Position numbers and translations under genes: made by a program
Part shown: in pieces, positions 1 to 64,000 of the stretch
How the letters are laid out: every line of letters begins with the position of its first letter
Position numbering within the stretch: position 1 is the stretch's first letter
The notes under the pieces: model-generated
Database searches by the model: none
What the model was told of the DNA's origin: nothing
The model's input: only the letters and a program-made list of their open reading frames with translations
Source: Janthinobacterium silvisoli
GTDB taxonomy: Bacteria; Pseudomonadota; Gammaproteobacteria; Burkholderiales; Burkholderiaceae_D
Length of the DNA: 64,000 nt
NCBI RefSeq assembly: GCF_014200725.1
Contig: NZ_JACHCL010000001.1
Coordinates: 1,364,001 to 1,428,000, forward strand
Direction: 5' to 3'

Positions 1-176
1 AAAAAGCCATCCAGGCAGCCAAGGACGGCACGCAGCCGATCAATTTGCTGGTAAAAAAAGGCAAGCAGTACCAGACCGTGGCGCTGGACTACCATGGCGG
101 CCTGAAATACCCGCAACTGGAACGCATCGCCGGCACGCGCGACCGCCTGACGGCCATCCTGCAACCGTTGAAATAA
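1..176 (+). CDS. M61-family glycyl aminopeptidase, C-terminal fragment
   Basis: Only the last 57 or so codons are present; the gene begins before the window. The reading frame ends at TAA 174-176. The tail carries the stretch VALDYHGGLKYPQLERI, which I recognise as the typical end of M61 peptidases, where it follows the C-terminal PDZ domain. The family consists of zinc aminopeptidases related to glycyl aminopeptidase, often with a signal peptide. The catalytic HExxH part lies outside the window, so activity cannot be judged. The call rests on the C-terminal signature alone. Confidence 0.72.
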   Translation, partial: KAIQAAKDGTQPINLLVKKGKQYQTVALDYHGGLKYPQLERIAGTRDRLTAILQPLK

Positions 177-199
177 TAAGTAAGAAGTAAGACTGATCC

Positions 200-223
200 G
201 GGGCCGCGCCATGGGGCGGCCCC
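200..223 (+). terminator. GC-rich hairpin after the M61 gene
   Basis: An 8-bp perfect stem, GGGGCCGC (200-207) pairing with GCGGCCCC (216-223), is followed by a pyrimidine tract TCTCTCC rather than a clean T run. It may be a weak intrinsic terminator for the M61 gene. Confidence 0.4.
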
Positions 224-259
224 TCTCTCCCCAACCACGTTTTGGTGTATGCTGACAAT

Positions 260-610
260 ATGAACAATGACACCGACATCCAGCTCAGCGACCCTTTCAA
301 GGCCACCGACGGCTCCGGCCGTGCCCACGACATCAAGGCGATCCGTATCTTCGACGAAGGTTACGGCATCATCGACGTGTATGTGGATTTTTCCGCCCCG
401 CTCGAAAGCGGCTTGTACAAGGACAAGACCCTGGTCGGCCATATCCTCACGCGCCTGCGCAGCCTGGGCTATGTAGGCCCGGACTTCGGCCATGGCGACC
501 TCGGTTTGCAAGACAAGAAACTGATCGTACTGGAAGCGCCGGAAGAATTTTCGGCTTTTGCAGCGAGCAAGGGCTGGAAGGATTTATCCGCGGAATTTGA
601 CGAAGACTGA
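260..610 (+). CDS. Hypothetical protein (116 aa)
   Basis: This is a small soluble, acidic protein beginning MNNDTDIQLSDPF. I do not recognise a named domain. It has no signal peptide or membrane segment, and its ending is strongly acidic (AEFDED). Codon use matches the neighbours, and a good terminator follows it, so it is likely a real gene. I chose ATG 260 rather than the upstream TTG 242. No Shine-Dalgarno sequence precedes it, and a TATGCT box (248-253) lies only 6 bp before the ATG, so a leaderless transcript is possible. The function is unknown. Confidence 0.6.
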   Translation: MNNDTDIQLSDPFKATDGSGRAHDIKAIRIFDEGYGIIDVYVDFSAPLESGLYKDKTLVGHILTRLRSLGYVGPDFGHGDLGLQDKKLIVLEAPEEFSAFAASKGWKDLSAEFDED

Positions 611-635
611 GCCTGCGTCAGCTGAACCCCACCGC

Positions 636-668
636 ACGCCGCCGCTGCATCTGCCGAGGCGGCGTTTT
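636..668 (+). terminator. Intrinsic terminator
   Basis: The stem ACGCCGCC (636-643) pairs perfectly with GGCGGCGT (658-665) and a T run follows directly. It ends the 260-610 gene and lies just before the 3' end of the convergent hydrolase gene. Confidence 0.75.
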
Positions 669-682
669 TCATGGGCGATCGT

Positions 683-1447
683 TCAGCTATTCAGATAGCG
701 CGCGCTCCACGCGGCAATCACATTGGCGACATACGCCGCATCGTCGCGGCCCGTCAATAAATGATCGGCGTCGTCGAGCGAGACGAAACTTTTCGGATGC
801 TTGGCCGTCATCAGGATCTCCATCGCGTTCGACACATCGACCGTGGTGTCGTTCGGCGCATGCATCACCAGCAGGGCGCGGCGCAGGCCGGCGATCTGCT
901 CTTTCAGACTGTGGCGGCTGGCGACGTCGTCGACGAATTGCTGGCGGATATGGAATGGCCGCCCTTCCAGTTGCACCAGCGCTTCGCCTTCTTCCGCGAT
1001 CTGTTCCAGGTGATCGCTGAACATGCGCGTCACGTAGGCGGGCGAACTGGGGGCGGCCAGGGTCACCACGGCGGTGGCTTCCGGCACTTGTCCGGCCGCG
1101 GCCAGCACGGCCGCGCCGCCCAGGCTATGGCCGATCAGCAATTGTGGCGCCGCGTGTCTGGCGCGCATAAAATCGGCGGCGGCGATCAGGTCGGCCACGT
1201 TCGATGAAAAATTGGTGGCGGCAAATTCGCCCTCGCTGGCGCCCAGTCCCGTGAAATCGAAGCGCAGCACGGCAATCCCATGTTCCGTCAAGCCTTGCGC
1301 AATGCGCCGCGCAGCCAGCACATCCTTGCCACAGGTAAAACAATGGGCGAACAGCGCGTAGGCGCGGATAGCGCCATCGGGCGCATCGAGACGGGCCGCC
1401 AGCACGTGGCCGTGGGCGCCGGGAAAGTCTTGCCGGGTTGATTTCAT
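683..1447 (-). CDS. Alpha/beta hydrolase (serine hydrolase family)
   Basis: A 254-residue alpha/beta hydrolase. The nucleophile elbow is GHSLGG, the oxyanion-side segment is FAHCFTCGKD, and RFDFTGLGASEGEF is the usual segment before it. A late Asp (HAPNDTTVD) and His (DADHLL) complete a plausible triad. It resembles the hydrolase half of proteins that fuse this domain to OsmC, but no OsmC domain follows here. I chose ATG 1447 (MKSTRQDFPG) because the upstream 21 codons look non-conserved. The substrate is unknown; it is probably a cytosolic esterase or acylhydrolase. It is convergent with the 260-610 gene. Confidence 0.75.
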   Translation of the reverse strand: MKSTRQDFPGAHGHVLAARLDAPDGAIRAYALFAHCFTCGKDVLAARRIAQGLTEHGIAVLRFDFTGLGASEGEFAATNFSSNVADLIAAADFMRARHAAPQLLIGHSLGGAAVLAAAGQVPEATAVVTLAAPSSPAYVTRMFSDHLEQIAEEGEALVQLEGRPFHIRQQFVDDVASRHSLKEQIAGLRRALLVMHAPNDTTVDVSNAMEILMTAKHPKSFVSLDDADHLLTGRDDAAYVANVIAAWSARYLNS

Positions 1448-1538
1448 ACGATGGACAGTCAAGCTGCCGCGCAGCGCGGCCGAAAACGCATTGTAGCGCC
1501 GGGCGGCCATCGCTGCAGGCAGTTGCGTTATTGCGTTA

Positions 1539-2243
1539 TTAATTACGTTTGGGGATGTCTACCCCTTTGACGACGGCGGGACGCGCTTCAAATGCCTTCA
1601 GTGCGCGTGCGACATTGGGGAAGTTGTCAAAGCCAACCAGCTCGCTGGCGCCATAGAAGCCAACCAGGCAGCGCACCCATGGGAAGATCGCGATATCGGC
1701 TATCGTATAGTGCTCGCCCATGATCCAGTCGCGGCCTTGCAGGCGCTGTTCCAGCACGCCCAGCAAACGCTTGCTTTCGCCGACATAACGTTCAAGCGGA
1801 CGCTTGTCTTCGAATTCCTTGCCAGCAAATTTGTGGAAGAAACCCAGTTGGCCAAACATGGGGCCAACGCCGCCCATCTGGAACATCACCCACTGGATGG
1901 TTTCATAGCGCGCAGCCGCATCCTGGGGGATGAACTTGCCGGTTTTCTCGGCCAGGTAAATCAGGATGGCGCCCGATTCAAACAGCGCCAGCGGTTTACC
2001 GCCCGGACCATTTGGGTCGAGGATGGCGGGAATCTTGTTGTTCGGATTGAGGGACAGGAATTCCGGCGCCATCTGGTCGTTGCGCTCGAAGCTGACCAGA
2101 TGCGGCTCGTACTCGAGGCCGATTTCTTCCAGCAAGATCGACACCTTGATGCCATTTGGCGTCGGCAGCGAGTACAGCTGCAAACGTTCAGGATGCTGGG
2201 CAGGCCATTTCTGGGTGATGGGGAAGTTCGATAGCTGAGACAT
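1539..2243 (-). CDS. Glutathione S-transferase, YghU/YfcG (nu-class) type
   Basis: A 234-residue cytosolic GST. The N-terminal thioredoxin fold carries LYSLPTPNGIKVSILLEE, and the Pro-Ala-Ile turn (NKIPAILDP) and FESGAILIYLAEKTG bind glutathione. The all-alpha C-terminal domain includes QWVMFQMGGVGPMFGQ. These segments match the YghU/YfcG branch, which in E. coli has disulfide-bond reductase activity with glutathione. AAAGGATATCC just before ATG 2243 is a good ribosome-binding site and supports this start. It sits downstream of imuB on the same strand but is 146 bp away with its own ribosome-binding site, so it is probably a separate unit. Confidence 0.88.
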   Translation of the reverse strand: MSQLSNFPITQKWPAQHPERLQLYSLPTPNGIKVSILLEEIGLEYEPHLVSFERNDQMAPEFLSLNPNNKIPAILDPNGPGGKPLALFESGAILIYLAEKTGKFIPQDAAARYETIQWVMFQMGGVGPMFGQLGFFHKFAGKEFEDKRPLERYVGESKRLLGVLEQRLQGRDWIMGEHYTIADIAIFPWVRCLVGFYGASELVGFDNFPNVARALKAFEARPAVVKGVDIPKRN

Positions 2244-2389
2244 GGATATCCTTTAGATATAAGTTCAAGTCGTGACGCGGCACAATCGGCATGGATATAA
2301 GGCCATGCTGCCTGACAGATGGCCCAGTATAGCCAAGCCTTGCATTTTCAGCAGAGCAGCGCCTGATTTGGCCCTTGGCCAGTCAGCCA

Positions 2390-3883
2390 TCAGGCAAACA
2401 AGCCATGCAAAAACCAGCGCGGCGCGGCCTCTTCGCCGCTGCCGGCGATGCGTTCGCGGTAGACCCAGTAGTGGGCGTGGTCGCGTCCTTCGGCAATAAA
2501 ATAATCGCGCGCCTGCGACTGGCCCCACCAGCCTGCCTCGATGCGTTCAGCCACCGACACCATTTTCAGGGGCGAGCCATAAAAGGGCCGGTGCTCGCGC
2601 ATCAGCAAGGCGATTGGTTGCGCCAGCAGCCAGCCGGGACGGGGCATGCCAGGCAGGCCGGGCGGCAAATCGCTTGCAGGAAGCTTGCCGCTTGATTTTC
2701 CTGCCAGCGGCAGCCAGCGGTTCGCCGCTTCGGGCCGGTAATCGGCCAGCGGCGCCGCCTGCAAAACATTGTTGCTACCCAACCGGGCCACCAGCAATTC
2801 CATCAGTCTCTGGCGATCTTCGGGAGTACCGCCCGGCTCGGGAAACAGGGTCTCGCTGGGTGGCGCCATGGGCAATACCTGCAGCGCTTCCAGGGTGAGG
2901 CCGATCACGGGCGCCTCCAGCACCAGTTGCGCCAGGCGCTCCTTCAGCAAGCGCAGCAAATGTTCATCGCGCCACACCGCCTCGCCCAGGGCCAGTTCCA
3001 CCACCGTGGGAGCACGCGCCTGCCGGCCCCGCTCATGCGCCAGCAGCAAGGCGATGCGTTCGACCGCCAGTTGCCGCGCGCACAGCCAGCCCGTCATTTG
3101 CTGCAGCAGACGGCGCGCGCCAAACAGCAGCGCTTCAGCGTTTTCCACGCGGTCGAACAATTCCAGGCTGGCACGAAAAGTGGGCGGCGCGGCTATCCAT
3201 ACAAACAGTTCCGTGCCGTGGCCATGGGCATCGTCGAGCATGGACAGCAAGGCGGCGCCACAACGGCGCTGCAGGCCGGGCCGGGGCAGGCGGCGCAGTT
3301 GCCCCAGGGTACGGCAGCCTATGCCCTCGAACCAGTCCAGATACGGCCGCGCGGGCGGCAGCAAGCCGACCGGCAAGCGGTCGAGGCGGCGTGCCAGGCT
3401 CTCCATGCCCAGCACGCGGCGTGCACCAGCTTCTGTCCCTGCGTTCGCCAGCAGCCAGGCGCCCCTTGCCGTGGGTGCGCACGACAGCACCGCCGTGTAG
3501 CCCAGCGCGCGCAGGCTGTTCGCGATCTGCCGGCACAGGCTGCGCACGCCGCCGAACAGGCGCAGGCTGGCCCCCGCATCGACCAGCAAGGTGGCTTCTT
3601 CGCCGTGCCCCACCAGTGGCGAAAACTGCAGCAGCGCCAGCGCCACTTCCTGCAGTGCTTGCGCTTCCAGCGTTGGTGAGCGCTCGAACAGGCGCGCCTG
3701 CGGCGCCAGCATCAGCGCGCCCCCGCGCCGCATGCCTGGCTTGATCCCTGCCTGGCCAGCCAGCGGCGACAGGGCCATGACTTGCTCCTGCTCCAGCACC
3801 ACGACTGACGCGTCAGCCGACCAGTTCGGGCAAAAGACTTCGAGCGGGAGCCGGGGCAGGCAAAGGCCGATCCAGAGACGCAT
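2390..3883 (-). CDS. imuB: Y-family DNA polymerase-like mutagenesis protein ImuB
   Basis: A 497-residue protein with the typical ImuB opening MRLWIGLCLPRLPLEVF. The palm and finger regions of the Y-family fold are recognisable, and the long C-terminal tail resembles other ImuB proteins. ImuB is known to be a catalytically defective Y-family protein that bridges the beta clamp and DnaE2 during SOS-induced translesion synthesis. I chose ATG 3883 because it gives the conserved N-terminus. It overlaps the end of imuA by 71 bp and has no clear Shine-Dalgarno sequence, so translation is probably coupled. No dnaE2 follows, which is unusual for the imuA-imuB-dnaE2 cassette. Confidence 0.88.
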   Translation of the reverse strand: MRLWIGLCLPRLPLEVFCPNWSADASVVVLEQEQVMALSPLAGQAGIKPGMRRGGALMLAPQARLFERSPTLEAQALQEVALALLQFSPLVGHGEEATLLVDAGASLRLFGGVRSLCRQIANSLRALGYTAVLSCAPTARGAWLLANAGTEAGARRVLGMESLARRLDRLPVGLLPPARPYLDWFEGIGCRTLGQLRRLPRPGLQRRCGAALLSMLDDAHGHGTELFVWIAAPPTFRASLELFDRVENAEALLFGARRLLQQMTGWLCARQLAVERIALLLAHERGRQARAPTVVELALGEAVWRDEHLLRLLKERLAQLVLEAPVIGLTLEALQVLPMAPPSETLFPEPGGTPEDRQRLMELLVARLGSNNVLQAAPLADYRPEAANRWLPLAGKSSGKLPASDLPPGLPGMPRPGWLLAQPIALLMREHRPFYGSPLKMVSVAERIEAGWWGQSQARDYFIAEGRDHAHYWVYRERIAGSGEEAAPRWFLHGLFA

Positions 3884-4523
3884 GGCGCTGCAGTAAAGAA
3901 GGAGGTTGCAAGGGCAGGAACAGCGGCGCATCGCGCTGCGGTCCCCGGCGTTTGATAAAACCGATCTCGATGCCGCCGGCCGCCGGCCGCAAGGACAGGC
4001 GCAGCGGCGCTGGCGACGCATCCTGGGCGCCGTGCAGCGGGCGCAGCATGCAAAACAGGGTATTGCCGCCCTGCGCCGCCAGGTGCAAGCGGCGCAAGCT
4101 GTCGCCGCGCACATGCGGCTGCCAGAACAGCAGCGCGCCGCAACTGCCGCTGCGCAGGATATTTTCCGCCGCCCACAAGGCATCCTTGCTGCCGGTGCTG
4201 CGCAGCCACAGCAGCTGCGACGGCGCCAGTCCCAGCGCGGCCAGGGCCAGCGCCTGCGGCGGATGAGGCGGCTGCAGCAGCACGATGGGCAAACCTCCGA
4301 GTTGAGCCAGCGCCGGCGCCAGCAGGCGCAGCTCGCCACACCCCGCTTGCTGCAGCAGCAAGTCGATCAGGCAGCCTCCGGGCCAGCCACCGCCAGGCAG
4401 TTGCGCCGACAGCGCGGCAAAGCCTGTATCGAGGCAGCGCGTGGCCGCCTGGCCCAGTTGCGAGGCGCGCCACAGCGATGGGTGCAAGGCTTCCGGTGCG
4501 GCCATCAAAGTGGAGGGTTGCAT
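3813..4523 (-). CDS. imuA: Translesion synthesis-associated protein ImuA
   Basis: A 236-residue RecA/SulA-like protein opening MQPSTLMAAPEALHPSLWRAS. It has the typical ImuA elements: LPGGGWPGGCLIDLLL in the Walker A position, and GIEIGFIKRRGPQRDAPLFLPL near the end. ImuA is needed with ImuB for damage-induced mutagenesis in many proteobacteria. I chose ATG 4523, which begins 20 bp after a perfect LexA operator. The upstream ATG at 4616 would place that operator inside the coding region. It is the first gene of an SOS-controlled pair with imuB. The Walker A lysine is not evident in this copy. Confidence 0.85.
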   Translation of the reverse strand: MQPSTLMAAPEALHPSLWRASQLGQAATRCLDTGFAALSAQLPGGGWPGGCLIDLLLQQAGCGELRLLAPALAQLGGLPIVLLQPPHPPQALALAALGLAPSQLLWLRSTGSKDALWAAENILRSGSCGALLFWQPHVRGDSLRRLHLAAQGGNTLFCMLRPLHGAQDASPAPLRLSLRPAAGGIEIGFIKRRGPQRDAPLFLPLQPPSLLQRHASLDRPLPAPAPARSLLPELVG

Positions 4524-4543
4524 AAAAAACTCCAAACAAAATA

Positions 4544-4559
4544 CTGTATGCATATACAG
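4544..4559 (-). promoter_or_regulatory. LexA operator (SOS box) of imuAB
   Basis: CTGTATGCATATACAG is a perfect match to the gammaproteobacterial-type and betaproteobacterial-type LexA consensus CTGT-N8-ACAG, and the flanking TA pairs extend the symmetry (4542-4561). It lies 20 bp before the imuA start, where it would cover the promoter. Confidence 0.92.
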
Positions 4560-4741
4560 TACTATCCAGTTCCCCTTTTGGCAAGGCTTATCTGCGATCA
4601 GGCCGCCATCATGCACGCCCCAGCCGGCTCCGTACGGCCGAAAAACACCGTTTTACATGGCGTTTGCTGTAACATGGAGCACTCTCCTTACCGCCTGGAC
4701 ATGCACCGGGCGGCCACCGTTCGCCCATAAGGAAAACGCAT

Positions 4742-6007
4742 TTGACTACCATACAATTGATCAGCGCCATCATCTTCGGCCTGGCCCTGCTGCACACCTT
4801 CGCCGCCAAATCCTTTGAAGTGCTGGCGCACCGTCACCCCCGCCATGCGGGCTTGCTGCATTTGCTGGGCGAAGTCGAAGTCGTGTTCGGCTTCTGGGCA
4901 TTTATCCTGATCATCGTGATGGCTTTCGTGTCGGGTGGCGCGGCCGCCGTCGACTATGCCGAATCGCGCCACTACACGGAACCGCTGTTCGTGTTCGTCG
5001 TCATGGTGGTGGCCGCCTCGCGCCCCGTGCTGGACGCCGTGCAGCGCTTGCTCAAGGGCGTGGCGCGCGTGATGCCGCTGCGCACGGAGCTGGCCCTGGT
5101 CTGGCTGGGCCTGGCGCTGGTGCCGCTGACCGGTTCGCTGATCACGGAACCGGCCGCCATGACCCTGGCGGCCCTGATGCTGGCGCCGCAAATTTTTCGC
5201 CCCGGCATCCCTGAATGGCTGAAATACGGCGCGCTGGGCGTGTTGTTCGTCAACGTCTCCATCGGTGGCACGCTGACGTCCTACGCCGCGCCGCCCGTGC
5301 TGATGGTGGCGACCACCTGGAACTGGGATAGCGCCTTTATGGCGACCCATTTCGGCTGGAAGGCAGCCATTGCCGTGCTGGTCAATGCGACCGGCGTGAG
5401 CTTGCTGCTGCGCAAATATCTGCACAGCAACACTTCCGACATCAAGCCGAAAGCGGGCGAAGTCGAACTGCCTAAAGTACCGCTGATCATCAGCGTCGTG
5501 CACCTGGCCGTGCTGGCCGCCGTGGTGGCGCTGGCCCACCACCCTGTGCTGTTCATCGGCCTGTTCCTGTTTTTCCTCGGTTTTGTGCAAGCGTATGAAC
5601 GCTATCAAAGTCCGCTGATCCTCAAGGAAGGCTTGCTGGTCGGCTTTTTCCTCGGCGGCCTGGTAGTGCTGGGCGGCATGCAGCAATGGTGGTTGCAACC
5701 GATCGTATCCAGTTTGAAACCGCTGGCCCTGTTCTTCGGCGCGCTGGGCTTGACGGCGATTACCGACAATGCCGCCCTGACCTACCTCGGCTCCCTGATC
5801 GCCGGCATGACGGACGAGTCCAAGTACATGCTGGTAGCGGGCGCCGTGGCCGGTGGTGGCTTGACCGTGATCGCCAATGCACCGAATCCAGCCGGCGTGG
5901 CGCTGCTGCGCCGTGGCTTCAAGGATGAATCGATCGGCGCCCTTGGTTTGCTGGCGGGCGCCTTGCTGCCAACTGCCGTGGCGGCAGCTGCTTTCCTGGC
6001 GCTGTAA
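4742..6007 (+). CDS. Putative Na+/H+ antiporter family membrane protein (DUF1504 type)
   Basis: A 421-residue polytopic inner-membrane protein with about 10-12 hydrophobic segments. The conserved stretches GSLITEPAAMTLAALMLAP, NVSIGGTLTSYAAPPVLMVA, GALGLTAITDNAALTYLGSL and GLTVIANAPNPAGVALLRRGF match the putative Na+/H+ antiporter family. In ion-transporter superfamily members, paired motifs of this kind line the transport path. The start is TTG 4742, preceded by AAGGAAAACGCAT; no suitable ATG lies near. The transported ion is inferred from the family only. The GH6 gene follows after 2 bp, so the two are probably co-transcribed, although no functional link is obvious. Confidence 0.8.
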   Translation: MTTIQLISAIIFGLALLHTFAAKSFEVLAHRHPRHAGLLHLLGEVEVVFGFWAFILIIVMAFVSGGAAAVDYAESRHYTEPLFVFVVMVVAASRPVLDAVQRLLKGVARVMPLRTELALVWLGLALVPLTGSLITEPAAMTLAALMLAPQIFRPGIPEWLKYGALGVLFVNVSIGGTLTSYAAPPVLMVATTWNWDSAFMATHFGWKAAIAVLVNATGVSLLLRKYLHSNTSDIKPKAGEVELPKVPLIISVVHLAVLAAVVALAHHPVLFIGLFLFFLGFVQAYERYQSPLILKEGLLVGFFLGGLVVLGGMQQWWLQPIVSSLKPLALFFGALGLTAITDNAALTYLGSLIAGMTDESKYMLVAGAVAGGGLTVIANAPNPAGVALLRRGFKDESIGALGLLAGALLPTAVAAAAFLAL

Positions 6008-6009
6008 AA

Positions 6010-6942
6010 ATGTGCAAAAAACGGGCCGCCCTGCTGCTGTTGGCCTTGCCTGCCGTAGCTGGCGCCGTGGATAAACTTACGCCCACAGCGCTGTATGTCG
6101 ACCCGCAATCGACGGCAGCCATCTGGGCCCAGCAGCACGCCGACGATCCCCGCGCCAACTTAATCCGCAGCAACTTGGCCGAACAAGCCCAGGCAAAATG
6201 GTTAGGCAACTGGAGCGGCGAGATAGGCAAAGCCGTCGGTGATTATGTCAGCGCTGCAGCAAGCATCAACCAGACGCCGATACTGGTGGCCTACAATATT
6301 CCCGGCCGCGATTGCGGCCAGTACAGCGCGGGCGGCGCCAATTCCATCGCCGGCTACAAACAGTGGATAAGCAATTTTGCCGGCGCGGTCGGCCAGCGCA
6401 AGGCCATCGTTATCCTGGAGCCCGATGCGCTGGGGCAACTGACTTGTCTGTCCGCAGCTGGCCAGCAAGGCCGCCTCGATGCCTTGCGTTATGCGGTGGA
6501 GCAATTCCACCAGGCAGCACCCCAGGCCTATGTCTATCTCGATGCGGGCAATAGCGCGTGGATGCCGGCCGACGTAGCTGCCAGCCGCCTGGCACAAGCC
6601 GGCATCGCCGAGGCACGCGGCTTTGCACTGAATGTGTCCAATTACAAGACGGATGCATCGAGCAAGACGTATGGCGACGCGGTCAACGCGGCGCTGCAAA
6701 AACAACAGGGCTATAGACGCGCCTACGTGGTCGATACCAGCCGCAATGGCAACGGCCCGCTGGGGGCAGTATGGTGCGACCCGCCAGGGCGCAAGATCGG
6801 CGTGCCATCGGTGGTGCACCTGGGCGGCGGGCAGCCAGAAATGCAGCTGTGGATCAAGGCGCCCGGCAATGCCGATGGCTGCCGTGGCAAGGCAGGCATC
6901 TTTATGCCCGAGCTGGCTGAGCAATTAATAGAAGGAAAGTAA
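6010..6942 (+). CDS. Glycoside hydrolase family 6 (endoglucanase/cellobiohydrolase type)
   Basis: A 310-residue secreted enzyme. A signal peptide (MCKKRAALLLLALPAVAGA) is followed directly by the GH6 catalytic domain. Family landmarks are all present: YNIPGRDCGQYSAGG with the candidate acid Asp, VILEPDALGQL, NVSNY, DTSRNGNGP and the WIKAPGNADG loop. GH6 enzymes cleave beta-1,4-glucan with inversion. There is no cellulose-binding module or linker, so it is a minimal catalytic form. It starts 2 bp after the antiporter stop and lacks its own clear ribosome-binding site, which suggests translational coupling. Whether it is endo- or exo-acting cannot be told from sequence. Confidence 0.88.
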   Translation: MCKKRAALLLLALPAVAGAVDKLTPTALYVDPQSTAAIWAQQHADDPRANLIRSNLAEQAQAKWLGNWSGEIGKAVGDYVSAAASINQTPILVAYNIPGRDCGQYSAGGANSIAGYKQWISNFAGAVGQRKAIVILEPDALGQLTCLSAAGQQGRLDALRYAVEQFHQAAPQAYVYLDAGNSAWMPADVAASRLAQAGIAEARGFALNVSNYKTDASSKTYGDAVNAALQKQQGYRRAYVVDTSRNGNGPLGAVWCDPPGRKIGVPSVVHLGGGQPEMQLWIKAPGNADGCRGKAGIFMPELAEQLIEGK

Positions 6943-6952
6943 GCAAGAGCAG

Positions 6953-8089
6953 CTAAAGCCGCCGCTGGCCTGCAAAAAAATCCAGCAGCAACTTGCTGGC
7001 GTCGGGCCTGGCCTTGTCATTGAAGGGCAAGCTGGGGTCGCCACCGCTCCAGGCATGGCCCAGATGCTCGATCTGCGCCACCCGCAACAACAAGGCCTTC
7101 CCCACCTGATAATCATGCACGGCATACGCATGCGCCGGTGTGCGGCTGCCCGCCACGCTGGCCGGCACGCGGTACGCGGTGACCACCGTATCGGCCGGCA
7201 TGCGGTTCAAGCGCAGGCTCTGGCGCACCAGCTGATCCTGGTTCACGGGACGCACCACCTGGTCCGCCTGGCCTTGCAGCAGCAGCATGGGCAAACGGGG
7301 AAAGTCAGGCTGGCGCAGCAGCACTTCATCGATGGCCGTATCGACCCTGGTGGCCGCGCCGTGCTGCATCACATTGAGCGCGCCAATCAGGTTATGGCCG
7401 CCGCCAAATACGGGCCCAGAATGCAGGCCCAGCGCGGCAAACAGTTGCGGATGGTTCAGGGCCACGATATGCGCCATGCCGGCGCCGGCGGAAATGCCGC
7501 AGATATAAATACGGGTACGGTCGATTGCATAGCGCGCGGCCACCTGTTCGATGGCGCCGATAATCAGGCGCACATCGCCGCCGCCCTCCTGCGTCAGCTT
7601 GTCATACCACTTCCAGCAGCGCCGGGCCTGCGCGCGCAGCGACTGCTGCGGATACAGCACTGCATAGCCCTTGCGCTCGGCCAGGCGGTTCATGCGCGTG
7701 CCCTCGGCAAACTGCGTGGCGCTTTGTTCGCAGCCATGCAGCATCACCAGCAGCGGACGCCCCCGGGCAAGCATGGCGGCACTCGGTTCCCGCTGCGGGA
7801 TATACAGAAAATACGGCAGGCGCCGGCCAGGCAAAGTACCCAGTTCCGGCAAGGGAACATAGTGGGAAGCGAGCCACTTGCCCGGTGCGGGCGCCGCTTT
7901 CTTGCGCGCGCGCGGCGGTGACTTACTGTGCGGCTTGAGTGTGGATGTGGCCGATGCGGGCTTGCGCTTGGGCTTGGACTGGGCTGGCACGGGCGCAAAC
8001 AGCACCTTGGCCAGCTTCCTGGCCGTGCGCTGCTGCGCCTTGCCTGCGCGCAGCAAGCCACGCAACCACGTGGTGGCAGGTTTTACCAT
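6953..8089 (-). CDS. PHB depolymerase-family esterase
   Basis: A 378-residue protein of the type-1 short-chain PHA depolymerase / LpqC esterase family. A basic, Ala/Pro/Lys-rich N-terminal part (about residues 1-75) precedes the catalytic domain. The lipase box is CGISAGAGMAH, the acid is in LLLQGQADQVV and the base His in IEHLGHAWSGG; the oxyanion segment is LLVMLHGCEQSATQFAEGTRMN. I chose ATG 8089 (MVKPATTWLRGLLRAGKAQQ) because this is the usual opening of the family; ATG 8110 is possible. No classical signal peptide is seen. Members may act on intracellular or extracellular polyester or simply be esterases. It is convergent with the GH6 gene. Confidence 0.84.
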   Translation of the reverse strand: MVKPATTWLRGLLRAGKAQQRTARKLAKVLFAPVPAQSKPKRKPASATSTLKPHSKSPPRARKKAAPAPGKWLASHYVPLPELGTLPGRRLPYFLYIPQREPSAAMLARGRPLLVMLHGCEQSATQFAEGTRMNRLAERKGYAVLYPQQSLRAQARRCWKWYDKLTQEGGGDVRLIIGAIEQVAARYAIDRTRIYICGISAGAGMAHIVALNHPQLFAALGLHSGPVFGGGHNLIGALNVMQHGAATRVDTAIDEVLLRQPDFPRLPMLLLQGQADQVVRPVNQDQLVRQSLRLNRMPADTVVTAYRVPASVAGSRTPAHAYAVHDYQVGKALLLRVAQIEHLGHAWSGGDPSLPFNDKARPDASKLLLDFFAGQRRL

Positions 8090-8305
8090 GTCCACCCCAT
8101 CAAACTGCATCCTTGCGTCATCAGCGACAGTATCAGCATAAGCAGCGGCCTCCTGTTGGAAACCATAGAGTACCGTATTGCCCGTGCGCACCGTAGGTTT
8201 GCATGCCAAAAAAGTGCCCCGGACACAATTGAGGCAGATCAAAGGTGGGAATGCGCCAGTGCTTATCGTGAATACTCACTGAAGACCACCAACGGAGGAG
8301 ACACC

Positions 8306-8899
8306 ATGAGCTATCTGGACCGCGACATCCTGGGCATGTACCGCAACAACGACACGGGCCCCGGGCCCGCATTGATGGGAGCCGACACCCTGCTCGGCGA
8401 CGATGTCTACAACCACAGCGACGAGCAGCTGGGCGACATCAAGGAAATCATGCTCGACATGCGCAGCGGCCAGATCGCCTATGCGGTACTGTCCTTCGGC
8501 GGCATGCTGGGCATGGGCGAAAAACTGTTTGCCGTGCCATGGGAACGTCTGAGCCTGGACACCATCAACAAGCGCTTCGTGCTCGACGTCGACAAGGATC
8601 AACTGAAAAACGCCCCTGGCTTCGACAAAAACAACTGGCCCGACATGGCCAGCGACGCCTGGAACCAGCAGCTGGAAGACTTCTACGGCAACGGCACGCG
8701 CTACGGCACAGGGGCTGGAGCGCGGCGCATGCAGCAAGGCGGCGACCTGCGCGGCGGCGCCAGCCTGCAATCGGGTAGCGGCGGGAATCGCTCAGGTAGC
8801 GAGTCAGCCACCTCGATGAGCGGCAGCCGGGCAGGTACGGGCAACTTGCAGGGGCACTCATCGCTCAACGATGAGGATGATCTGGATAAGCGGAGCTAG
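8306..8899 (+). CDS. PRC-barrel domain protein
   Basis: A 197-residue protein with a single PRC-barrel in the first 100 residues (ADTLLGDDVYNHSDEQLGDI, then YAVLSFGGMLGMGEKLFAVPW and LDVDKDQLKNAPGF). The C-terminal 70 residues are Gly/Ser-rich, low-complexity and likely disordered. PRC-barrel proteins of this kind are small, often stress-associated, and occur in ribosome maturation or photosynthetic contexts; the role here is unknown. ACGGAGGAG (8291-8299) ahead of ATG 8306 is a strong ribosome-binding site and fixes the start. The 216-bp gap before it, shared with the divergent esterase gene, shows no other gene. Confidence 0.82.
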   Translation: MSYLDRDILGMYRNNDTGPGPALMGADTLLGDDVYNHSDEQLGDIKEIMLDMRSGQIAYAVLSFGGMLGMGEKLFAVPWERLSLDTINKRFVLDVDKDQLKNAPGFDKNNWPDMASDAWNQQLEDFYGNGTRYGTGAGARRMQQGGDLRGGASLQSGSGGNRSGSESATSMSGSRAGTGNLQGHSSLNDEDDLDKRS

Positions 8900-8915
8900 C
8901 CAGCAACAAAGGGCC

Positions 8916-8942
8916 GGGGTCTGACCCGGTGGGTCAGACCCC
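8916..8942. repeat. 27-bp palindromic repeat (copy A of the RAYT-linked family)
   Basis: GGGGTCTGACCC (8916-8927), a 3-base loop GGT, then GGGTCAGACCCC (8931-8942) form a perfect 12-bp inverted repeat. Similar palindromes occur at 25500, 29456 and 47541. It sits between the convergent PRC-barrel and hrpA genes and could also act as a terminator hairpin (AGTTTTAT follows on the + strand). Confidence 0.85.
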
Positions 8943-8960
8943 AGTTTTATAGAGGCGCCA

Positions 8961-11900
8961 TCACCGCAGCATGGATTCCCATACCTTTTGCAGGCGCTTC
9001 GCCGACACTGGCATCGGCGTGCGCAATTCCTGTGCAAACAGCGATACGCGCAGCTCTTCCAGCATCCAGCGGAAATCGACCAGTTTAGGGTCGGTGTTCT
9101 TGCCGGCCTGGCGGTCCTTTGCCTGGCGCTGGTAGGGAGCGGCGGCCGATTGCCACTCAGCCATCAGCTTGCTGTCGCGGGCAGGATCGGCACGCAGTTT
9201 TTCCAGGCGCACATTGATCGCCTTTAAATAGCGGGGGAAATGCGACAGCTGCGTGTATTCGTTTTCCGTCAGGAAGCGTTTATGTACGAGGCCCTGCAAC
9301 TGCGCCTGGATATCGCTGGATGCCGCCGCCGGAATGTTTTGCAGCCGCTTGGGCAAGCCGTGGAATTCCGTCAGCACTTGCGACAGCAAGCGGGCAATTT
9401 CATTGACCAGCAAGACTAGCCGCGACTTGCCTTCCGCCTGGCGCTTGGCGAACGAGGCCGCGTCCAGCGGCAGCGGATCTTGCAGGCAGGCGATATCAAT
9501 CGCCTTGTTGATGATTTGCTCGCGCAACTCTTCCTGCGATCCCAGCGCCATGAATTGCATGCCCATCTGCTGCAGACCAGGGATGCTTTTCTCGACGTAC
9601 TTGATCTGTTCCTTCATTTGCAGCGCAAACAAACGGCGCAAGCCGACCTTGTGCGTGCGCGCCGCCACCGTCGGGTCGTCAAACACTTCCAGGTCGCAAT
9701 GCGTGCCCTTGTCGACCAGGGCCGGGAAACCGATCAAGGTCAGCTTGCCCTGCACGATTTCCAGCAACTCCGGCAACTCACCAAAGGTCCAGTTGGTCAG
9801 CCCCATATGCTGGGAGACAGTATTATTCGCCGCCGGAGCCGCTGCCTTGGCGGGTGCCGCACCTTTGACATTCGAGGCGGCACTTTGCGCCTGCAGCCGC
9901 GAGGCCACTTGCGCACCGGCCACCTTGGCACCCGGCGTGCCGGTGCCGGACACGCCCGACACTTCAGCCAGTTTCTGGAAACTCTGACGCGCCTGGCCGC
10001 CGAATTCCGCCTGCAGGGTCGCCAGGTTGCGGCCCATGTCGAGCTGGCGGCCATGCTCGTCGATCACCTTGAAATTCATGAAGTGATGGGCAGGCAGGGT
10101 TTCCGGCTTGAAGTCGGTGGTCAGCACATTGATGGTGATTTGCGTGCGGATGTCCAGAATGATGGCGTCGACCAGATCACCGCGGCCAAACACGCCAGCC
10201 GTGTGCACGCGCTCGCAGAACTTGGCCGCGTAATCGGGCAGCGGCACGCAGTGGCGGCGCAGTTTTTGTGGCAAGGATTTAAGCAGCAGATGGACTTTTT
10301 CCTTCAGCATGCCCGGCACCAGCCATTCACAGCGCTCGCGCGGCAGCTGGTTCAGCGCATACAAAGGCACGGCCAGAGTCACGCCATCGCGCACGCTGCC
10401 CGGCTCGAAGTGGTAGGTCAGCGCCATTTCCAGGCCCGTGACCGACATGGTTTTCGGGAACAGGTCTGTCGTCACGCCAGCCGCTTCGTGGCGCATCAGC
10501 TCATCGCGGTTCAGGTATAGCAGCTTGCTGTTGTCGCGCGTGGCTTCCTTGTGCCATTTTTCGAAACCAGCGCCATTGCACACGTCTGCCGGCAGCAGCT
10601 TGTCATAGAAAGCGGCAATCAGCTCATCGTCCACCAGCACGTCCAGCCGGCGCGATTTGTGTTCCAGGTTTTCGATTTCCTTGATCAGCTTATGGTTGTG
10701 CGCAAAGAACGGCGCGCGCGTATCGAAGTCGCCGCCCACCAGCGCATCGCGGATGAAGATTTCACGCGCTTCCGGCAAATTGAAATTGCCGTAATTGATG
10801 CGGCGCTGGCTGTACACCACCAAGCCATACAAAGTCGCCCGCTCGGAAGCCGTCACTTGCGCCGAGCGTTTTTCCCAGCGCGGCTCGCCCCACGATTTTT
10901 TCAGCAAATGGCCGCCGACTTTTTCCAGCCACTCAGGCTGGATCTGCGCCACGCAGCGCGCGTACAGACGCGTGGTGTCGACCAGTTCGGCCGCCATGAT
11001 CCACTTGCCCGGCTTTTTCAGCAGCGAGGAACCTGGCCAGATATGGAACTTGATGCCGCGCGCACCCAGATAGCCCGCGCCCGGCTCGTCTTCGCCCTTG
11101 AAGCCAATATTACCCAGCAAGCCAGTCAGCAAAGCCATATGCAGATTGTCGTAGGTGGCCGGTGCTTCATTGAGACGCCAGCCCTGCTCCTTGACGATGG
11201 TCAGCAACTGCGAATGCACATCGCGCCATTCGCGCAAGCGCATCTGCGACAGGAAATTGGCGCGGCAATTGTCTTGCAGCTGGCGGTTGGTTTTCTTGTG
11301 CTCGATGGCCGATTCAAACCAGCGCCAGATTTTCAGGTAGCTGAGGAATTCCGACTTTTCATCGGCAAATTTCTTGTGCGCTTCGTCAGCCGCCTGCTGG
11401 TGCTCCATCGGCCGGTCGCGCGGGTCTTGCACCGACAAGGCGGCAGCGACGATCAGCACTTCCGTCAGGCTGGCGTTATCCAAAGCAGCCAAAATCATGC
11501 GGCCCACGCGCGGATCCAGCGGCAGCTTGGCCAGCTTGTTACCGAGTGGCGTGAGCTTGTTGAACTCATCGACGGCGCCCAGTTCCTGCAGCAGCTGGTA
11601 ACCGTCCGCGATCGCGCGCGCCAGCGGCGGCTCGATGAAGGGGAAGGTTTCCACGTCCGTCAGGTGCAGGGACTTCATGCGCAGGATGACGGCTGCCAGC
11701 GACGAGCGCAGGATTTCCGGCTCCGTGAATTTCGGGCGCAGCAAATAATCCTGCTCTTCGTACAGGCGAATACACACGCCATCGGCGACGCGGCCGCAAC
11801 GGCCCGCGCGCTGGTTGGCGGCCGACTGCGCAATCGGCTCGACCTGCAATTGTTCGACCTTGTTGCGATAGCTATAGCGCTTGACCCGCGCCAGACCTGC

Positions 11901-13094
11901 ATCGACCACGTAACGGATGCCCGGCACCGTCAGCGAGGTTTCCGCCACGTTGGTAGCCAGCACGATGCGGCGCGCATTGCTGGTCTTGAAAACGCGTTCC
12001 TGCTCTTCGGCCGATAAACGGGCGAACAGCGGCAAAATCTCTACATGCGGCGGATGGTGCTTGCGCAGCGCTTCGGCGCAGTCGCGAATCTCGCGTTCGC
12101 CCGGCAAAAATACCAGCACGTCACCCGAACCGATGCGGCACAGTTCTTCCACGCCATCGACCACCGCATCCATCAAGTCGCGCTTTTCGCGGGCGGCAGC
12201 CGTACGCTGGCCCGGTTTGTCGACATTGGCACCGGCGCCAGGCATGGCCACCTGCTCGCGCTCCACCGGGCGGTAGCGCACTTCCACCTGGTACAAGCGG
12301 CCCGACACTTCGATCACGGGCGCCGGTTTTTCCGGCGTGCCGAAATGGCGCGCAAAACGCTCGGCATCGATGGTGGCCGAGGTGATGATGATTTTCAAAT
12401 CCGGCCGGCGCGGCAGCAGCTGTTTCAGGTAGCCGAGCAGGAAATCGATGTTCAGGCTGCGTTCATGCGCTTCATCGATGATGATGGTGTCGTAGTTTTT
12501 CAGCAGTGGGTCGGTCTGCGTCTCAGCCAGCAGAATACCGTCCGTCATCAGCTTGACCGACGCGCCCTTCGTCAAGGTATCGGCAAAGCGGACCTTGAAG
12601 CCGACTGTCTCGCCCAGCGGCGTGCCCAGTTCCTGCGCGATGCGCTTGGCGGTCGACGAGGCGGCGATACGGCGCGGCTGCGTGTGGCCAATTAAACCCT
12701 TCTGGCCGCGTCCCAGTTCCAAACAGATCTTCGGCAGCTGGGTAGTTTTACCGGAACCCGTCTCACCCGAAACGATGATCACCTGGTTGTCCAGAAAGGC
12801 CTTGGCGATTTCCTCGCGGCGGCCCGAGACCGGCAAGTCTTCCGGATACGTAATCAGCGGCAGCGGATTGCGGAAAGCCTTTTCGGCTTCGCGCGCGGCG
12901 CGTGCAAGGTCACGGGCTGCACGCGCTTCGGGACTATCCTGCCCTCCCCGCGGTTTCTGTGACTCTGGGCGCGAACGGCCACGGCCCTGCGCAGGCGCCG
13001 CACTGGCGCCTTGATTAGCGCCTTGATTGGCCCCCTCTTTAGGCACATACGCAACGTTAGAAGGGGAAGAAGACTTATTACTGGCTGAAGACAT
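8961..13094 (-). CDS. hrpA: ATP-dependent RNA helicase HrpA (DEAH/RHA family)
   Basis: A 1377-residue protein, close to the family's usual 1300 residues. An N-terminal low-complexity tail (GANQGANQGAS repeats, then Arg/Ala-rich) leads into the helicase core: Walker A GETGSGKTT at 110-118, the DEAH box at 207-210, SATID, then NVAETSLTVPGI and QRAGRCGRV of the second RecA-like domain. The winged-helix/ratchet, OB-fold and long HrpA-specific C-terminal region (DUF3418) follow. HrpA is a 3'-5' RNA helicase linked to mRNA processing and ribosome rescue. The start is ATG 13094, preceded on the minus strand by a TAAAAT box about 14 bp upstream, implying a very short leader. It is divergent from argA, an arrangement common in betaproteobacteria. 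Confidence 0.95.
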   Translation of the reverse strand: MSSASNKSSSPSNVAYVPKEGANQGANQGASAAPAQGRGRSRPESQKPRGGQDSPEARAARDLARAAREAEKAFRNPLPLITYPEDLPVSGRREEIAKAFLDNQVIIVSGETGSGKTTQLPKICLELGRGQKGLIGHTQPRRIAASSTAKRIAQELGTPLGETVGFKVRFADTLTKGASVKLMTDGILLAETQTDPLLKNYDTIIIDEAHERSLNIDFLLGYLKQLLPRRPDLKIIITSATIDAERFARHFGTPEKPAPVIEVSGRLYQVEVRYRPVEREQVAMPGAGANVDKPGQRTAAAREKRDLMDAVVDGVEELCRIGSGDVLVFLPGEREIRDCAEALRKHHPPHVEILPLFARLSAEEQERVFKTSNARRIVLATNVAETSLTVPGIRYVVDAGLARVKRYSYRNKVEQLQVEPIAQSAANQRAGRCGRVADGVCIRLYEEQDYLLRPKFTEPEILRSSLAAVILRMKSLHLTDVETFPFIEPPLARAIADGYQLLQELGAVDEFNKLTPLGNKLAKLPLDPRVGRMILAALDNASLTEVLIVAAALSVQDPRDRPMEHQQAADEAHKKFADEKSEFLSYLKIWRWFESAIEHKKTNRQLQDNCRANFLSQMRLREWRDVHSQLLTIVKEQGWRLNEAPATYDNLHMALLTGLLGNIGFKGEDEPGAGYLGARGIKFHIWPGSSLLKKPGKWIMAAELVDTTRLYARCVAQIQPEWLEKVGGHLLKKSWGEPRWEKRSAQVTASERATLYGLVVYSQRRINYGNFNLPEAREIFIRDALVGGDFDTRAPFFAHNHKLIKEIENLEHKSRRLDVLVDDELIAAFYDKLLPADVCNGAGFEKWHKEATRDNSKLLYLNRDELMRHEAAGVTTDLFPKTMSVTGLEMALTYHFEPGSVRDGVTLAVPLYALNQLPRERCEWLVPGMLKEKVHLLLKSLPQKLRRHCVPLPDYAAKFCERVHTAGVFGRGDLVDAIILDIRTQITINVLTTDFKPETLPAHHFMNFKVIDEHGRQLDMGRNLATLQAEFGGQARQSFQKLAEVSGVSGTGTPGAKVAGAQVASRLQAQSAASNVKGAAPAKAAAPAANNTVSQHMGLTNWTFGELPELLEIVQGKLTLIGFPALVDKGTHCDLEVFDDPTVAARTHKVGLRRLFALQMKEQIKYVEKSIPGLQQMGMQFMALGSQEELREQIINKAIDIACLQDPLPLDAASFAKRQAEGKSRLVLLVNEIARLLSQVLTEFHGLPKRLQNIPAAASSDIQAQLQGLVHKRFLTENEYTQLSHFPRYLKAINVRLEKLRADPARDSKLMAEWQSAAAPYQRQAKDRQAGKNTDPKLVDFRWMLEELRVSLFAQELRTPMPVSAKRLQKVWESMLR

Positions 13095-13137
13095 TTATTT
13101 TTACAGGTATTTTAAGCGCGCACATCGCGCAGCGAAT

Positions 13138-13143
13138 TATAAT
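13138..13143 (+). promoter_or_regulatory. Candidate -10 box of a leaderless argA transcript
   Basis: A perfect TATAAT lies exactly 7 bases before ATG 13151. Transcription from this box would begin at or next to the A of the start codon, and no ribosome-binding site precedes the ATG. The -35 region is poor (no TTGACA-like hexamer at 16-18 bp), so this is a suggestion. Confidence 0.55.
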
Positions 13144-13150
13144 GCGCTTA

Positions 13151-14461
13151 ATGGAAAACCCTACCCAATTCGTCCAATGGCTGCGCTCAGTCGCGCCTTA
13201 TATACACGCCTTTCGCGGCAAGACCTTCGTGGTCGCCTTCCCCGGTGAGCTGGTCAGCGCCGGTGCACTGCAAGTGCTGGCCCACGATCTGTCGCTGCTG
13301 CATGCGCTCGATATCAACGTCACCGTGGTCTATGGTTCACGACCGCAGGTGGCCGAACAACTGGCCCTGCGTAACGTCGAGGGCCGCTTTCACAATGGCG
13401 TGCGCATCACCGACATCGCCGCCATGGAATGCGCCAAGGAAGCTGCCGGTGAATTGCGTCTCGATATCGAGGCTGCATTCAGCCAGGGCTTGCCGAACAC
13501 GCCGATGTCGCACGCGGCGATCCGTATTATTTCTGGCAACTTCATCACGGCGCGCCCACTGGGCGTAATCGATGGCGTGGACCTGGAACTGACCGGCATC
13601 ACGCGCAAGGTCGACGCCGAAACCATCCATTCCATCCTCGGTTCGGACGGCCTGGTACTGCTGTCGCCGCTGGGCTTTTCGCCGACCGGCGAAGCGTTCA
13701 ACCTGACCATGGAAGACGTGGCCTGCAGCGCCGCCATCGCCCTGCATGCCGATAAGCTGATCTTCATCACGGAAACGCCGATGATGGAAGACGCCACCGG
13801 CGTGGAAATCCGCGAACTGTCGTCGCACCAGGCCGAAGCCGTGCTGATGGCCGGCTTCCTGCCGGACGCCACCTCGTTCTATCTGCGCCACTGCATCAAG
13901 GCTTGCCACAACGGCGTGGACCGCTCGCACATCGTGCCGTTCTCGATGGACGGCTCAGCCCTGCTGGAATTGTTTACCCACGATGGCGTGGGCACCATGA
14001 TCAGCCATGAAAACCTGGAAAGCCTGCGCCAGGCCACCATCGAAGACGTGGGTGGCATCATCAAGCTGATCGAACCGCTGGAAGCCGATGGCACCCTGGT
14101 CAAGCGGGGCCGCGAGCTGATCGAGCGCGAAATCGATTATTTCTCTGTCATCGAGCATGACGGCGTGATCTTCGGCTGCGCCGCACTGTATCCGTTCCCG
14201 GCGCAAAAAATGGCGGAAATGGCATGTTTGACCGTCAACCCCGAAGCGCAAGCCCAGGGCGATGGCGAACGCATCCTGAAACACATGGAAAACCGCGCCC
14301 GCGCCGCCGGCCTGCACAAGCTGTTCGTGCTGACCACGCGCACCTCGCACTGGTTCAAGAAACGCGGCTTCGTTACCGCCACCGTCGATGACTTGCCGAA
14401 GGATCGCCAGCATATGTATAACTGGCAACGTAAATCGCAAGTCTTGATCAAGACTCTGTAA
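13151..14461 (+). CDS. argA: N-acetylglutamate synthase (amino-acid N-acetyltransferase)
   Basis: A 436-residue two-domain enzyme of the ArgA type. The N-terminal amino-acid-kinase-like domain (about residues 20-280) contains FPGELVSAGALQVLAHDLSL and SPLGFSPTGEAFNLTMEDVA and provides arginine feedback control in the family. The C-terminal GNAT acetyltransferase domain (about 290-430) contains MACLTVNPEAQAQGDGERIL and the ending TRTSHWFKKRGF. It makes N-acetylglutamate, the first step of arginine synthesis. I chose ATG 13151 (MENPTQFVQWLR), the family's usual opening; ATG 13142 overlaps the -10 box. The transcript is possibly leaderless. Confidence 0.94.
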   Translation: MENPTQFVQWLRSVAPYIHAFRGKTFVVAFPGELVSAGALQVLAHDLSLLHALDINVTVVYGSRPQVAEQLALRNVEGRFHNGVRITDIAAMECAKEAAGELRLDIEAAFSQGLPNTPMSHAAIRIISGNFITARPLGVIDGVDLELTGITRKVDAETIHSILGSDGLVLLSPLGFSPTGEAFNLTMEDVACSAAIALHADKLIFITETPMMEDATGVEIRELSSHQAEAVLMAGFLPDATSFYLRHCIKACHNGVDRSHIVPFSMDGSALLELFTHDGVGTMISHENLESLRQATIEDVGGIIKLIEPLEADGTLVKRGRELIEREIDYFSVIEHDGVIFGCAALYPFPAQKMAEMACLTVNPEAQAQGDGERILKHMENRARAAGLHKLFVLTTRTSHWFKKRGFVTATVDDLPKDRQHMYNWQRKSQVLIKTL

Positions 14462-14469
14462 CACTGAAA

Positions 14470-14493
14470 AAGCCCGGCATGCCGGGCTTTTTT
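14470..14493. terminator. Terminator between convergent argA and kdsA
   Basis: The stem AGCCCGGC (14471-14478) pairs with GCCGGGCT (14481-14488), with A's before it and T's after it. It therefore can work for argA on the + strand and for kdsA on the - strand. Confidence 0.88.
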
Positions 14494-14505
14494 ACACGAA
14501 TATTC

Positions 14506-15372
<867 letters not shown>

Positions 15373-15571
15373 TTACAACGGTTGACTGTGCAGAGAGGGA
15401 GGAAGCTGCCTGCGTGATAAGGCATCTTACTAGCTAGCACAGCGCAGATCAAATTTGATCCTGCGCAAGAGCTTATCCAAAGGCCGCCGGCCATCTGCTG
15501 CCGCCCCCGCAGGCGGACACGCAAAGTGCCTTATAATCACGTTTTATCTCTACACCGATTCAGGAGCACAG

Positions 15572-15844
15572 ATGGCCCGCACTATCCATTGCATCAAACT
15601 CAACAAGGAAGCCGAAGGACTGGACTTCCCGCCGTACCCAGGCGAACTGGGCAAGAAAATCTATGAATCGGTGTCGAAAGAAGCCTGGGCTGCCTGGCTC
15701 AAGCATCAAACCATGCTGGTCAATGAAAACCGTTTGAACCTGGCCGACGCGCGCGCGCGCAAATACCTGGCCACGCAAATGGAAAAACATTTCTTCGGCG
15801 ATGGCGCCGACGCCGCCATGGGTTACGTTCCTCCTACGGAATAA
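15572..15844 (+). CDS. yggX: Probable Fe(2+)-trafficking protein YggX
   Basis: A 90-residue protein matching the YggX family along its length: [20 protein letters not shown] with the conserved Cys7, [37 protein letters not shown] and MEKHFFG. YggX protects iron-sulfur clusters from oxidative damage and is thought to handle Fe(2+). AGGAG about 7 bp before ATG 15572 supports the start, and a TATAAT box at 15532-15537 is a plausible -10. It has its own promoter in the gap after the divergent kdsA. Downstream (15845-16017) there is only a weak hairpin and no gene. Confidence 0.93.
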
Positions 15845-16017
15845 GTTTTTTGCTTTCCTGCCCGTGGCCGCCGCGCTACGGGTAGTCTTCTCTTCGTTTC
15901 ACGCTGCCTTACGCTGTTTCACGGCACACCTTCCCCGTTTCGTCGCAGTCCGCTCGCCCTGATAAACGCTTGCAGGCAAAGTACGTCCATCGACAACCAC
16001 ACCAAACGGCGGACACC

Positions 16018-16542
16018 ATGTTGCAGCAAATCTTCAGCCACACTCCCCTCTACGTCTGGGCCATCCTGGGCTTTCTTGTCTACCGTGGCGTGCTGGCCAG
16101 CCGCACGCGCGAAGTGACTTTGCGCAAGCTGTTCATCGTTCCGCTGGTGATGCTGGCCCTGTCCCTGACCGGCGTGATCGGCAGTTTCGGCCTTGAAGGC
16201 GCCGCCCCGCTCGCCTGGCTGGTAGGCGCAGTCGCTGGCGGCACACTGGCCTGGTCGCTGACCGATACGCGCAAGCTGACCGCTTACACTGAACGGGGCA
16301 GCGTGCAGCGTCCCGGCAGCTGGCTGCCCCTGATACTGATGATGGCGATTTTCTGCATGAAATACGCGGTGGCCGTCAGCCTGGCCATTGTCCCGGGCTA
16401 CGCCCACGCGAGCAGCTTCGTGCTGCCGGTCTGCGCCGCATACGGCTTGTTCAGCGGCATCTTTATAGGCGGCTTGCTGCGCACCGTGGCCGTGTACCGC
16501 CAGGCACAAATGCACAGCGGCCCGCAAGGGGCCGCTGTTTGA
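16018..16542 (+). CDS. Integral membrane protein, DUF6622-like
   Basis: A 174-residue protein with about five hydrophobic segments: YVWAILGFLVYRG, LFIVPLVMLALSLTGVIGSF, LAWLVGAVAGGTLAW, LILMMAIFCMKYAVAVSLAIV and VCAAYGLFSGIFIGGLL. A positively charged loop between the first two (ASRTREVTLRK) suggests N-out topology or a short re-entrant first helix. It resembles small conserved membrane proteins of unknown function (DUF6622 type), but I cannot name a role. I chose ATG 16018 because the 16 upstream codons are polar and unlike a membrane protein start. A CAGCGGCCC hairpin overlaps its last codons (16515-16537). Confidence 0.68.
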   Translation: MLQQIFSHTPLYVWAILGFLVYRGVLASRTREVTLRKLFIVPLVMLALSLTGVIGSFGLEGAAPLAWLVGAVAGGTLAWSLTDTRKLTAYTERGSVQRPGSWLPLILMMAIFCMKYAVAVSLAIVPGYAHASSFVLPVCAAYGLFSGIFIGGLLRTVAVYRQAQMHSGPQGAAV

Positions 16543-16554
16543 AACAAGAGCATC

Positions 16555-16579
16555 AGCCGGCGCTGAAGACCGGCTTCTT
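16555..16579 (+). terminator. Terminator after the 16018-16542 gene
   Basis: AGCCGG (16555-16560) pairs with CCGGCT (16570-16575), followed by TCTTT. It lies between convergent genes. Confidence 0.6.
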
Positions 16580-16582
16580 TAA

Positions 16583-17260
16583 TCAGTAGCTCAGCTTACG
16601 CACGCCTTCAGGCGTACCCAGCAGGCATACATTGGCGCCGCGTACGGCAAACAGGCCGACGGCGATCACGCCGACGATCTGGTTGATCTGCTGTTCCAGC
16701 GCCACCGGATCAGCGATCTGCAAACCCAGTACGTCGATGATTTCGCCACCGTTGTCGGTAATGAACGCTTGATCGCTGCCTGGCTTCAGGCGCAAACGCG
16801 GCGTGCCGCCCAGCGCGGCCAGCTGGCGCGATACTGCAGCGCGCGCCATCGGAACCACTTCCACCGGCAGCGGGAAGGCGCCCAAAGTATCGACCAGTTT
16901 GGAGCCATCGGCGATGCAAACGAACTGTTTCGCTACCGAAGCGACGATCTTTTCGCGCGTCAATGCCGCGCCGCCGCCCTTGATCATGGCGCCGCTGGCC
17001 GTGATCTCGTCGGCGCCGTCGATGTAGACCGCGATCGATGCCACATCGTTCAAGTCGAACACGGGAATGCCGTGGCCGGCCAGGCGCGCAGCGGTCGCTT
17101 CGGACGAAGCCACGGCGCCCTTGATGGTGTGCTTGATCTTGGCCAGTTCATCGATGAAAAAATTGGCGGTGGAACCGGTGCCGACACCGATAATTTCACC
17201 GGCCACCACATACTCGATGGCGGCGCGGGCTACGGCTTGCTTCAATTCGTCTTGGGTCAT
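16583..17260 (-). CDS. rpiA: Ribose-5-phosphate isomerase A
   Basis: A 225-residue enzyme interconverting ribose-5-phosphate and ribulose-5-phosphate in the pentose phosphate pathway. All RpiA landmarks are present: [15 protein letters not shown] near residue 26, DGADEI with the catalytic Asp and Glu, [15 protein letters not shown] with the catalytic Lys, and [10 protein letters not shown]. Length and ends fit the family (about 220 residues). ATG 17260 opens [14 protein letters not shown], the usual start. A TTTAAAAT box about 30 bp upstream on the minus strand may be its promoter. It is divergent from the receiver-CheC-GGDEF operon. Confidence 0.95.
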
Positions 17261-17478
17261 GGCATAAAAGGCAGAAGTGGGAATGCCGCTATTTTAAAGC
17301 ATGAGCAATGCTGCAAACCGCTCTTCGCCTGCTGCGCCAACTGCCGCGTTCATTTTGTAACAACAAGGAAATTTAAAATAATTTGCTTTGAAGCAATTAA
17401 TTGGCCAATTCCTCTGGATGCACGTCAAAATATGCGAAAATGCCACTATCACAGAATATGACGCTTCAGGAATACCAC

Positions 17479-17847
17479 ATGGATCACAGTAAACAGGTAC
17501 TTGTTGTCGATGACAGCCGGGTTTCACGTTTGATGGCACATCAGTTCATCCTCAGCAAACATGCCCACTGGCAGGTCACTGAAGCGGCAACAGGTGAAGA
17601 AGCAATCGAAAAGGCCAAGACGCTCACGCCTTTCCTGATCTTGCTCGATGTCAACATGCCCGGCATGGGCGGCGTGGCAACGGCAGAACAATTGCGCGCG
17701 CTGTATCCGCACACACATATCTTCCTCGTCACGGCCAATGTGCAAAACGCCATCCGCAACCGCGCCAGCGAGCTCGGTGTCGGCTTCATGGAAAAACCCA
17801 TCACGGAAACACGCATCCACCAGCTGATCGACTCACTGGAAGCTTAG
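17479..17847 (+). CDS. CheY-like single-domain response regulator
   Basis: A 122-residue protein consisting of one receiver domain. The acidic pair is in VLVVDDSRVSR, the phospho-acceptor Asp in LILLDVNMPGMGG, the Thr in IFLVTAN and the Lys in GFMEKPIT. There is no output domain. AGGA about 9 bp before ATG 17479 supports the start; the upstream TTG 17401 and ATG 17458 are less likely. It is the first gene of a three-gene operon: cheC-like starts 1 bp after its stop and the cyclase overlaps cheC. A 12-bp palindrome, AATTGGCCAATT, lies upstream at 17399-17410 and may be a control site. Confidence 0.9.
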   Translation: MDHSKQVLVVDDSRVSRLMAHQFILSKHAHWQVTEAATGEEAIEKAKTLTPFLILLDVNMPGMGGVATAEQLRALYPHTHIFLVTANVQNAIRNRASELGVGFMEKPITETRIHQLIDSLEA

Positions 17848-17848
17848 T

Positions 17849-18472
17849 ATGGTCAATCTCTCCGAACTCGAGAACGATGCGCTGGTAGAGATCTTCAATA
17901 TCGGGGTCGGCCATGCGGCGGCGGCGATGAGTGAAATCGTCAATGAGGAAGTCACGATGTCGGTGCCTTCCATCACTTTCCTGAACCGCGCCGACGCGGC
18001 CGCCCTGCTGGGCAGCAAGAAAGATGGCGAGCGCATCTGTGGCGTCAGCCAGCATTACGATGGCGCCTTCGCCACCGAAGCCATCTTGATGTTCCCGGAA
18101 GATAAAAGCCTGGAAATCGTGCGCCTGATGGTGGGCGACAGCGTGCCGCTGCAAGAGCTGACGGAGATGGAACAGGAGGCGATGAGCGAAATCGGCAACA
18201 TCATCCTCAATTCTTGCGTGGGCACGCTGGCCAATCTGTTCGACAGCGAACTGCATGGCTCGCTGCCGCTGTACCACGTGGGCACCAGCGCACAGATCAT
18301 GTCCTCGTTCGGCGGCCCGGACGACGCCGTGGTGCTGATGCTGCATATCGATTTCGTGCTGGCCAAACACCAGATCCACGGTTACGTTGCTTTTGTGCTC
18401 GATCTATCCGCCCTGCATGACCTGAAAGAACAGGTCAGCCGCTATCTGGCCAAGGCCCTGGGACAGGCGTGA
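17849..18472 (+). CDS. cheC: CheC-family CheY-P phosphatase
   Basis: A 207-residue protein with the two CheC signature helices: ENDALVEIFNIGVGHAAAAM near the N-terminus and EQEAMSEIGNIILNSCVGTL near residue 112. The Glu and Asn of each helix are the residues CheC/CheX/FliY use to strip phosphate from CheY-P. The first copy has the full E-x3-N pattern (EIFN) and the second also keeps it (EIGN). It starts 1 bp after the receiver gene, and its stop overlaps the start of the GGDEF gene (GTGA), so the three are translationally linked. Its partner is likely the adjacent receiver. Confidence 0.88.
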   Translation: MVNLSELENDALVEIFNIGVGHAAAAMSEIVNEEVTMSVPSITFLNRADAAALLGSKKDGERICGVSQHYDGAFATEAILMFPEDKSLEIVRLMVGDSVPLQELTEMEQEAMSEIGNIILNSCVGTLANLFDSELHGSLPLYHVGTSAQIMSSFGGPDDAVVLMLHIDFVLAKHQIHGYVAFVLDLSALHDLKEQVSRYLAKALGQA

Positions 18473-19446
18473 CAGGTGTGAACATCATGCCGGACGCCGT
18501 ACATCGTTTGAATTTGCTTGAAAGCATCATCGGCGCCGTGAATCTGGGCGCCATCGTGCTCGACGAGACAGGCCGCATCGTGCTGTGGAACCACTGGATG
18601 GCGCGTCATTCTGAATGGTCCGCAGACGCCGTGCTGGGCCGCGATTTTTTCGAGGTCTTTCCCGAGTTGCAACATAAGCGCATAGCCTCGGCCATCGGCC
18701 AGGCCCTGCGCGACAACTTCCAGTCGCTGCTGTCGCAAACCCTGCACAAGGCGCCATTTGCCCTGTACACGCACGGCGCACAAGAGCGCATGCAGCAGGC
18801 GATCGCCGTCACGCCCATCAACCTGCCCGACTCGCCCCGCCATTGCCTGATCCAGATCAATGACGTCACCATCGCCGTGGGCCGCGAAAAATTGCTACGC
18901 GAACAGACGATGGTGCTGCGCTCGCAAACCTTCTCGGACGGCTTGACGGGCATCGCCAACCGCCGCCATTTCGACGTGGCCATCGAACGGGAAATGCGGC
19001 GCGCCATGCGCAACAGCAGCCCGCTGTCGCTACTGATGATCGATATCGACCATTTCAAGGACTATAACGACCATTACGGCCACCAGCAGGGTGACGGCTG
19101 CCTGATCCAGGTAGCGGCCGAACTGGCCGCCATGCTGCAGCGCCCGACCGATTTATTGGCCCGCTACGGCGGCGAAGAGTTTGCCGCCATCTTGCCCGAC
19201 ACCGATGCGGCGCAAGCGCTGCAAATGGCGGAAGCGATACGCCAGCGGGCGGCCGAGCTGCGCATCCCGCATGAAAAGACGGGCAATGACGTCAAGCACA
19301 TCACGGTCAGCATCGGCATCGCCACCCAGCACACCCATCTGCCGCACCAGCCGCTGGACATCGCCTCCCTGATCGGCGCCGCCGACCGCGCGCTGTACCT
19401 GGCAAAACGCTCAGGCCGCAACCGGGTGACGACACAAGCTACCTGA
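18469..19446 (+). CDS. PAS-GGDEF diguanylate cyclase
   Basis: A 325-residue cytosolic protein. An N-terminal PAS domain (about residues 10-140, ESIIGAVNLGAIVLDETGRI and DFFEVFPEL) precedes the GGDEF domain with LTGIANRRHFD and an active GGEEF motif at 234-238. An RPTD inhibitory site (225-228) lies five residues before it, so product feedback by c-di-GMP is expected. The start is GTG 18469, which overlaps the cheC stop by 4 bp; ATG 18487 is an alternative. As the third gene of the receiver-CheC operon it links a phosphorelay to c-di-GMP synthesis. Its last 8 bp overlap the convergent peptidase gene. Confidence 0.9.
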   Translation: MTGVNIMPDAVHRLNLLESIIGAVNLGAIVLDETGRIVLWNHWMARHSEWSADAVLGRDFFEVFPELQHKRIASAIGQALRDNFQSLLSQTLHKAPFALYTHGAQERMQQAIAVTPINLPDSPRHCLIQINDVTIAVGREKLLREQTMVLRSQTFSDGLTGIANRRHFDVAIEREMRRAMRNSSPLSLLMIDIDHFKDYNDHYGHQQGDGCLIQVAAELAAMLQRPTDLLARYGGEEFAAILPDTDAAQALQMAEAIRQRAAELRIPHEKTGNDVKHITVSIGIATQHTHLPHQPLDIASLIGAADRALYLAKRSGRNRVTTQAT

Positions 19447-19975
19447 AGTATTTGCTGGCGGGCAGCTGCTTGCGGTCTGAGGGATCGTCCAAGAAACCTT
19501 GCAGTATCTCTTGCAGCTGCGGCAGCTGCGCTACATAAGCCGGAATTCCCAGCTGGCGCGCGCCGAAATAGTGGGCGATGATGTCGCCCTGCTGCTCCAT
19601 ATTGAAATCCGACAAAACGCCGCCCGCGCTGGCCGTGTAGCGGTAGGCGCGCTGGCCAATATAGCCACCACACAAAGCCAGCAAGGCGCCATGCAGCAAG
19701 ACGCAGTAACCGAGCTGGTACTGCCAGACATGCACCATTTCATGGATAAAGAACAGCTTGCCGCCGTTGCCCCCGCGTGAAAAATCGTCGCGGTACTGGG
19801 CCGGCATGAAGTGCAGGCTGCCGCGCGGTGTCATGGCCGTGTTCTGGTCTTGCAAGCCGAAGGGAAGAAAGGAGCCGCACACCACGCGCACGCGTGGATA
19901 GTCGATGGCGCCCTGAAAGACGCTGCGGGCCATGGCGATTTCGCCTGGCGTCAGGGGACGGCGCAATCTGTGCAT
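19439..19975 (-). CDS. HExxH metallopeptidase-like protein (Rhs/Vgr-related annotation group)
   Basis: A 178-residue protein with RPLTPGEIAMARSVFQGAIDY at the start and a zinc-binding FFIHEMVHVWQYQLG motif (HExxH form HEMVH). I recognise the block LPFGLQDQNTAMTPRGSLHF from short proteins often annotated as vgr-related or Rhs-associated. No signal peptide is seen; one hydrophobic stretch (CVLLHGALLALCGGYIG) may insert in a membrane. No vgrG, rhs or type VI gene lies near, so the name reflects family annotation rather than context. The role is unknown. It overlaps the 3' end of the GGDEF gene by 8 bp. Confidence 0.62.
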   Translation of the reverse strand: MHRLRRPLTPGEIAMARSVFQGAIDYPRVRVVCGSFLPFGLQDQNTAMTPRGSLHFMPAQYRDDFSRGGNGGKLFFIHEMVHVWQYQLGYCVLLHGALLALCGGYIGQRAYRYTASAGGVLSDFNMEQQGDIIAHYFGARQLGIPAYVAQLPQLQEILQGFLDDPSDRKQLPASKYFR

Positions 19976-20031
19976 GGCCGCATTAAAAAGTCAGCGCGGC
20001 AAGCGGTATCGCTTGCCGTGCCCAGTCACAT

Positions 20032-20661
20032 TCAGGCAGAACGCAAACCGCTAGCCGCTTTGGCGATTTCGGTAATACGATCCCAATTGCCAGCCGCAAT
20101 CGCGTCTTTCGGCGTCAGCCAGGAACCACCCACGCAGGCGACGTTTTTCAAGGCCAGGAATTGCGATGCCGTATCTTGCGAAATGCCACCGGTCGGGCAG
20201 AACGTCACGTCAGGCAGAGGACCGTAGATGGCGTTGAGCATGCCGATGCCGCCGGCTGGCACGGCCGGAAACAGTTTCAGTTGCTGGAAGCCGTTTTCAC
20301 GGGCCGCCATTACTTCGCCTGGCGTCATCACGCCTGGCAGCAGTGGCAAGCCGCTGCTTTTCGCTGCCGCCACCAGTGCTGAGGTCAAGCCTGGCGAGAC
20401 GCCAAATACGGCGCCTGCATCGCGCGCCTGGGCAAATTCCTCGGGACGGGTCAGGGTGCCCACGCCGACGATGGCGCCCGGCACTTCGGACATGGCGCGT
20501 ATCGCTTCCAGGCCGTGTTTGGTGCGCAGGGTGACTTCCAGCACGCGGATGCCGCCCGCCACCAGCGCGCGCGCCAGCGGTACGGCATGGTCAGGGTCGT
20601 CGATCGCGATCACGGGGATCACGCTCGAGGTGCGCATAATTTCCAGTAGTGTCATGGTCAT
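20032..20661 (-). CDS. eda: KDPG aldolase (2-dehydro-3-deoxyphosphogluconate aldolase)
   Basis: A 209-residue class I aldolase that splits KDPG into pyruvate and glyceraldehyde-3-phosphate, the last step of the Entner-Doudoroff pathway. Visible landmarks are GGIRVLEVTLRT with the catalytic Glu, GVGTLTRPEEF, LPGVMTPGEVM, LKLFPA with the Schiff-base Lys and CPTGGI. AAGGA 8 bp before ATG 20661 supports this start over ATG 20655. It follows edd after only 2 bp, so edd-eda is an operon, probably repressed by HexR through the site ahead of edd. Confidence 0.95.
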   Translation of the reverse strand: MTMTLLEIMRTSSVIPVIAIDDPDHAVPLARALVAGGIRVLEVTLRTKHGLEAIRAMSEVPGAIVGVGTLTRPEEFAQARDAGAVFGVSPGLTSALVAAAKSSGLPLLPGVMTPGEVMAARENGFQQLKLFPAVPAGGIGMLNAIYGPLPDVTFCPTGGISQDTASQFLALKNVACVGGSWLTPKDAIAAGNWDRITEIAKAASGLRSA

Positions 20662-20663
20662 CT

Positions 20664-22577
20664 TTATTTCCTTGCCAAAAAGTCTTCATCGGAACCGGGC
20701 ACAGTATCGCCGACATTGTCGGCTTCGTGCAAGGCAACCGTGGTGGGAATCGGCGACGGCAGGCCGAAGGTGGTAGCACCCTCTTCTGCCGCGCTGACGG
20801 TGGAACGGAACATGGAAAACAGCTCGCGGCCCATGCCGATATGGTTCGGCGACAGGTCGGCGTGCACCAGGGTGCGCGCATGCCAGACATCGGCCGGCAC
20901 CAGCGCTTCGAGCACGCCCGTGAAGGCGTCGAGGCGGATGATGTCGCCATCGCGCACCAGGCCCAGCGGACCGCCAGCCAAAATTTCAGGCGACACGTGG
21001 ATCGCTGCCGGCACCTTGCCCGACGCGCCCGACATGCGGCCATCGGTGACCAGCGCCACGTGGCGGCCGGCATCCTGCAAGTTGGCCAGCGCCGGCGTCA
21101 ACGCGTGCAATTCCGGCATGCCGTTGGCGCGCGGGCCCTGGAAGCGCAGCACGGCAACAAAGTCGCGGTCCAGCTTGCCAGCCTTGTAGGCGGCCATGAA
21201 ATCTTCCTGCGAATTGAAGACGATGGCAGGCGCTTCCACCGTGCGGTGCTCCGGCTTGACGGCCGACACTTTCATCACGGCGCGGCCCAGGTTGCCAGCG
21301 ACCAATACCATGCCGCCGTCCGGGGCGAACGGGTTCGAAGCCGGACGCAGCACGTTTTCGTCGGCGCTGGTCTTCGGCGCATCTTTCCAGAACACCTTAC
21401 CGTCTTCGCCCAGGAACGGTTCCATGCAGTGCGCGCGCAAGCCGTGGCCCAGGATGGTATTGACATCGTTGTGCAGCAAACCAGCGTCCAGCAATTCGCG
21501 GATCAGGTAACCGGTGCCGCCAGCGGCGTGGAAATGGTTCACGTCGGCGTCGCCATTCGGATAGATGCGCGTCAGCATCGGTACGATGGCCGACAGTTCA
21601 TTGAAATCGTTCCAATCGATCACGATGCCGGCCGCCTTGGCGATTGCCACCAGGTGCAAGGTGTGATTAGTCGAACCGCCCGTAGCCAGCAAGCCGACGA
21701 CGGCGTTGACGATACATTTTTCATCGACGATATGGCCGACTGGCAAGTAACTGCCGCTTTGCGCCGTGATGCTGGCGGCGCGCTGGGCGGCGGCCGTGGT
21801 CAGCGCATCGCGCAGCGGCGTATTCGGCGTAATGAAGGCGGCGCCCGGCAAATGCAAGCCCATCACTTCCATCAGCATCTGGTTGCTGTTGGCGGTACCA
21901 TAAAAAGTACAGGTGCCGGCGCCGTGGTAAGCCTTGGCCTCACCTTCGAGCAAGTCTTCGCGCGTGGCCTTGCCTTGCGCATACAGCTGGCGCACATGGG
22001 CTTTTTCCTTGTTCGACAGGCCCGAGGTCATCGGGCCGGCCGGCACGAACACGGCAGGCAGGTGGCCGAAGTGCAAGGCGCCGATCAGCAGGCCCGGCAC
22101 GATCTTGTCGCACACGCCCAGGTACAGGGCCGAGTCGAACATATTGTGCGACAAGGCAACAGCCGTCGACATGGCGATGGTGTCGCGCGAAAACAGCGAC
22201 AATTCCATGCCCGGCTGGCCTTGCGTCACGCCATCGCACATGGCAGGCACGCCACCGGCGAACTGGGCCACGGCGCCTACTTCGCGCACGGCTTGCTTGA
22301 TAATCTGCGGGAAGCGTTCGAACGGCTGGTGCGCCGACAACATGTCGTTATACGAGGAAACGATGGCCACCGACGGCTTCTTGTATTCTTTCAGCGACAG
22401 CTTGTCGTTGGCGGGGAAGGCGGCAAAGCCGTGGGCCAGGTTGGTGCACGACAGCGCGCCGCGCTGCACACCCTGGATGCGGGCCGCGTCCAGGTGCGCC
22501 AGATAGGCGCCGCGCGACGGCCGGCTGCGCGCGATGATGCGCGCTGTTACGGATTCGACTACTGGATGCAGCGCCAT
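20664..22577 (-). CDS. edd: 6-phosphogluconate dehydratase
   Basis: A 637-residue iron-sulfur dehydratase (IlvD/Edd family) making KDPG from 6-phosphogluconate. The cluster-binding Cys residues are in [23 protein letters not shown] and the later [14 protein letters not shown]. The C-terminal half has [23 protein letters not shown] chose ATG 22577 ([14 protein letters not shown]), preceded by AAGGAAATCC; the 39 codons upstream contain the likely operator and are not coding. Length is normal for Edd (about 600-640). It forms an operon with eda. Confidence 0.95.
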
Positions 22578-22602
22578 GATGGATTTCCTTAAAAAAGTAT
22601 TT

Positions 22603-22619
22603 TGTGAAATTTTACTACA
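22603..22619 (-). promoter_or_regulatory. Candidate HexR operator of edd-eda
   Basis: Read on the minus strand the site is TGTAGTAAAATTTCACA, an imperfect palindrome 26 bp ahead of the edd start. It shares TGTAGTAAAATTTC exactly with a site before zwf. HexR of proteobacteria is known to bind TGTA-rich palindromes at edd, pgi, zwf and gap genes, and hexR is encoded nearby at 28567. Confidence 0.72.
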
Positions 22620-22794
22620 AAATGGTTGAGAAGAAGCACTCTTGCTGAGGGCCACACAAGAAATAATCGAATTTTCCGCTGTTTTCCTGGACAAAAATGC
22701 AAAACCTTGTCTTGATGCATTTCTTCCTTATCGTCAGCACAACGCTGGGAAAATGCAAGGAAAAAGACGGAGAAGCGGATCATGCAGAACAATC

Positions 22795-22809
22795 TGTAGT
22801 GAAATTACC
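22795..22809 (+). promoter_or_regulatory. Candidate HexR operator of pgi
   Basis: TGTAGTGAAATTACC resembles the edd and zwf sites (TGTAGT, 1-2 changes, AAATT). It covers the expected -35 position of the TATTAT box at 22821-22826, where a bound repressor would block RNA polymerase. Confidence 0.62.
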
Positions 22810-22920
22810 TTTTTCTGATGTATTATTCTCACACCCGTGCCGTCATAGCCGTTCGCCGCAACGCTGACCGCGCCCCCTTCAACCGAGACAGCACTTACTC
22901 AAGCACCCAAGCCGACCGCC

Positions 22921-24585
22921 ATGCGCCAGCCAGCCCCTACTCCCGCCATCACTGCCACCGCCAGCTTTTTATCCCTGCAAACGCATAGCGCCAGCCTGCG
23001 CGACGTGCATATGCGCCAGTTGTTTGCTGCTGACCCGCAACGTTTTTCCAGCATGACGGTCGATGCGGCCGGCCTGCTGCTCGATTACTCGAAGAACCGG
23101 GTCGATGCCACCGCGCTGTCGCTGCTGATGGACCTGGCCCGCGAACGCGGCGTGGAAGCGCAGCGCGAAGCCATGTTCACCGGCGAAAAAATCAATCTTA
23201 CCGAACATCGCGCCGTTCTGCATACTGCCTTGCGCGCCCCGCGCGGCACCAGGCTGGTGGTCGATGGCCAGGATATCGATGCGGACGTGCAGGATGTATT
23301 GCAACGCGTCAAGGCTTTCACGGACAAGGTGCGCAATGGCAGCTGGCTCGGCTACACGGGCAAACCGATCTGCGACATCGTCAACATCGGCATCGGCGGC
23401 TCGGACCTGGGCCCGAAAATGGCTTGCCTGGCGCTGCGCTCTTACGCCAATCCCGGCCTGGAAATGCATTTTGTGTCCAACGTCGATGGCCACGACATGG
23501 AAGCGACTTTATCCAAGGTCGATCCGGAAACCACCTTGTTCATCGTCGCATCAAAAACCTTCGTCACGGCTGAAACCATGCTCAACGCCAACACGGCGCG
23601 CGCCTGGTTCCTGCTCGAAGGCGAAGAAAAAGACTTGGCTCAACATTTTGTGGCTGTCTCGACCAATCAGGCCGCCATCGTGGAATTTGGCATCGCGCCG
23701 GAAAACATGTTCCCATTCTGGGACTGGGTCGGTGGCCGCTATTCCGTCTGGTCATCGATCGGCCTGGCCGTGGCACTGTCCGTCGGCTTTGAATACTTCA
23801 GCGATTTCCTCGCTGGCGCGCATGCCATGGACCAGCATTTCCGCAGCGCGCCTCTGGAACAGAATATGCCGGTGGTATTGGCCATGATCGGTTTCTGGAA
23901 CCGCCAGTTCCTCGATTGCGGCTCCGTGTCGATTGCCCCTTACCATCAGGACTTGAGCCGCTTTGCTGCTTACTTGCAACAGCTGGATATGGAAAGCAAT
24001 GGCAAGCGCGTCACCAAGGATGGCCAGCCGGTCGACGTGCCGACCGGCCCCGTGATCTGGGGCGATTGCGGCACGAACGCACAGCACGCCTACTTCCAGC
24101 TGCTGCACCAGGGCACGGACATCACGCCGATCGACTTCATCGCCGCGCTGCGCGCCACGCATGACTTGCCGGGCCACCACGACGCCCTGCTGGCCAACTG
24201 CTTTGCCCAGTCCGAAGCCTTCATGACGGGCAAGACGGGGGACGAAGTGCGGGCCGATTTGCAGGCGCAAGGCTTGCCAGAAGCCGAGATCGAGGCGCTG
24301 GTGCCGCACAAGACTTTCCCCGGTAACCGCCCCAGCAACACCATCTTGATGGATCAATTGACACCGCTGACCCTGGGCGCCCTGATCGCCCTGTACGAGC
24401 ATAAAACCTTCGTGCAAGGCGTATTGTGGAACGTCAACAGCTTCGACCAGTGGGGCGTGGAACTGGGCAAGGTACTGGCCAAGAAAATCCAGGCTGAACT
24501 GACGGGCTCTGCCCATCCAGAACAGCATGACAGCTCGACCAATGGGCTGATCGCATTAGCGCGCGCAGCCAAGGCGGCATACTAA
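22921..24585 (+). CDS. pgi: Glucose-6-phosphate isomerase
   Basis: A 554-residue enzyme interconverting glucose-6-phosphate and fructose-6-phosphate. The family signatures [19 protein letters not shown] and [17 protein letters not shown] are present, along with [18 protein letters not shown] for phosphate binding and the late catalytic Lys region [14 protein letters not shown] 22921 opens [15 protein letters not shown] 23011 would cut into the conserved part. It is divergent from edd-eda and followed after 10 bp by the SMP-30 gene, with which it likely forms an operon. A HexR-like box lies over its promoter. Confidence 0.96.
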
Positions 24586-24595
24586 GAAGGGGTTT

Positions 24596-25492
24596 ATGAA
24601 TATTTACGAGATCAAGGTTGTCAGCGAGCAAGCCATGCAAGTGGGCGAATGCCCGCTGTGGCATGCCAGGGAAGCGGCCCTGTACTGGGTCGATATCGAT
24701 GGACGCGCCGTGCACCGCTTGCATCCAGCCAGTGGCCAGCAGCAACGCTGGGATATGCCGACCGAACCGTCGGCACTGGCGATCAACGCTGGCGGCGGCT
24801 TGATCGTGGCCTTGCGCAGCGGCTTCGCGCACCTCGATACCAAGACGGGCAGCCTGGCGGAAATCGCCCCGGCGCCGTTCGACATGGCCACTACCCGCTT
24901 CAACGATGGCAAGGTGGATCCGGCGGGCCGTTTCTGGGTCGGCACGATATTCGAGCCGCGCAGCTCGGCATCGGCAGAAATGTTCGTGCTGGAAAAGGGC
25001 AATGTGCGCAAGGTCTGGTCGGGCGGAATGACGGTCTCGAATGGCCTGGGCTTCAGCCCGGACCAGCACACCATGTACCACGCCGATACCACCACCCACC
25101 GCATCGACCGCTTTGATTTCGACGCCGCCACGGGCGCCATTTCCGAACCGCACGCCTTCCAGCGCTTTTCTACCGATAAAAAAGCGGCGGACTACGGCGG
25201 ACGCCCCGATGGCGCAGCCGTCGATAGTGAGGGCAATTACTGGTCAGCCATGTTTGAAGGCGGCAGGATTTTGCGCTTCGCGCCCGATGGTGAATTACTC
25301 GATGAAATCACCTTGCCCGTACGCTGCCCGACCATGGTCACCTTTGGCGGCCCGGACTTGCGCACCTTGTACATTACCAGCGCCAGCCACAACCGCTCGG
25401 CAGAAGAAATCGCCGAATACCCACTGACGGGCCATGTACTGTCGGTGCGCGTGGATGTGGCGGGGCAGCTGGAAACGGCTTACCAGGCATAA
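24596..25492 (+). CDS. SMP-30/gluconolactonase-family lactonase
   Basis: A 298-residue six-bladed beta-propeller enzyme of the SMP-30/Gnl/LRE family. Metal ligands expected in the family are visible: Glu in GECPLWHAREAALYWVDIDG, Asn in TTRFNDGKVDPAGRFWVGT, Asn in NGLGFSPD and Asp in RPDGAAVD. There is no signal peptide, so it acts in the cytosol on sugar lactones. AAGAAGGGG before ATG 24596 supports the start. Located right after pgi and near zwf, and with no DevB-type 6-phosphogluconolactonase in the cluster, it may hydrolyse 6-phosphogluconolactone or free gluconolactone; that is inference. Confidence 0.88.
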   Translation: MNIYEIKVVSEQAMQVGECPLWHAREAALYWVDIDGRAVHRLHPASGQQQRWDMPTEPSALAINAGGGLIVALRSGFAHLDTKTGSLAEIAPAPFDMATTRFNDGKVDPAGRFWVGTIFEPRSSASAEMFVLEKGNVRKVWSGGMTVSNGLGFSPDQHTMYHADTTTHRIDRFDFDAATGAISEPHAFQRFSTDKKAADYGGRPDGAAVDSEGNYWSAMFEGGRILRFAPDGELLDEITLPVRCPTMVTFGGPDLRTLYITSASHNRSAEEIAEYPLTGHVLSVRVDVAGQLETAYQA

Positions 25493-25499
25493 AACTACC

Positions 25500-25565
25500 G
25501 GGGTCAGACCCGCCGGGGGAATGCTCTCCAATGGAGAGCATTCCGATCCCGCAGGGACTGACCCC
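25500..25565 (+). repeat. 66-bp nested palindrome (copy B, long form)
   Basis: The outer arms GGGGTCAGACCC (25500-25511) and GGGACTGACCCC (25554-25565) differ from perfect pairing at one base. Inside them, GGAATGCTCTCC (25518-25529) and GGAGAGCATTCC (25533-25544) form a perfect 12-bp hairpin with loop AAT. It lies between convergent genes. The reverse complement of copy C (29456) has the same length and about 80% identity. Confidence 0.9.
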
Positions 25566-25607
25566 AGCTCTTGCTTTAGGGGCTAAAAATTGAACAAAAG
25601 CGCAATC

Positions 25608-26561
25608 TCAACGCGCCAGCACCTTGCGTATCGTATCGGCTAATTCCGCCGCGACAAACTTGGCCACATAACCGTCCGCCCCCACGCCCTTGACGTGGTC
25701 TTCATTGGTCGAGCCCGTCAATGATGAATGGATCACCACCGGGATGCTGGCAAAGCGGCCATCGTTCTTGATATTGCGGGTCAGGGTAAAGCCATCCATT
25801 TCCGGCATTTCGAGGTCGGTCAGCACCAGCGCCACCTTGTCGGCGGCGGTCTTGCCTTCCTGGGCAGCCTGGGTCGAGATCGCTTGCAAGCGATCCCATG
25901 CTTCCTTGCCCGTCTTGGTCATGATAAAGGGCACGCCCATCGCTTCCAGGCCTTTTTCGATCAAGGAGCGGGCCAGCAGGGAATCGTCGGCGGCCAGGAT
26001 CACGGCGCCGGCCGGCAAGCGCACTTGCGGGCCGATGCTGTGCTGGTCGACGTCCGGCTCGCCGGAAGGCAAGACGTTGCGCAGGATTTGTTCCACGTCC
26101 AGCACTTGCGCCAGCCGCGTCTTGTCCGTATCGCCGTCCAGGCGCGCGATGCTGGTGATCAGGCCACCGCCCACCGTCGATTCGGCCGACAGCACCTGAT
26201 TCCATTCCAGGCGCACGATTTCATCGACTTCTTCCACCGCAAAGGCCTGCGTCGAGCGGGCAAACTCCGTCACCATCAATATCTTCAAGCCATTGCTCTT
26301 GCAGCCTACCGCCATCGGCAAGTCGATCACGGGCACGATCTGGCCACGGATATTGACCACGCCCAGCATGTGCGGATGCGAGCCAGCCACAGCCGTGATG
26401 ACCGGCATTTCCATGATCTCGCGCACCTTGAAGACATTGATGCCAAACAGCTCGCGGCTGGTGGAATGCTCGCTGGTGCCCAGTTTGAACAGGAAGAGTT
26501 CGAATTTATTATTGCCGGTCAGGCTGGTGCGTTCATCGACATCTTGCTGCATTGAATTCAT
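25608..26561 (-). CDS. cheV: Chemotaxis coupling protein CheV (CheW-receiver fusion)
   Basis: A 317-residue fusion. The CheW-like domain (about residues 15-165) has LFGINVFKVREIMEMPVI and MLGVVNIRGQIVPVIDLP. The receiver domain (about 185-315) has LAADDSLLARSLIEKGL, the phospho-acceptor Asp in ALVLTDLEMPEMDGFTL and the Lys in GYVAKF. CheV couples receptors to CheA and adapts by phosphorylation. I chose ATG 26561, with AAGGGG 6-8 bp upstream, rather than the long upstream extension, which covers promoter sequence: ATTATA at 26617-26622 is a perfect -10 on the minus strand. It stands alone between sugar genes, unusual for a chemotaxis gene. Confidence 0.93.
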   Translation of the reverse strand: MNSMQQDVDERTSLTGNNKFELFLFKLGTSEHSTSRELFGINVFKVREIMEMPVITAVAGSHPHMLGVVNIRGQIVPVIDLPMAVGCKSNGLKILMVTEFARSTQAFAVEEVDEIVRLEWNQVLSAESTVGGGLITSIARLDGDTDKTRLAQVLDVEQILRNVLPSGEPDVDQHSIGPQVRLPAGAVILAADDSLLARSLIEKGLEAMGVPFIMTKTGKEAWDRLQAISTQAAQEGKTAADKVALVLTDLEMPEMDGFTLTRNIKNDGRFASIPVVIHSSLTGSTNEDHVKGVGADGYVAKFVAAELADTIRKVLAR

Positions 26562-27005
26562 GGTATCCCCTTGAGTGGAGCCGGCGCTGATGACGCAATA
26601 ACATGGTATGAATTTAATTATACGGATTTTTAATTTCTGAAAAGCCACTTTACGCGCGAGTGAGTCACTGTGTCTGCATTTCTTGACTTGCTTGTTGCTG
26701 CAACGCAAATCGTTGCATCGTGCATCAGAAAGATTCCTGGACCGGCATGATTTCCTTGAAAAACAGGCCACAGACACGAGCGACGCGCAGGCCAGGCGAA
26801 GGGCATATAATGGCTATGCAGCAGGCTTCCACAGAGTGGCCATAATGTAGTAAAATTTCTTGCAATTGCCACTTCCACGTAGTAAATTTACACCACTGAA
26901 TTTATAGCGTTTAACCGTAGTAGCAACAGACAGCAACACTCAGCAACAGACTGGCCCATCCGGTCGGCCCCTCCGGCTCTCTTACTTTTGCGACGATACT
27001 CACTT
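26562..27005. promoter_or_regulatory. Control region between divergent cheV and zwf
   Basis: This 444-bp gap has no convincing gene. The cheV side is AT-rich and holds its -10 box (26617-26622, minus strand). The zwf side carries two HexR-like boxes (26846-26892). The stretch of about 26640-26840 shows nothing I recognise. Confidence 0.6.
26846..26892 (+). promoter_or_regulatory. Two tandem candidate HexR operators of zwf
   Basis: TGTAGTAAAATTTC (26846-26859) is identical over 14 bases to the edd site. CGTAGTAAATTTACA (26878-26892) is a second, more symmetric copy. Their starts are 32 bp apart, about three helical turns, so two bound dimers would lie on the same DNA face. They are 114-160 bp before the zwf start. 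Confidence 0.72.
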
Positions 27006-28478
27006 ATGGCTCTTACCGATTTTGACCTGGTCCTGTTTGGCGGCAGCGGCGATTTAGCAATGCGTAAATTACTGCCTGCCATGTATGCACGCGACGTTGC
27101 CAACGATTTGCCGCCGACGGCGCGCATCATCTGCGTGGGCCGCCAGGACAGCGGCCAGGACGCGTTCCTGAAAATGGTGGAAACCAATTCCCGCCCGCAT
27201 ATCAAGGCCAGCACCCTGAATGCGGCCACCTGGAGCCGCTTTTGCGCACGCATCGTCTACGTGTCGCTCAACGCCAGCGACGCCAAGACCTATGCCCCGC
27301 TGATCGAAGCGCTGCGCGATGGCAGCGACCTGACCCGCGTTTATTACCTGGCGACGCCGCCGCATCTGTTTGCGCTGATTTGCGACAACCTCGAAGAAAA
27401 TGGCCTCGTCACGCCTAACTCGCGCGTGGTGCTGGAAAAACCGCTGGGCCGCGACCTGGCCAGCGCCAAGCAGATCAATGCCGAAGTGGGCAAGGTATTC
27501 CAGGAATCGCAGATCTACCGTATCGACCATTACCTGGGCAAGGAAACCGTACAGAACTTGCTGGCTTTGCGCTTCGGCAATATCCTGTTCGAGCCGCTGT
27601 GGCGCCGTGAATGGATTTCCGACGTGCAAATCACCATCGCTGAAAAACTCGGTGTGGGCAACCGCATGGGTTACTACGACACATCCGGCGCGCTGCGCGA
27701 CATGTTGCAAAACCACTTGCTGCAATTGCTGTGCATCGTCGCCATGGAACCGCCGACCTCGATCGCGCCAGACGCCGTGCGCGATGAAAAACTGCAAGTA
27801 CTGCGTTCGCTGAAAAAATTCACGCCGACCACGCTGTCGCAAAACATCGTGCGCGGCCAGTACCGCGCCGGCCACGTCGATGGCGCGGCCGTGCCGAGCT
27901 ACCGCGACGAACCCGATGCACCGGCCCAGTCGCGCACCGAAACCTTTGTGGCGATGAAGGCGGAAATCGATACCTGGCGCTGGGCCGGCGTGCCGTTCTA
28001 CCTGCGCACCGGTAAACGCATGGCCGACAGCCTGGCTGAAATCGTCGTGCGCTTCAAGCAGATTCCGCACTCGATCTTCAACCAGCCGACCTCGAGCTTC
28101 CAGCCGAACTGCCTGGTGATCCGCTTGCAACCAGATGAAGGCCTGAGCCTGAACCTGATGGCAAAAACGCCCGGCGACGCCATGCGTTTGAAACCCGCCG
28201 AACTGGAACTCGATTTCCGCGAATCGTTCAAGAGTCCGCGCATGGATGCCTACGAGCGCCTGCTGCTGGACGTCTTGCGCGGCCAGCTGACCCTGTTCAT
28301 GCGCGGCGACGAACTGGAAGCGGCCTGGGAATGGGTCGAGCCTATCCTCGAAAACTGGGAACAGAACGAAAGCGCCCCGCTGCCATACACCTCGGGCACC
28401 TGGGGCCCGGCAGCAGCGAGCGCCCTGATCGGCCGCGATGGGCTGCAGTGGCGTGAAGAAGCTTTGCCGGAAGACTAA
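27006..28478 (+). CDS. zwf: Glucose-6-phosphate 1-dehydrogenase
   Basis: A 490-residue enzyme oxidising glucose-6-phosphate to 6-phosphogluconolactone with NAD(P)+. The cofactor-binding segment is LFGGSGDLAMRKLLPAMY; the active-site signature RIDHYLGKETVQNLLALRF is intact. VLEKPLGRDLASAKQIN and PFYLRTGKRM are also typical. I chose ATG 27006 (MALTDFDLVLFGG); TTG 26988 is possible, and neither has a strong ribosome-binding site. It is followed on the same strand by hexR and tal, with two HexR-like boxes upstream, so feedback through KDPG is likely. Confidence 0.95.
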   Translation: MALTDFDLVLFGGSGDLAMRKLLPAMYARDVANDLPPTARIICVGRQDSGQDAFLKMVETNSRPHIKASTLNAATWSRFCARIVYVSLNASDAKTYAPLIEALRDGSDLTRVYYLATPPHLFALICDNLEENGLVTPNSRVVLEKPLGRDLASAKQINAEVGKVFQESQIYRIDHYLGKETVQNLLALRFGNILFEPLWRREWISDVQITIAEKLGVGNRMGYYDTSGALRDMLQNHLLQLLCIVAMEPPTSIAPDAVRDEKLQVLRSLKKFTPTTLSQNIVRGQYRAGHVDGAAVPSYRDEPDAPAQSRTETFVAMKAEIDTWRWAGVPFYLRTGKRMADSLAEIVVRFKQIPHSIFNQPTSSFQPNCLVIRLQPDEGLSLNLMAKTPGDAMRLKPAELELDFRESFKSPRMDAYERLLLDVLRGQLTLFMRGDELEAAWEWVEPILENWEQNESAPLPYTSGTWGPAAASALIGRDGLQWREEALPED

Positions 28479-28492
28479 CCTGCAAGGCAAGA

Positions 28493-28516
28493 AGCCTGTC
28501 CATTCACGGACAGGCT
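28493..28516 (+). terminator. Hairpin between zwf and hexR
   Basis: AGCCTGTCC (28493-28501) and GGACAGGCT (28508-28516) form a perfect 9-bp stem with a 6-base loop. GTTACTCG follows rather than a T run, so it is more likely an attenuator or RNA-stabilising hairpin than a full terminator. Confidence 0.5.
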
Positions 28517-28566
28517 GTTACTCGAATTGACGTCTCCAAAAAAAACCAACTCAAAAGACTAACCTG

Positions 28567-29421
28567 ATGCTGCTTGACTCCATCCGCACCCAGCTCGATT
28601 CGCTCTCCAAGTCGGAGAAGAAGGTCGCGCTGGCCGTGCTAGACCAGCCTAACCAGACGGTCAGCCAGAACATCACGGCGCTGGCGAAAAGCGCGCAGGT
28701 GTCGGAACCGACAGTGGTGCGCTTTTGCCGCACGCTCGGTTATGACGGCTGGCATGAGTTCAAGCTGAAGCTGGCGCAGGGCCTGGCCCTGGCCATGCCG
28801 GGCGCGAACGAGCAGCCGGCGCAGGACGACCTGGCGGCAGACCTGGTCAACAAGATCTGCAGCCGCTCGATCAATACCCTGCTCGACCTGCGCAACAACC
28901 TGAACCCGGAAGCGATCCAGCGCGCGCTCGACATCCTGTCGCGCGCCAGCAAGATCGAATTCTATGGCCAGGGCACGTCGGGCATCGTGGCAGCCGATGC
29001 GCAGCACAAGTTCTTCCGTTCTGGCGTGCCGACCGTCGCCTATAGCGATCCGAATATCCACAGCATCGCCGCGGCCCTGCTGCGCAGCGGCGACGCACTG
29101 GTCGCCATCTCGCAGCGCGGCAACAGCCCGGCCCTGGTGCGCTCCGTGAAACTGGCGCGCCGCGGCGGCGCCGACATCATCGTGCTGGCTCCATCGGGCA
29201 CGCCGCTGGCCGACCTGGCCACAGTGCTGATCCCGATCGACCTGATCTTCAATACCGACCCCTACACCCCAATCTCTGCCCGCCTGGCCTACCTGGTGGT
29301 GATCGACGTGCTGGCCGTGGGCCTGGCCCTGCAGCGGGGACCGGAATTCCGCAAGAAGATGCAGAATGCGCAGAAAGCGCTGCAAGAGTTTGATATGCAA
29401 TTTGATTCATTTATTGGCTGA
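28567..29421 (+). CDS. hexR: HexR, RpiR-family regulator of central sugar metabolism
   Basis: A 284-residue RpiR-family regulator. The N-terminal helix-turn-helix domain (about residues 1-77) contains LSKSEKKVALAVLDQPNQTV, ALAKSAQVSEPTVVRFCRTLG and YDGWHEFKLKLAQGLA. The C-terminal SIS domain (about 120-270) contains IEFYGQGTSGIVAADAQHKF and VAISQRGNSPALVRSV, which in HexR binds KDPG and releases the operator. The position between zwf and tal, and the operator-like boxes before edd, pgi and zwf, support HexR rather than another RpiR member. It has no clear ribosome-binding site, and ATG 28567 fits the family start. Confidence 0.92.
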   Translation: MLLDSIRTQLDSLSKSEKKVALAVLDQPNQTVSQNITALAKSAQVSEPTVVRFCRTLGYDGWHEFKLKLAQGLALAMPGANEQPAQDDLAADLVNKICSRSINTLLDLRNNLNPEAIQRALDILSRASKIEFYGQGTSGIVAADAQHKFFRSGVPTVAYSDPNIHSIAAALLRSGDALVAISQRGNSPALVRSVKLARRGGADIIVLAPSGTPLADLATVLIPIDLIFNTDPYTPISARLAYLVVIDVLAVGLALQRGPEFRKKMQNAQKALQEFDMQFDSFIG

Positions 29422-29455
29422 GCGGTTATAGTTCGTGAAGTAGCAACAGAAATCT

Positions 29456-29521
29456 GGGGTCAGTTCCTGCCGAATCGGAACGTATCCCATTGGGATGCGT
29501 TCCCCCGACGGGTCTGACCCC
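29456..29521 (-). repeat. 66-bp nested palindrome (copy C, long form, inverted)
   Basis: The outer arms are GGGGTCAGTTCC (29456-29467) and GGGTCTGACCCC (29510-29521). The inner hairpin is GGAACGTATCCC (29477-29488) with GGGATGCGTTCC (29492-29503) around loop ATT, one G-T-type mismatch. Its reverse complement aligns end to end with copy B; most differences fall in the inner stem and keep pairing. It lies between hexR and tal, just before the tal -10 box. Confidence 0.9.
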
Positions 29522-29539
29522 GGCCTTAACCACTTTCAG

Positions 29540-29545
29540 TATAAT
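29540..29545 (+). promoter_or_regulatory. Candidate -10 box of a leaderless tal transcript
   Basis: A perfect TATAAT sits exactly 7 bases before ATG 29553, the same spacing as at argA. No ribosome-binding site precedes the ATG. A -35 hexamer at the usual distance would fall at the right end of the 66-bp repeat. Confidence 0.55.
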
Positions 29546-29552
29546 TTCCGGC

Positions 29553-30488
29553 ATGAATCAATTAGAACAGCTCAAACAATTCACTACCGTGGTGGCCGAC
29601 ACCGGCGACTTCCAATCGATACAGGCGTACACGCCGCGCGATGCGACGACGAATCCTTCGCTGATTTTGAAAGCAGTGCAAAAGGATGAATACAAGCCAC
29701 TGCTGGAAAAGGCCGTGCGCGACCGTCCTGACGCCTCCACCGGCGACATCATCGACCATTTGCTGATCGCTTTTGGTCTGGAAATCCTGAAAACCATTCC
29801 TGGCCGCGTGTCGACCGAAGTCGATGCGCGCCTGTCGTTCGACACGGCAGGCACGGTGGCCAAGGGCCGCCAGCTGATCGCGCTGTATGAACAGGCCGGC
29901 GTGGCGCGCGAGCGCGTGCTGATCAAGATCGCCGCCACCTGGGAAGGCATACGCGCCGCCGAGATCCTGGAAAAGGATGGCATCCACTGCAATATGACCC
30001 TGCTGTTCTCGCTGGCCCAGGCCATCGCCTGCGCCGAAGCGGGCGCCAAGCTGATCTCGCCTTTCGTCGGCCGCATCTACGACTGGTACAAGAAATCGAC
30101 GGGCATCGATTATGAAGGCGCCGAAGATCCGGGTGTGCAATCGGTCAAGCGCATCTACAATTACTACCGCAAGTTCGGCTACGACACCGAAGTGATGGGC
30201 GCGAGCTTCCGCAACACTTCGCAAATCCTGGAACTGGCCGGCTGCGACCTGCTGACCATCAGCCCCGACCTGCTGCAAAAGCTGGCCGACAGCGATGCGC
30301 CAGTGGCACGCAAGCTGAGCGCCGATACGGCGCCAGGCGCCAACATCGTCAAGATTTCGCTCGATGAAAAAGACTTCCGCTTCATGCTCAATGAAGATGC
30401 GATGGCGACCGAAAAACTGGCCGAAGGCATACGCGCTTTCTGCGTCGATTCGGGCAAGCTGAAACAGATGATCGCCGCGCTGCGCTAA
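29553..30488 (+). CDS. tal: Transaldolase
   Basis: A 311-residue class I transaldolase (TalB type) of the non-oxidative pentose phosphate pathway. The start [20 protein letters not shown], the segment [14 protein letters not shown] with its catalytic Asp, the Schiff-base Lys in [18 protein letters not shown] and the phosphate-binding [13 protein letters not shown] are all standard. I chose ATG 29553; the longer frame from 29490 runs into the repeat. A strong terminator follows. It lies downstream of zwf and hexR but probably has its own promoter. Confidence 0.95.
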
Positions 30489-30506
30489 ACAGGCAGCCCT
30501 GGCGAT

Positions 30507-30546
30507 AAAAAAGCGGCGTCCGTGCACTGCACGGCGCCGCTTTTTT
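30507..30546. terminator. Terminator after tal
   Basis: AAAAAAGCGGCG (30507-30518) pairs with CGCCGCTTTTTT (30535-30546), with an additional inner pairing of CCGTGCA. The A and T tracts make it usable from both sides, for tal and for the convergent lipoprotein gene. Confidence 0.9.
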
Positions 30547-30560
30547 CATGCCTGTAAAAC

Positions 30561-31394
30561 TCAGGAGCAGTGGAAGGTGGCGATGCCCTGGTAGTTGGCG
30601 CCATTGGCCAGCACCACTTTATAGCCGCCGATGACCAGGTAGCGGCCCGCGCCACCGTCGCCCAGCGCCAGCAAGGTGCCGGAATCGCCGCCCAGGAAGC
30701 CGCCGCCGATCAGGCTCATGTCTGGCCGGGTCAAGGTGCCCGTGCCACTGATACGGCCCGTGCTGCCACCGGCGGTGGCGTCGACCGTCATGGCCAGCAC
30801 CGCGCCCGTGGCGCCAAAGACCACGCTGGCGCTGCCGCTGGCCGTGCCGAAATACGCAGCCGGCTGCACATTGGCGCCGCCCGTGTAGCTGGGCGCCGTA
30901 AAGCTGCCCGCCTCGCATTGCAGACTGCCGCTGGTGGGCAAAGACGCCACGGCGTTGTACACGCTGTAGTGGGCGCTGGCGTTATTGCCGCTCAGGATAG
31001 TCGTGCCGGAAGCATCCGTAATGGTGCCGCTGAACCAGCGGCCTTGTGCAAAGCTGGCGTCGCCGCTGATCTCGCGCGTGATAGCGGGCGTGCCGCTGAA
31101 GGTGGCATCCGCAATCACGCTGAGGGCGCCGTTACTGCCTTGCGTGACGCGCGTCAGGATGCCGGTACGTTGACTGGCGACGGCCATCAGGATGTAGCGC
31201 GGGCTGGCGCCCTGCACATAGGCGGCGCTGACGCTGCCGGTATCGCCACTGCTGGCAGGAGGCGTCACCGGCGGGGGTGGATTGACAACCGCCGGTGTGT
31301 CGGAAGAGGAGGAACCGCCGCCGCAGGCACTCAGGGCGAGGGTCAACAGAAGAATGCCAGGCGAAAAACGCCGTACTGAATTGGGTGTGCTCAT
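30561..31394 (-). CDS. Hypothetical lipoprotein
   Basis: A 277-residue protein with a lipoprotein signal peptide ending in the lipobox LALSACGG, then a Ser/Pro-rich linker (SSSSDTPAVVNPPPPVTPP) and a Gly/Ser/Thr/Ala-rich beta-type body. A single Cys lies at the extreme end (FHCS) and another in LQCEAGSF; they could form a disulfide. I recognise no domain. I chose ATG 31394 (MSTPNSVRRF), with AAGAG upstream; the upstream extension lacks signal-peptide character. It is probably anchored on the periplasmic or outer-membrane side. The function is unknown. Confidence 0.7.
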   Translation of the reverse strand: MSTPNSVRRFSPGILLLTLALSACGGGSSSSDTPAVVNPPPPVTPPASSGDTGSVSAAYVQGASPRYILMAVASQRTGILTRVTQGSNGALSVIADATFSGTPAITREISGDASFAQGRWFSGTITDASGTTILSGNNASAHYSVYNAVASLPTSGSLQCEAGSFTAPSYTGGANVQPAAYFGTASGSASVVFGATGAVLAMTVDATAGGSTGRISGTGTLTRPDMSLIGGGFLGGDSGTLLALGDGGAGRYLVIGGYKVVLANGANYQGIATFHCS

Positions 31395-31613
31395 GTATCT
31401 CTTGTCTGTAAAAATAAAAAACCGGCGAGACCGGTACGGCAGGCATACCATCCTGGCCGGCCGTACAGTGTATTGAATTGGCGGGCCTGGCGTCGCACGC
31501 ATGCCATCCCTGCCATCGATATTTTCTGGCTAAACAAGAAACTGTTTCAAGGAGCAGCCACTGTTTGCACCTGCGCCTGCCCGCTAGACTGGACGATTTC
31601 GCCAGGAGTCTCC

Positions 31614-32654
31614 GTGACGACATACACGCTTGCCGGCCTAAGCCGCTACCCTCGTTTCCCCCTGCTGCACGAAACCACGCCCATCGAACGGCTGGCGCGG
31701 CTGGAGCAGCATCTGGGCCCCGCCCTGAACGGCGTGCAGTTGTACGTCAAACGCGACGACCATATGCGTGTGGGCGGTGGCGGCAACAAGCTGCGCAAGC
31801 TGGAATTCTTGCTGGGCCAGGCGCTGGCCGACGGCGCCGATACCGTCATCACGGTGGGTGGCCTGCAATCGAACCATGCGCGCCTGACGGCGGCGGCCGC
31901 CGCGCTGGCCGGCCTGCAGTGCGAACTGGTGCTGACGCGCCAGGTACCGCGCGGCGATGCCGACTATGAGCACAGCGGCAATGTGCTGCTGGACGAGCTG
32001 TTCGGCGCCCGCGTGCACGCCCTGCCTGGCAGCGTACATGGCTTATCCTGGGCCAACGAACGGGCCGCCACCTTGCGCGCCCAGGGCCACAAGGTGGCCG
32101 TCTTGCCGACCGGTGGTTCGACGCCGTTGGGTAGCCTCGGTTACGCCGTCTGTGCGCAGGAAATCGCGCAGCAGTCGCAGCAGATGGGGCTGACGCTGAG
32201 CCAGGTGATCGTACCGAATGGCAGCGCCGGCACGCATGCGGGCTTGTCGGCCGGCTTCGCCGCGCTGGGCCTGAACGCCAGTCTGGTGCGCTCGCATGCA
32301 GTGCTGGCCGAAGCCGCCGTAAGCCGGCAGCGCACCTGGGAACTGGCGCAGCAGGCGCTGGCCCTGCTGGGCAGCGAGGCCAGCATCGCGCTGGAAGAGA
32401 TCGACGTCGATGGCGCGCAACGGGGCGCCGGCTACGGTATGCCAACAGCGGCCATGCTGGACGCTGTGCGCCTGCTGGCGCGCACGCAGGGTTTGCTGCT
32501 CGATCCAGTCTATTCGGGCAAGGCTTTCGCCGGCATGCTGGCCGATGTCGCGGCTGGCCGCTACGCGCCTGGCCAGGCTATCCTGTTCGTGATGACGGGC
32601 GGCGCACCGGGTTTGTACGCTTATCGTGAAGCGTTTGCCACGCCTAGCCTCTAG
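31614..32654 (+). CDS. D-cysteine desulfhydrase / ACC-deaminase-like PLP enzyme
   Basis: A 346-residue fold-type II PLP enzyme. The PLP Lys is Lys59 in GGGGNKLRKLEF; VTVGGLQSNHARLTAAAAA and LPTGGSTPLGSLGYA bind substrate and cofactor phosphate, and YSGKAFAGML lies near the end. These match the D-cysteine desulfhydrase family, which releases sulfide, pyruvate and ammonia from D-cysteine; 1-aminocyclopropane-1-carboxylate deaminase is a close relative. I chose GTG 31614 with AGGAG 6 bp upstream, giving the usual length; the longer frame upstream is not conserved-looking. The patatin-like gene follows after 34 bp. Confidence 0.85.
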   Translation: MTTYTLAGLSRYPRFPLLHETTPIERLARLEQHLGPALNGVQLYVKRDDHMRVGGGGNKLRKLEFLLGQALADGADTVITVGGLQSNHARLTAAAAALAGLQCELVLTRQVPRGDADYEHSGNVLLDELFGARVHALPGSVHGLSWANERAATLRAQGHKVAVLPTGGSTPLGSLGYAVCAQEIAQQSQQMGLTLSQVIVPNGSAGTHAGLSAGFAALGLNASLVRSHAVLAEAAVSRQRTWELAQQALALLGSEASIALEEIDVDGAQRGAGYGMPTAAMLDAVRLLARTQGLLLDPVYSGKAFAGMLADVAAGRYAPGQAILFVMTGGAPGLYAYREAFATPSL

Positions 32655-32688
32655 AATAAGCGCTTCCCTACATTTTGCAGGAAGCCGC

Positions 32689-33756
32689 ATGCCGTCTCCG
32701 ATCACCATCCGCCTGGGCAGCCGGGCCCGCGCCCGCATCGCCCAGGAAGGCTTGCGCGCGCAAGACATCGCCATCGTACCGGCCGCTGCAGGCGGACCGA
32801 AAGGCTTGATACTGCACCAGCTGGACTGCTGGCTGTTTGGCGACTTTCTGGCCAGCGCACCACGCCCGCGCCAGTTTATCGGCGCCTCGATCGGCGCCTG
32901 GCGCATGGCAGCGGCGACCTTTGCCGACCCGGTGGCGGCGCAGCGCCGGCTGGTGCGCGAATATGTGGGGCAGCGTTATCCGGACAAGCCCGATGCCGCC
33001 CACGTCAGCCGCACCTGCCGCGCCCTGCTCGACGCCGTGCTCGATGGCCAGGAAGCGCAATTGCTGCAGCATCCGCAGCACAGCGTGTCGGTACTGGCCG
33101 CGCGCGGCATCGGCGCACTGGCGCAACCAGGCCGCGAGCGGCGCGGCTTTTTGCTGGCCGCCGCCAGCAATATGCTCGGCCGCGCGCGCCTGGCCAATTC
33201 GCTGGAAAGAGTGGTGTTCCATGCGGGACCCGACAACGCAGGCTGGCTGCGCTCGCGTTTCGACGCTTTTAACGCCCACTTCGTGCCGCTGGCGCAAAAT
33301 AATCTGCGCGACGCACTGCTGGCATCCGCTTCGATTCCGCTGGTGCTCGATGCGGTGAGCGGCATCGCCGGTGCGCCATCGGGGCGGCTGTGGGATGGCG
33401 GCTTGATCGACTACCATCTGCACCTGCCCTACCAGCGCGAACCGGATCTGGTGCTGTATCCGCATTTCACCGACCATATCGTGCCTGGCTGGCTGGACAA
33501 AACCATGCCGTGGCGCCGCGCACGGGCCAACGATCCGGCGCTGGCAAACATGATACTCGTCTCGCCCTCGGCCGATTTCGTGGCCAGCCTGCCCAACCGC
33601 AAATTGCCGGACCGGGCAGACTTTCCCCGTTACGGGCAAGACCACGCGGCCCGCATCCGCGACTGGCGCCTGGCGATCGCCGAAAGCGAACGTTTGGCGG
33701 CCGCCTTCGCCCGCTGGGCGGAGCAGCCCGACTTGCGCCAGGCCTTGCCTTTGTGA
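32689..33756 (+). CDS. Patatin-like phospholipase family protein
   Basis: A 355-residue protein with the patatin-type catalytic pieces: an oxyanion Gly-rich loop AAAGGPKGLIL, the nucleophile elbow GASIGAW (GxSxG) and the second catalytic Asp in LWDGGLIDYH. Together they form a Ser-Asp dyad for lipid acyl hydrolysis. No signal peptide is seen. I chose ATG 32689 (MPSPITIRLGSRAR) with CAGGAAG upstream; the longer frame overlaps the end of the previous gene. Its substrate is unknown. It may be co-transcribed with the D-cysteine desulfhydrase-like gene, without an obvious functional tie. Confidence 0.82.
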   Translation: MPSPITIRLGSRARARIAQEGLRAQDIAIVPAAAGGPKGLILHQLDCWLFGDFLASAPRPRQFIGASIGAWRMAAATFADPVAAQRRLVREYVGQRYPDKPDAAHVSRTCRALLDAVLDGQEAQLLQHPQHSVSVLAARGIGALAQPGRERRGFLLAAASNMLGRARLANSLERVVFHAGPDNAGWLRSRFDAFNAHFVPLAQNNLRDALLASASIPLVLDAVSGIAGAPSGRLWDGGLIDYHLHLPYQREPDLVLYPHFTDHIVPGWLDKTMPWRRARANDPALANMILVSPSADFVASLPNRKLPDRADFPRYGQDHAARIRDWRLAIAESERLAAAFARWAEQPDLRQALPL

Positions 33757-33767
33757 GTCGCTTGCTG

Positions 33768-34562
33768 TTACTGGTGCGTCAAGGTCAAGGCATAGAACTT
33801 GACGACGGTGCCAGGGGTCGTCAACGGCGGGCCGGAGACCGCGCTTTGATCATAGTTACCGGCCTTGAAATAAAAACTTCCGCCATTAAAACTGGAGTCC
33901 ATCGTAAAAGCCTTGACCGTGCCATTGACCGTGACGGTAATGGTTGACCCGGTCAGGCTCAGCTCATAATTGAAGCGGGTTCCCAGGGGCACGCTGGTGA
34001 TCGTGTAGGTCTTCCCGCTGCCGCCCTGATTGGTATCTTCCAGGAACAACTTGACCGCGCCACCCGACGTGACCTGTAATTCGCACAGCGGCTTGCTCGG
34101 CCCGGTCCCCTGGAAAATCTGCGCAATCGCGGTATTGTTCGGCACCTTGGTCACCGCCACTGTCGCGTTGAGCTTGTTGATGCCTTGCGTGTTCCAGATG
34201 GCGTTTTCACGCAATTCCGTACGCGGATGCTTGGAGCCGGAGGTGGTCCAGCCCTGCGTCGGGTCCATCATCACCATCGCCCCATCGCTACTATCGGTAT
34301 AAAAATAATATTGGTTCGTATAGCCGCCCGCAAGACTGGCGCCACTGACGGTATCGACCTTGCCGGACGAGCCGGTCGGCAACTGCAAGGTAAATGGCGC
34401 CAGGTTGAAATTCGCCCCCGGCGCCTTGGACGGACTCAAGGCCTGCGTCACGACCTCGGCACTGGCCAGTAATTGCGTGTCAGGATTACTGCTACCGCCG
34501 CATGCCGCAAGCATGCCGGCCAGTACGGTTGTCATCAAAGTTTTTATCCGTGTGGTGCCCAT
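33768..34562 (-). CDS. PL7-type polysaccharide (alginate) lyase-like lipoprotein, copy 1
   Basis: A 264-residue lipoprotein (lipobox LAAC, Cys21) with an alginate-lyase-2 beta-jelly-roll domain from about residue 50. PL7 landmarks are HPRTELRE (RTELR at 114-118) and YFKAGNYDQ at 231-239. In the third catalytic block, where PL7 enzymes have QIH or QVH, this protein has QIF (148-150), so the catalytic His appears replaced by Phe. It may be inactive, differently specific, or use another residue. It is a tandem paralogue of the next gene, highly similar throughout, and sits 117 bp from it on the same strand. Confidence 0.82.
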   Translation of the reverse strand: MGTTRIKTLMTTVLAGMLAACGGSSNPDTQLLASAEVVTQALSPSKAPGANFNLAPFTLQLPTGSSGKVDTVSGASLAGGYTNQYYFYTDSSDGAMVMMDPTQGWTTSGSKHPRTELRENAIWNTQGINKLNATVAVTKVPNNTAIAQIFQGTGPSKPLCELQVTSGGAVKLFLEDTNQGGSGKTYTITSVPLGTRFNYELSLTGSTITVTVNGTVKAFTMDSSFNGGSFYFKAGNYDQSAVSGPPLTTPGTVVKFYALTLTHQ

Positions 34563-34635
34563 TTTTATCCCTGTTTTTTACGATAGGCATTTGACATTAC
34601 TCTTCAATTCCACTTTTAACAACATTTTACTGATA

Positions 34636-34668
34636 AGAAAAAGCCCCGATGATTTCTCAACAGGGCTT
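34636..34668 (-). terminator. Terminator after PL7 copy 2
   Basis: On the minus strand, AAGCCCTG pairs with CGGGGCTT (one mismatch or wobble) and is followed by a T run. The plus-strand positions are 34641-34648 and 34661-34668, with A's at 34636-34640. Confidence 0.72.
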
Positions 34669-34679
34669 GATGGCGTCAG

Positions 34680-35483
34680 TTATTGATGCGTCAGCGCCAA
34701 AGCATAGAATTTGACGATGGTGCCAGGCGTCGTCAACGGCGTGCCGGAGACGGCGCTTTGATCGTAGTTACCAGCCTTGAAGTAAAAATTTTCGCCATTA
34801 AAACTGGAATCCATCGTAAACGTCTTGACCGTGCCATTGACCGTGACGGTAATGGTGGCACCGGTCAGGCTCAGCTCATAATTGAAGCGGCTACCCACGG
34901 ACACGCTGGTAATCGGATACGTCTGCGCGTTGCCGCCCTGATTGGTGTTCTCAAGCAAAAGATTCACCGCACCGCCAGACGTGACCTGCAATTCGCACAG
35001 TGGCTTGCTCGGCCCGCTACCCTGGAAAATCTGGCCGACTGTGGTTTTGCTCGGCACTTGGGTCACCGCCACGGTGGCATTGAGCTTGTTTTTGCCACTG
35101 GTGTTCCAGGTCGCATTTTCACGCATTTCCGTGCGTGGATGCTGTGAGCCGGACGTGGTCCAGCCCTGCGTCGGATCGACCATGACCAGCGCACCGTCCG
35201 AACTGTCGGTATGGAAATAATATTGATTGGTATAACCGGCGGCAAGACTGGAACCGCTGACGGTATCGACATTGCCGGACGAACCTGTCGGCAACTGCAA
35301 GGTAAACGGCGCCAGATTGAAATTCGCCCCAGGCGGCCGGCCAGGGTTCAAGGTTTGCGCGGTCGATGCGCCACTGCTCAGCACTTGCGTATTCGCATCA
35401 GCGCCGACACCGCCACCACCACATGCCGTCAACATGCCGATAAGCAAGGTACTGATCAGACCTGCCATTATTCTATTTTGCAT
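34680..35483 (-). CDS. PL7-type polysaccharide (alginate) lyase-like lipoprotein, copy 2
   Basis: A 267-residue lipoprotein (lipobox LTAC, Cys21) closely matching copy 1 from residue 50 to the shared ending LTHQ. RTEMR (117-121) and YFKAGNYDQ are kept. The expected QIH is again QIF (151-153), so the change predates the duplication. The N-terminal 45 residues differ most from copy 1. It has its own terminator and probably its own promoter, so the copies can be regulated separately. Likely exported and membrane-anchored, acting on, or only binding, uronate polymers; activity is uncertain because of the missing His. Confidence 0.82.
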   Translation of the reverse strand: MQNRIMAGLISTLLIGMLTACGGGGVGADANTQVLSSGASTAQTLNPGRPPGANFNLAPFTLQLPTGSSGNVDTVSGSSLAAGYTNQYYFHTDSSDGALVMVDPTQGWTTSGSQHPRTEMRENATWNTSGKNKLNATVAVTQVPSKTTVGQIFQGSGPSKPLCELQVTSGGAVNLLLENTNQGGNAQTYPITSVSVGSRFNYELSLTGATITVTVNGTVKTFTMDSSFNGENFYFKAGNYDQSAVSGTPLTTPGTIVKFYALALTHQ

Positions 35484-35690
35484 ATTTTTCCTGTTCTTAT
35501 GTGGATAGCCACCGGTTTTAAAAAGTTGCCTAAAGGAACTTTACACGACAATGGAAACCTTTTTTTCAGCACATGCTATTTGTAATGCACTTGTAATGAA
35601 GTGTCTGTCATCAGCGGGTCATGGCAGACAGGTATATTGATGGCGCGCCACCCATATGCCGGCGGCCCCCTCCATCTGAAGAAAGTTGTC

Positions 35691-37028
35691 ATGACGACTG
35701 TTGCGCTGAAAATTGCTATCGTTTTAAGCCTGGCCGCAAGTAGCGCTGCCGCGACTGCACAGGGCAGTTTCCTGACCCTCGACGGCAAGGCGCCGCTGGT
35801 GATCGGCCATCGCGGCTTTCCGGGCCTGTATCCGGAAAGTACGCGGCCGTCCTACGAGGCAGCTGCCGACTCGGACGCCGATGTGCTGGAAATGGACGTG
35901 CATATGAGCCGCGACTGCGTGCTGGTGGTGCGCCACAATCCCTGGCTCAGCGATAACACCAATATCGCCAAGGTAGCCGAACACAACCCCACCGTCGCCG
36001 CGCGCAAGCGCACGGTGCCCGGCGTGCTGGTCAAGGTCGCCTATGACAGCGGCGTCGTGGGTGGTCCGGCCACCTACCTGAGCGACCGCACCGACCCGGC
36101 CGATCCGAAATCCGTGCTCAAGTCGCTGGTGGTCGATGGCGAAGACCATACGGGCGACTGGGCCATCAGCGACTTTACGGTGGCGGAACTGAAGCAATGG
36201 CTGGGCGGCACCACCTACGATGCGCGCGAACTACGTCCGACGGAAATGAATGGCAAGTTCCCCATCCTGACGATGCAGGAAGTATTCGACATCGCGCGCG
36301 CCAAGAGCGCAGCGCTGGGCCGCAGCATCGCCGTGTATCCGGAATCGAAAAACCCGTACTGGAACAATGCCCAGGCGATCGCCAACGGCTGCGGCAGTGG
36401 CGCCCACCCTTTTGAAGACGCCTTCGTCAAGCTGGTCAAGGACAATGGCATGAACGACAAACAGTCGCCGCTGTTCGTGCAAAGCTTTGATCCGGCCAGC
36501 CTGAAGTATATGCGCTCGATTGGCTTGAAAAGCAAGGTGGTGCAGCTGATCGATGGCAATGCGATCGACTTCCACACGGGCGCCGTGATCTACGCCACGC
36601 CGGATTCCAGCAATTTCGTCAGCGCCCGCCCCTACAGCTGGACCCTGGCTGGCGATGGCCGCTTTTTCGGCGCCATGCTGACCCCGGCCGGCCTGGCCGA
36701 GATCAAGACCTACGCCGACGGCATCGGCCCATGGAAACCGCAGCTGATGTCCTGGACCATTTCTCCCTTCCACGGCGAGGGTTATGGCGCGCTGGCCGAC
36801 GTCAATACGGCCACGCCAACCAGTGTGATCGCCGACGCCCACCATGCCGGCCTGTTCGTGCACAGCTTCACCTTCCGCAATGAAGGCAAATACCTGGCAG
36901 GCCTGTATCACGGCGCGCCAGAGGCCGAGCTGCAAGACTTTTTCCGTGCCGGTATCGATGGCGTATTCACTGACTTTACGCCGACGGCCGTGCAGGCGCT
37001 GGAAAAGTACCGCCTGCAGACCCCATAA
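35691..37028 (+). CDS. Secreted glycerophosphodiester phosphodiesterase
   Basis: A 445-residue exported enzyme. A signal peptide (MTTVALKIAIVLSLAASSAAATAQG) precedes a GDPD TIM-barrel with VIGHRGFPGLYPESTRPSYE (catalytic His and metal-binding Glu), LEMDVHMSRDCVLVVRHNPWL (Glu, Asp and second His) and the C-terminal GIDGVFTDFTPTAV. The family hydrolyses glycerophosphodiesters to glycerol-3-phosphate and an alcohol, for phosphate or carbon supply. At 445 residues it is longer than cytosolic UgpQ and resembles periplasmic GlpQ-like forms. I chose ATG 35691 because it opens a clear signal peptide. Confidence 0.88.
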   Translation: MTTVALKIAIVLSLAASSAAATAQGSFLTLDGKAPLVIGHRGFPGLYPESTRPSYEAAADSDADVLEMDVHMSRDCVLVVRHNPWLSDNTNIAKVAEHNPTVAARKRTVPGVLVKVAYDSGVVGGPATYLSDRTDPADPKSVLKSLVVDGEDHTGDWAISDFTVAELKQWLGGTTYDARELRPTEMNGKFPILTMQEVFDIARAKSAALGRSIAVYPESKNPYWNNAQAIANGCGSGAHPFEDAFVKLVKDNGMNDKQSPLFVQSFDPASLKYMRSIGLKSKVVQLIDGNAIDFHTGAVIYATPDSSNFVSARPYSWTLAGDGRFFGAMLTPAGLAEIKTYADGIGPWKPQLMSWTISPFHGEGYGALADVNTATPTSVIADAHHAGLFVHSFTFRNEGKYLAGLYHGAPEAELQDFFRAGIDGVFTDFTPTAVQALEKYRLQTP

Positions 37029-37152
37029 GAAAGCCGCGGCAAGCCAGCAACAGATGCCCAAGAAGTGTGCCGTTTGCTTACCTATTGGTTAATAATCGGC
37101 GCATACTATGGCTCACAGGCAATTCATTTCTTCCCGCGACAGGAGTCCGACC

Positions 37153-38862
37153 ATGCACGCTCTCTCCCACCTTCGCATCGGCAGCCGCCTGGCCGCCGGC
37201 TTCGCTCTGGTGCTGCTGCTATCTGTCATTTCGACCGCCTACGCCTTGTTCAGCGCCCATGCCAATGCCGAGGCGACCCGGCAAATGATGCAAAAGCCGC
37301 TGGCCAAGGAACGCCTGGTGTCAGACTGGTATGTGCTGATCTATTCAGCCATCGCGCGCACCTCGATGATTACCAAGAGCACCGATGAAACCCTGGCGAC
37401 CGTGTTTGCCGAGCCGATCGCCGAAAGTACCCGCCAGGGCGGCGAACTGCTGAAGAAAATCGAAGAGCTGCTCGACAGCGACGAAGAAAAAGCCATTTTC
37501 AAGGCCTCGATAGCCGAGCGCGTGAAATACCAGGACGCCAAGACCCTGGTCATGAATGCGCGCAAGGCAGGCGATCCGGCCAAGGCGGAAGCCATCTACC
37601 GCGACAGTTTCGCGCCGGCCGCCACCAGCTACCAGGCCAATGTGAAGGCGCTGCTGGCGCAGCAGCGCAAGGCCATCGACGCTACCGCCCAGGCCATCGA
37701 AGCGGCCAATGGCCGCAGCTTCACTCTGTTATTGCTGCTGTGCGCGCTGTCCGTCGCGCTGGGCAGCCTGTGCGCCTGGCTGATCACGCACTCGATCACC
37801 AAGCCCTTGCAAGCAGCCGTGAAAGTGGCCGAGACGGTGGCCCAGGGCGATTTGCGCACCAGCTTTGGCCCACCCGCGCGCGATGAAATCGGCGACCTGA
37901 TGCGCGCCCTGCATGGCATGAATGACGCGCTGCGCAAGGTGGTGTCGGAAGTGCAGGCGGGCACGGGCGCCATCGCCACGGCGTCCGGTGAAATCGCCGC
38001 CGGCAATACCGACCTGTCGGCCCGCACCGAGCAGCAAGCCAGTTCACTGGAAGAGACAGCCTCATCGATGGAAGAGCTGACCTCGACCGTCAAGCAGAAT
38101 GCCGACAATGCGCGCCAGGCCAACCAGATGGCGGTAGCTGCCTCTGGCGTAGCGGAACGGGGCGGCAGCATCGTCAGCCAGGTGGTCGATACCATGGGCG
38201 CCATCGATACGGCATCGACAAAAATCGTCGACATCATCGGCGTCATCGACGGCATTGCCTTCCAGACCAATATCCTGGCCCTGAACGCGGCCGTGGAAGC
38301 GGCCAGGGCGGGCGAACAGGGGCGCGGCTTTGCCGTGGTCGCCACCGAAGTGCGCAACCTGGCGCAACGCTCCGCCGCCGCGGCGCGTGAAATCAAGGCC
38401 TTGATCGGCGACTCGGTCGAGCAGGTCAACAACGGTACGCGGCTGGTGCAACAGGCCGGCAGTACCATGGGCGAAGTGGTCGACAGCGTACGCCGCGTGA
38501 CCGACATCATGGCCGAGATCACGGCCGCCAGCGCCGAGCAAAGCGCGGGCATTGACCAGGTCAACCAGGCCATCGCGCAGATGGACCAGGTGACACAGCA
38601 AAACGCAGCGCTGGTGGAAGAAGCGGCGGCGGCCGCCGAAAGCCTGCAAGACCAGGCAACGCGGCTGGCCCAGGTGGCCGCCGGCTTCCAGCTCGAACAC
38701 GCGGCTGTGGCGGCGCCTGCGCGCGCGGCCGTCACACGGCTGGCGCCGCAGCGCAAACCGCAGGCGGCGAGCAGGCCCGTCAGCAAGCCAGTCGCCAGCA
38801 CGAGCACCACCCGCAAGATGCCAGCGCATATTGCCAAGGATCAAGACTGGGAAGAGTTTTAA
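37153..38862 (+). CDS. Methyl-accepting chemotaxis protein with C-terminal CheR/CheB tether
   Basis: A 569-residue receptor. Helix 1 ([19 protein letters not shown]) and helix 2 ([22 protein letters not shown]) bracket a helical periplasmic sensor domain of about 150 residues. HAMP follows, then a long coiled-coil signalling domain with the hairpin tip [20 protein letters not shown]. Methylation-type segments ([20 protein letters not shown]) are present. The last five residues, DWEEF-like WEEF, match the xWxxF pentapeptide that recruits CheR and CheB, reached through a flexible Ala/Pro/Ser linker. AGGAG before ATG 37153 fixes the start. The ligand is unknown. Confidence 0.93.
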
Positions 38863-38984
38863 GCCATCCTGGCACGGTGTATTTGACAGCGCCCCGGCTG
38901 GCGCCGATACTGGTTTATAAGGGTTCCGGGCGGGACAGGCGCGCCGCCGGGGACATCGTCAGTCGGCGCCTTCAGGGAAAAACC

Positions 38985-40151
38985 ATGCATCCCTATCTAG
39001 TCAGCGCCCGCCGCCTTGCCACGCTATTGCTATGCACCACCCTGGCTGCCTGTGCCGTGGCGCCACCGGCCAGCCTACCGCCCGTTTTCACCGATAGCGC
39101 TTTCGCACCCGCCATCACGATCGATGCAAATCAGGTATTTGCCCTCAGCGAGCACATGCGGCAGTATCTGCAAACCGACGTCAACCGCACGGCGCGCACT
39201 GGCAATCCCCGCGTAGCGTTGTACAACGCCCTGTATGACAAGAAGCAGCTGAAACTCGAATACGACGCCAGCATGACCCGCAATGCCAGCCAGACGTTTG
39301 AGGCGCGCAGCGGCAACTGCCTGTCGCTGGTGATCATGACGGCGGCGCTGGCGCACGCCATGAACTTGAACGTGCGCTACCAGGAAGTGCTGGGTGAAGA
39401 AAACTGGAGCCGCAGCGGCGACATGTATTTCGTCGCCGGCCACGTCAATCTGGTGCTGGGCCGGCACCTGGACGACAATCCTGGCAATTACGACGCCAGG
39501 GGCATGATGGTGATCGACTTCCTGCCTTCAAACGACGTGGCAGGCTACCGCACGCGCGAAATCGATGAGGCGACCATCCTCGCCATGTATATGAATAACC
39601 GCGCCGCCGAAACCCTGAGTGCGGGCCAGCTGGATCAGGCTTACTGGTGGGCCCGCGCAGCCATCGTGCAAGACCCCTCGTTCAGCGGCGCCTACAACAC
39701 CCTGGGCGTGATCCAGTTCCGCCATGGCGACCTGGCGGCGGCACGGCAAACGCTGGCCTATGCCCTGACGCGCACGCCAGACAATACGGTGCTGCTGGCG
39801 AACCTGGCGCAGCTACTGGAAACAGCAGGCTTGCCGGAACAGGCGCGGCCGCTGCGCCAGCGCCTGCTGGCGTTGCAGCCACAGCCGCCCTTCCACTACT
39901 TTAATCTGGGACGGGCCGCGATGGAGAAAGGAGAGTATGCCGAGGCCGCGCGGCTATTTGGCAAGGAAATCGCGCGCGACCCGTATTACCATGAATTCCA
40001 CTTCTGGCTGGCGCAAGCCTATGCCCGCCTGGGCCAGCTACCGCTAGCGGGGCAGCAACTGGCGCTGGCGATGGATAACAGCCTCACGCGCAACGAGCAC
40101 AGCCTCTATGCGGCGAAACTGCAGCGGCTGCAAGCCATCCCGACGCATTAA
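38985..40151 (+). CDS. TPR lipoprotein with a transglutaminase-like segment
   Basis: A 388-residue lipoprotein (lipobox LAACA near residue 23). Its N-terminal half has RSGNCLSLVIMTAALAHAMN followed by AGHVNLVLG and VIDFLPS, an arrangement like the Cys-His-Asp order of transglutaminase-like folds. The C-terminal half has three or four tetratricopeptide repeats (AYNTLGVIQFRHGDLAAARQ, LANLAQLLETAGLPEQARPL, FHYFNLGRAAMEKGEYAEAA). I cannot name its function; it may process or scaffold envelope proteins. I chose ATG 38985 with CAGGGAAAAA upstream. Its stop overlaps the stop of convergent hemW by 4 bp. Confidence 0.75.
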   Translation: MHPYLVSARRLATLLLCTTLAACAVAPPASLPPVFTDSAFAPAITIDANQVFALSEHMRQYLQTDVNRTARTGNPRVALYNALYDKKQLKLEYDASMTRNASQTFEARSGNCLSLVIMTAALAHAMNLNVRYQEVLGEENWSRSGDMYFVAGHVNLVLGRHLDDNPGNYDARGMMVIDFLPSNDVAGYRTREIDEATILAMYMNNRAAETLSAGQLDQAYWWARAAIVQDPSFSGAYNTLGVIQFRHGDLAAARQTLAYALTRTPDNTVLLANLAQLLETAGLPEQARPLRQRLLALQPQPPFHYFNLGRAAMEKGEYAEAARLFGKEIARDPYYHEFHFWLAQAYARLGQLPLAGQQLALAMDNSLTRNEHSLYAAKLQRLQAIPTH

Positions 40152-41422
40152 TCCTCCAGGAACATCTGCTGCAGATCGTTCAGGAAATGCTGGCCCAGCT
40201 GCGTCGGGCGGATGATCTGGTGATCGCGGTAGAGCAAGCCCTTCGCTTCAGCCGCGTTCAGCGCCTTGTCGATGGCGTTGATCGCCAGTCCCGTGCGTTC
40301 AGCAAACAGGTTCGGTGCAAAGCCGCCCGTCAGGCGCAGGGTATTGAGCATGAACTCGAAACCCATTTCCTCGCGCGCCAGTTCGCGTTCTTCCTGCACC
40401 GGTGCGCCTGCCTGCACCGCGTCCATGTAGGCCTTGGGCTGCTTGTAGCGGGCCTGGCGCAGCACGCGGTGCGGGAACGAAATCTTGCTGTGCGCGCCCG
40501 CGCCGATGCCAATATAGTCGCCAAACTCCCAGTAATTGAGGTTGTGGCGCGCGCGCCGTCCCGGCTGCGCATAGGCCGACACTTCATAGCGGCCATAACC
40601 GGCTTGCGCCGAACGCCCGGCCACCATGTCGGCGATATCGGCGCTCTCGTCATCGTCAGGCAGCGCTGGCGGATACTTGGCGAACAGGGTGTTCGGCTCC
40701 AAGGTCAAATGGTACAGCGACAGATGCGGCGGGGCGAATGACAGCGCCGTTTCCAGGTCTTGCTGCGCTTCGGCCAGGGTTTGCGACGGCAGCGCATACA
40801 TCAGGTCAAGGTTGAAATTATCAAAGTGCGTATGGGCGATTTCTACCGCACGGCGCGCTTCATTGTCGTCGTGGATGCGGCCCAGCGCCTGCAGATGGCG
40901 GCCATTGAAACTCTGGATGCCGATCGACAGGCGGTTGATGCCGCTGGCCCGGTAAGACTTGAATTTCTCTGTCTCGAACGTGCCAGGATTGGCTTCCATG
41001 GTGACTTCGCAATCGGGCTCCAGCGGCAGCAAGGTGCGCACGTCCGACATCAAACGGTCCAGCCCCGCCGCCGACATCAGGCTGGGCGTGCCGCCACCGA
41101 TGAAGATGGTGTGGATCTTGCGGCCCCAGATCAAAGGCAGCGCCATCTCCAGGTCCAGCCGCAGGGCCGCCAGGTATTGTTCTTCCGGAAAACTGCCCCG
41201 TACTTCATGCGAATTGAAATCGCAGTACGGGCATTTTTTCACGCACCAGGGAAAATGGATGTACAGCGACAGCGGCGGCAAGGCCGTCAGGCTCAGCGCG
41301 CCCGGCTGCAGGTATTTCAGGGCAGCGCCGGCGGCGCCGGAAATACCTTCCTGCGGCGCAGGAGAGGCGCCCGGCTTGCTCGCGGATTTGCCGGCGGCGC
41401 CGACCAGTTTGATCGGTATCAT
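40148..41422 (-). CDS. hemW: HemW, radical-SAM heme chaperone
   Basis: A 424-residue protein. The radical-SAM cluster motif CVKKCPYC (CxxxCxxC) lies in YIHFPWCVKKCPYCDFNSHE; FIGGGTPSLMS, MEANPGTFE and SIGIQSFN are core SAM elements. The HNLNYW segment with GIGAGAHS marks HemW rather than the true coproporphyrinogen oxidase HemN. HemW is known to bind heme and hand it to respiratory enzymes. An N-terminal extension of about 35 Ala/Pro-rich residues makes it slightly longer than E. coli HemW. Its start overlaps the rdgB stop (ATGA), so the two are translationally coupled. Confidence 0.93.
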   Translation of the reverse strand: MIPIKLVGAAGKSASKPGASPAPQEGISGAAGAALKYLQPGALSLTALPPLSLYIHFPWCVKKCPYCDFNSHEVRGSFPEEQYLAALRLDLEMALPLIWGRKIHTIFIGGGTPSLMSAAGLDRLMSDVRTLLPLEPDCEVTMEANPGTFETEKFKSYRASGINRLSIGIQSFNGRHLQALGRIHDDNEARRAVEIAHTHFDNFNLDLMYALPSQTLAEAQQDLETALSFAPPHLSLYHLTLEPNTLFAKYPPALPDDDESADIADMVAGRSAQAGYGRYEVSAYAQPGRRARHNLNYWEFGDYIGIGAGAHSKISFPHRVLRQARYKQPKAYMDAVQAGAPVQEERELAREEMGFEFMLNTLRLTGGFAPNLFAERTGLAINAIDKALNAAEAKGLLYRDHQIIRPTQLGQHFLNDLQQMFLED

Positions 41423-42003
41423 CGGAGTTTCTCGACCAGCGCGCGCAGGGCCTGTCCACGGTGCGACAGCGCGTTCTTTTCATCGGACGTCAGTTCGGCC
41501 GCGCACTTGCCCAGCGCCGGAATATAGAAATGCGGGTCGTAGCCAAAGCCGCCATTGCCGCGCGGCGTGGCGATCATTTCGCCATGCCAGCGGCCATCGG
41601 CGATCACCGGTTGCGGGTCGTCAGCGTGGCGCACATACACCAGCACGCAGTAGTAATAGGCGGACTTATCCGCGTGCGAGGCCAGGTCGGCAATCAGCCT
41701 GGCGCTGTTGGCAGAGTCGGACTTCGGCTCGCCTGCATAGCGGGCCGAATACACGCCCGGTGCGCCGCCGAGCGCATTGACGCACACGCCGGAATCGTCG
41801 GCCAGCGCCGGCAAGCCCGTCAGGCGCGCCGCGTGGCGGGCCTTGTGCAGGGCGTTTTCAACAAAGGTATGGAATGGTTCGTCCGCTTCGGGGACGTCGT
41901 ACTCGCCCTGGGCGTGTACGGAAAAACCGATGGTCGACAGCAGCTCGTTGAATTCCTTGAGCTTGCCGGCGTTATTGGATGCGAGGATCAGGCGTTGGGT
42001 CAT
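41419..42003 (-). CDS. rdgB: RdgB, dITP/XTP pyrophosphatase
   Basis: A 194-residue HAM1-family house-cleaning enzyme that hydrolyses non-canonical purine triphosphates (ITP, dITP, XTP). The landmarks LASNNAGKLKEFNELL, ALADDSGVCVNALGG with the catalytic Asp pair, PGVYSARYAGE, FGYDPHFYIP and LSHRGQALRAL are present. Length matches the family (about 200). ATG 42003 opens MTQRLILASNN. It is the first gene of an rdgB-hemW pair, an order common in betaproteobacteria, with rph 164 bp upstream. Confidence 0.95.
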   Translation of the reverse strand: MTQRLILASNNAGKLKEFNELLSTIGFSVHAQGEYDVPEADEPFHTFVENALHKARHAARLTGLPALADDSGVCVNALGGAPGVYSARYAGEPKSDSANSARLIADLASHADKSAYYYCVLVYVRHADDPQPVIADGRWHGEMIATPRGNGGFGYDPHFYIPALGKCAAELTSDEKNALSHRGQALRALVEKLR

Positions 42004-42167
42004 GTGACAATATCCGGGTTAGGCTGGCCCCGTTGGGGACCATCTTCAATGCCGGCATTGTAAACCTTTTAGACCTGCCTCATCATCGTGGACCAAGGGA
42101 CGGCAATGACGCTGGTGCCACGCGCTTGTGCCGCCCCGATGTAAATCCATGTAAAGATCAAAGACGA

Positions 42168-42896
42168 TCAAATACCCAGCGCCTGCTTCTGCAGCTTGAT
42201 CAGGTCGGCGATACCACCCTGCGCCAGGTCCAGCAAACGGTTCATGCCCGCGCGGTCGAATGCGGCGCCCTCGGCCGTGCCCTGCACTTCGATGAAGTGG
42301 CCCGCTTCGGTCATCACCACGTTCATGTCGGTGTCGCAGCCCGAGTCTTCCACATAGTCCAGGTCCAGCACCGGCTCGCCCTGGTAGACGCCGACCGAGA
42401 TGGCGGCCACAAAGCTTTTCACGGGGATGGCGCTGATCGCGCCGCGCGCCTGCAATTGCGCAAACGCATCGTACGCAGCCACCATGGCGCCCGTGATCGA
42501 TGCCGTGCGGGTGCCGCCGTCAGCCTGGATCACGTCGCAATCGAGGTGCAGGGTGCGTTCGCCAAAAGCCTGCAGATCGAAGGCGGCGCGCAGCGAGCGG
42601 CCGATCAGGCGCTGGATTTCCTGGGTGCGGCCAGACTGCTTGCCGCGCGCCGCTTCGCGGTCCATGCGCGTATGCGTCGAGCGGGGCAGCATGCCGTACT
42701 CAGCCGTCAACCAGCCCTGGCCCTTGCCTTTCAAGAAGCCCGGCACCTTGTCTTCGATGCTGGCGGTGCAGATGACCTTGGTGTCGCCGCACTCGATCAG
42801 CACCGAGCCTTCAGCATGCTTGGTGTACTGGCGGGTGATGCGGATGGCGCGCAGCGCGTCGACGGCGCGGCCGCTGGGGCGGGATACAAATGTCAT
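42168..42896 (-). CDS. rph: Ribonuclease PH
   Basis: A 242-residue phosphorolytic 3'-exoribonuclease that trims tRNA 3' ends. Family segments are [76 protein letters not shown] and [16 protein letters not shown] chose ATG 42896, with AGGACAACCC upstream; the 52 codons before it are not conserved-looking. It belongs to the common betaproteobacterial block yicC / rph / rdgB / hemW and is divergent from yicC. Confidence 0.95.
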
Positions 42897-43203
42897 GGGT
42901 TGTCCTGTGTTCTTGTGTGGGGATGCGGTGAAATTTACAGCAGCGATTTTAACACCGCGCGCCACTCTCATTTGTAGCCATGCAACACCTGCAGGCCAGC
43001 ATGCATGCCGCATCCACACATGATCCCGACAATCCTGACCCGCCGTACACAATTTTCTTTACAATGCCGTAAAACGCACACTATTCAGCCATATCGGGGC
43101 CAGCTTGCAATCCGGCCCTGTTTGATGGCGATGGGCAGGTCTTGCCTGCGCCAGCTGATTAAGTGTATAAGTGATTGTATACAAGACCAAATCGGGGAAT
43201 CCT

Positions 43204-44109
43204 TTGAGCATTTCAAGCATGACAGGCTACGCGGTTGCCACCAGCGAAGGTGCTGCAGGCACACTGACAATTGAAATCAAGAGCGTCAACTCGCGCTTTC
43301 TCGACCTGCAATTTCGTATCAACGACGATTTACGCACGCTTGAGCCTGACTTGCGCGCCGCTGTCATGTCCGCCATCACGCGCGGCAAGGTGGAAGTCCG
43401 CCTGAGCTTTGGCCGCAAGGCCGCCACCACCGGCAGCCAGGCGCTGAACCTGCCCCTGCTGGCCGAACTGGCGCGCCTGCAATCGGAAGTGGGCCAGCAT
43501 TTCGTCTCGGCGCCTGTCATGACGGTCGCCGAACTGCTGCGCTGGCCTGGCGTGATTGAAGAAGCACAAATCGGACAGGAATCCCTGCAAGCGGACGTCG
43601 GCGCACTGACCAAACGCACGATCGCCGCTTTCGTCGATAGCCGCAAGCGTGAAGGCGCCGCCCTCGAAGCCGTGCTGGTCTCGCGCATCGAAGCGATGGA
43701 AGCCATCGTCAAACGCATCACCCCCTTGATCCCGCAAGTGGTGGCAGCCTTCCAGCAAAAAGCCGTCGAACGCATGCAAGATGCGCTGGGCCTGGCCAGC
43801 CAGGGTTCCAATTCCGCCATGTCGCGCCAGGACGCGATGGAACGCATCCGCCAGGAAGTCATTCTGTATGGTATCCGCATCGACGTCTCCGAAGAGCTGG
43901 CGCGCCTGTCTGCCCACCTGGGCGAAACACGCCACATCCTGACCAAGGGCGGCCAGGTCGGCAAGCGCCTGGACTTCATGATGCAGGAACTCAACCGCGA
44001 AGCCAACACACTGGGCGCCAAGGCCTCCGTCAAGGAACTGGCCGACGCCTCGATGGACCTGAAGTTATTGATCGAACAAATGCGTGAACAGGTGCAAAAC
44101 CTGGAATAA
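43204..44109 (+). CDS. yicC: YicC-family endoribonuclease
   Basis: A 301-residue YicC/YloC protein. The start [84 protein letters not shown] and the ending [16 protein letters not shown]-type segment are characteristic. E. coli YicC is an endoribonuclease acting on the sRNA RyhB. I chose TTG 43204 because GGGGA lies 5 bp upstream and the conserved SMTGY follows; ATG 43219 would leave only MTGY. A short palindrome TTGTATACAA (43175-43184) lies just before. gmk follows 124 bp downstream. Confidence 0.9.
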
Positions 44110-44233
44110 ATCCGCATGGTGCAGATTTCCAGCTCTAAGTGATGACTGGCAAGCCCGGCTCTTGGTAAAATACGTCTTTGGGCGTTCTTTGCCTGGGCAA
44201 AACGCCAACAATACAGAATATGGAAAACACCGC

Positions 44234-44872
44234 ATGAGTCACTCTACCGCCTTCTCTGGCAGCCTGTTCGTGGTTGCTGCGCCTTCCGGCGCCGGCAAGT
44301 CGACCCTGGTCAATGCCCTGCTGGCGCAGGAACCCGGCATCAAACTGTCGATCTCGACCACCACGCGCGCGCCGCGTCCTGGCGAAGAGCATGGCCGCGA
44401 ATACTACTTCACGACGGCGGAAGACTTTATCGCCCGCGCCGACAAGGGCGAGTTCCTGGAATGGGCGGAAGTGCACGGCAATTACTACGGCACTTCGCGC
44501 ATCATGGTAGAGCAGCAAATGCTGGCTGGTACCGATATCTTGCTGGAAATCGACTGGCAGGGTGCGCGCCAGGTGCGCAAGCAATTCCCGCGCGCGGCCG
44601 GTATTTTCATCCTGCCGCCATCGATCGATGCGCTGGAAGAACGCCTGAACAAACGCGGCCAGGATGCACCGCATGTGATCACGCGCCGTCTGCTGGCAGC
44701 CGGTGGCGAAATCGCACACGCTCCAGAGTTCGAGTATGTTATTATCAATGAAGAGTTTACGGTCGCTTTGTCCGAACTGAGCGCGATCGTGAGAGCGGCC
44801 CGCAGCCGGTTTGCGCAACAAGCGGCCCGTAATGCATCGCTTTTCGCCCAACTGGGCCTGCACGCGGAGTAA
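44234..44872 (+). CDS. gmk: Guanylate kinase
   Basis: A 212-residue enzyme phosphorylating GMP to GDP. The P-loop is [14 protein letters not shown]. The GMP-binding segment [20 protein letters not shown] and [17 protein letters not shown], plus [15 protein letters not shown], are standard. I chose ATG 44234 ([14 protein letters not shown]) with GGAAAA upstream; the longer frame is not conserved-looking. It precedes rpoZ and the (p)ppGpp synthase/hydrolase gene, the classic gmk-rpoZ-spoT order. GMK is itself a known target of (p)ppGpp inhibition in some bacteria. Confidence 0.96.
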
Positions 44873-44942
44873 GCCTTCGGGCAGCGACCGCCACGCACGT
44901 CAGTTCGTTCACACAGCACCACGCACCACTATTGGAGTTACT

Positions 44943-45146
44943 ATGGCCCGTATTACCATCGAAGATTGCCTGAAACAGATCCCTAACCGCTTTCAACTGA
45001 CCCTGGCAGCGACCTATCGCGCACGTCAGTTGCTGCAAGGCCATACGCCTAAGGTTGAAGCCAAGGACAAACCTACCGTCGTCGCACTGCGCGAAATCGC
45101 TGCCGCCAAAGTCGGCATCGAAATGTTGAAAAAGGTTCCAATGTAA
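44943..45146 (+). CDS. rpoZ: RNA polymerase omega subunit
   Basis: A 67-residue omega subunit. [30 protein letters not shown]-type N-terminal sequence, here in pieces [14 protein letters not shown] and YRARQLLQG, matches beta- and gammaproteobacterial RpoZ, followed by [16 protein letters not shown]. Omega helps fold beta-prime and forms part of the (p)ppGpp site 1 on RNA polymerase. TTGGAG before ATG 44943 is the ribosome-binding site. It lies between gmk and the rsh gene. Confidence 0.96.
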
Positions 45147-45231
45147 TTGGGAGCCCGCGTGCCGGAACAGTGCTGATCCCTGGTTCTACCCGTATCCTTT
45201 ATCTTCACACTGCGACGTAACGCAACGTTTT

Positions 45232-47520
45232 ATGAGTCTGACCCCAGCCGACACGACTTCTGCAGCACTGCCGCCCCTGGCCCCGCGCAAGGCGGCAAAA
45301 AACCAGGGCGCCAGTGCGCCGGGCGCAGTCACGCCTGCCACCGCCGCTACATTAGCCCCTGCTGCTCCCGCTCCTGCACTCGGGGTCGCCTCCGTCAGCC
45401 ACCTGGCCGACAAACTCGCCGAATACCTCTCGCCCGCTGACCTGAAAAAGGTCAAGGAAGCGTATCGTTTTTCTGACGAAATGCACCTGGGCCAGATGCG
45501 CCGTTCGGGCGAACCGTATATCTCGCACCCGATTGCCGTCGCCGAAATCTGTGCCGACTGGAAACTCGACGCGCAAGCCATCATGGCCGCCCTGCTGCAT
45601 GACGTGATGGAAGACCAGGACGTCAAGAAAGACGAGCTGATCGAGCGTTTCGGCTCGCCCGTCGCACAACTGGTCGACGGCCTGTCGAAACTGGAAAAAA
45701 TCGAATTCCAGAGCCAGATCGAAGCGCAGGCGGAAAACTTCCGCAAGATGCTGCTGGCCATGGCGTCCGACGTGCGCGTGATCCTGATCAAGCTGGCCGA
45801 CCGCCTGCACAATATGCGCACGCTGGATTTCATGACGGCGGCCAAAAAACGCCGCATCGCCAGCGAAACCATGGAAGTGTATGTGCCGATTGCGCACCGC
45901 CTGGGCCTGAACAATATTTACCACGAGCTGCAAGACCTGTCGTTCTCGCACTTGTATCCCATGCGCTACCGTACCCTGGCGAAAGCCGTCAAGGCAGCGC
46001 GCGGCAACCGGCGCGAAGTGGTCAACAAGATCATGGAAGCGGTAAAGAGCACGTTTTCCATGGCAGAAATCGATGCTGAAGTGACGGGGCGCGAAAAAAC
46101 CCTGTTCGACATCTATAAAAAGATGCGCAGCAAGCATTTGTCGTTCTCGCAAGTACTGGACGTGTACGGCTTCCGCGTGGTGGTCGACAGCTTTTCGGAC
46201 TGCTATGTCTCGCTGGGCACCCTGCACAGCCTGTACAAGCCGATGCCGGGCAAGTTCAAGGATTACATCGCGATTCGCAAGCTGAATGGCTACCAGTCGC
46301 TGCACACGACCGTCATCGGTCCTTACGGCACGCCGGTCGAATTCCAGATCCGCACGCAGGAAATGCATCGCACGGCCGAGTCCGGCGTGGCGGCGCATTG
46401 GCTCTACAAGAGCGGCGAAACCAACCCGTCCGACTTGCAGCAGCGCACTCATGCCTGGCTGCAATCCTTGCTCGACATCCAGCAACAGACGGGCGACTCG
46501 GCCGAGTTCCTCGAACACGTCAAGGTCGACCTGTTCCCCGATTCCGTGTACGTGTTTACGCCGAAATCGAAGATTATCGCCCTGCCGCGCGGCGCTACCG
46601 CCATCGACTTTGCCTATTCGATCCACACGGGCATCGGCGACCAGACCGTGGCCGTGAAAATCAACAACGAAACCTCGCCGCTGCGCACCGAGCTGCACAA
46701 TGGCGACATCGTGGAAATCATCACCGATTCCTCGTCGCGGCCCAGCCCGACCTGGCTGTCGTTCGTGCGCACCGGCAAGGCCCGTTCGGCCATCCGCCAC
46801 CATTTGCGCACGATCAACCTGCCCGAATCGATCGCCCTGGGCCAGCAATTGCTGTCGCAGGCGCTGCAAACACTGAACATCGATGCCGAATTGCCGCAGC
46901 CGCTGATCGAACGCCTGCTCAATGAATCGAGCGCCAATTCGATGGATGAGCTGTACGCGGACATCGGTATCGGCAAGCGCATGGCCACCCTGGTGGCGCG
47001 CCACATCTTTGGCTTGATCGGCGGCGAAGCGGCCAGCATGCCGGTGGAACACAATAGCGGCAGCGAACTGGACCCGGTCACCATTTGCGGCACCGAAGGC
47101 GTGTCCGTGCAGCTGGCGCCCTGTTGCCTGCCGATTCCTGGCGACCAGATCATCGGCCAACTGCGCCGCGACCAGGGCTTGCTGGTCCACACCAGCGACT
47201 GTTCGCAAGCCAAACGCCAGCGCACCAAGGAACCGGACCGCTGGATCGCTGTCCGCTGGGGCACCGAACTGAACCGCCGCTTCGACTGCCGCATCAAAGT
47301 CCTGATCAATAGCGAACGCGGCATTTTGGCCCGTGTCGCTGCCGAAATCGGCGAATCGGACGCCAACATCATCTACGTGGGCATGGACGAAGACAAGGAC
47401 AACGTCCTCGACCAGCTACGCTTCACCGTACAAGTCAAGGACAGGGTCCACCTGGCGGCGCTGCTGCGCAATGTGCGCAGAGTGGCCGGCGTGAATCGCA
47501 TCTTGCGCGAACGCAATTAA
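45232..47520 (+). CDS. spoT: Bifunctional (p)ppGpp synthetase/hydrolase (RSH, SpoT type)
   Basis: A 762-residue long RSH protein. An Ala/Pro-rich N-terminal extension of about 50 residues precedes the HD hydrolase domain (SGEPYISHPIAVAEI, ALLHDVMED, LIKLADRLHNMRTLD, intact metal ligands). The synthetase domain follows (RKLNGYQSLHTTVIGP, EFQIRT), then TGS (RGATAIDFAYSIHTGIGD), the conserved-cysteine region (LAPCCLPIPGDQIIG) and a C-terminal ACT domain. The intact HD motif indicates hydrolase activity, so I use spoT. ATG 45232 is the start. It is the last gene of gmk-rpoZ-spoT. Confidence 0.94.
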   Translation: MSLTPADTTSAALPPLAPRKAAKNQGASAPGAVTPATAATLAPAAPAPALGVASVSHLADKLAEYLSPADLKKVKEAYRFSDEMHLGQMRRSGEPYISHPIAVAEICADWKLDAQAIMAALLHDVMEDQDVKKDELIERFGSPVAQLVDGLSKLEKIEFQSQIEAQAENFRKMLLAMASDVRVILIKLADRLHNMRTLDFMTAAKKRRIASETMEVYVPIAHRLGLNNIYHELQDLSFSHLYPMRYRTLAKAVKAARGNRREVVNKIMEAVKSTFSMAEIDAEVTGREKTLFDIYKKMRSKHLSFSQVLDVYGFRVVVDSFSDCYVSLGTLHSLYKPMPGKFKDYIAIRKLNGYQSLHTTVIGPYGTPVEFQIRTQEMHRTAESGVAAHWLYKSGETNPSDLQQRTHAWLQSLLDIQQQTGDSAEFLEHVKVDLFPDSVYVFTPKSKIIALPRGATAIDFAYSIHTGIGDQTVAVKINNETSPLRTELHNGDIVEIITDSSSRPSPTWLSFVRTGKARSAIRHHLRTINLPESIALGQQLLSQALQTLNIDAELPQPLIERLLNESSANSMDELYADIGIGKRMATLVARHIFGLIGGEAASMPVEHNSGSELDPVTICGTEGVSVQLAPCCLPIPGDQIIGQLRRDQGLLVHTSDCSQAKRQRTKEPDRWIAVRWGTELNRRFDCRIKVLINSERGILARVAAEIGESDANIIYVGMDEDKDNVLDQLRFTVQVKDRVHLAALLRNVRRVAGVNRILRERN

Positions 47521-47540
47521 AACCCAAAAGCAGAAGAGCT

Positions 47541-47567
47541 GGGGTCAGACCCGCCGGGTCTGACCCC
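47541..47567. repeat. 27-bp palindromic repeat (copy D) overlapping the RAYT 3' end
   Basis: GGGGTCAGACCC (47541-47552), loop GCC, and GGGTCTGACCCC (47556-47567) pair perfectly. The stop codon and last six codons of the transposase gene on the minus strand are read from this palindrome. It also lies 20 bp after the spoT stop. Confidence 0.9.
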
Positions 47568-48228
47568 GGATTTCTGCTGGCGGCTGGCGGCTGGCTTCGG
47601 CAATGCGGCGCAAAAAATCCTGATCCCCGATGGCAAATTCCGCATTCAACGCTACACGCAATTGCGTCACGGTATGCATTGGCAAATCTTTCTGAAACAA
47701 GAACTGATAAGCTTGCTGCCGTTTATGTGCATCATGCCCCAGCCGTAAATACACTGAATGTGGCGAAAGCAACTCGTCGCTCATCCCTTGCGCATTAGCT
47801 CGATAGCTGGACCAACGATACTGCGCTGGCAAAGCAACCATGCCAGCCCTGACGGGGTTAAGTTCAATATAGCGCTGGCAGATCAAGAGATAACGCTCAC
47901 CTTGCACCAGGCAAGACTTGTAGCGGCCTTCACACAAGCTCCCGCTACGCCCATAACGCCAATTGAAATATTGCGTATATCGCTGATTCAGCGCTTTCAT
48001 CAATGCCGATGGATGTGTGGTGTCCTGAGCGGAGAGCAACAGATGCACATGGTTGCTCATCACAACATAAGCATGTAGTTCGCATGGCGCAATAGCCAGG
48101 CAACTATGCAGATAGTCGAGATAGCGCCGGAAATCTTGAGCATCAAGGAAACACACTTGCCGATTGCTTCCGCGCTGTATCACATGCAGCGGAACACCCG
48201 GCAAGACAATGCGCAAACGACGGGCCAT
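47545..48228 (-). CDS. RAYT-type Y1 (HUH) transposase
   Basis: A 227-residue REP-associated tyrosine transposase-like protein. The N-terminus MARRLRIVLPGVPLHVIQRG is the usual RAYT opening; the HUH metal site is HVH at 60-62 in HAYVVMSNHVHLLLS; the catalytic Tyr is expected in NQRYTQYFN (Tyr84 or Tyr87). GRSGSLCEGRYKS and RYIELNPVRAGMV are further family hallmarks. RAYTs are single-copy, domesticated relatives of IS200/IS605 transposases that nick REP palindromes. Here the last codons (GQTRRV and stop) lie inside a 27-bp palindrome, and similar palindromes occur at three other sites in the window, supporting a repeat/RAYT pair. It separates spoT from greB. Confidence 0.88.
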   Translation of the reverse strand: MARRLRIVLPGVPLHVIQRGSNRQVCFLDAQDFRRYLDYLHSCLAIAPCELHAYVVMSNHVHLLLSAQDTTHPSALMKALNQRYTQYFNWRYGRSGSLCEGRYKSCLVQGERYLLICQRYIELNPVRAGMVALPAQYRWSSYRANAQGMSDELLSPHSVYLRLGHDAHKRQQAYQFLFQKDLPMHTVTQLRVALNAEFAIGDQDFLRRIAEASRQPPAEIRGQTRRV

Positions 48229-48297
48229 GGCAACTCCCCCATCCAGAAAAGCTCCAGCCTGGCAGAGCTGTCAAAACAAGCCCTGCCTTAACGCAAA

Positions 48298-48864
48298 CTA
48301 GGCTTCTCCCGGCGCCGGGTACGTCACTTCCAGCAATTCCAGCTCTTGCGGGCCTTGCGGGGTGTTCAGGGTGACGAGGTCGCCTTCCCGCGCCTTGGTG
48401 ATAGTGCGCGCCATGGGCGAGATCCAGCTGATCTTGCCGTTCAGGGGGTCGAATTCGTCGATGCCGACAATGGTGATGGTGTGGCTTTCGCCATCCTCGG
48501 TGCGGTAAGTTACAGTGGCGCCGAAGAAGACCTGGTCGTTGCCGTAGTGCACGCTGGGGTCGACGATGGCGGCCAGGTCCATGCGTTTGGTCAGGAAGCG
48601 GATGCGCCGGTCGATTTCGCGCAGCCGCCGCTTGCCATAGATATAGTCGCCATTTTCAGAGCGGTCGCCATTCGAGGCCGCCCAATGGACGATACGCACC
48701 ACTTCCGGACGGTCCACGTCGATCAATTGCAGCAGCTCATCCTTGATGCGCTGGTAGCCAGCAGGCGTGATGTAATTCTTGGCGCCAGCGGGAATGGCCA
48801 GCGCCAGCGCGGCCGCTTCCTCATCGTCGTCGTGGTCCGATTCTTTTACAAAGGCTTTGTTCAT
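48298..48864 (-). CDS. greB: Transcription elongation factor GreB
   Basis: A 188-residue Gre factor. A short acidic N-terminal tail (ESDHDDDEEAAA) precedes the coiled-coil domain beginning YITPAGYQRIKDELLQLI, with the acidic tip in NGDRSENGDYIYGKRRLREID, where Asp and Glu hold Mg2+ in the polymerase channel. The C-terminal FKBP-like domain has FGATVTYRTEDGE and ISWISPMARTITKAREGD. GreB stimulates RNA polymerase to cleave backtracked transcripts. YIYGKRRLREIDRRIRFL is typical of GreB rather than GreA. It is divergent from the 48970 gene. Confidence 0.94.
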   Translation of the reverse strand: MNKAFVKESDHDDDEEAAALALAIPAGAKNYITPAGYQRIKDELLQLIDVDRPEVVRIVHWAASNGDRSENGDYIYGKRRLREIDRRIRFLTKRMDLAAIVDPSVHYGNDQVFFGATVTYRTEDGESHTITIVGIDEFDPLNGKISWISPMARTITKAREGDLVTLNTPQGPQELELLEVTYPAPGEA

Positions 48865-48969
48865 CTGCCTATTGTAGCCCGTCTGGCCAGACTGTCACGC
48901 CCGCAAAGGGGGTAGCAGCGCTTTTTTGACGTATCATCGTGCCAAAGATAATCCCCGACCCGGAGACGG

Positions 48970-49557
48970 ATGAAAAAATTCTACAGATTCAGGCGCTGGC
49001 TGTTCGCGCCGCTGGTCTACCTGGCCGCCATTTTCCTGCTGATCGAGGAATGGCTGTGGGCGACCGGTGCGCGCATCATGCAGGTGGTGGCGCAGTTTCC
49101 GCCATTACACGCGCTGGAAGCGTGGATCAAGCGTTTGCCGCCCTACTGGGCATTGGCCGTGTTCGTGCTGCCAGCCATCTTGTTGTTCCCCGTCAAACTG
49201 CTGGCCCTGCTGGCGATTGCGCGCGGCCATGCCTTTTCCGGCATCGGCGTGATCGTCGCCGCCAAGCTCGGCGGTGCAGCGGCCGTGGCGCGCTTGTATA
49301 GCCTGACCCGCCCCACCCTGCTCAGCCTGCCATGGTTTGCACGCTGGCACGGCCGGTTCATGGAAACCAAGGACCGCTGGATCGCCCGCCTGCGCGCCAC
49401 ACGCCCATGGCGCCGGGTCAGCCGTTTTTCAGCCGCCCTGGGCCGCGCGCGCCGCGCCTGGTGGGCGCGCTTGCGGGCAACCGTGCCTAGCCGCCATGAT
49501 TTGCGCCCGGCCCGCGTACTGCGCCGCTTCACGGCTTTTTGGCGGGCGCGGCGCTGA
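48970..49557 (+). CDS. Hypothetical membrane protein with Arg-rich tail
   Basis: A 195-residue basic protein. Two clear hydrophobic stretches (APLVYLAAIFLLIEEWLW, and WALAVFVLPAILLFPVKLLALLAI extending to GIGVIVAAKLGGAA) occupy the first 100 residues. The last 85 residues are very rich in Arg, Trp and Ala (RATRPWRRVSRFSA). I recognise the type as a conserved Burkholderiales membrane protein but not a function. Its stop overlaps the start of the histidine kinase gene (TGATG), so the two are co-translated; a role linked to that sensor is possible but unproven. Confidence 0.7.
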   Translation: MKKFYRFRRWLFAPLVYLAAIFLLIEEWLWATGARIMQVVAQFPPLHALEAWIKRLPPYWALAVFVLPAILLFPVKLLALLAIARGHAFSGIGVIVAAKLGGAAAVARLYSLTRPTLLSLPWFARWHGRFMETKDRWIARLRATRPWRRVSRFSAALGRARRAWWARLRATVPSRHDLRPARVLRRFTAFWRARR

Positions 49558-51077
49558 TGAAAACACCTTTGCCACAATTGGCCCCAGCCATGCAGGCGTC
49601 GCAGGCAGAAATCTATCTGTACGACGCCACCACCCTGCAGTTGCTCGATGCGAGCCAGGCCGCGCGCGACAAGCTGGGCTACAGCCCGCAAGAACTGGCT
49701 GCGCAGACGGCATTGACACTGGCACCGCAGCTATCAACACAACAACTGGCCGCAGTCATCGACACACTGGGCGAGACCATAGGCGCGCAAGCCACGCTGC
49801 AGGTGCAGCAGCGGCGCCGCGACGCCAGCCTGTATCCCTTGCGCTTGCGCCTGTCGCGCGCCGACCGCCATGGCCGCGCGCTGCTACTGGCCGCCGGCGA
49901 CGAACTATCCACACCGCAGACGGCAGCCACCGCTTTGGAACAGGTGCAATCGCGCTTCAACGCCATCGTCTCCAATACGCCGGGCTTGGTGTACCAGTTC
50001 TGCCTGCACGCGGATGGGCAAACCGCCTTCCCCTACCTCAGCGAAGGCTGCCAGGCGCTGCTGGGCCTGAACCCGATGCAGCTGCACGCACAGCCTGAGC
50101 TGTTTTTACAGCTGATTTTGGCCGACGACCGGGCCTCCTATCTGGAAGCCATGCAGATCTCGAAACGCAGCTTGTGGAACTGGAACTGGGAAGGCCGCAT
50201 CTGGGTAGATGCCTGGAAAGACGTGAAATGGATCAACTTGCGCGCCACGCCACGCGCCTTGCCTGACGGCACGGTGCAGTGGGAAGGCATCATGAGCAAC
50301 ATCACGGAGAGCCGGCTGGAACAGATCGAAGTGCGTTTGTCACGGGCCCGGCTGGCCGAACTGACGGCGCATATCGACAAGGTCAAGGAACACGAGCGCA
50401 CGCGCATCGCGCGCGAACTGCATGATGACCTAGGCGGCAACTTGACAGCCATCAAGATGGCCATGGCCATGCTGGTCAGTCGCTTGCCGCCCAGCAATCC
50501 TATACTGCAGGAAAAGGCCGACTATGTCGACTCCCTGGTAGACCGCACCATCGACGCCGTGCACCGCATTTCGCTGGACTTGCGCCCGTCGATGCTGGAC
50601 CTGGGCCTGGCTGCCGCGCTCGACTGGCAAGTGCAGGAATTTGCGCGCCAGGCCGGCATCGCCTGCGAATTCACGGCCAGCCACCAGGATATCGCGCTGG
50701 AACTGGACCAGGCGACCAGCCTGTTCCGCATCGCCCAGGAAGCGCTGACCAATATCGCCAAGCATGCGCAAGCGAGCAAGGTCAGCGTGCGCCTGGCCGT
50801 GCAGCACCAGCAGCTGAGCCTGAAGATCAGCGACAATGGCGTAGGCGTGCGCGCCAGTGACCGCGCCAAGCCGCTCTCTTTCGGCATCCGCGGCATGGCC
50901 GAACGCGCCAATGCACTCGGTGGCAGCCTGCACCTGGCCGATGCGCCAGGCGGCGGCACGATCCTGAGCATAAAAGTCAGGCTATCGGCGCCGCGAGAGG
51001 CGATAATAGCGGCTGCAGACCATGGCCCTACGCGTGCCGGCTCGCAGCAAGACCAGGACGGACACGGCCTGGCCTAG
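49557..51077 (+). CDS. PAS-containing NarL-type sensor histidine kinase
   Basis: A 506-residue soluble kinase with no membrane segments. Two PAS-like domains (about residues 15-120, with DATTLQLLDASQAARDKLGY, and about 130-260, with GLVYQFCLHADGQTAFPYLS) precede a HisKA_3 dimerisation domain whose phospho-acceptor His lies in RIARELHDDLGGNLTAIKM. HATPase follows, with FRIAQEALTNIAKHA (N box), ISDNGVGV (G1) and FGIRGMAERANALGG (G2). I chose ATG 49557, overlapping the previous stop. It is paired with the NarL-family regulator that starts 28 bp after its stop. The signal is unknown. Confidence 0.9.
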   Translation: MKTPLPQLAPAMQASQAEIYLYDATTLQLLDASQAARDKLGYSPQELAAQTALTLAPQLSTQQLAAVIDTLGETIGAQATLQVQQRRRDASLYPLRLRLSRADRHGRALLLAAGDELSTPQTAATALEQVQSRFNAIVSNTPGLVYQFCLHADGQTAFPYLSEGCQALLGLNPMQLHAQPELFLQLILADDRASYLEAMQISKRSLWNWNWEGRIWVDAWKDVKWINLRATPRALPDGTVQWEGIMSNITESRLEQIEVRLSRARLAELTAHIDKVKEHERTRIARELHDDLGGNLTAIKMAMAMLVSRLPPSNPILQEKADYVDSLVDRTIDAVHRISLDLRPSMLDLGLAAALDWQVQEFARQAGIACEFTASHQDIALELDQATSLFRIAQEALTNIAKHAQASKVSVRLAVQHQQLSLKISDNGVGVRASDRAKPLSFGIRGMAERANALGGSLHLADAPGGGTILSIKVRLSAPREAIIAAADHGPTRAGSQQDQDGHGLA

Positions 51078-51105
51078 GCTAACCCAGAAAAGAAACAATG
51101 CAGTT

Positions 51106-51753
51106 ATGAAAGAAAAAGCCACCATCCGGGTATTTATTGCCGACGATCATGCGATCGTGCGCGAAGGATTGAAGCAAATCCTGGCCGACACCAAAGACAT
51201 CATCGTGGCCGGCGAAGCGGAAAGCGCGCATGATGCCGTCAAGCTGTTCCGTGGCTCAAAATGCCAGGTGATGCTGCTCGACATCTCCCTGCCCGACCGC
51301 AGCGGCATCGATGTCCTCAAGCAAATCAAGAAGGAAAAACCGGAGCTGGCCGTGCTGATGCTGTCCATGCACCGCGAAGACCAGTATGCCATCCGTTCGC
51401 TCAAGGCAGGCGCGGCCGGCTACCTGACCAAGCAGAGCGCACCGCGCGAACTGGTCACGGCCATCCGCCAGGTGGCCGGCGGCTTGAAATACATCAGCGC
51501 CTCGCTGGCCCAGGCCTTGGCCAATACGGTCGGCGAAGACCATGACATGGCGCCGCACGAAGCCTTGTCGGACCGCGAATACCAGACCTTGATCATGATC
51601 GCCGCCGGCAAGACGGTGGGCGCCATCGCCGAAGAGTTGAAATTATCCGTGAAAACCGTCAGCGAATACCGCGCGCGGCTGCTGGTCAAGATGAAGCTGA
51701 AAAACAGTGCCGAATTGACCCACTACGCAATACGAAACCAATTAGTAGACTAG
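51106..51753 (+). CDS. NarL/FixJ-family response regulator
   Basis: A 215-residue regulator. The receiver domain (about residues 5-120) has FIADDHAIVREGLKQIL, the phospho-acceptor Asp in VMLLDISLPDRSG, and the Lys in GYLTKQSAP. The LuxR-type helix-turn-helix (about 150-210) has LSDREYQTLIMIAAGKTVGA and LKLSVKTVSEYRARLLVKM. I chose ATG 51106 (MKEKATIRVFIADDH); the upstream frame overlaps the kinase gene. It is the cognate regulator of the kinase before it. Targets are unknown. Confidence 0.92.
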   Translation: MKEKATIRVFIADDHAIVREGLKQILADTKDIIVAGEAESAHDAVKLFRGSKCQVMLLDISLPDRSGIDVLKQIKKEKPELAVLMLSMHREDQYAIRSLKAGAAGYLTKQSAPRELVTAIRQVAGGLKYISASLAQALANTVGEDHDMAPHEALSDREYQTLIMIAAGKTVGAIAEELKLSVKTVSEYRARLLVKMKLKNSAELTHYAIRNQLVD

Positions 51754-51872
51754 CTTTGGCAGCGGTATCGGGCGAATTGGATGGACTTCTCAGTGCTGCT
51801 CGCACAATAAGTTCTTTGCCAACTAGCATATCATGGGGATAATTAGCAAATACCCAAAAAGGCTGTGCCTAC

Positions 51873-53519
51873 ATGTCCAGTAAATTGCCTTCACCGCCAG
51901 AAACTGCTTCCGCTGGCGCCACATCGACGAATGCCGCTGCAGCTTCGGCTGCAATGAATCCGGCCGAGATCGCGCGCGAAGCGTTTCGCCGCCTGGCGAC
52001 GCGCCGCATCGCACCCACGCCCAGCGCCTACCGCGACATCTACAATGAAATCGCCGGCATCAGCGAAGCGGCCGAGACGGCTCCTGCAGCCGTGCTGGCA
52101 GCCAGCTCCCCGACCGAAATCGGCGCCGAACACGTGCTGACGCAGTTTGCGAGCAAGATGAGTGAATCGGCGGGCGAACTGGGCGACTTTGGCAAGCGCT
52201 TCCAGCGCGCGCTGAAGGCCCGCGACTGGGACAGTTATGCGCGCGCCCTGGCGCAACTGGCTGAAAAGCAAACCAAGAAAGGCGGCGGCATCGAGTTGCC
52301 GCCACTGCCCGATGGCGAACAGACGCGCACCTTGCGCGAATTGCTGAGCCGCACCCTGAGCTTTGCCGTCGCTACCTTGCTGACCGGCACGCCCGCGCTG
52401 GTGGACGAAGCCGAATCGCTGGGCACCGCCATCAAGCAGGCCCATACGGAAGATGCGCTGAACGAAGCGGCCGTGCGCCTGAAGCAGCTGTGCTACCAGA
52501 TCGAATTGAAAAGCGGCGACACGGCCGAACAGCAGGAACTGCTGCTGCGCCTGTTCAAATTGCTGCTGGACAATGTCAGCCAGTTGCTCGACGACGACAG
52601 CTGGCTGCGCGGCCAGGTCGACGCCGTGCAAAACCTGATCGCCGGACCGCTGGACCAGCGCGCGCTGGAAGACGCCACCCGCAGCCTGAAGGAAGTCATT
52701 TACAAGCAAGGCCAGCTCAAGCATAGCTTGTCGGACGTCAAACTGACGGTCAAGAACATGATGATGACCTTTATCGACCGCCTGGGCCAGGTGGCGGCCA
52801 GCACGGGCGACTTCCATGAAAAGATCGGCGGCTATTCGGAAAAAATCAGCCAGGCGGAAAATATCAGCGATCTGAACGTGGTGCTGGACGAAGTGCTGCG
52901 CGAAACGCGCCTGGTGCAGAACGAGGCACTGCTGGCGCGCGACAAGATGGTGCTGGCACGCCAGGAAGTGCAGGACGCGGAACAACGCATCCACACGCTG
53001 GAAGCCAAGCTGCAGCATATGAGCGAACTGGTGCGTGAAGACCAGTTGACGGGCAGCCTGAACCGGCGTGGCCTGGAAGATGTGTTCGAGCGCGAAACGG
53101 CCCGCTCCGACCGCCGCGGCACGCCGCTGTGCATCGCCATCCTCGACCTCGACGATTTCAAGCGCCTCAACGACACTTACGGCCACCTGGCCGGAGATGC
53201 CGCGCTGAAACACCTAGTAAAAATCGTCAAGGAAACCCTGCGCTCGATGGATGTCATCGCCCGCTTCGGCGGCGAGGAATTCCTGATCCTGCTGCCGGAA
53301 ACGACAGTCGAGGCCGCATCCTCGACCATGACCCGGCTGCAGCGCGAACTGACGCGCCACTTCTTCCTGCATGAAAATGAAAAAGTCTTGATCACCTTTT
53401 CCGCCGGCGTAGCCTTGCGCCACCCGAATGAAGATCAAAATGAACTGGTCAAGCGCGCCGACCGCGCCATGTACCAGGCCAAGCAGTCGGGCAAGAACCG
53501 GGTGGTGGTAGCGGACTGA
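51873..53519 (+). CDS. GGDEF diguanylate cyclase with long helical N-terminus
   Basis: A 548-residue soluble protein. After an Ala/Ser/Thr-rich leader, residues 30-370 are almost wholly helical, ending in a coiled coil (ARDKMVLARQEVQDAEQRIH), and lack a recognisable sensor domain. The C-terminal GGDEF domain has LTGSLNRRGLEDVFE, an active GGEEF (466-470) and an RSMD inhibitory site (457-460), so it should make c-di-GMP and be product-inhibited. Starting at ATG 51873, it is preceded by a 119-bp gap after the response regulator gene. This layout resembles cyclases that are activated by partner-driven oligomerisation; that is inference. Confidence 0.9.
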   Translation: MSSKLPSPPETASAGATSTNAAAASAAMNPAEIAREAFRRLATRRIAPTPSAYRDIYNEIAGISEAAETAPAAVLAASSPTEIGAEHVLTQFASKMSESAGELGDFGKRFQRALKARDWDSYARALAQLAEKQTKKGGGIELPPLPDGEQTRTLRELLSRTLSFAVATLLTGTPALVDEAESLGTAIKQAHTEDALNEAAVRLKQLCYQIELKSGDTAEQQELLLRLFKLLLDNVSQLLDDDSWLRGQVDAVQNLIAGPLDQRALEDATRSLKEVIYKQGQLKHSLSDVKLTVKNMMMTFIDRLGQVAASTGDFHEKIGGYSEKISQAENISDLNVVLDEVLRETRLVQNEALLARDKMVLARQEVQDAEQRIHTLEAKLQHMSELVREDQLTGSLNRRGLEDVFERETARSDRRGTPLCIAILDLDDFKRLNDTYGHLAGDAALKHLVKIVKETLRSMDVIARFGGEEFLILLPETTVEAASSTMTRLQRELTRHFFLHENEKVLITFSAGVALRHPNEDQNELVKRADRAMYQAKQSGKNRVVVAD

Positions 53520-53661
53520 ATACAGTCCACTGGCGCCAGCAAGATGCCGCTCCGCCGCCAGGCTGGGCGGCATTTTTTATTTCGCCATATGATGCTATGG
53601 CAGAGCAGGCATTTGCGCTCCGTGCCAGCCATCCAACCATTAATCCAAAGGAAATAAAATC

Positions 53662-54558
53662 ATGAAAAAATCCCTGGCATTCGCTGTCTGGCTGGCGGTC
53701 AGCACCGCCGCCAGTGCCGCCAGCTCGGCCACCACACCCGCCGCCGCCGTGCCGGACGGCCCCGTCGCGCATACCTTCCATGTCGGCGCGCTCGAAGTCA
53801 TTGCACTGCGCGACAAGGTCCGCAGCATCCCCAACGACGCCAGGGTCTTCGGCGCGGAGGCCGGCGCCAGCGCCGTGGCTGCCGTGCTGGCAGAGGCCGG
53901 CGCATCGACCGACCACATCGATCTGAGCGTCGACGCGCTGCTGGTCAAGGACGGGGCAAAGACCATCTTGCTCGACACCGGCCTCGGTCCTTCCGCGCAG
54001 GGCTTGCTGCTCGACAGCCTGAAGCAGACCCGCTACACGCCAGAGCAGATCACTGACGTGCTGATCACCCACGTTCACGGCGACCATGTCGGCGGCCTGC
54101 TCACCCGCGACGGCGCCCAGGCTTTCACGAAAGCCACCGTGCATATCTCGGCGCCCGACTGGGCCTGGCTGCAGGAGCAAGCGAACATGGCAGCGCTGGT
54201 GAAAATCATCTCGCCGCAGGTCGTCACGTTCGCGCCCGGCGACCAGGTCGCGCCAGGCATCCGCTCGGTGCCGCTCAAGGGACACACGCCTGGCCACGTG
54301 GGTTACCAGATCGTTTCGGGCAAGGCGCGGCTGCTCGACGTGGGCGACCTGGTCCACAGCCCGATCCTGTCGCTCGCCAAACCGGACTGGACCATCACCT
54401 TCGACAAGGACCGCACAGAAGGCGCCGCCACCCGCCGTGCCGAACTGGCCAAGCTGGCGGCCAACCACGAAACCATCTTCGCACCGCATTTCCCGTTCCC
54501 GGGCATCGGCACGATCAAGGCCGTGGGCGACCATTTCGTCTGGCAGCCGGCCAACTGA
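53662..54558 (+). CDS. Secreted MBL-fold metallo-hydrolase
   Basis: A 298-residue exported protein with a signal peptide (MKKSLAFAVWLAVSTAASAASS) and a metallo-beta-lactamase fold. The zinc motif HVHGDH is at 137-142; LKGHTPGHVGYQI gives another His and LLDVGDLVHSP the bridging Asp. KTILLDTGLGPSAQGLL is the preceding strand, and the ending APHFPFPGIGTI holds the last His. It belongs with quorum-lactonase and other MBL hydrolases, but the substrate cannot be told. AAGGAAATAAAATC before ATG 53662 is a good ribosome-binding site. It appears to be a single-gene unit. Confidence 0.88.
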   Translation: MKKSLAFAVWLAVSTAASAASSATTPAAAVPDGPVAHTFHVGALEVIALRDKVRSIPNDARVFGAEAGASAVAAVLAEAGASTDHIDLSVDALLVKDGAKTILLDTGLGPSAQGLLLDSLKQTRYTPEQITDVLITHVHGDHVGGLLTRDGAQAFTKATVHISAPDWAWLQEQANMAALVKIISPQVVTFAPGDQVAPGIRSVPLKGHTPGHVGYQIVSGKARLLDVGDLVHSPILSLAKPDWTITFDKDRTEGAATRRAELAKLAANHETIFAPHFPFPGIGTIKAVGDHFVWQPAN

Positions 54559-54886
54559 GCCATCACACTCTCATGGAAAGCGGGCGCTGCTCAAGTGAAA
54601 ATATTAAACAGACAATACTTTGAGCTTAGACAGCGTCTTGGTGCCATATCAACAGGCGAAAAAATAAATTATTTTCACCCTCAAGATTTCGAAAATCATG
54701 TCGTTTAGCGCGCGGCGCGGCACAAACTGAAGGGTAAAAAATGAAAATTTAGCGCTCTTTTCACCATAAATTTTCCCACACAGCAACCGTTACCCTAAAC
54801 AACAGCGGCTTAATTGTCCCGGAACAGCGGGGCAGGCCAAAGTGACTAGCACATAGCGCAATGTAGTACCTGTCTGGAGAATTAAC
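54559..54886 (+). promoter_or_regulatory. fliC control region with a candidate sigma-28 promoter
   Basis: This 328-bp AT-rich gap holds no gene. A flagellar sigma-28 promoter is suggested by TAAATTTT (54767-54774), 11 bases, then ACCGTTAC (54786-54793), compared with the known TAAAGTTT-N11-GCCGATAA. Transcription would start near 54800, leaving a leader of about 85 bases. A 15-bp perfect palindrome, AAAATAAATTATTTT, lies upstream at 54661-54675. Confidence 0.62.
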
Positions 54887-56371
54887 ATGGCTGCAGTAAT
54901 TAATACCAATATCGCCTCGCTGAATGCACAACGCAATCTGTCGACTTCGCAATCGTCCCTGAACACTTCGCTGCAACGCCTGTCCTCCGGCCTGCGTATT
55001 AACAGCGCCAAGGATGATGCTGCTGGCCTGGCGATTTCTGACCGCATGACCTCGCAAATCCGCGGCATGACCCAAGCCACCCGCAATGCAAACGACGGCG
55101 TCTCGCTGGCCCAAACGGCCGAGGGTGCACTGTCGAGCTCGGGCGACATCCTGCAACGTATCCGCGAACTGGCCGTGCAATCGTCGAACGCCACCAACTC
55201 GTCGAGCGACCGCCAGGCGCTGCAAACCGAGGTAGGCCAACTGAGCTCGGAACTGAACCGCATCGCCCAAACCACCTCGTTCAACGGCCAGGCGCTGCTG
55301 GACGGCACCATGGGTACGGCCAACTTCCAGGTCGGCGCCGATGCCAACCAATTGATTTCGGCCAATGGCGCGAACTTCCTGACCAATACCTACGGCAACA
55401 ACCGCGTTCAAAACGATGCGACCGCGGCCAAGCTTGGTACTGCCGCAGCCCCAGCGACCAACGTCGTCGCTGCCCAGGCTGTCACGATTAACGGCAAATT
55501 GGGTTCGTCCACTTACACCACCACCGCAACTGACACGGCAAAATCGATTGCAGCAGCAGTCAATCAGAAAACCGGCTCTACCGGCGTGACAGCAACCGCC
55601 AAGACAGAAGCTAATCTGGCCCTGACCGCAAGTGGTGCATACTCGTTCCAAATCGCGTCTGACAACAACGCAACCACCAATCCGGTCAACGTATCGTTCT
55701 CGGTTGGCGCTGGCGGCAATTCTGCGACCGACTTCGCAGCGGGTATCAATGCCATTAATGCACAATCGGCCAAGACCGGCGTAACTGCACAGTACGATAC
55801 TGTAAATGGCGGTATCAAGCTGAGCAACACGAACGGCTCTGACATCGTTATCACCGACAACATCACGACCACACCTGCAGCGATCAATGTCAGTACGTAT
55901 GACGTAAAAGGTATCAAAAATACCGCTGTCAATGCTGCTGGCGTCTCCGCTACCGCTAACGGCACTGTCACGTTTGATTCGGATAGCAGCTTCTCCGTTA
56001 CGGACGCAGGCTCCGGCCTCGGCCTGGCAAAATCCGGCGCCGCATCTAAGCTGGCCGCCGTATCGGATATCGATGTCACCAGCTTCGACGGCGCTCAATT
56101 GGCACTGAAGATTGCCGATGCAGCACTGTCGACGGTCAACAGCCAACGCGCTCAATACGGTGCTCTGCAATCGCGCTTCTCGTCGGCAATTTCCAACCTG
56201 CAATCGACTACGGAAAATCTGTCCTCGTCGCGCAGCCGCATCGTCGATACCGACTTTGCTTCGGAAACGGCCAACCTGACCCGCGGCCAGATCCTGCAAC
56301 AAGCTGGTACCGCCATGCTGGCACAAGCAAACTCGCTGCCTAACGGCGTGTTGAGCTTGCTGCGTGGCTAA
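54887..56371 (+). CDS. fliC: Flagellin
   Basis: A 494-residue flagellin. The conserved N-terminal D0/D1 part has [40 protein letters not shown] and [20 protein letters not shown], and the C-terminal part ends [16 protein letters not shown]. Residues of about 185-390 are a variable, Thr/Ala/Asn-rich surface region. The [10 protein letters not shown] segment corresponds to the innate-immune (TLR5) recognition site of betaproteobacterial and gammaproteobacterial flagellins. CTGGAG before ATG 54887 sets the start. The protein is exported through the flagellar type III system and chaperoned by FliS. Confidence 0.96.
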
Positions 56372-56380
56372 TCAGGCTTG

Positions 56381-56450
56381 ATGACGGGAGTCATCCCGTC
56401 ATAGCGCTGGAGTCAATTCCCCTGCCGGATTTATTCGACAGGGGAATTTT
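56381..56450 (+). terminator. Double hairpin terminator after fliC
   Basis: ATGACGGG (56381-56388) pairs with CCCGTCAT (56395-56402), and AATTCCCCTG (56415-56424) with CAGGGGAATT (56439-56448) followed by TT. The second stem is a likely terminator. Both are perfect. Confidence 0.75.
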
Positions 56451-56465
56451 CAATAGGAGAGCACC

Positions 56466-56831
56466 ATGACTATCGATATGATAGCGGCCGCTACCACGGC
56501 CAGGATAGACAAGAGTTACGCCTCGGACACGCCTGCGGCAAGACCAGCTGCCAGGGCGGCGACAGCGACCGATACCGTTACGCAACAGCAGAAAAGTGGC
56601 GAACCCAGCCGTGATCAATTGAACAAGGCTGTGTCGGAATTGAATCAATCGCCGCGCATCAAGACGCAGAACCTGCAATTTTCCATCGATGAAGATAGCA
56701 AGCGCACGGTGGTCAAAGTGATCGACCAGGAAACCAAGGAAGTACTGCGGCAAATTCCCACCAAGGAAGCGCTGGAAATTGCCAAGTCCTTTGAAATGGC
56801 CAAAGGCCAATTGATCGACCAGAGTGCGTGA
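56466..56831 (+). CDS. flaG: FlaG-family flagellar protein
   Basis: A 121-residue small FlaG protein. The C-terminal 65 residues carry the family core: LQFSIDEDSKRTVVKVIDQE and EVLRQIPTKEALEIAKSFE. The N-terminal half is Ala/Thr/Gln-rich and variable. FlaG proteins affect filament length in several species; the mechanism is not well defined. AGGAG before ATG 56466 supports the start. It sits between fliC and fliD, its usual place. Confidence 0.9.
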   Translation: MTIDMIAAATTARIDKSYASDTPAARPAARAATATDTVTQQQKSGEPSRDQLNKAVSELNQSPRIKTQNLQFSIDEDSKRTVVKVIDQETKEVLRQIPTKEALEIAKSFEMAKGQLIDQSA

Positions 56832-56889
56832 TCGATGATTTGTGCTACGGTATGGGCATCCCAGCACTGCAAGCAAGATAAGTCCAGGT

Positions 56890-56922
56890 AGCCAGGTAAC
56901 ACCAATACCTGGCTTCTTTTTT
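56890..56922 (+). terminator. Terminator after flaG
   Basis: AGCCAGGTA (56890-56898) pairs perfectly with TACCTGGCT (56906-56914), followed by TCTTTTTTT. It separates the fliC-flaG unit from fliD. Confidence 0.9.
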
Positions 56923-56999
56923 TGTTCTTTTTGGCAATTTCCTCGCAGCAATTTCCCAAATTCTTCGCCGAACTGAAAACAGCGCGGTAAATCCCCCTC

Positions 57000-57026
57000 T
57001 CAAGTCCTGATTGATTCTGCCGATAA
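57000..57026 (+). promoter_or_regulatory. Sigma-28 promoter of fliD
   Basis: TCAAGTCC (57000-57007), exactly 11 bases, then GCCGATAA (57019-57026). The -10 part is a perfect match to the flagellar sigma-28 consensus and the -35 matches at 5 of 8 positions. Transcription would start near 57033, 27 bases before the fliD GTG. Confidence 0.8.
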
Positions 57027-57059
57027 CAGCTTATATTAGCGTTTTCCTAGGAGCATTTT

Positions 57060-59735
57060 GTGGCCATCACTCCAACCTTGTCATCCCCCGGTATCGGCGC
57101 CAGTGGTCTGGACGTCAACGCCATCATCGATAAGTTGATGGCCGCAGAATCGCAGCCACTCAATACCTACGACAAAAAAACAGCTTCCTACCAGGCGACC
57201 CTGAGTGCCATGGGCACCCTGGGCGGCGCGGTAGGCACCTTCCAGAACTCGCTGTCGGGACTATCGAATGCGAATAATTTCCGCGCCGTCAGCGCCACCC
57301 CTGCCGATCCACTGGTATTGAGCGCCACGGCCGGCGCCAAGGCTGTCCCCAGCAACTACAATATCAATGTGACCCAGCTGGCGCAGTCGCAGACCCTGAC
57401 CTCGGGCGGCATGGCCAGCAAACTGTCGACCATCGGCCTGGGCGCCAAGACCACGATTTCCTTCCAGCTCGGTTCAGTTGCTGGCGGCACCTTCGGCCTG
57501 GCCGGCACCGCACTGAGCAATACCACCGCACTGACCGGTGTCAGCAATGGTTCCCTGACCATCAATGGAACGGCCATTCCAACCGATGCGACCACCAAGA
57601 GCGCGCGCGCGCTGGCCGATGCCATCAATGCCAAGAGCAGCACCACCGGCGTCACGGCCACGGCCCAGCCAGCAGCCAGCAGCGCTACCATGTTCAACGG
57701 TTTTGGCAATATCGGCACGGGTGCCGACGGCACATATTCGCTGTCGGTGGGCGGCATCGAGATCGTTACCCAGGGCAATGGCGTCGCCGCCGGCAACGGC
57801 ATTACGGCAGCCTCGCTCGATACCACGCTGGAAGGCCCGAATGCCGTCTCGAATGCGCTGGCCGCCGCCAATATCACGGTGACGGGCAAGGCAGCCGATG
57901 GCACCTTGCAATTTACGCGCGCCGATGGATCCAACATCAATATCGAGGAAGTCGTGACGGGCGGCGTGACGGGCGGCATCGGCCATAGCGCCACCGCCAC
58001 CAACGATGGCTCGAACGTCACCATTACCAGCACCATCAGCCTGGCGTCGGGCAATGCCAGCCCGATCACTATCGGTGGCAGCAATCCAGCTGCGGCAGGC
58101 TTGACGGCCGGTTCCGGCGGCGCCTACATGAATACCAGCTTTACCCAGGACGGCACGCAAGCGACGGGCACGGTGGTGATCGATTCGACCAACAACACCT
58201 TGCAGGGCATCCGCGACGCCATCAATAACGCGGGCCTGGGCGTGACTGCCAGCATCGTGTCGGACGGTAGCGACAAACCGTTTCACCTGGTACTCGCCTC
58301 CTCGAAAACGGGCGCCAGCTCGGCCATGAAGATTTCCCTGAGCGGCAGCGATGGCCAGCCGGCCGACAGCGCGCTGAACGATTTGCTGTCCTACGATGTA
58401 GCGGGCACGCAAAACCTGAAGCAGAACAGCGCGGCGCAAAATACCGCCTTCAGCGTCAATGGTATTCCCATCACGAACAGTTCGAACAGTGTCGACACCG
58501 CCATCGAAGGTGTCACCCTGAACATTACCAAGATCGGCAGCACCAGCCTGTCGGTATCGAAAGATACGTCGACCGTCAAGACCAACATCAACGCTTTCGT
58601 CAAGGCATATAACGATCTCAATACGGCGATCGGCAAGATGACCTCGTACGACCCGGATACGAAAAAGGCCGGCGTGCTGCTAGGCGACTCGACCGTGCAA
58701 TCGATCCAGAGCCAGTTGCGCAAACAGTTGAGCGCGCCGATCACGGGCTTGAACAGCAACTTGAGCACCCTGAGCCAGGTTGGCATTTCCTTCCAGAAAG
58801 ATGGCAGCCTGACGCTCGACAGCACCAAGCTCGACGCCGCCATCAGCGCCAATTTTACCGATATCGGCGGATTATTCTCGGCCCTGGGCAAGGCTACTGA
58901 CAGCAACGTCGCCTTCACCAGCTCCACCGCCGCCACCAAGCCGGGCAGCTATGACCTGACCATCACCACCATGGCCAGCCAGGGTTCGCTCACTTCGACG
59001 GGCGTGCTGCCGGCCACCACCACCATCGCCAGCGATACCACCTGGAACGTGACCCTCAACGATACGGTGCGCAGCGTGGCCAAGAATACGGCCACCGTCA
59101 CCATTCCGGCGGGCACTTACACGCCGGCCCAGATGGCTTCGCTGATCCAGTCGTCGATCAATGGCGTGAAGGCGTTTTCCGACGTCGGCTCCACCGTGTC
59201 CGCCTCGATCGACGGCAGCGGCCACCTGGTGCTGGCCTCTGCGCGCTACGGTTCCGTCTCCAATATCGCGCTTTCCAGCGGCACCGGCACCGGCTTCGAC
59301 ACCCTGTTCGGCACGGCCACGCCTGTCAAGGGCGCCGACGTGGCTGGCACCTTGGGTGGCCAGCCTGTGGTCGGCTCAGGCCAGACACTGACCGGCGCAC
59401 CGGGTTCGGATGCCGATGGCTTGAAGATTGAAGTGACGGGCGGCACCACAGGACCGCGCGGCACGGTGAGCTTTTCGCAAGGCTATGCCTACCAGCTGAA
59501 TAACCTGGCCACGTCCTTCCTGGGCACGGATGGCATGATCACCAACCGCAGCAAGAGTATCAATGACAGTATCAAGAATGTGGCGGACCAGCGCGACAAG
59601 TTCAGCGCCAAGCTGACCGATATCGAAGCGCGCTACCGTGCCCAGTTCACGCGCCTGGACGTGACCTTGAGCAGCCTGCAGTCGACACAAACCTATCTGA
59701 CCCAGCAGTTGGCATCGATTGCCGCCAACCGCTAA
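57060..59735 (+). CDS. fliD: Flagellar filament cap protein FliD (enlarged)
   Basis: An 891-residue hook-associated protein 2. The N-terminus has GIGASGLDVNAIIDKLMAAE and SYQATLSAMGTLGGAVGTFQ, and the C-terminus the coiled-coil part ending LSSLQSTQTYLTQQLASIA. FliD caps the filament and guides flagellin folding. It is much longer than the usual 450-500 residues. Two similar Hook-IN-like modules are visible, around PSNYNINVTQLAQSQTLTS near residue 100 and PGSYDLTITTMASQGSLTS near 630, which suggests internal duplication. The start is GTG 57060 with AGGAG upstream. It is followed by fliS and fliT in one unit. Confidence 0.93.
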   Translation: MAITPTLSSPGIGASGLDVNAIIDKLMAAESQPLNTYDKKTASYQATLSAMGTLGGAVGTFQNSLSGLSNANNFRAVSATPADPLVLSATAGAKAVPSNYNINVTQLAQSQTLTSGGMASKLSTIGLGAKTTISFQLGSVAGGTFGLAGTALSNTTALTGVSNGSLTINGTAIPTDATTKSARALADAINAKSSTTGVTATAQPAASSATMFNGFGNIGTGADGTYSLSVGGIEIVTQGNGVAAGNGITAASLDTTLEGPNAVSNALAAANITVTGKAADGTLQFTRADGSNINIEEVVTGGVTGGIGHSATATNDGSNVTITSTISLASGNASPITIGGSNPAAAGLTAGSGGAYMNTSFTQDGTQATGTVVIDSTNNTLQGIRDAINNAGLGVTASIVSDGSDKPFHLVLASSKTGASSAMKISLSGSDGQPADSALNDLLSYDVAGTQNLKQNSAAQNTAFSVNGIPITNSSNSVDTAIEGVTLNITKIGSTSLSVSKDTSTVKTNINAFVKAYNDLNTAIGKMTSYDPDTKKAGVLLGDSTVQSIQSQLRKQLSAPITGLNSNLSTLSQVGISFQKDGSLTLDSTKLDAAISANFTDIGGLFSALGKATDSNVAFTSSTAATKPGSYDLTITTMASQGSLTSTGVLPATTTIASDTTWNVTLNDTVRSVAKNTATVTIPAGTYTPAQMASLIQSSINGVKAFSDVGSTVSASIDGSGHLVLASARYGSVSNIALSSGTGTGFDTLFGTATPVKGADVAGTLGGQPVVGSGQTLTGAPGSDADGLKIEVTGGTTGPRGTVSFSQGYAYQLNNLATSFLGTDGMITNRSKSINDSIKNVADQRDKFSAKLTDIEARYRAQFTRLDVTLSSLQSTQTYLTQQLASIAANR

Positions 59736-59756
59736 GAATGCCCTCAGGAGAAACAC

Positions 59757-60203
59757 ATGTTTGGAACCCAACAACGTGGCGTGAATGCCTACGCCAAGGT
59801 CGGCCTGGAGACAGGCATCGTCTCGGCTTCGCCGCACAAGTTGATCGTGATGCTGTATGACGGCGCGCTGGTGGCCGTGCTCAGCGCGCAGATGCACCTG
59901 AAGTCGGGCAATGTGCCGGAAAAAGGCAAGTCCATCTCGAAAGCCATCCAGATCATCGACAATGGCTTGCGTGCCAGCCTGGACAAGAAAGCCGGCGGCC
60001 AGATCGCCGAAGGCCTGGACTCGCTGTATGAATACATGAGCGCGCGCCTGCTGACGGCCAATCTGAATAACGACCTGGGCATGCTGGAAGAAGTGCAGCG
60101 CCTGCTGTCCGACCTGCGTGAAACGTGGAACGCCATCGGCGCCACTCCTGCCGCCGCCCCCGGCGCCGATTTGAAACGTATGCCTAGCCTAGCGAGCGCC
60201 TGA
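59757..60203 (+). CDS. fliS: Flagellin export chaperone FliS
   Basis: A 148-residue helical chaperone that binds the flagellin C-terminus and prevents early polymerisation. The start MFGTQQRGVNAYAKVGLETG, then ASPHKLIVMLYDGALVAV, NNDLGMLEEVQRLLSDLRE and WNAI are characteristic. The Ala/Pro-rich tail is somewhat longer than in E. coli. CAGGAG before ATG 59757 is its ribosome-binding site; 3 bp separate its stop from fliT. Confidence 0.95.
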   Translation: MFGTQQRGVNAYAKVGLETGIVSASPHKLIVMLYDGALVAVLSAQMHLKSGNVPEKGKSISKAIQIIDNGLRASLDKKAGGQIAEGLDSLYEYMSARLLTANLNNDLGMLEEVQRLLSDLRETWNAIGATPAAAPGADLKRMPSLASA

Positions 60204-60206
60204 TCC

Positions 60207-60533
60207 ATGATGACGAATCAAGAAGTATTGAATACCTACGAAGCCATGCAAACCCTGACAGGACTGATGGTCGCCGCCGCCGGCAACGCCGACTGGGACC
60301 AGCTCGAAGTGCTGGAACAGCGCGTCACTGCGCACGTGGCGACGCTGAAAGCCAATGAAGAACAGGTGCTGCTGGAGAGCACGGGCCGCCAGCGCAAGGT
60401 GGCCATGATCAAGCAGATGCTGGAAGACGACCGCAAGATCCGCGACCTGACCATGCCCTGGATGGCGCAACTGTCTAAGCTGATCAATAGTACCGGCACG
60501 GAACGACGCCTGGCCAACGCCTACGGCGTTTAA
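60207..60533 (+). CDS. fliT: Flagellar chaperone FliT
   Basis: A 108-residue helical protein in the FliT position directly after fliS, with 3 bp between them. It keeps the FliT pattern of a long helix (YEAMQTLTGLMVAAAGNADW) and a C-terminal segment of the form IKQMLEDDRKIRDLTMPWMA and LSKLI. FliT is the FliD chaperone and in enterics also restrains FlhDC. Sequence conservation in this family is low, so position carries part of the call. ATG 60207 or the next ATG is the start. Confidence 0.85.
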   Translation: MMTNQEVLNTYEAMQTLTGLMVAAAGNADWDQLEVLEQRVTAHVATLKANEEQVLLESTGRQRKVAMIKQMLEDDRKIRDLTMPWMAQLSKLINSTGTERRLANAYGV

Positions 60534-60550
60534 AGCAAACGGAGGGCGGC

Positions 60551-61720
60551 ATGTTGCCGAAGATGGACGCCATCGGCATGACGCCCTTGACTCCGGTCAA
60601 GGCCACGCGGCCGGCCGACACGGCAGCCGATCCGCGCCAGGCGGATTTCCAGCGCTCGCTGCAAGGGCTGGTCGGCAAATCGATGCAGGGCCAGGTGCTG
60701 GCACGCCTGACTGACGGCAGTTTTTTGGTACGCGTGGCTGGCACGCCAGCGCGCATGCAATTGCCGGCCGGCGTGCAGCTGGGTGCGGAAATCCCGCTGA
60801 CCTTGCTCGGCATCAATCCCCGTCCCTCCTTCCAGGTCGGCGCCGGCCGCGATAACCCGGGCGGCCCCATGCTCACTTATGCCGAAGCCGAGGCCGAACC
60901 CGAATCGGCCACGGCTACGGGCGCCCAGGCCGGCACACGGACCACCAGCACCGCCGCCACCCTGCTCAGCCGCGCGCCCCTGACGCCAGCCAATCTGCTG
61001 CCCACGCTCGGTGGCGACACGCCTGCGCCTGAACTGAGCACCACCGCACGCGCCATCACCAGCGTGCTGCGCCAGGCCGAAAGCGCACCGAATACACCGT
61101 TGGCACTACTCGGCAAGACTCCCCTGATGAGCGGCCAGGGCCAGGCCAATCCCGCGCAACTGGCGCAAAACCTGCGCGACGCCGTGGGTAGTAGCGGCCT
61201 GTTCTATGAATCGCATGTGGCCGAATGGGCCGAAGGCAAGCGCCCGCTGGCCTCGCTACTGCTGGAACCACAAATGCAGAAGGCCTTGCAGGGGGATATA
61301 CCCAGGAGCGGCACCGACCTGGCCTCGGCCCAGCTGATCAATTTACAGCTGCATACGCATGAGCAAGCGCGCGTGCAATGGCAGGGCGAAGCGTGGGCTG
61401 GCCAGCAAATGCAGTGGGATGTCACCAAGGATGCCCCCGAGGGAGGAGCCCATGCGGGCGCAGATGACGAAGAGGCCGCCACCTGGCGCAGCGGCGTGCG
61501 CTTCCAGTTTCCCTTGCTCGGCGACATCAGCGCACAAGTCGTGCTGCACGGTGGCAAGGTGCAAATCCAGATGCAGGCCGGCAGCGCCGACAGCGCCGAG
61601 ACCCTGCGCCGGCATGCGGCGCAACTGGAAGCGTCACTGGATGCGGCCGGCTGGCCCTTGTCGGCCCTGAGCATCGCGACCAAACCGGCAGAAGGCGACG
61701 AGGGGAGCGGCGATGCTTGA
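60551..61720 (+). CDS. Flagellar hook-length control (FliK C-domain) protein
   Basis: A 389-residue protein, Ala/Thr/Pro-rich in the first 220 residues. Its C-terminal region (about 270-380) carries a Flg_hook-like pattern: WRSGVRFQFPLLGDISAQVV, LHGGKVQIQMQAGSADSAET, and ASLDAAGWPLSALSI. This is related to the FliK substrate-switching domain. It is not the main fliK, which normally sits in the fliE-fliM region. Paralogues after fliT are common in betaproteobacteria. GGAGGG before ATG 60551 fixes the start. Its end overlaps the next gene by 8 bp, which codes for the partner class of FliK (FlhB C-domain). Confidence 0.78.
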   Translation: MLPKMDAIGMTPLTPVKATRPADTAADPRQADFQRSLQGLVGKSMQGQVLARLTDGSFLVRVAGTPARMQLPAGVQLGAEIPLTLLGINPRPSFQVGAGRDNPGGPMLTYAEAEAEPESATATGAQAGTRTTSTAATLLSRAPLTPANLLPTLGGDTPAPELSTTARAITSVLRQAESAPNTPLALLGKTPLMSGQGQANPAQLAQNLRDAVGSSGLFYESHVAEWAEGKRPLASLLLEPQMQKALQGDIPRSGTDLASAQLINLQLHTHEQARVQWQGEAWAGQQMQWDVTKDAPEGGAHAGADDEEAATWRSGVRFQFPLLGDISAQVVLHGGKVQIQMQAGSADSAETLRRHAAQLEASLDAAGWPLSALSIATKPAEGDEGSGDA

Positions 61721-62051
61721 TGACACCAAGCGCAAGGTGCCGCAAACGGCTGTCGCCCTGGCCTACCAGAGCGGCACGCCAGCGCCCAAGGTAGTGGCCA
61801 AGGGTAGCGGCCTGATCGCAGATAAAATCATCAGCACGGCGCGCGAGCATGGCGTGTTCGTGCATGAATCGAAGGAATTGGTGGCCTTGTTGATGGATGT
61901 CGACCTGGACCGCCAGATCCCGCCTGGCCTGTATCGGGCGATTGCGGAACTGCTGGCCTGGTTATATCATATCGAATCGGCAAATGGCGGGCCCAAGGGC
62001 GAGCCGCTTCCGCCTGCGCCAGACACTAGTCACCTTACCACCGATACATAG
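61713..62051 (+). CDS. FlhB C-terminal-domain homologue (EscU/YscU-type export switch)
   Basis: A 112-residue soluble protein corresponding only to the cytoplasmic tail of FlhB. It has ALAYQSGTPAPKVVAKGSGL, ADKIISTAREHGVFVHESKE, LVALLMDVDLDRQIP and LYRAIAELLAWLYHIE. FlhB proper cleaves itself at an NPTH loop; here the protein begins downstream of that site. Such tails (called FhlB or FlhX) can partly replace the FlhB C-domain in export specificity switching. It overlaps the FliK-like gene by 8 bp, which fits a functional pair. Confidence 0.85.
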   Translation: MLDDTKRKVPQTAVALAYQSGTPAPKVVAKGSGLIADKIISTAREHGVFVHESKELVALLMDVDLDRQIPPGLYRAIAELLAWLYHIESANGGPKGEPLPPAPDTSHLTTDT

Positions 62052-62069
62052 ACCGATAGACAGGTATCA

Positions 62070-62831
62070 ATGCAAGCTCATATTATGGATTCCGGCCTCG
62101 AAAACTGGCATGACTTTGAAGTGGAATCGCGGCGGGAAATCATCGCCCTGCTACGCAGCATAGGCGAAAAGAACCAGTTGATCCGCATGCTGATCCATGG
62201 CGAATCCGATGTATGCGTGACATCCATCCTGGAAGTCGATGCTGAGCGCAATACCGTTATCCTCGACCGTTCCGTGAATGCCGACCAGAACCGGCGCATG
62301 GTAGCCGCCACCGGCATTTCGTTTGAAACCACGCTCGACAAGATCCGCATCCTGTTTAGCAGCGAACTGGTGGAAGAGTGCCTGCACGAAGGGACAAAAG
62401 CACTGAAAATCGCCGTGCCGGAGACCCTGATCCGCTTGCAGCGGCGCGAGTATTACCGCATGAACACGCCCGTCAGCAATCCGGTGCGCGTCTCGATTCC
62501 CTTGCCATCTGAACTGGGCGGCTTGGATACCCTGTTCCCGCTGGCCGACATCAGCTGTGGCGGCATCGCCATGATGGACAATAAATTGATGCTGGGCGAA
62601 ACCATCGGCAAGAATTACCCGGGCTGCCGCATCGACTTGCCCGACGTTGGCATCGTCACGGCCACCTTGCAGATCCGTAATTCGCTGGACATGACATTGC
62701 TGAACAATAAGCTGAACCGCCGCCTGGGCTGCCAGTTCATCGACTTGCCGCGCGGCATGCTGGCCCATGTGCAGCGCTATATCACGCGCCTGGAGCGCGA
62801 GCGCAATGCACGCCTGGCAGGGCTAGGGTAA
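62070..62831 (+). CDS. ycgR: YcgR-type flagellar brake protein (PilZ domain)
   Basis: A 253-residue c-di-GMP receptor. The N-terminal YcgR domain (about residues 15-115, with EVESRREIIALLRSIGEKNQ and FETTLDKIRILF) precedes a PilZ domain. The c-di-GMP motif is RLQRREYYRMNTP (RxxxR form), and DISCGGIAMM is the D/NxSxxG part. On binding c-di-GMP, YcgR slows the motor by contacting MotA/FliG. It lies at the end of the fliD-S-T unit, and two GGEEF cyclases occur in this window. The start may be ATG 62070 or ATG 62085. Confidence 0.92.
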   Translation: MQAHIMDSGLENWHDFEVESRREIIALLRSIGEKNQLIRMLIHGESDVCVTSILEVDAERNTVILDRSVNADQNRRMVAATGISFETTLDKIRILFSSELVEECLHEGTKALKIAVPETLIRLQRREYYRMNTPVSNPVRVSIPLPSELGGLDTLFPLADISCGGIAMMDNKLMLGETIGKNYPGCRIDLPDVGIVTATLQIRNSLDMTLLNNKLNRRLGCQFIDLPRGMLAHVQRYITRLERERNARLAGLG

Positions 62832-62861
62832 GTGCTTTTACAACGAAGCTTTTAAAACCAG

Positions 62862-62997
62862 GAAAACGTCTGGCAAAAGCCTGGCGAGCGGCGATGATTT
62901 GTGGCCGGAAAGCGCAGCCGTACTGAAGTACAGCGAAGGGCGGTAAACACCGCAAGCCGCAAAGGGCGCCGCGCAGTAGCTTTGGCAAGACGTTTAC
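62862..62997. repeat. 136-bp imperfect intergenic palindrome
   Basis: The left arm, starting GAAAACGTCTGGCAAAAGC (62862-62880), pairs with the right arm ending GCTTTGGCAAGACGTTTAC (62979-62997). The match continues inward with gaps to GTACTGAAGTAC (62920-62931), which is a hairpin at the centre. It fills the gap between convergent ycgR and fliE and includes the fliE stop codon. It may be a structured transcript end or a mobile palindrome. Confidence 0.7.
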
Positions 62998-63335
62998 ACT
63001 TGCATATTCATGATGTCGTGATACGCCGACACCAACTTATTGCGCACCTGCACCGACGCCTGGAATTCGATGCTGGACTTTTGCATCGAGACCATCACGT
63101 CCGACAGGCTGACACTGTCGTCGCCCATGGTAAAGCGCTTGCCCAAGTCTGCCGACGCCGTTTGCGAGGCGCTCACGGAATCGAGCGCGCCTTTCAGGGC
63201 GTCGGCAAAATTGACCTTGGCCGCCGGTATTTCCGTCTGGATCATCGGCACCTTGGCGTCCGGCCGCGTGGCCGCCGACTTCAGTTGCGCGATCATCGCC
63301 TCGATCCTGCTGCTATCGATACCGCCTGTTTTCAC
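62994..63335 (-). CDS. fliE: Flagellar hook-basal body complex protein FliE
   Basis: A 113-residue rod-adapter protein linking the MS ring to the rod. The C-terminal half carries the family pattern: VNFADALKGALDSVSASQTA, VSLSDVMVSMQKSSIEFQAS, and VQVRNKLVSAYHDIMNMQV at the end. The start is GTG 63335 with GGGGAGG 4 bp upstream. It is divergent from fliF, a usual arrangement in betaproteobacteria. Confidence 0.95.
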   Translation of the reverse strand: MKTGGIDSSRIEAMIAQLKSAATRPDAKVPMIQTEIPAAKVNFADALKGALDSVSASQTASADLGKRFTMGDDSVSLSDVMVSMQKSSIEFQASVQVRNKLVSAYHDIMNMQV

Positions 63336-63354
63336 TTTGCCTCCCCGCCTACTA

Positions 63355-63382
63355 TCTGATTACTGTCTGATTGCGTCTGATT
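63355..63382. repeat. Three helically phased TCTGATT direct repeats
   Basis: TCTGATT begins at 63355, 63366 and 63376, spaced 11 and 10 bp. It lies 20-50 bp ahead of fliE in the 298-bp gap shared with fliF, so it is positioned to bind a regulator of one or both. The rest of the gap has a TACAAT box at 63434-63439 on the fliF side and no gene. Confidence 0.6.
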
Positions 63383-63633
63383 GTGCGTGTTGCTTCCAGA
63401 GAACAAAACTCTGGCCAGCAAGGCAACGCCGGGTACAATGACTACTACCAAGTGTTGCCAAGGTCCCACAATACCAGCGCCAGCGCCAGCTGCTCGGCCG
63501 AGCAGGCGGCGAAAGCGCCTTCTATTTGGGCGATTGAAGCGCGTGACAGTGACGGATAATCCACACTATCGCCCCCTCCTTCATCCGAGGCGGCAACCAC
63601 CCACCAGCAAACACAAGCGCCCGGAAACCCATC

Positions 63634-64000
63634 ATGGCTGTAGCGGAAGACATCGAACTGAACCAACCACCACCGGCGCCCACCCGTACGCCCGTGGAGT
63701 CCGTGCAAGCCTTCGCCAAGACGCCAATGGGCAAGAATTTCCTGCGCGGCCTGGGCGTGGCGGCGCTGATCGCCATCGGCGTAGCGCTGTACATGTGGAA
63801 CCAGCCACCTGAATACAAGGTGCTGTTTTCCAATTTTACCGACCGCGACGGCGGCGCCATCACGGCCTCACTGGACCAGCTCGGTATCAAGCACAAGTTT
63901 TCCGAGGGCGGCGGCGCCATCCTCGTGCCATCCGAGCAAGTCCACGATGCGCGCCTGAAACTGGCAGCGCAAGGCTTGCCCAAGGGTGGCAATGTGGGCT
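63634..64000 (+). CDS. fliF: Flagellar MS-ring protein FliF, N-terminal fragment
   Basis: The first 122 codons of fliF; the gene runs past the window end. The N-terminus (MAVAEDIELNQPPPAP) is followed by MGKNFLRGLGVAALIAIGVA, the first membrane helix, then YKVLFSNFTDRDGGAITASL, QLGIKHKFSEGGGAILVPSE and LKLAAQGLPKGG, the first ring-building motif. FliF forms the MS ring. CCGGAAA before ATG 63634 supports the start. It is divergent from fliE. Confidence 0.94.
   Translation, partial: MAVAEDIELNQPPPAPTRTPVESVQAFAKTPMGKNFLRGLGVAALIAIGVALYMWNQPPEYKVLFSNFTDRDGGAITASLDQLGIKHKFSEGGGAILVPSEQVHDARLKLAAQGLPKGGNVG

Follow-up and report, generated by a model that had tools for sequence, protein, structure and literature searches.

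Two copies of a 66-bp nested palindrome lie about four kilobases apart, in opposite orientation, in a 64,000-nucleotide stretch of Janthinobacterium silvisoli DNA (hereafter, the window), and their inner stems differ in a way that largely preserves base pairing. What kind of element are they, is it the folded form that is conserved, and what spreads them? Our analysis identifies them, with a probability of roughly 0.8, as REPINs, non-autonomous mobile elements built from a pair of inverted REPs, spread by a RAYT-like enzyme, or a relative of it, that acts on single-stranded DNA; the transposase encoded in the same window is probably the one that spreads them. They look like a new REPIN family of Janthinobacterium, one in which retention of the folded shape is unusually clear.

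Anatomy and distribution of the 66-bp element

Copy 1 occupies positions 25500–25565 on the plus strand and copy 2 positions 29456–29521 on the minus strand, inverted relative to copy 1, with the coordinates and the equal 66-bp length given in the initial annotation. They match R1 with 94 and 90.9 bits, respectively; R1 was built from five copies including these two, whose scores are therefore those of its own builders. Copy 1 opens with the head GGGGTCAG, followed by hairpin 1 (CCC-GCC-GGG), a 12-bp inner stem with an AAT loop, hairpin 3 (TCCC-GCA-GGGA), and the head complement CTGACCCC. With copy 2 inverted, the two align without gaps and differ at exactly 13 positions, as a hand count had estimated (element positions 14, 23, 26, 27, 28, 36, 37, 38, 39, 41, 49, 51, and 57). 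Nine of the 13 fall in the inner stem, the clustering first described. Of the five base pairs affected there, four have both bases replaced without loss of pairing (TA>CG, TA>AT, CG>TA, and TA>CG), as had been claimed; the fifth becomes a C-A mismatch. Conservation of the outer arms, also proposed initially, is confirmed for the 8-bp heads and for the left arm over most of its length; the right arm carries three differences, and in its small hairpin one pair has changed on both sides (CG>TA) and another is broken (CG>GG). Chance likeness of the two copies is excluded, because the next-best ungapped match to copy 1 within the window, copy 2 aside, differs at 32 positions.

As a single strand, the 66-bp element folds into a long or four-armed hairpin. 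Both window copies fold as a single long nested hairpin (copy 1, −28.4 kcal/mol, z −7.4; copy 2, −19.2 kcal/mol, z −3.8), and the minimum-energy fold is four-armed in three of the five copies from the same genome.

The genome holds nine strong R1 places and 30 exact 27-bp short forms. One short form, GGGGTCAGACCCGCCGGGTCTGACCCC, at 47541–47567 (plus strand), lies across the 3′ terminus of the transposase gene, including its stop codon, and a variant 27-bp palindrome, GGGGTCTGACCCGGTGGGTCAGACCCC, lies at 8916–8942 (plus strand). The 66-bp element is present in 31 of 40 genomes of the genus and in 0 of 43 other genera sampled. Its length is exactly 66 nt in 81 of 111 pattern copies, the others measuring 63–70 nt where the pattern permitted 59–71. 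The initial annotation had named too few copies, or uncompensated changes, as grounds for abandoning the observation; with genome and genus searched, it stands.

Covariation across the genus

Pairing is almost complete among 54 copies, one per flank cluster, with 97.6% of 1431 pair cells paired. Two-sided changes occur in 141 cells compared with 28.0 (sd 6.9) in shuffles, none of 500 shuffles reaching as high, and slid controls give 11–21 such cells. The proposal that the folded form is what is conserved is thus borne out genus-wide: because these paired changes preserve the stem, a foldable form is kept by the population.

Mutation rather than selection could also keep a stem paired. In a quasi-palindrome, template switching can rewrite one arm from the sequence of the other; where this repairs the stem, covariation becomes uninformative about a needed fold, even if the element is a REPIN. 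In 12 of 32 distinct-stem comparisons with two-position differences, both fall in one base pair, compared with 4.3% expected, as one-step copying would produce. Changes at orthologous sites, however, are mostly one-sided (19 of 22), so stems are not quickly repaired in place. The loop keeps its asymmetry, reading AAT or AGT in 67 of 73 cases, a full set of 12 Watson-Crick pairs is missing from 46 of 66 distinct stems, and a contrast of 8:1 versus 10:12 gives p = 0.045 for the inner stem and p = 0.59 for hairpin 3. Taken together, these arguments against template switching are weak; we nevertheless regard it as an unlikely source of the pairing.

Flanks and chromosomal sites

Element ends are abutted by CT in 67 of 148 cases and by CC in 47 of 148, following a rule in which one end carries CT and the other CC. 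The left flank of copy 1 (25490–25499, plus strand) ends in CC and forms the CC end, and its right flank, AGCTCTTGCTT (25566–25576, plus strand), ends in CT on the other strand and forms the CT end. Copy 2 lies between a flank ending in CT in the context AACAGAAATCT (29446–29455, plus strand) and one starting with GG (29522–29531, plus strand). The conserved unit seems to be larger than 66 bp, with about 10 bp per side bearing a shared degenerate signature. Pairing of the flanks as a further stem was rejected, as their complementarity lies below that of shuffled sites at flank positions 1 (0.34 versus 0.50) and 3 (0.05 versus 0.30).

We compared orthologous chromosomal sites for the two positions 25500 and 29456, and most of them are without the element. 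Site 29456 exists in three states: 66 bp in this genome, 27 bp in genome G018, and, in genome G009, flanks with the element missing and three extra bases present. The 25500 site lies between convergent genes. A terminator-like hairpin is seen by eye in 19 of its 20 orthologues without a head, the sequence of the 20th having been viewed in part, and none is seen in the seven loci that hold a complete element, either 64 bp or short, nor in the copy of this genome.

This pattern at 25500, together with the intergenic position of both window copies (the two that were annotated), is consistent with an element retained for a local role of its RNA, whether as terminator, mRNA-stabilizing hairpin, or small RNA. 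Against this, most orthologous sites do without it, copies are split evenly between the two orientations with respect to the CT/CC rule (18 versus 18), and Rfam covariance models gave no match at E ≤ 1 in positions 25000–30000. Stem mismatches give no significant sign of strand preference, the excess of G-T over A-C (34:22) being non-significant (p = 0.14). An RNA role is therefore, in our assessment, quite improbable. The initial annotation had left the folded form as RNA or single-stranded DNA; the mismatches do not decide between them, and single-stranded DNA is favored through the link to a RAYT-like gene, since enzymes of this type are reported to cut single-stranded REPs (PMC8266576).

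A further reading, in which the copies were carried along by a larger inverted-repeat element (MITE) that a different transposase mobilizes, is highly improbable and already largely weakened: in genome G006, 11 of 20 fetched copies lie by eye within a ~195-bp palindrome with TAATGCCGTTCAGTTA-like ends, but the other nine have no larger palindrome, and 74 flank clusters have only ~10–12 bp per side in common. Because of those 11 copies, the copy number in G006 was set aside as a sign of RAYT activity.

A RAYT-like transposase in the window

The candidate mobilizing enzyme is a 227-residue Y1 transposase encoded at 47545–48228 on the minus strand, with an NHVH motif and an invariant Tyr84, the latter presumed to be the catalytic tyrosine. 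It matches PF01797 above the cut-off (E 2.8e-12) and NCBIfam REP_Tyr_transpos (NF047646) with E 5.7e-16 and 58.7 bits, missing the cut-off of 80; we therefore call the gene RAYT-like. A sequence search against PDB chains gave nothing at E ≤ 0.001. The AlphaFold2 model (pLDDT 87.9) has as its best PDB match in a fold search 4er8, a REP-bound RAYT, so that the predicted Y1 fold, with its HUH motif and tyrosine, is closest to known RAYTs. On its 3′ side the gene (L107) carries a palindrome of two inverted heads; on its 5′ side no head with ≤1 mismatch occurs within ~1 kb, so the gene lacks the inverted REPs on both sides typical of a RAYT. A palindrome at the 3′ end only is found in 19 of 21 clade-1 loci, and the remaining two (L116 and L118) have one on both sides.

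Head type follows RAYT clade at the gene itself. The palindrome at the 3′ end has GGGGTCAG heads in 9/9 clade-1a loci and GGGGTCGG heads in 10/10 clade-1b loci, the two differing by one base per arm (AG versus GG), and both clades occupy one chromosomal locus. Genome-wide, clade-1a and clade-1b genomes have different ratios of the two short forms (p = 7e-4, host phylogeny ignored), and R1 matches are commoner in the 19 genomes with a clade-1a or clade-1b gene than in the 21 genomes that have neither (p = 2e-7, both strands, phylogeny ignored). There are counter-examples: 12 of those 21 genomes still hold 2–18 R1 matches; G003 and G011 carry a 56–58% relative and zero matches; five of nine clade-1a genomes hold 9–23 G-head short forms; and G004, of clade 1b, has 29 A-head forms. 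The idea, taken from the published GTAG-to-GTGG result, that GG-headed elements are flanked by CC only was dropped, as the clade-1b short forms keep CT; by eye, GG-headed short forms combine a CT flank with a CC flank.

Relation to known REP systems

The initial annotation knew of no named element with this design. This is the design of a REPIN; for REPIN hairpins, compensatory changes have already been reported in Pseudomonas fluorescens SBW25 (PMC3116915). Inverted heads stand at both ends around a spacer of set length, the ends are conserved, the variable spacer can form a hairpin, and the genome encodes a cognate RAYT whose gene has similar REPs next to it, with the exceptions noted above. 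The SBW25 REPINs described in PMC3116915 share the two inverted REPs, conserved ends, less conserved spacer, single-strand hairpin, compensatory changes, and RAYT gene link. The elements here differ from them in their heads (GGGGTCAG or GGGGTCGG), in the near-perfect 12-bp inner hairpin, in the four-armed fold of three of five copies, and in the one-CT/one-CC flank rule. Because of these heads, which have no GTAG at the hairpin foot, we do not file the element as a GTAG-tagged REP.

Like the RAYTs of Stenotrophomonas and other bacteria treated in PMC2817692, the enzyme here is a Y1 transposase with REPs beside its gene, enzyme and REP diverge together, and orthologous genes hold their position; unlike the genes presented there, which are flanked by two inverted REPs, most clade-1 loci have only the 3′ palindrome. 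The predicted fold is that of TnpA-REP of E. coli, Stenotrophomonas, and Marinomonas (PMC8266576; 4er8). The E. coli enzyme is reported to cut at the dinucleotide CT, and in Marinomonas a GTAG change moves the cut to CC (PMC8266576); the elements here, in contrast, lack a GTAG foot, and GG-headed short forms keep both flanks. GTAG- and CGTC-tagged palindromic repeats (PMC3733652) similarly form inverted dimers with stem-loop spacers, some inside longer palindromes, but bear different tags; a term search of the text of that paper returns neither Janthinobacterium nor GTCAG. A literature search that covered few subscription papers gave none on RAYTs with REPs in Oxalobacteraceae or on REPINs with RAYTs in betaproteobacteria, and among the matches listed for the string GGGGTCAG none was visibly relevant.

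Proposed mechanism and significance

RAYT action on single-stranded DNA is, we infer, the best explanation for what is observed directly, namely how the element is built, the covariation of its stems, its copy number, the correspondence between head and RAYT clade, the flank rule, and a single orthologous site that can be long, short, or without its element. When DNA becomes single-stranded, for example in replication, the element would fold into its presumed active form, with GGGGTCAG/CTGACCCC as the closing 8-bp stem. The window's RAYT-like enzyme, or a relative, may recognize heads and hairpins, would cut at the CT or CC abutting the heads, and would then move or replace the element. Under this proposal, stems remain paired because only foldable copies would multiply.

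More tentatively, and with considerable doubt, the heads may be fixed exchange points, at which a RAYT-like enzyme makes a one-strand cut, its polarity dictated by the CT and CC ends, and swaps entire 66-, 64-, and 27-bp interiors at standing sites. If so, REPINs would spread by replacing cassettes no less than by inserting anew, and the AG-to-GG head change that accompanies the clade change at one locus would naturally serve to switch specificity.

To our knowledge, the mechanism by which RAYTs move REPINs is still unsettled. The genus offers a compact test system: RAYTs of two clades occupy a single locus, the head comes in two versions separated by a single base in each arm, the flanks obey the CT/CC rule, and orthologous sites can carry the long form, the short form, or nothing. 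Its many two-sided stem changes also provide a clear set in which to ask whether selection or template switching maintains hairpin pairing.

The two window copies and their distribution

The window carries two 66-bp REPINs identified from the sequence, copy 1 at 25500–25565 on the forward strand and copy 2 at 29456–29521 on the reverse strand. Once copy 2 is inverted, 13 of the 66 positions differ, as the initial annotation had counted approximately, and the next-best ungapped window match to copy 1 has 32 differences. The claim that the changes lie mostly in the inner stem and keep its pairing holds for nine of the 13 differences and for four of the five changed pairs, which are still Watson-Crick, but not for the fifth, which became C-A. 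In hairpin 3, the right-hand hairpin between the 8-bp heads, one pair is altered on both sides and another is broken. Both copies are intergenic, one flanked by an SMP-30-type gene and an opposite-strand CheW/receiver gene, the other by an RpiR/SIS regulator gene and a transaldolase gene, whose start was taken as the ATG at 29553; if the mechanically called ORF beginning at a TTG at 29490 were taken instead, it would overlap copy 2. Elsewhere, a near-perfect single head (GGGGTCAGACTC; 45234–45245, reverse strand) overlaps the first codons of an ORF at 45232–47520.

The 5.9-Mb genome (16 contigs) contains nine places matching R1, a covariance model of the 66-bp element, at E <= 3e-8, five of which supplied the copies used to build it. 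It also contains 30 exact 27-bp short forms and three copies of another long type, 64 bp in length, in which the same heads enclose a different interior (GGGGTCAG(C/A)CCCCCGG...CTGACCCC; L036 and L037 at 1846214–1846277 and 2239703–2239766 of contig C1, L040 at 96903–96966 of contig C9). R1 matches at E <= 0.01 occur in 31 of 40 genomes of the genus, and 24 of 40 contain copies in which the heads and the start of the left hairpin are exact. A family-wide search at E <= 1e-4 with stricter filters matched 13 of 195 genomes, all from this one of 44 genera. In genome G006, 11 of 20 fetched copies (L141–L143, L147, L148, L151–L156) sit inside a larger palindrome of ~195 bp with TAATGCCGTTCAGTTA-like ends, resembling a REPIN-carrying MITE.

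Covariation and folding of the 66-bp element

We selected 116 genus copies irrespective of their inner stem and used 111, five not being fetched. Eighty-one of these are 66 nt long, and the 73 distinct sequences among them have 798 of 876 inner-stem cells Watson-Crick and 277 of 292 hairpin 3 cells paired. To limit shared descent, one copy per flank-sequence group was aligned, giving 54 copies of 55 groups after exclusion of L209, whose stem is shifted. In this alignment, 97.6% of 1431 cells are paired, compared to 87.5% in shuffles. Two-sided changes occupy 141 cells versus 28.0 (sd 6.9) in shuffles, none of 500 being as high; related sequences without structure can exceed shuffles, according to the tool's warning, and slid controls, which preserve relatedness, gave 11–21. 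When distinct inner stems differing at exactly two positions were compared, both differences fell within one base pair in 12 of 32 cases (4.3% expected), and the same was true of hairpin 3 in 15 of 23 (14.3% expected) and of 22 of 33 comparisons in a less reduced set.

Five own copies of the 66-bp type matching both exact heads were folded as single-stranded DNA and compared with 200 shuffles each. All were more stable than their shuffles (z −2.4 to −7.4); the numbers of shuffles, out of 200, that reached the native stability were 0, 0, 0, 4, and 0. The minimum-energy fold of three copies (L033, L038, L039) has four arms: the central hairpin is flanked by hairpin 1 (CCC-GNC-GGG) and hairpin 3, and an 8-bp stem closes the whole. 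In the two window copies (L034, L035), hairpin 1 instead pairs with hairpin 3, generating one long nested hairpin. The small hairpins are therefore alternatives, and energy alone does not settle the fold; the two-sided changes in hairpin 3 support use of the four-armed form, if not as the sole state.

In 15 sets of orthologous copies, one-sided changes make up 19 of the 22 listed pair changes. For the inner stem, the ratio of single to two-sided steps is 8:1 at orthologous sites versus 10:12 between sites (Fisher p = 0.045, from small and non-independent numbers); the same contrast is not significant for hairpin 3 (p = 0.59). Template switching may be a source of the paired stem changes. These small, non-independent comparisons hint that pairing is renewed within a multiplying lineage rather than guarded site by site.

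Orthologous sites and flanks

The 30 orthologous loci of site 25500 comprise our 66-bp copy, the 64-bp type in six (one of 63 bp), a short palindrome with a changed head in one, a single head in one, headless loci in 20, and one not resolved. This site lies between convergent genes, and by eye 19 of 20 resolved element-free loci (window 25493–25607, L266–L286) carry a terminator-like hairpin (aaaaagcgccgg..ccggcgcttttt) that was not seen at site-25500 loci with a complete element. Site 29456 (30 loci, 10 not resolved) holds our 66-bp copy, a 27-bp form in G018, a variant of it in G015, and various partial or changed heads at some others; in G009 the flanks are present with three extra bases and no element. 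Of 16 own short-form sites, five have surroundings that match those of a 66-bp copy elsewhere, four of them on both sides and one on a single side. Because the 3–60 bases adjoining the element are not all alignable, these pairs mark the same intergenic place, not provably the same base. Long and short states at common places thus imply that the forms exchange, interconvert by decay, or insert repeatedly at preferred places.

Across 74 flank clusters (148 ends), CT precedes 67 ends and CC 47, against backgrounds of 3.9% and 5.2%. The commonest state is one CT and one CC (36/74); CT at both ends is rare (2/74), and CC at both ends occurs in 4/74. Oriented by this rule, the 36 CT/CC sites approximate AGnnAAAaGCT [element] GGnnTTnnnCTG, with the element itself facing either way (18 versus 18). 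The CT/CC state is also found at 10 of 16 own short-form sites. PMC8266576 reports CT as the dinucleotide cut by the E. coli enzyme.

A RAYT-like transposase and its link to head type

A Y1 transposase of 227 aa is encoded at 47545–48228 on the reverse strand (PF01797, E 2.8e-12), its stop codon falling within a 27-bp short form. The NCBIfam RAYT model matches it at E 5.7e-16, but below the cut-off (58.7 versus 80 bits). Among PDB structures, its AlphaFold2 model (pLDDT 87.9) best matches 4er8, the complex of a RAYT with a REP hairpin (E 7.5e-9; TM 0.53 when normalized to query length and 0.72 to target length); the ISDra2 and IS608 transposases come next. A homologue occurs in each of the 40 genus genomes, near full-length in 21 (50–100% identity), and all 21 of those loci share the same two neighbor genes, which by their sequence motifs are probably spoT-like and greB-like. 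A second homologue (clade 2, ~36% identity) is carried by most of the 40; in the two loci aligned (L128, L130), DQLH replaces the clade-1 NHVH, and from sequence the clade-2 HUH motif looks degenerate.

Clade 1a genes (62–100% identity) have a GGGGTCAG palindrome at their 3′ end in 9/9 loci, the second head mismatched in two, and clade 1b genes (50–54%) have GGGGTCGG there in 10/10, as a single head in L119 and a complete 66-bp element in L120. Two loci at 56–58% identity have GGGGACAG doublets on both sides of the gene. Genome-wide medians for clade 1a, clade 1b, and the 21 other genomes are 30, 8, and 0 A-head and 9, 16, and 0 G-head short forms; the log ratio of the two differs between 1a and 1b (p = 7e-4, ignoring host phylogeny). 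R1 matches are commoner in the 19 clade-1a/1b genomes (p = 2e-7, ignoring host phylogeny and counting both strands), with part of the G006 count due to its larger palindrome. The link has exceptions: five of the nine clade-1a genomes have 9–23 G-head forms, G004 (1b) has 29 A-head forms, 12 of the 21 genomes lacking 1a and 1b have 2–18 R1 matches, and G003 and G011, which carry the 56–58% relatives of the gene, have none. Head type and RAYT clade go together, though not strictly. Among 12 named loci of transposase relatives inspected, heads were not seen near L325, L351, and L378; related heads (GGGGACAGACCAC, GGGGTCAGACCC, GGGGTCAGAGCAC) lie near L320, L321, L337, L344, L356, L384, and L392, from Thauera, Pseudoduganella, Janthinobacterium, Nitrosospira, Nitrosomonas, Duganella, and Massilia.

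Relation to known REPINs

The literature searched yielded no description of this particular family. The view that the design matches no named element gives way to a known kind: published work covers REPINs, including compensatory changes in their hairpin (the 2011 paper, PMC3116915), RAYT-REP coevolution (PMC2817692), and structured spacers with dimers within larger palindromes (PMC3733652). Particular to the Janthinobacterium element are its non-GTAG heads, the CT/CC flank rule, an inner hairpin that is nearly perfect, a four-armed fold as an alternative, and common places that hold a long form, a short form, or no element. Since the published REPIN and RAYT features match (PMC3116915, PMC2817692, PMC3733652), the element is a genus-level member of that kind.
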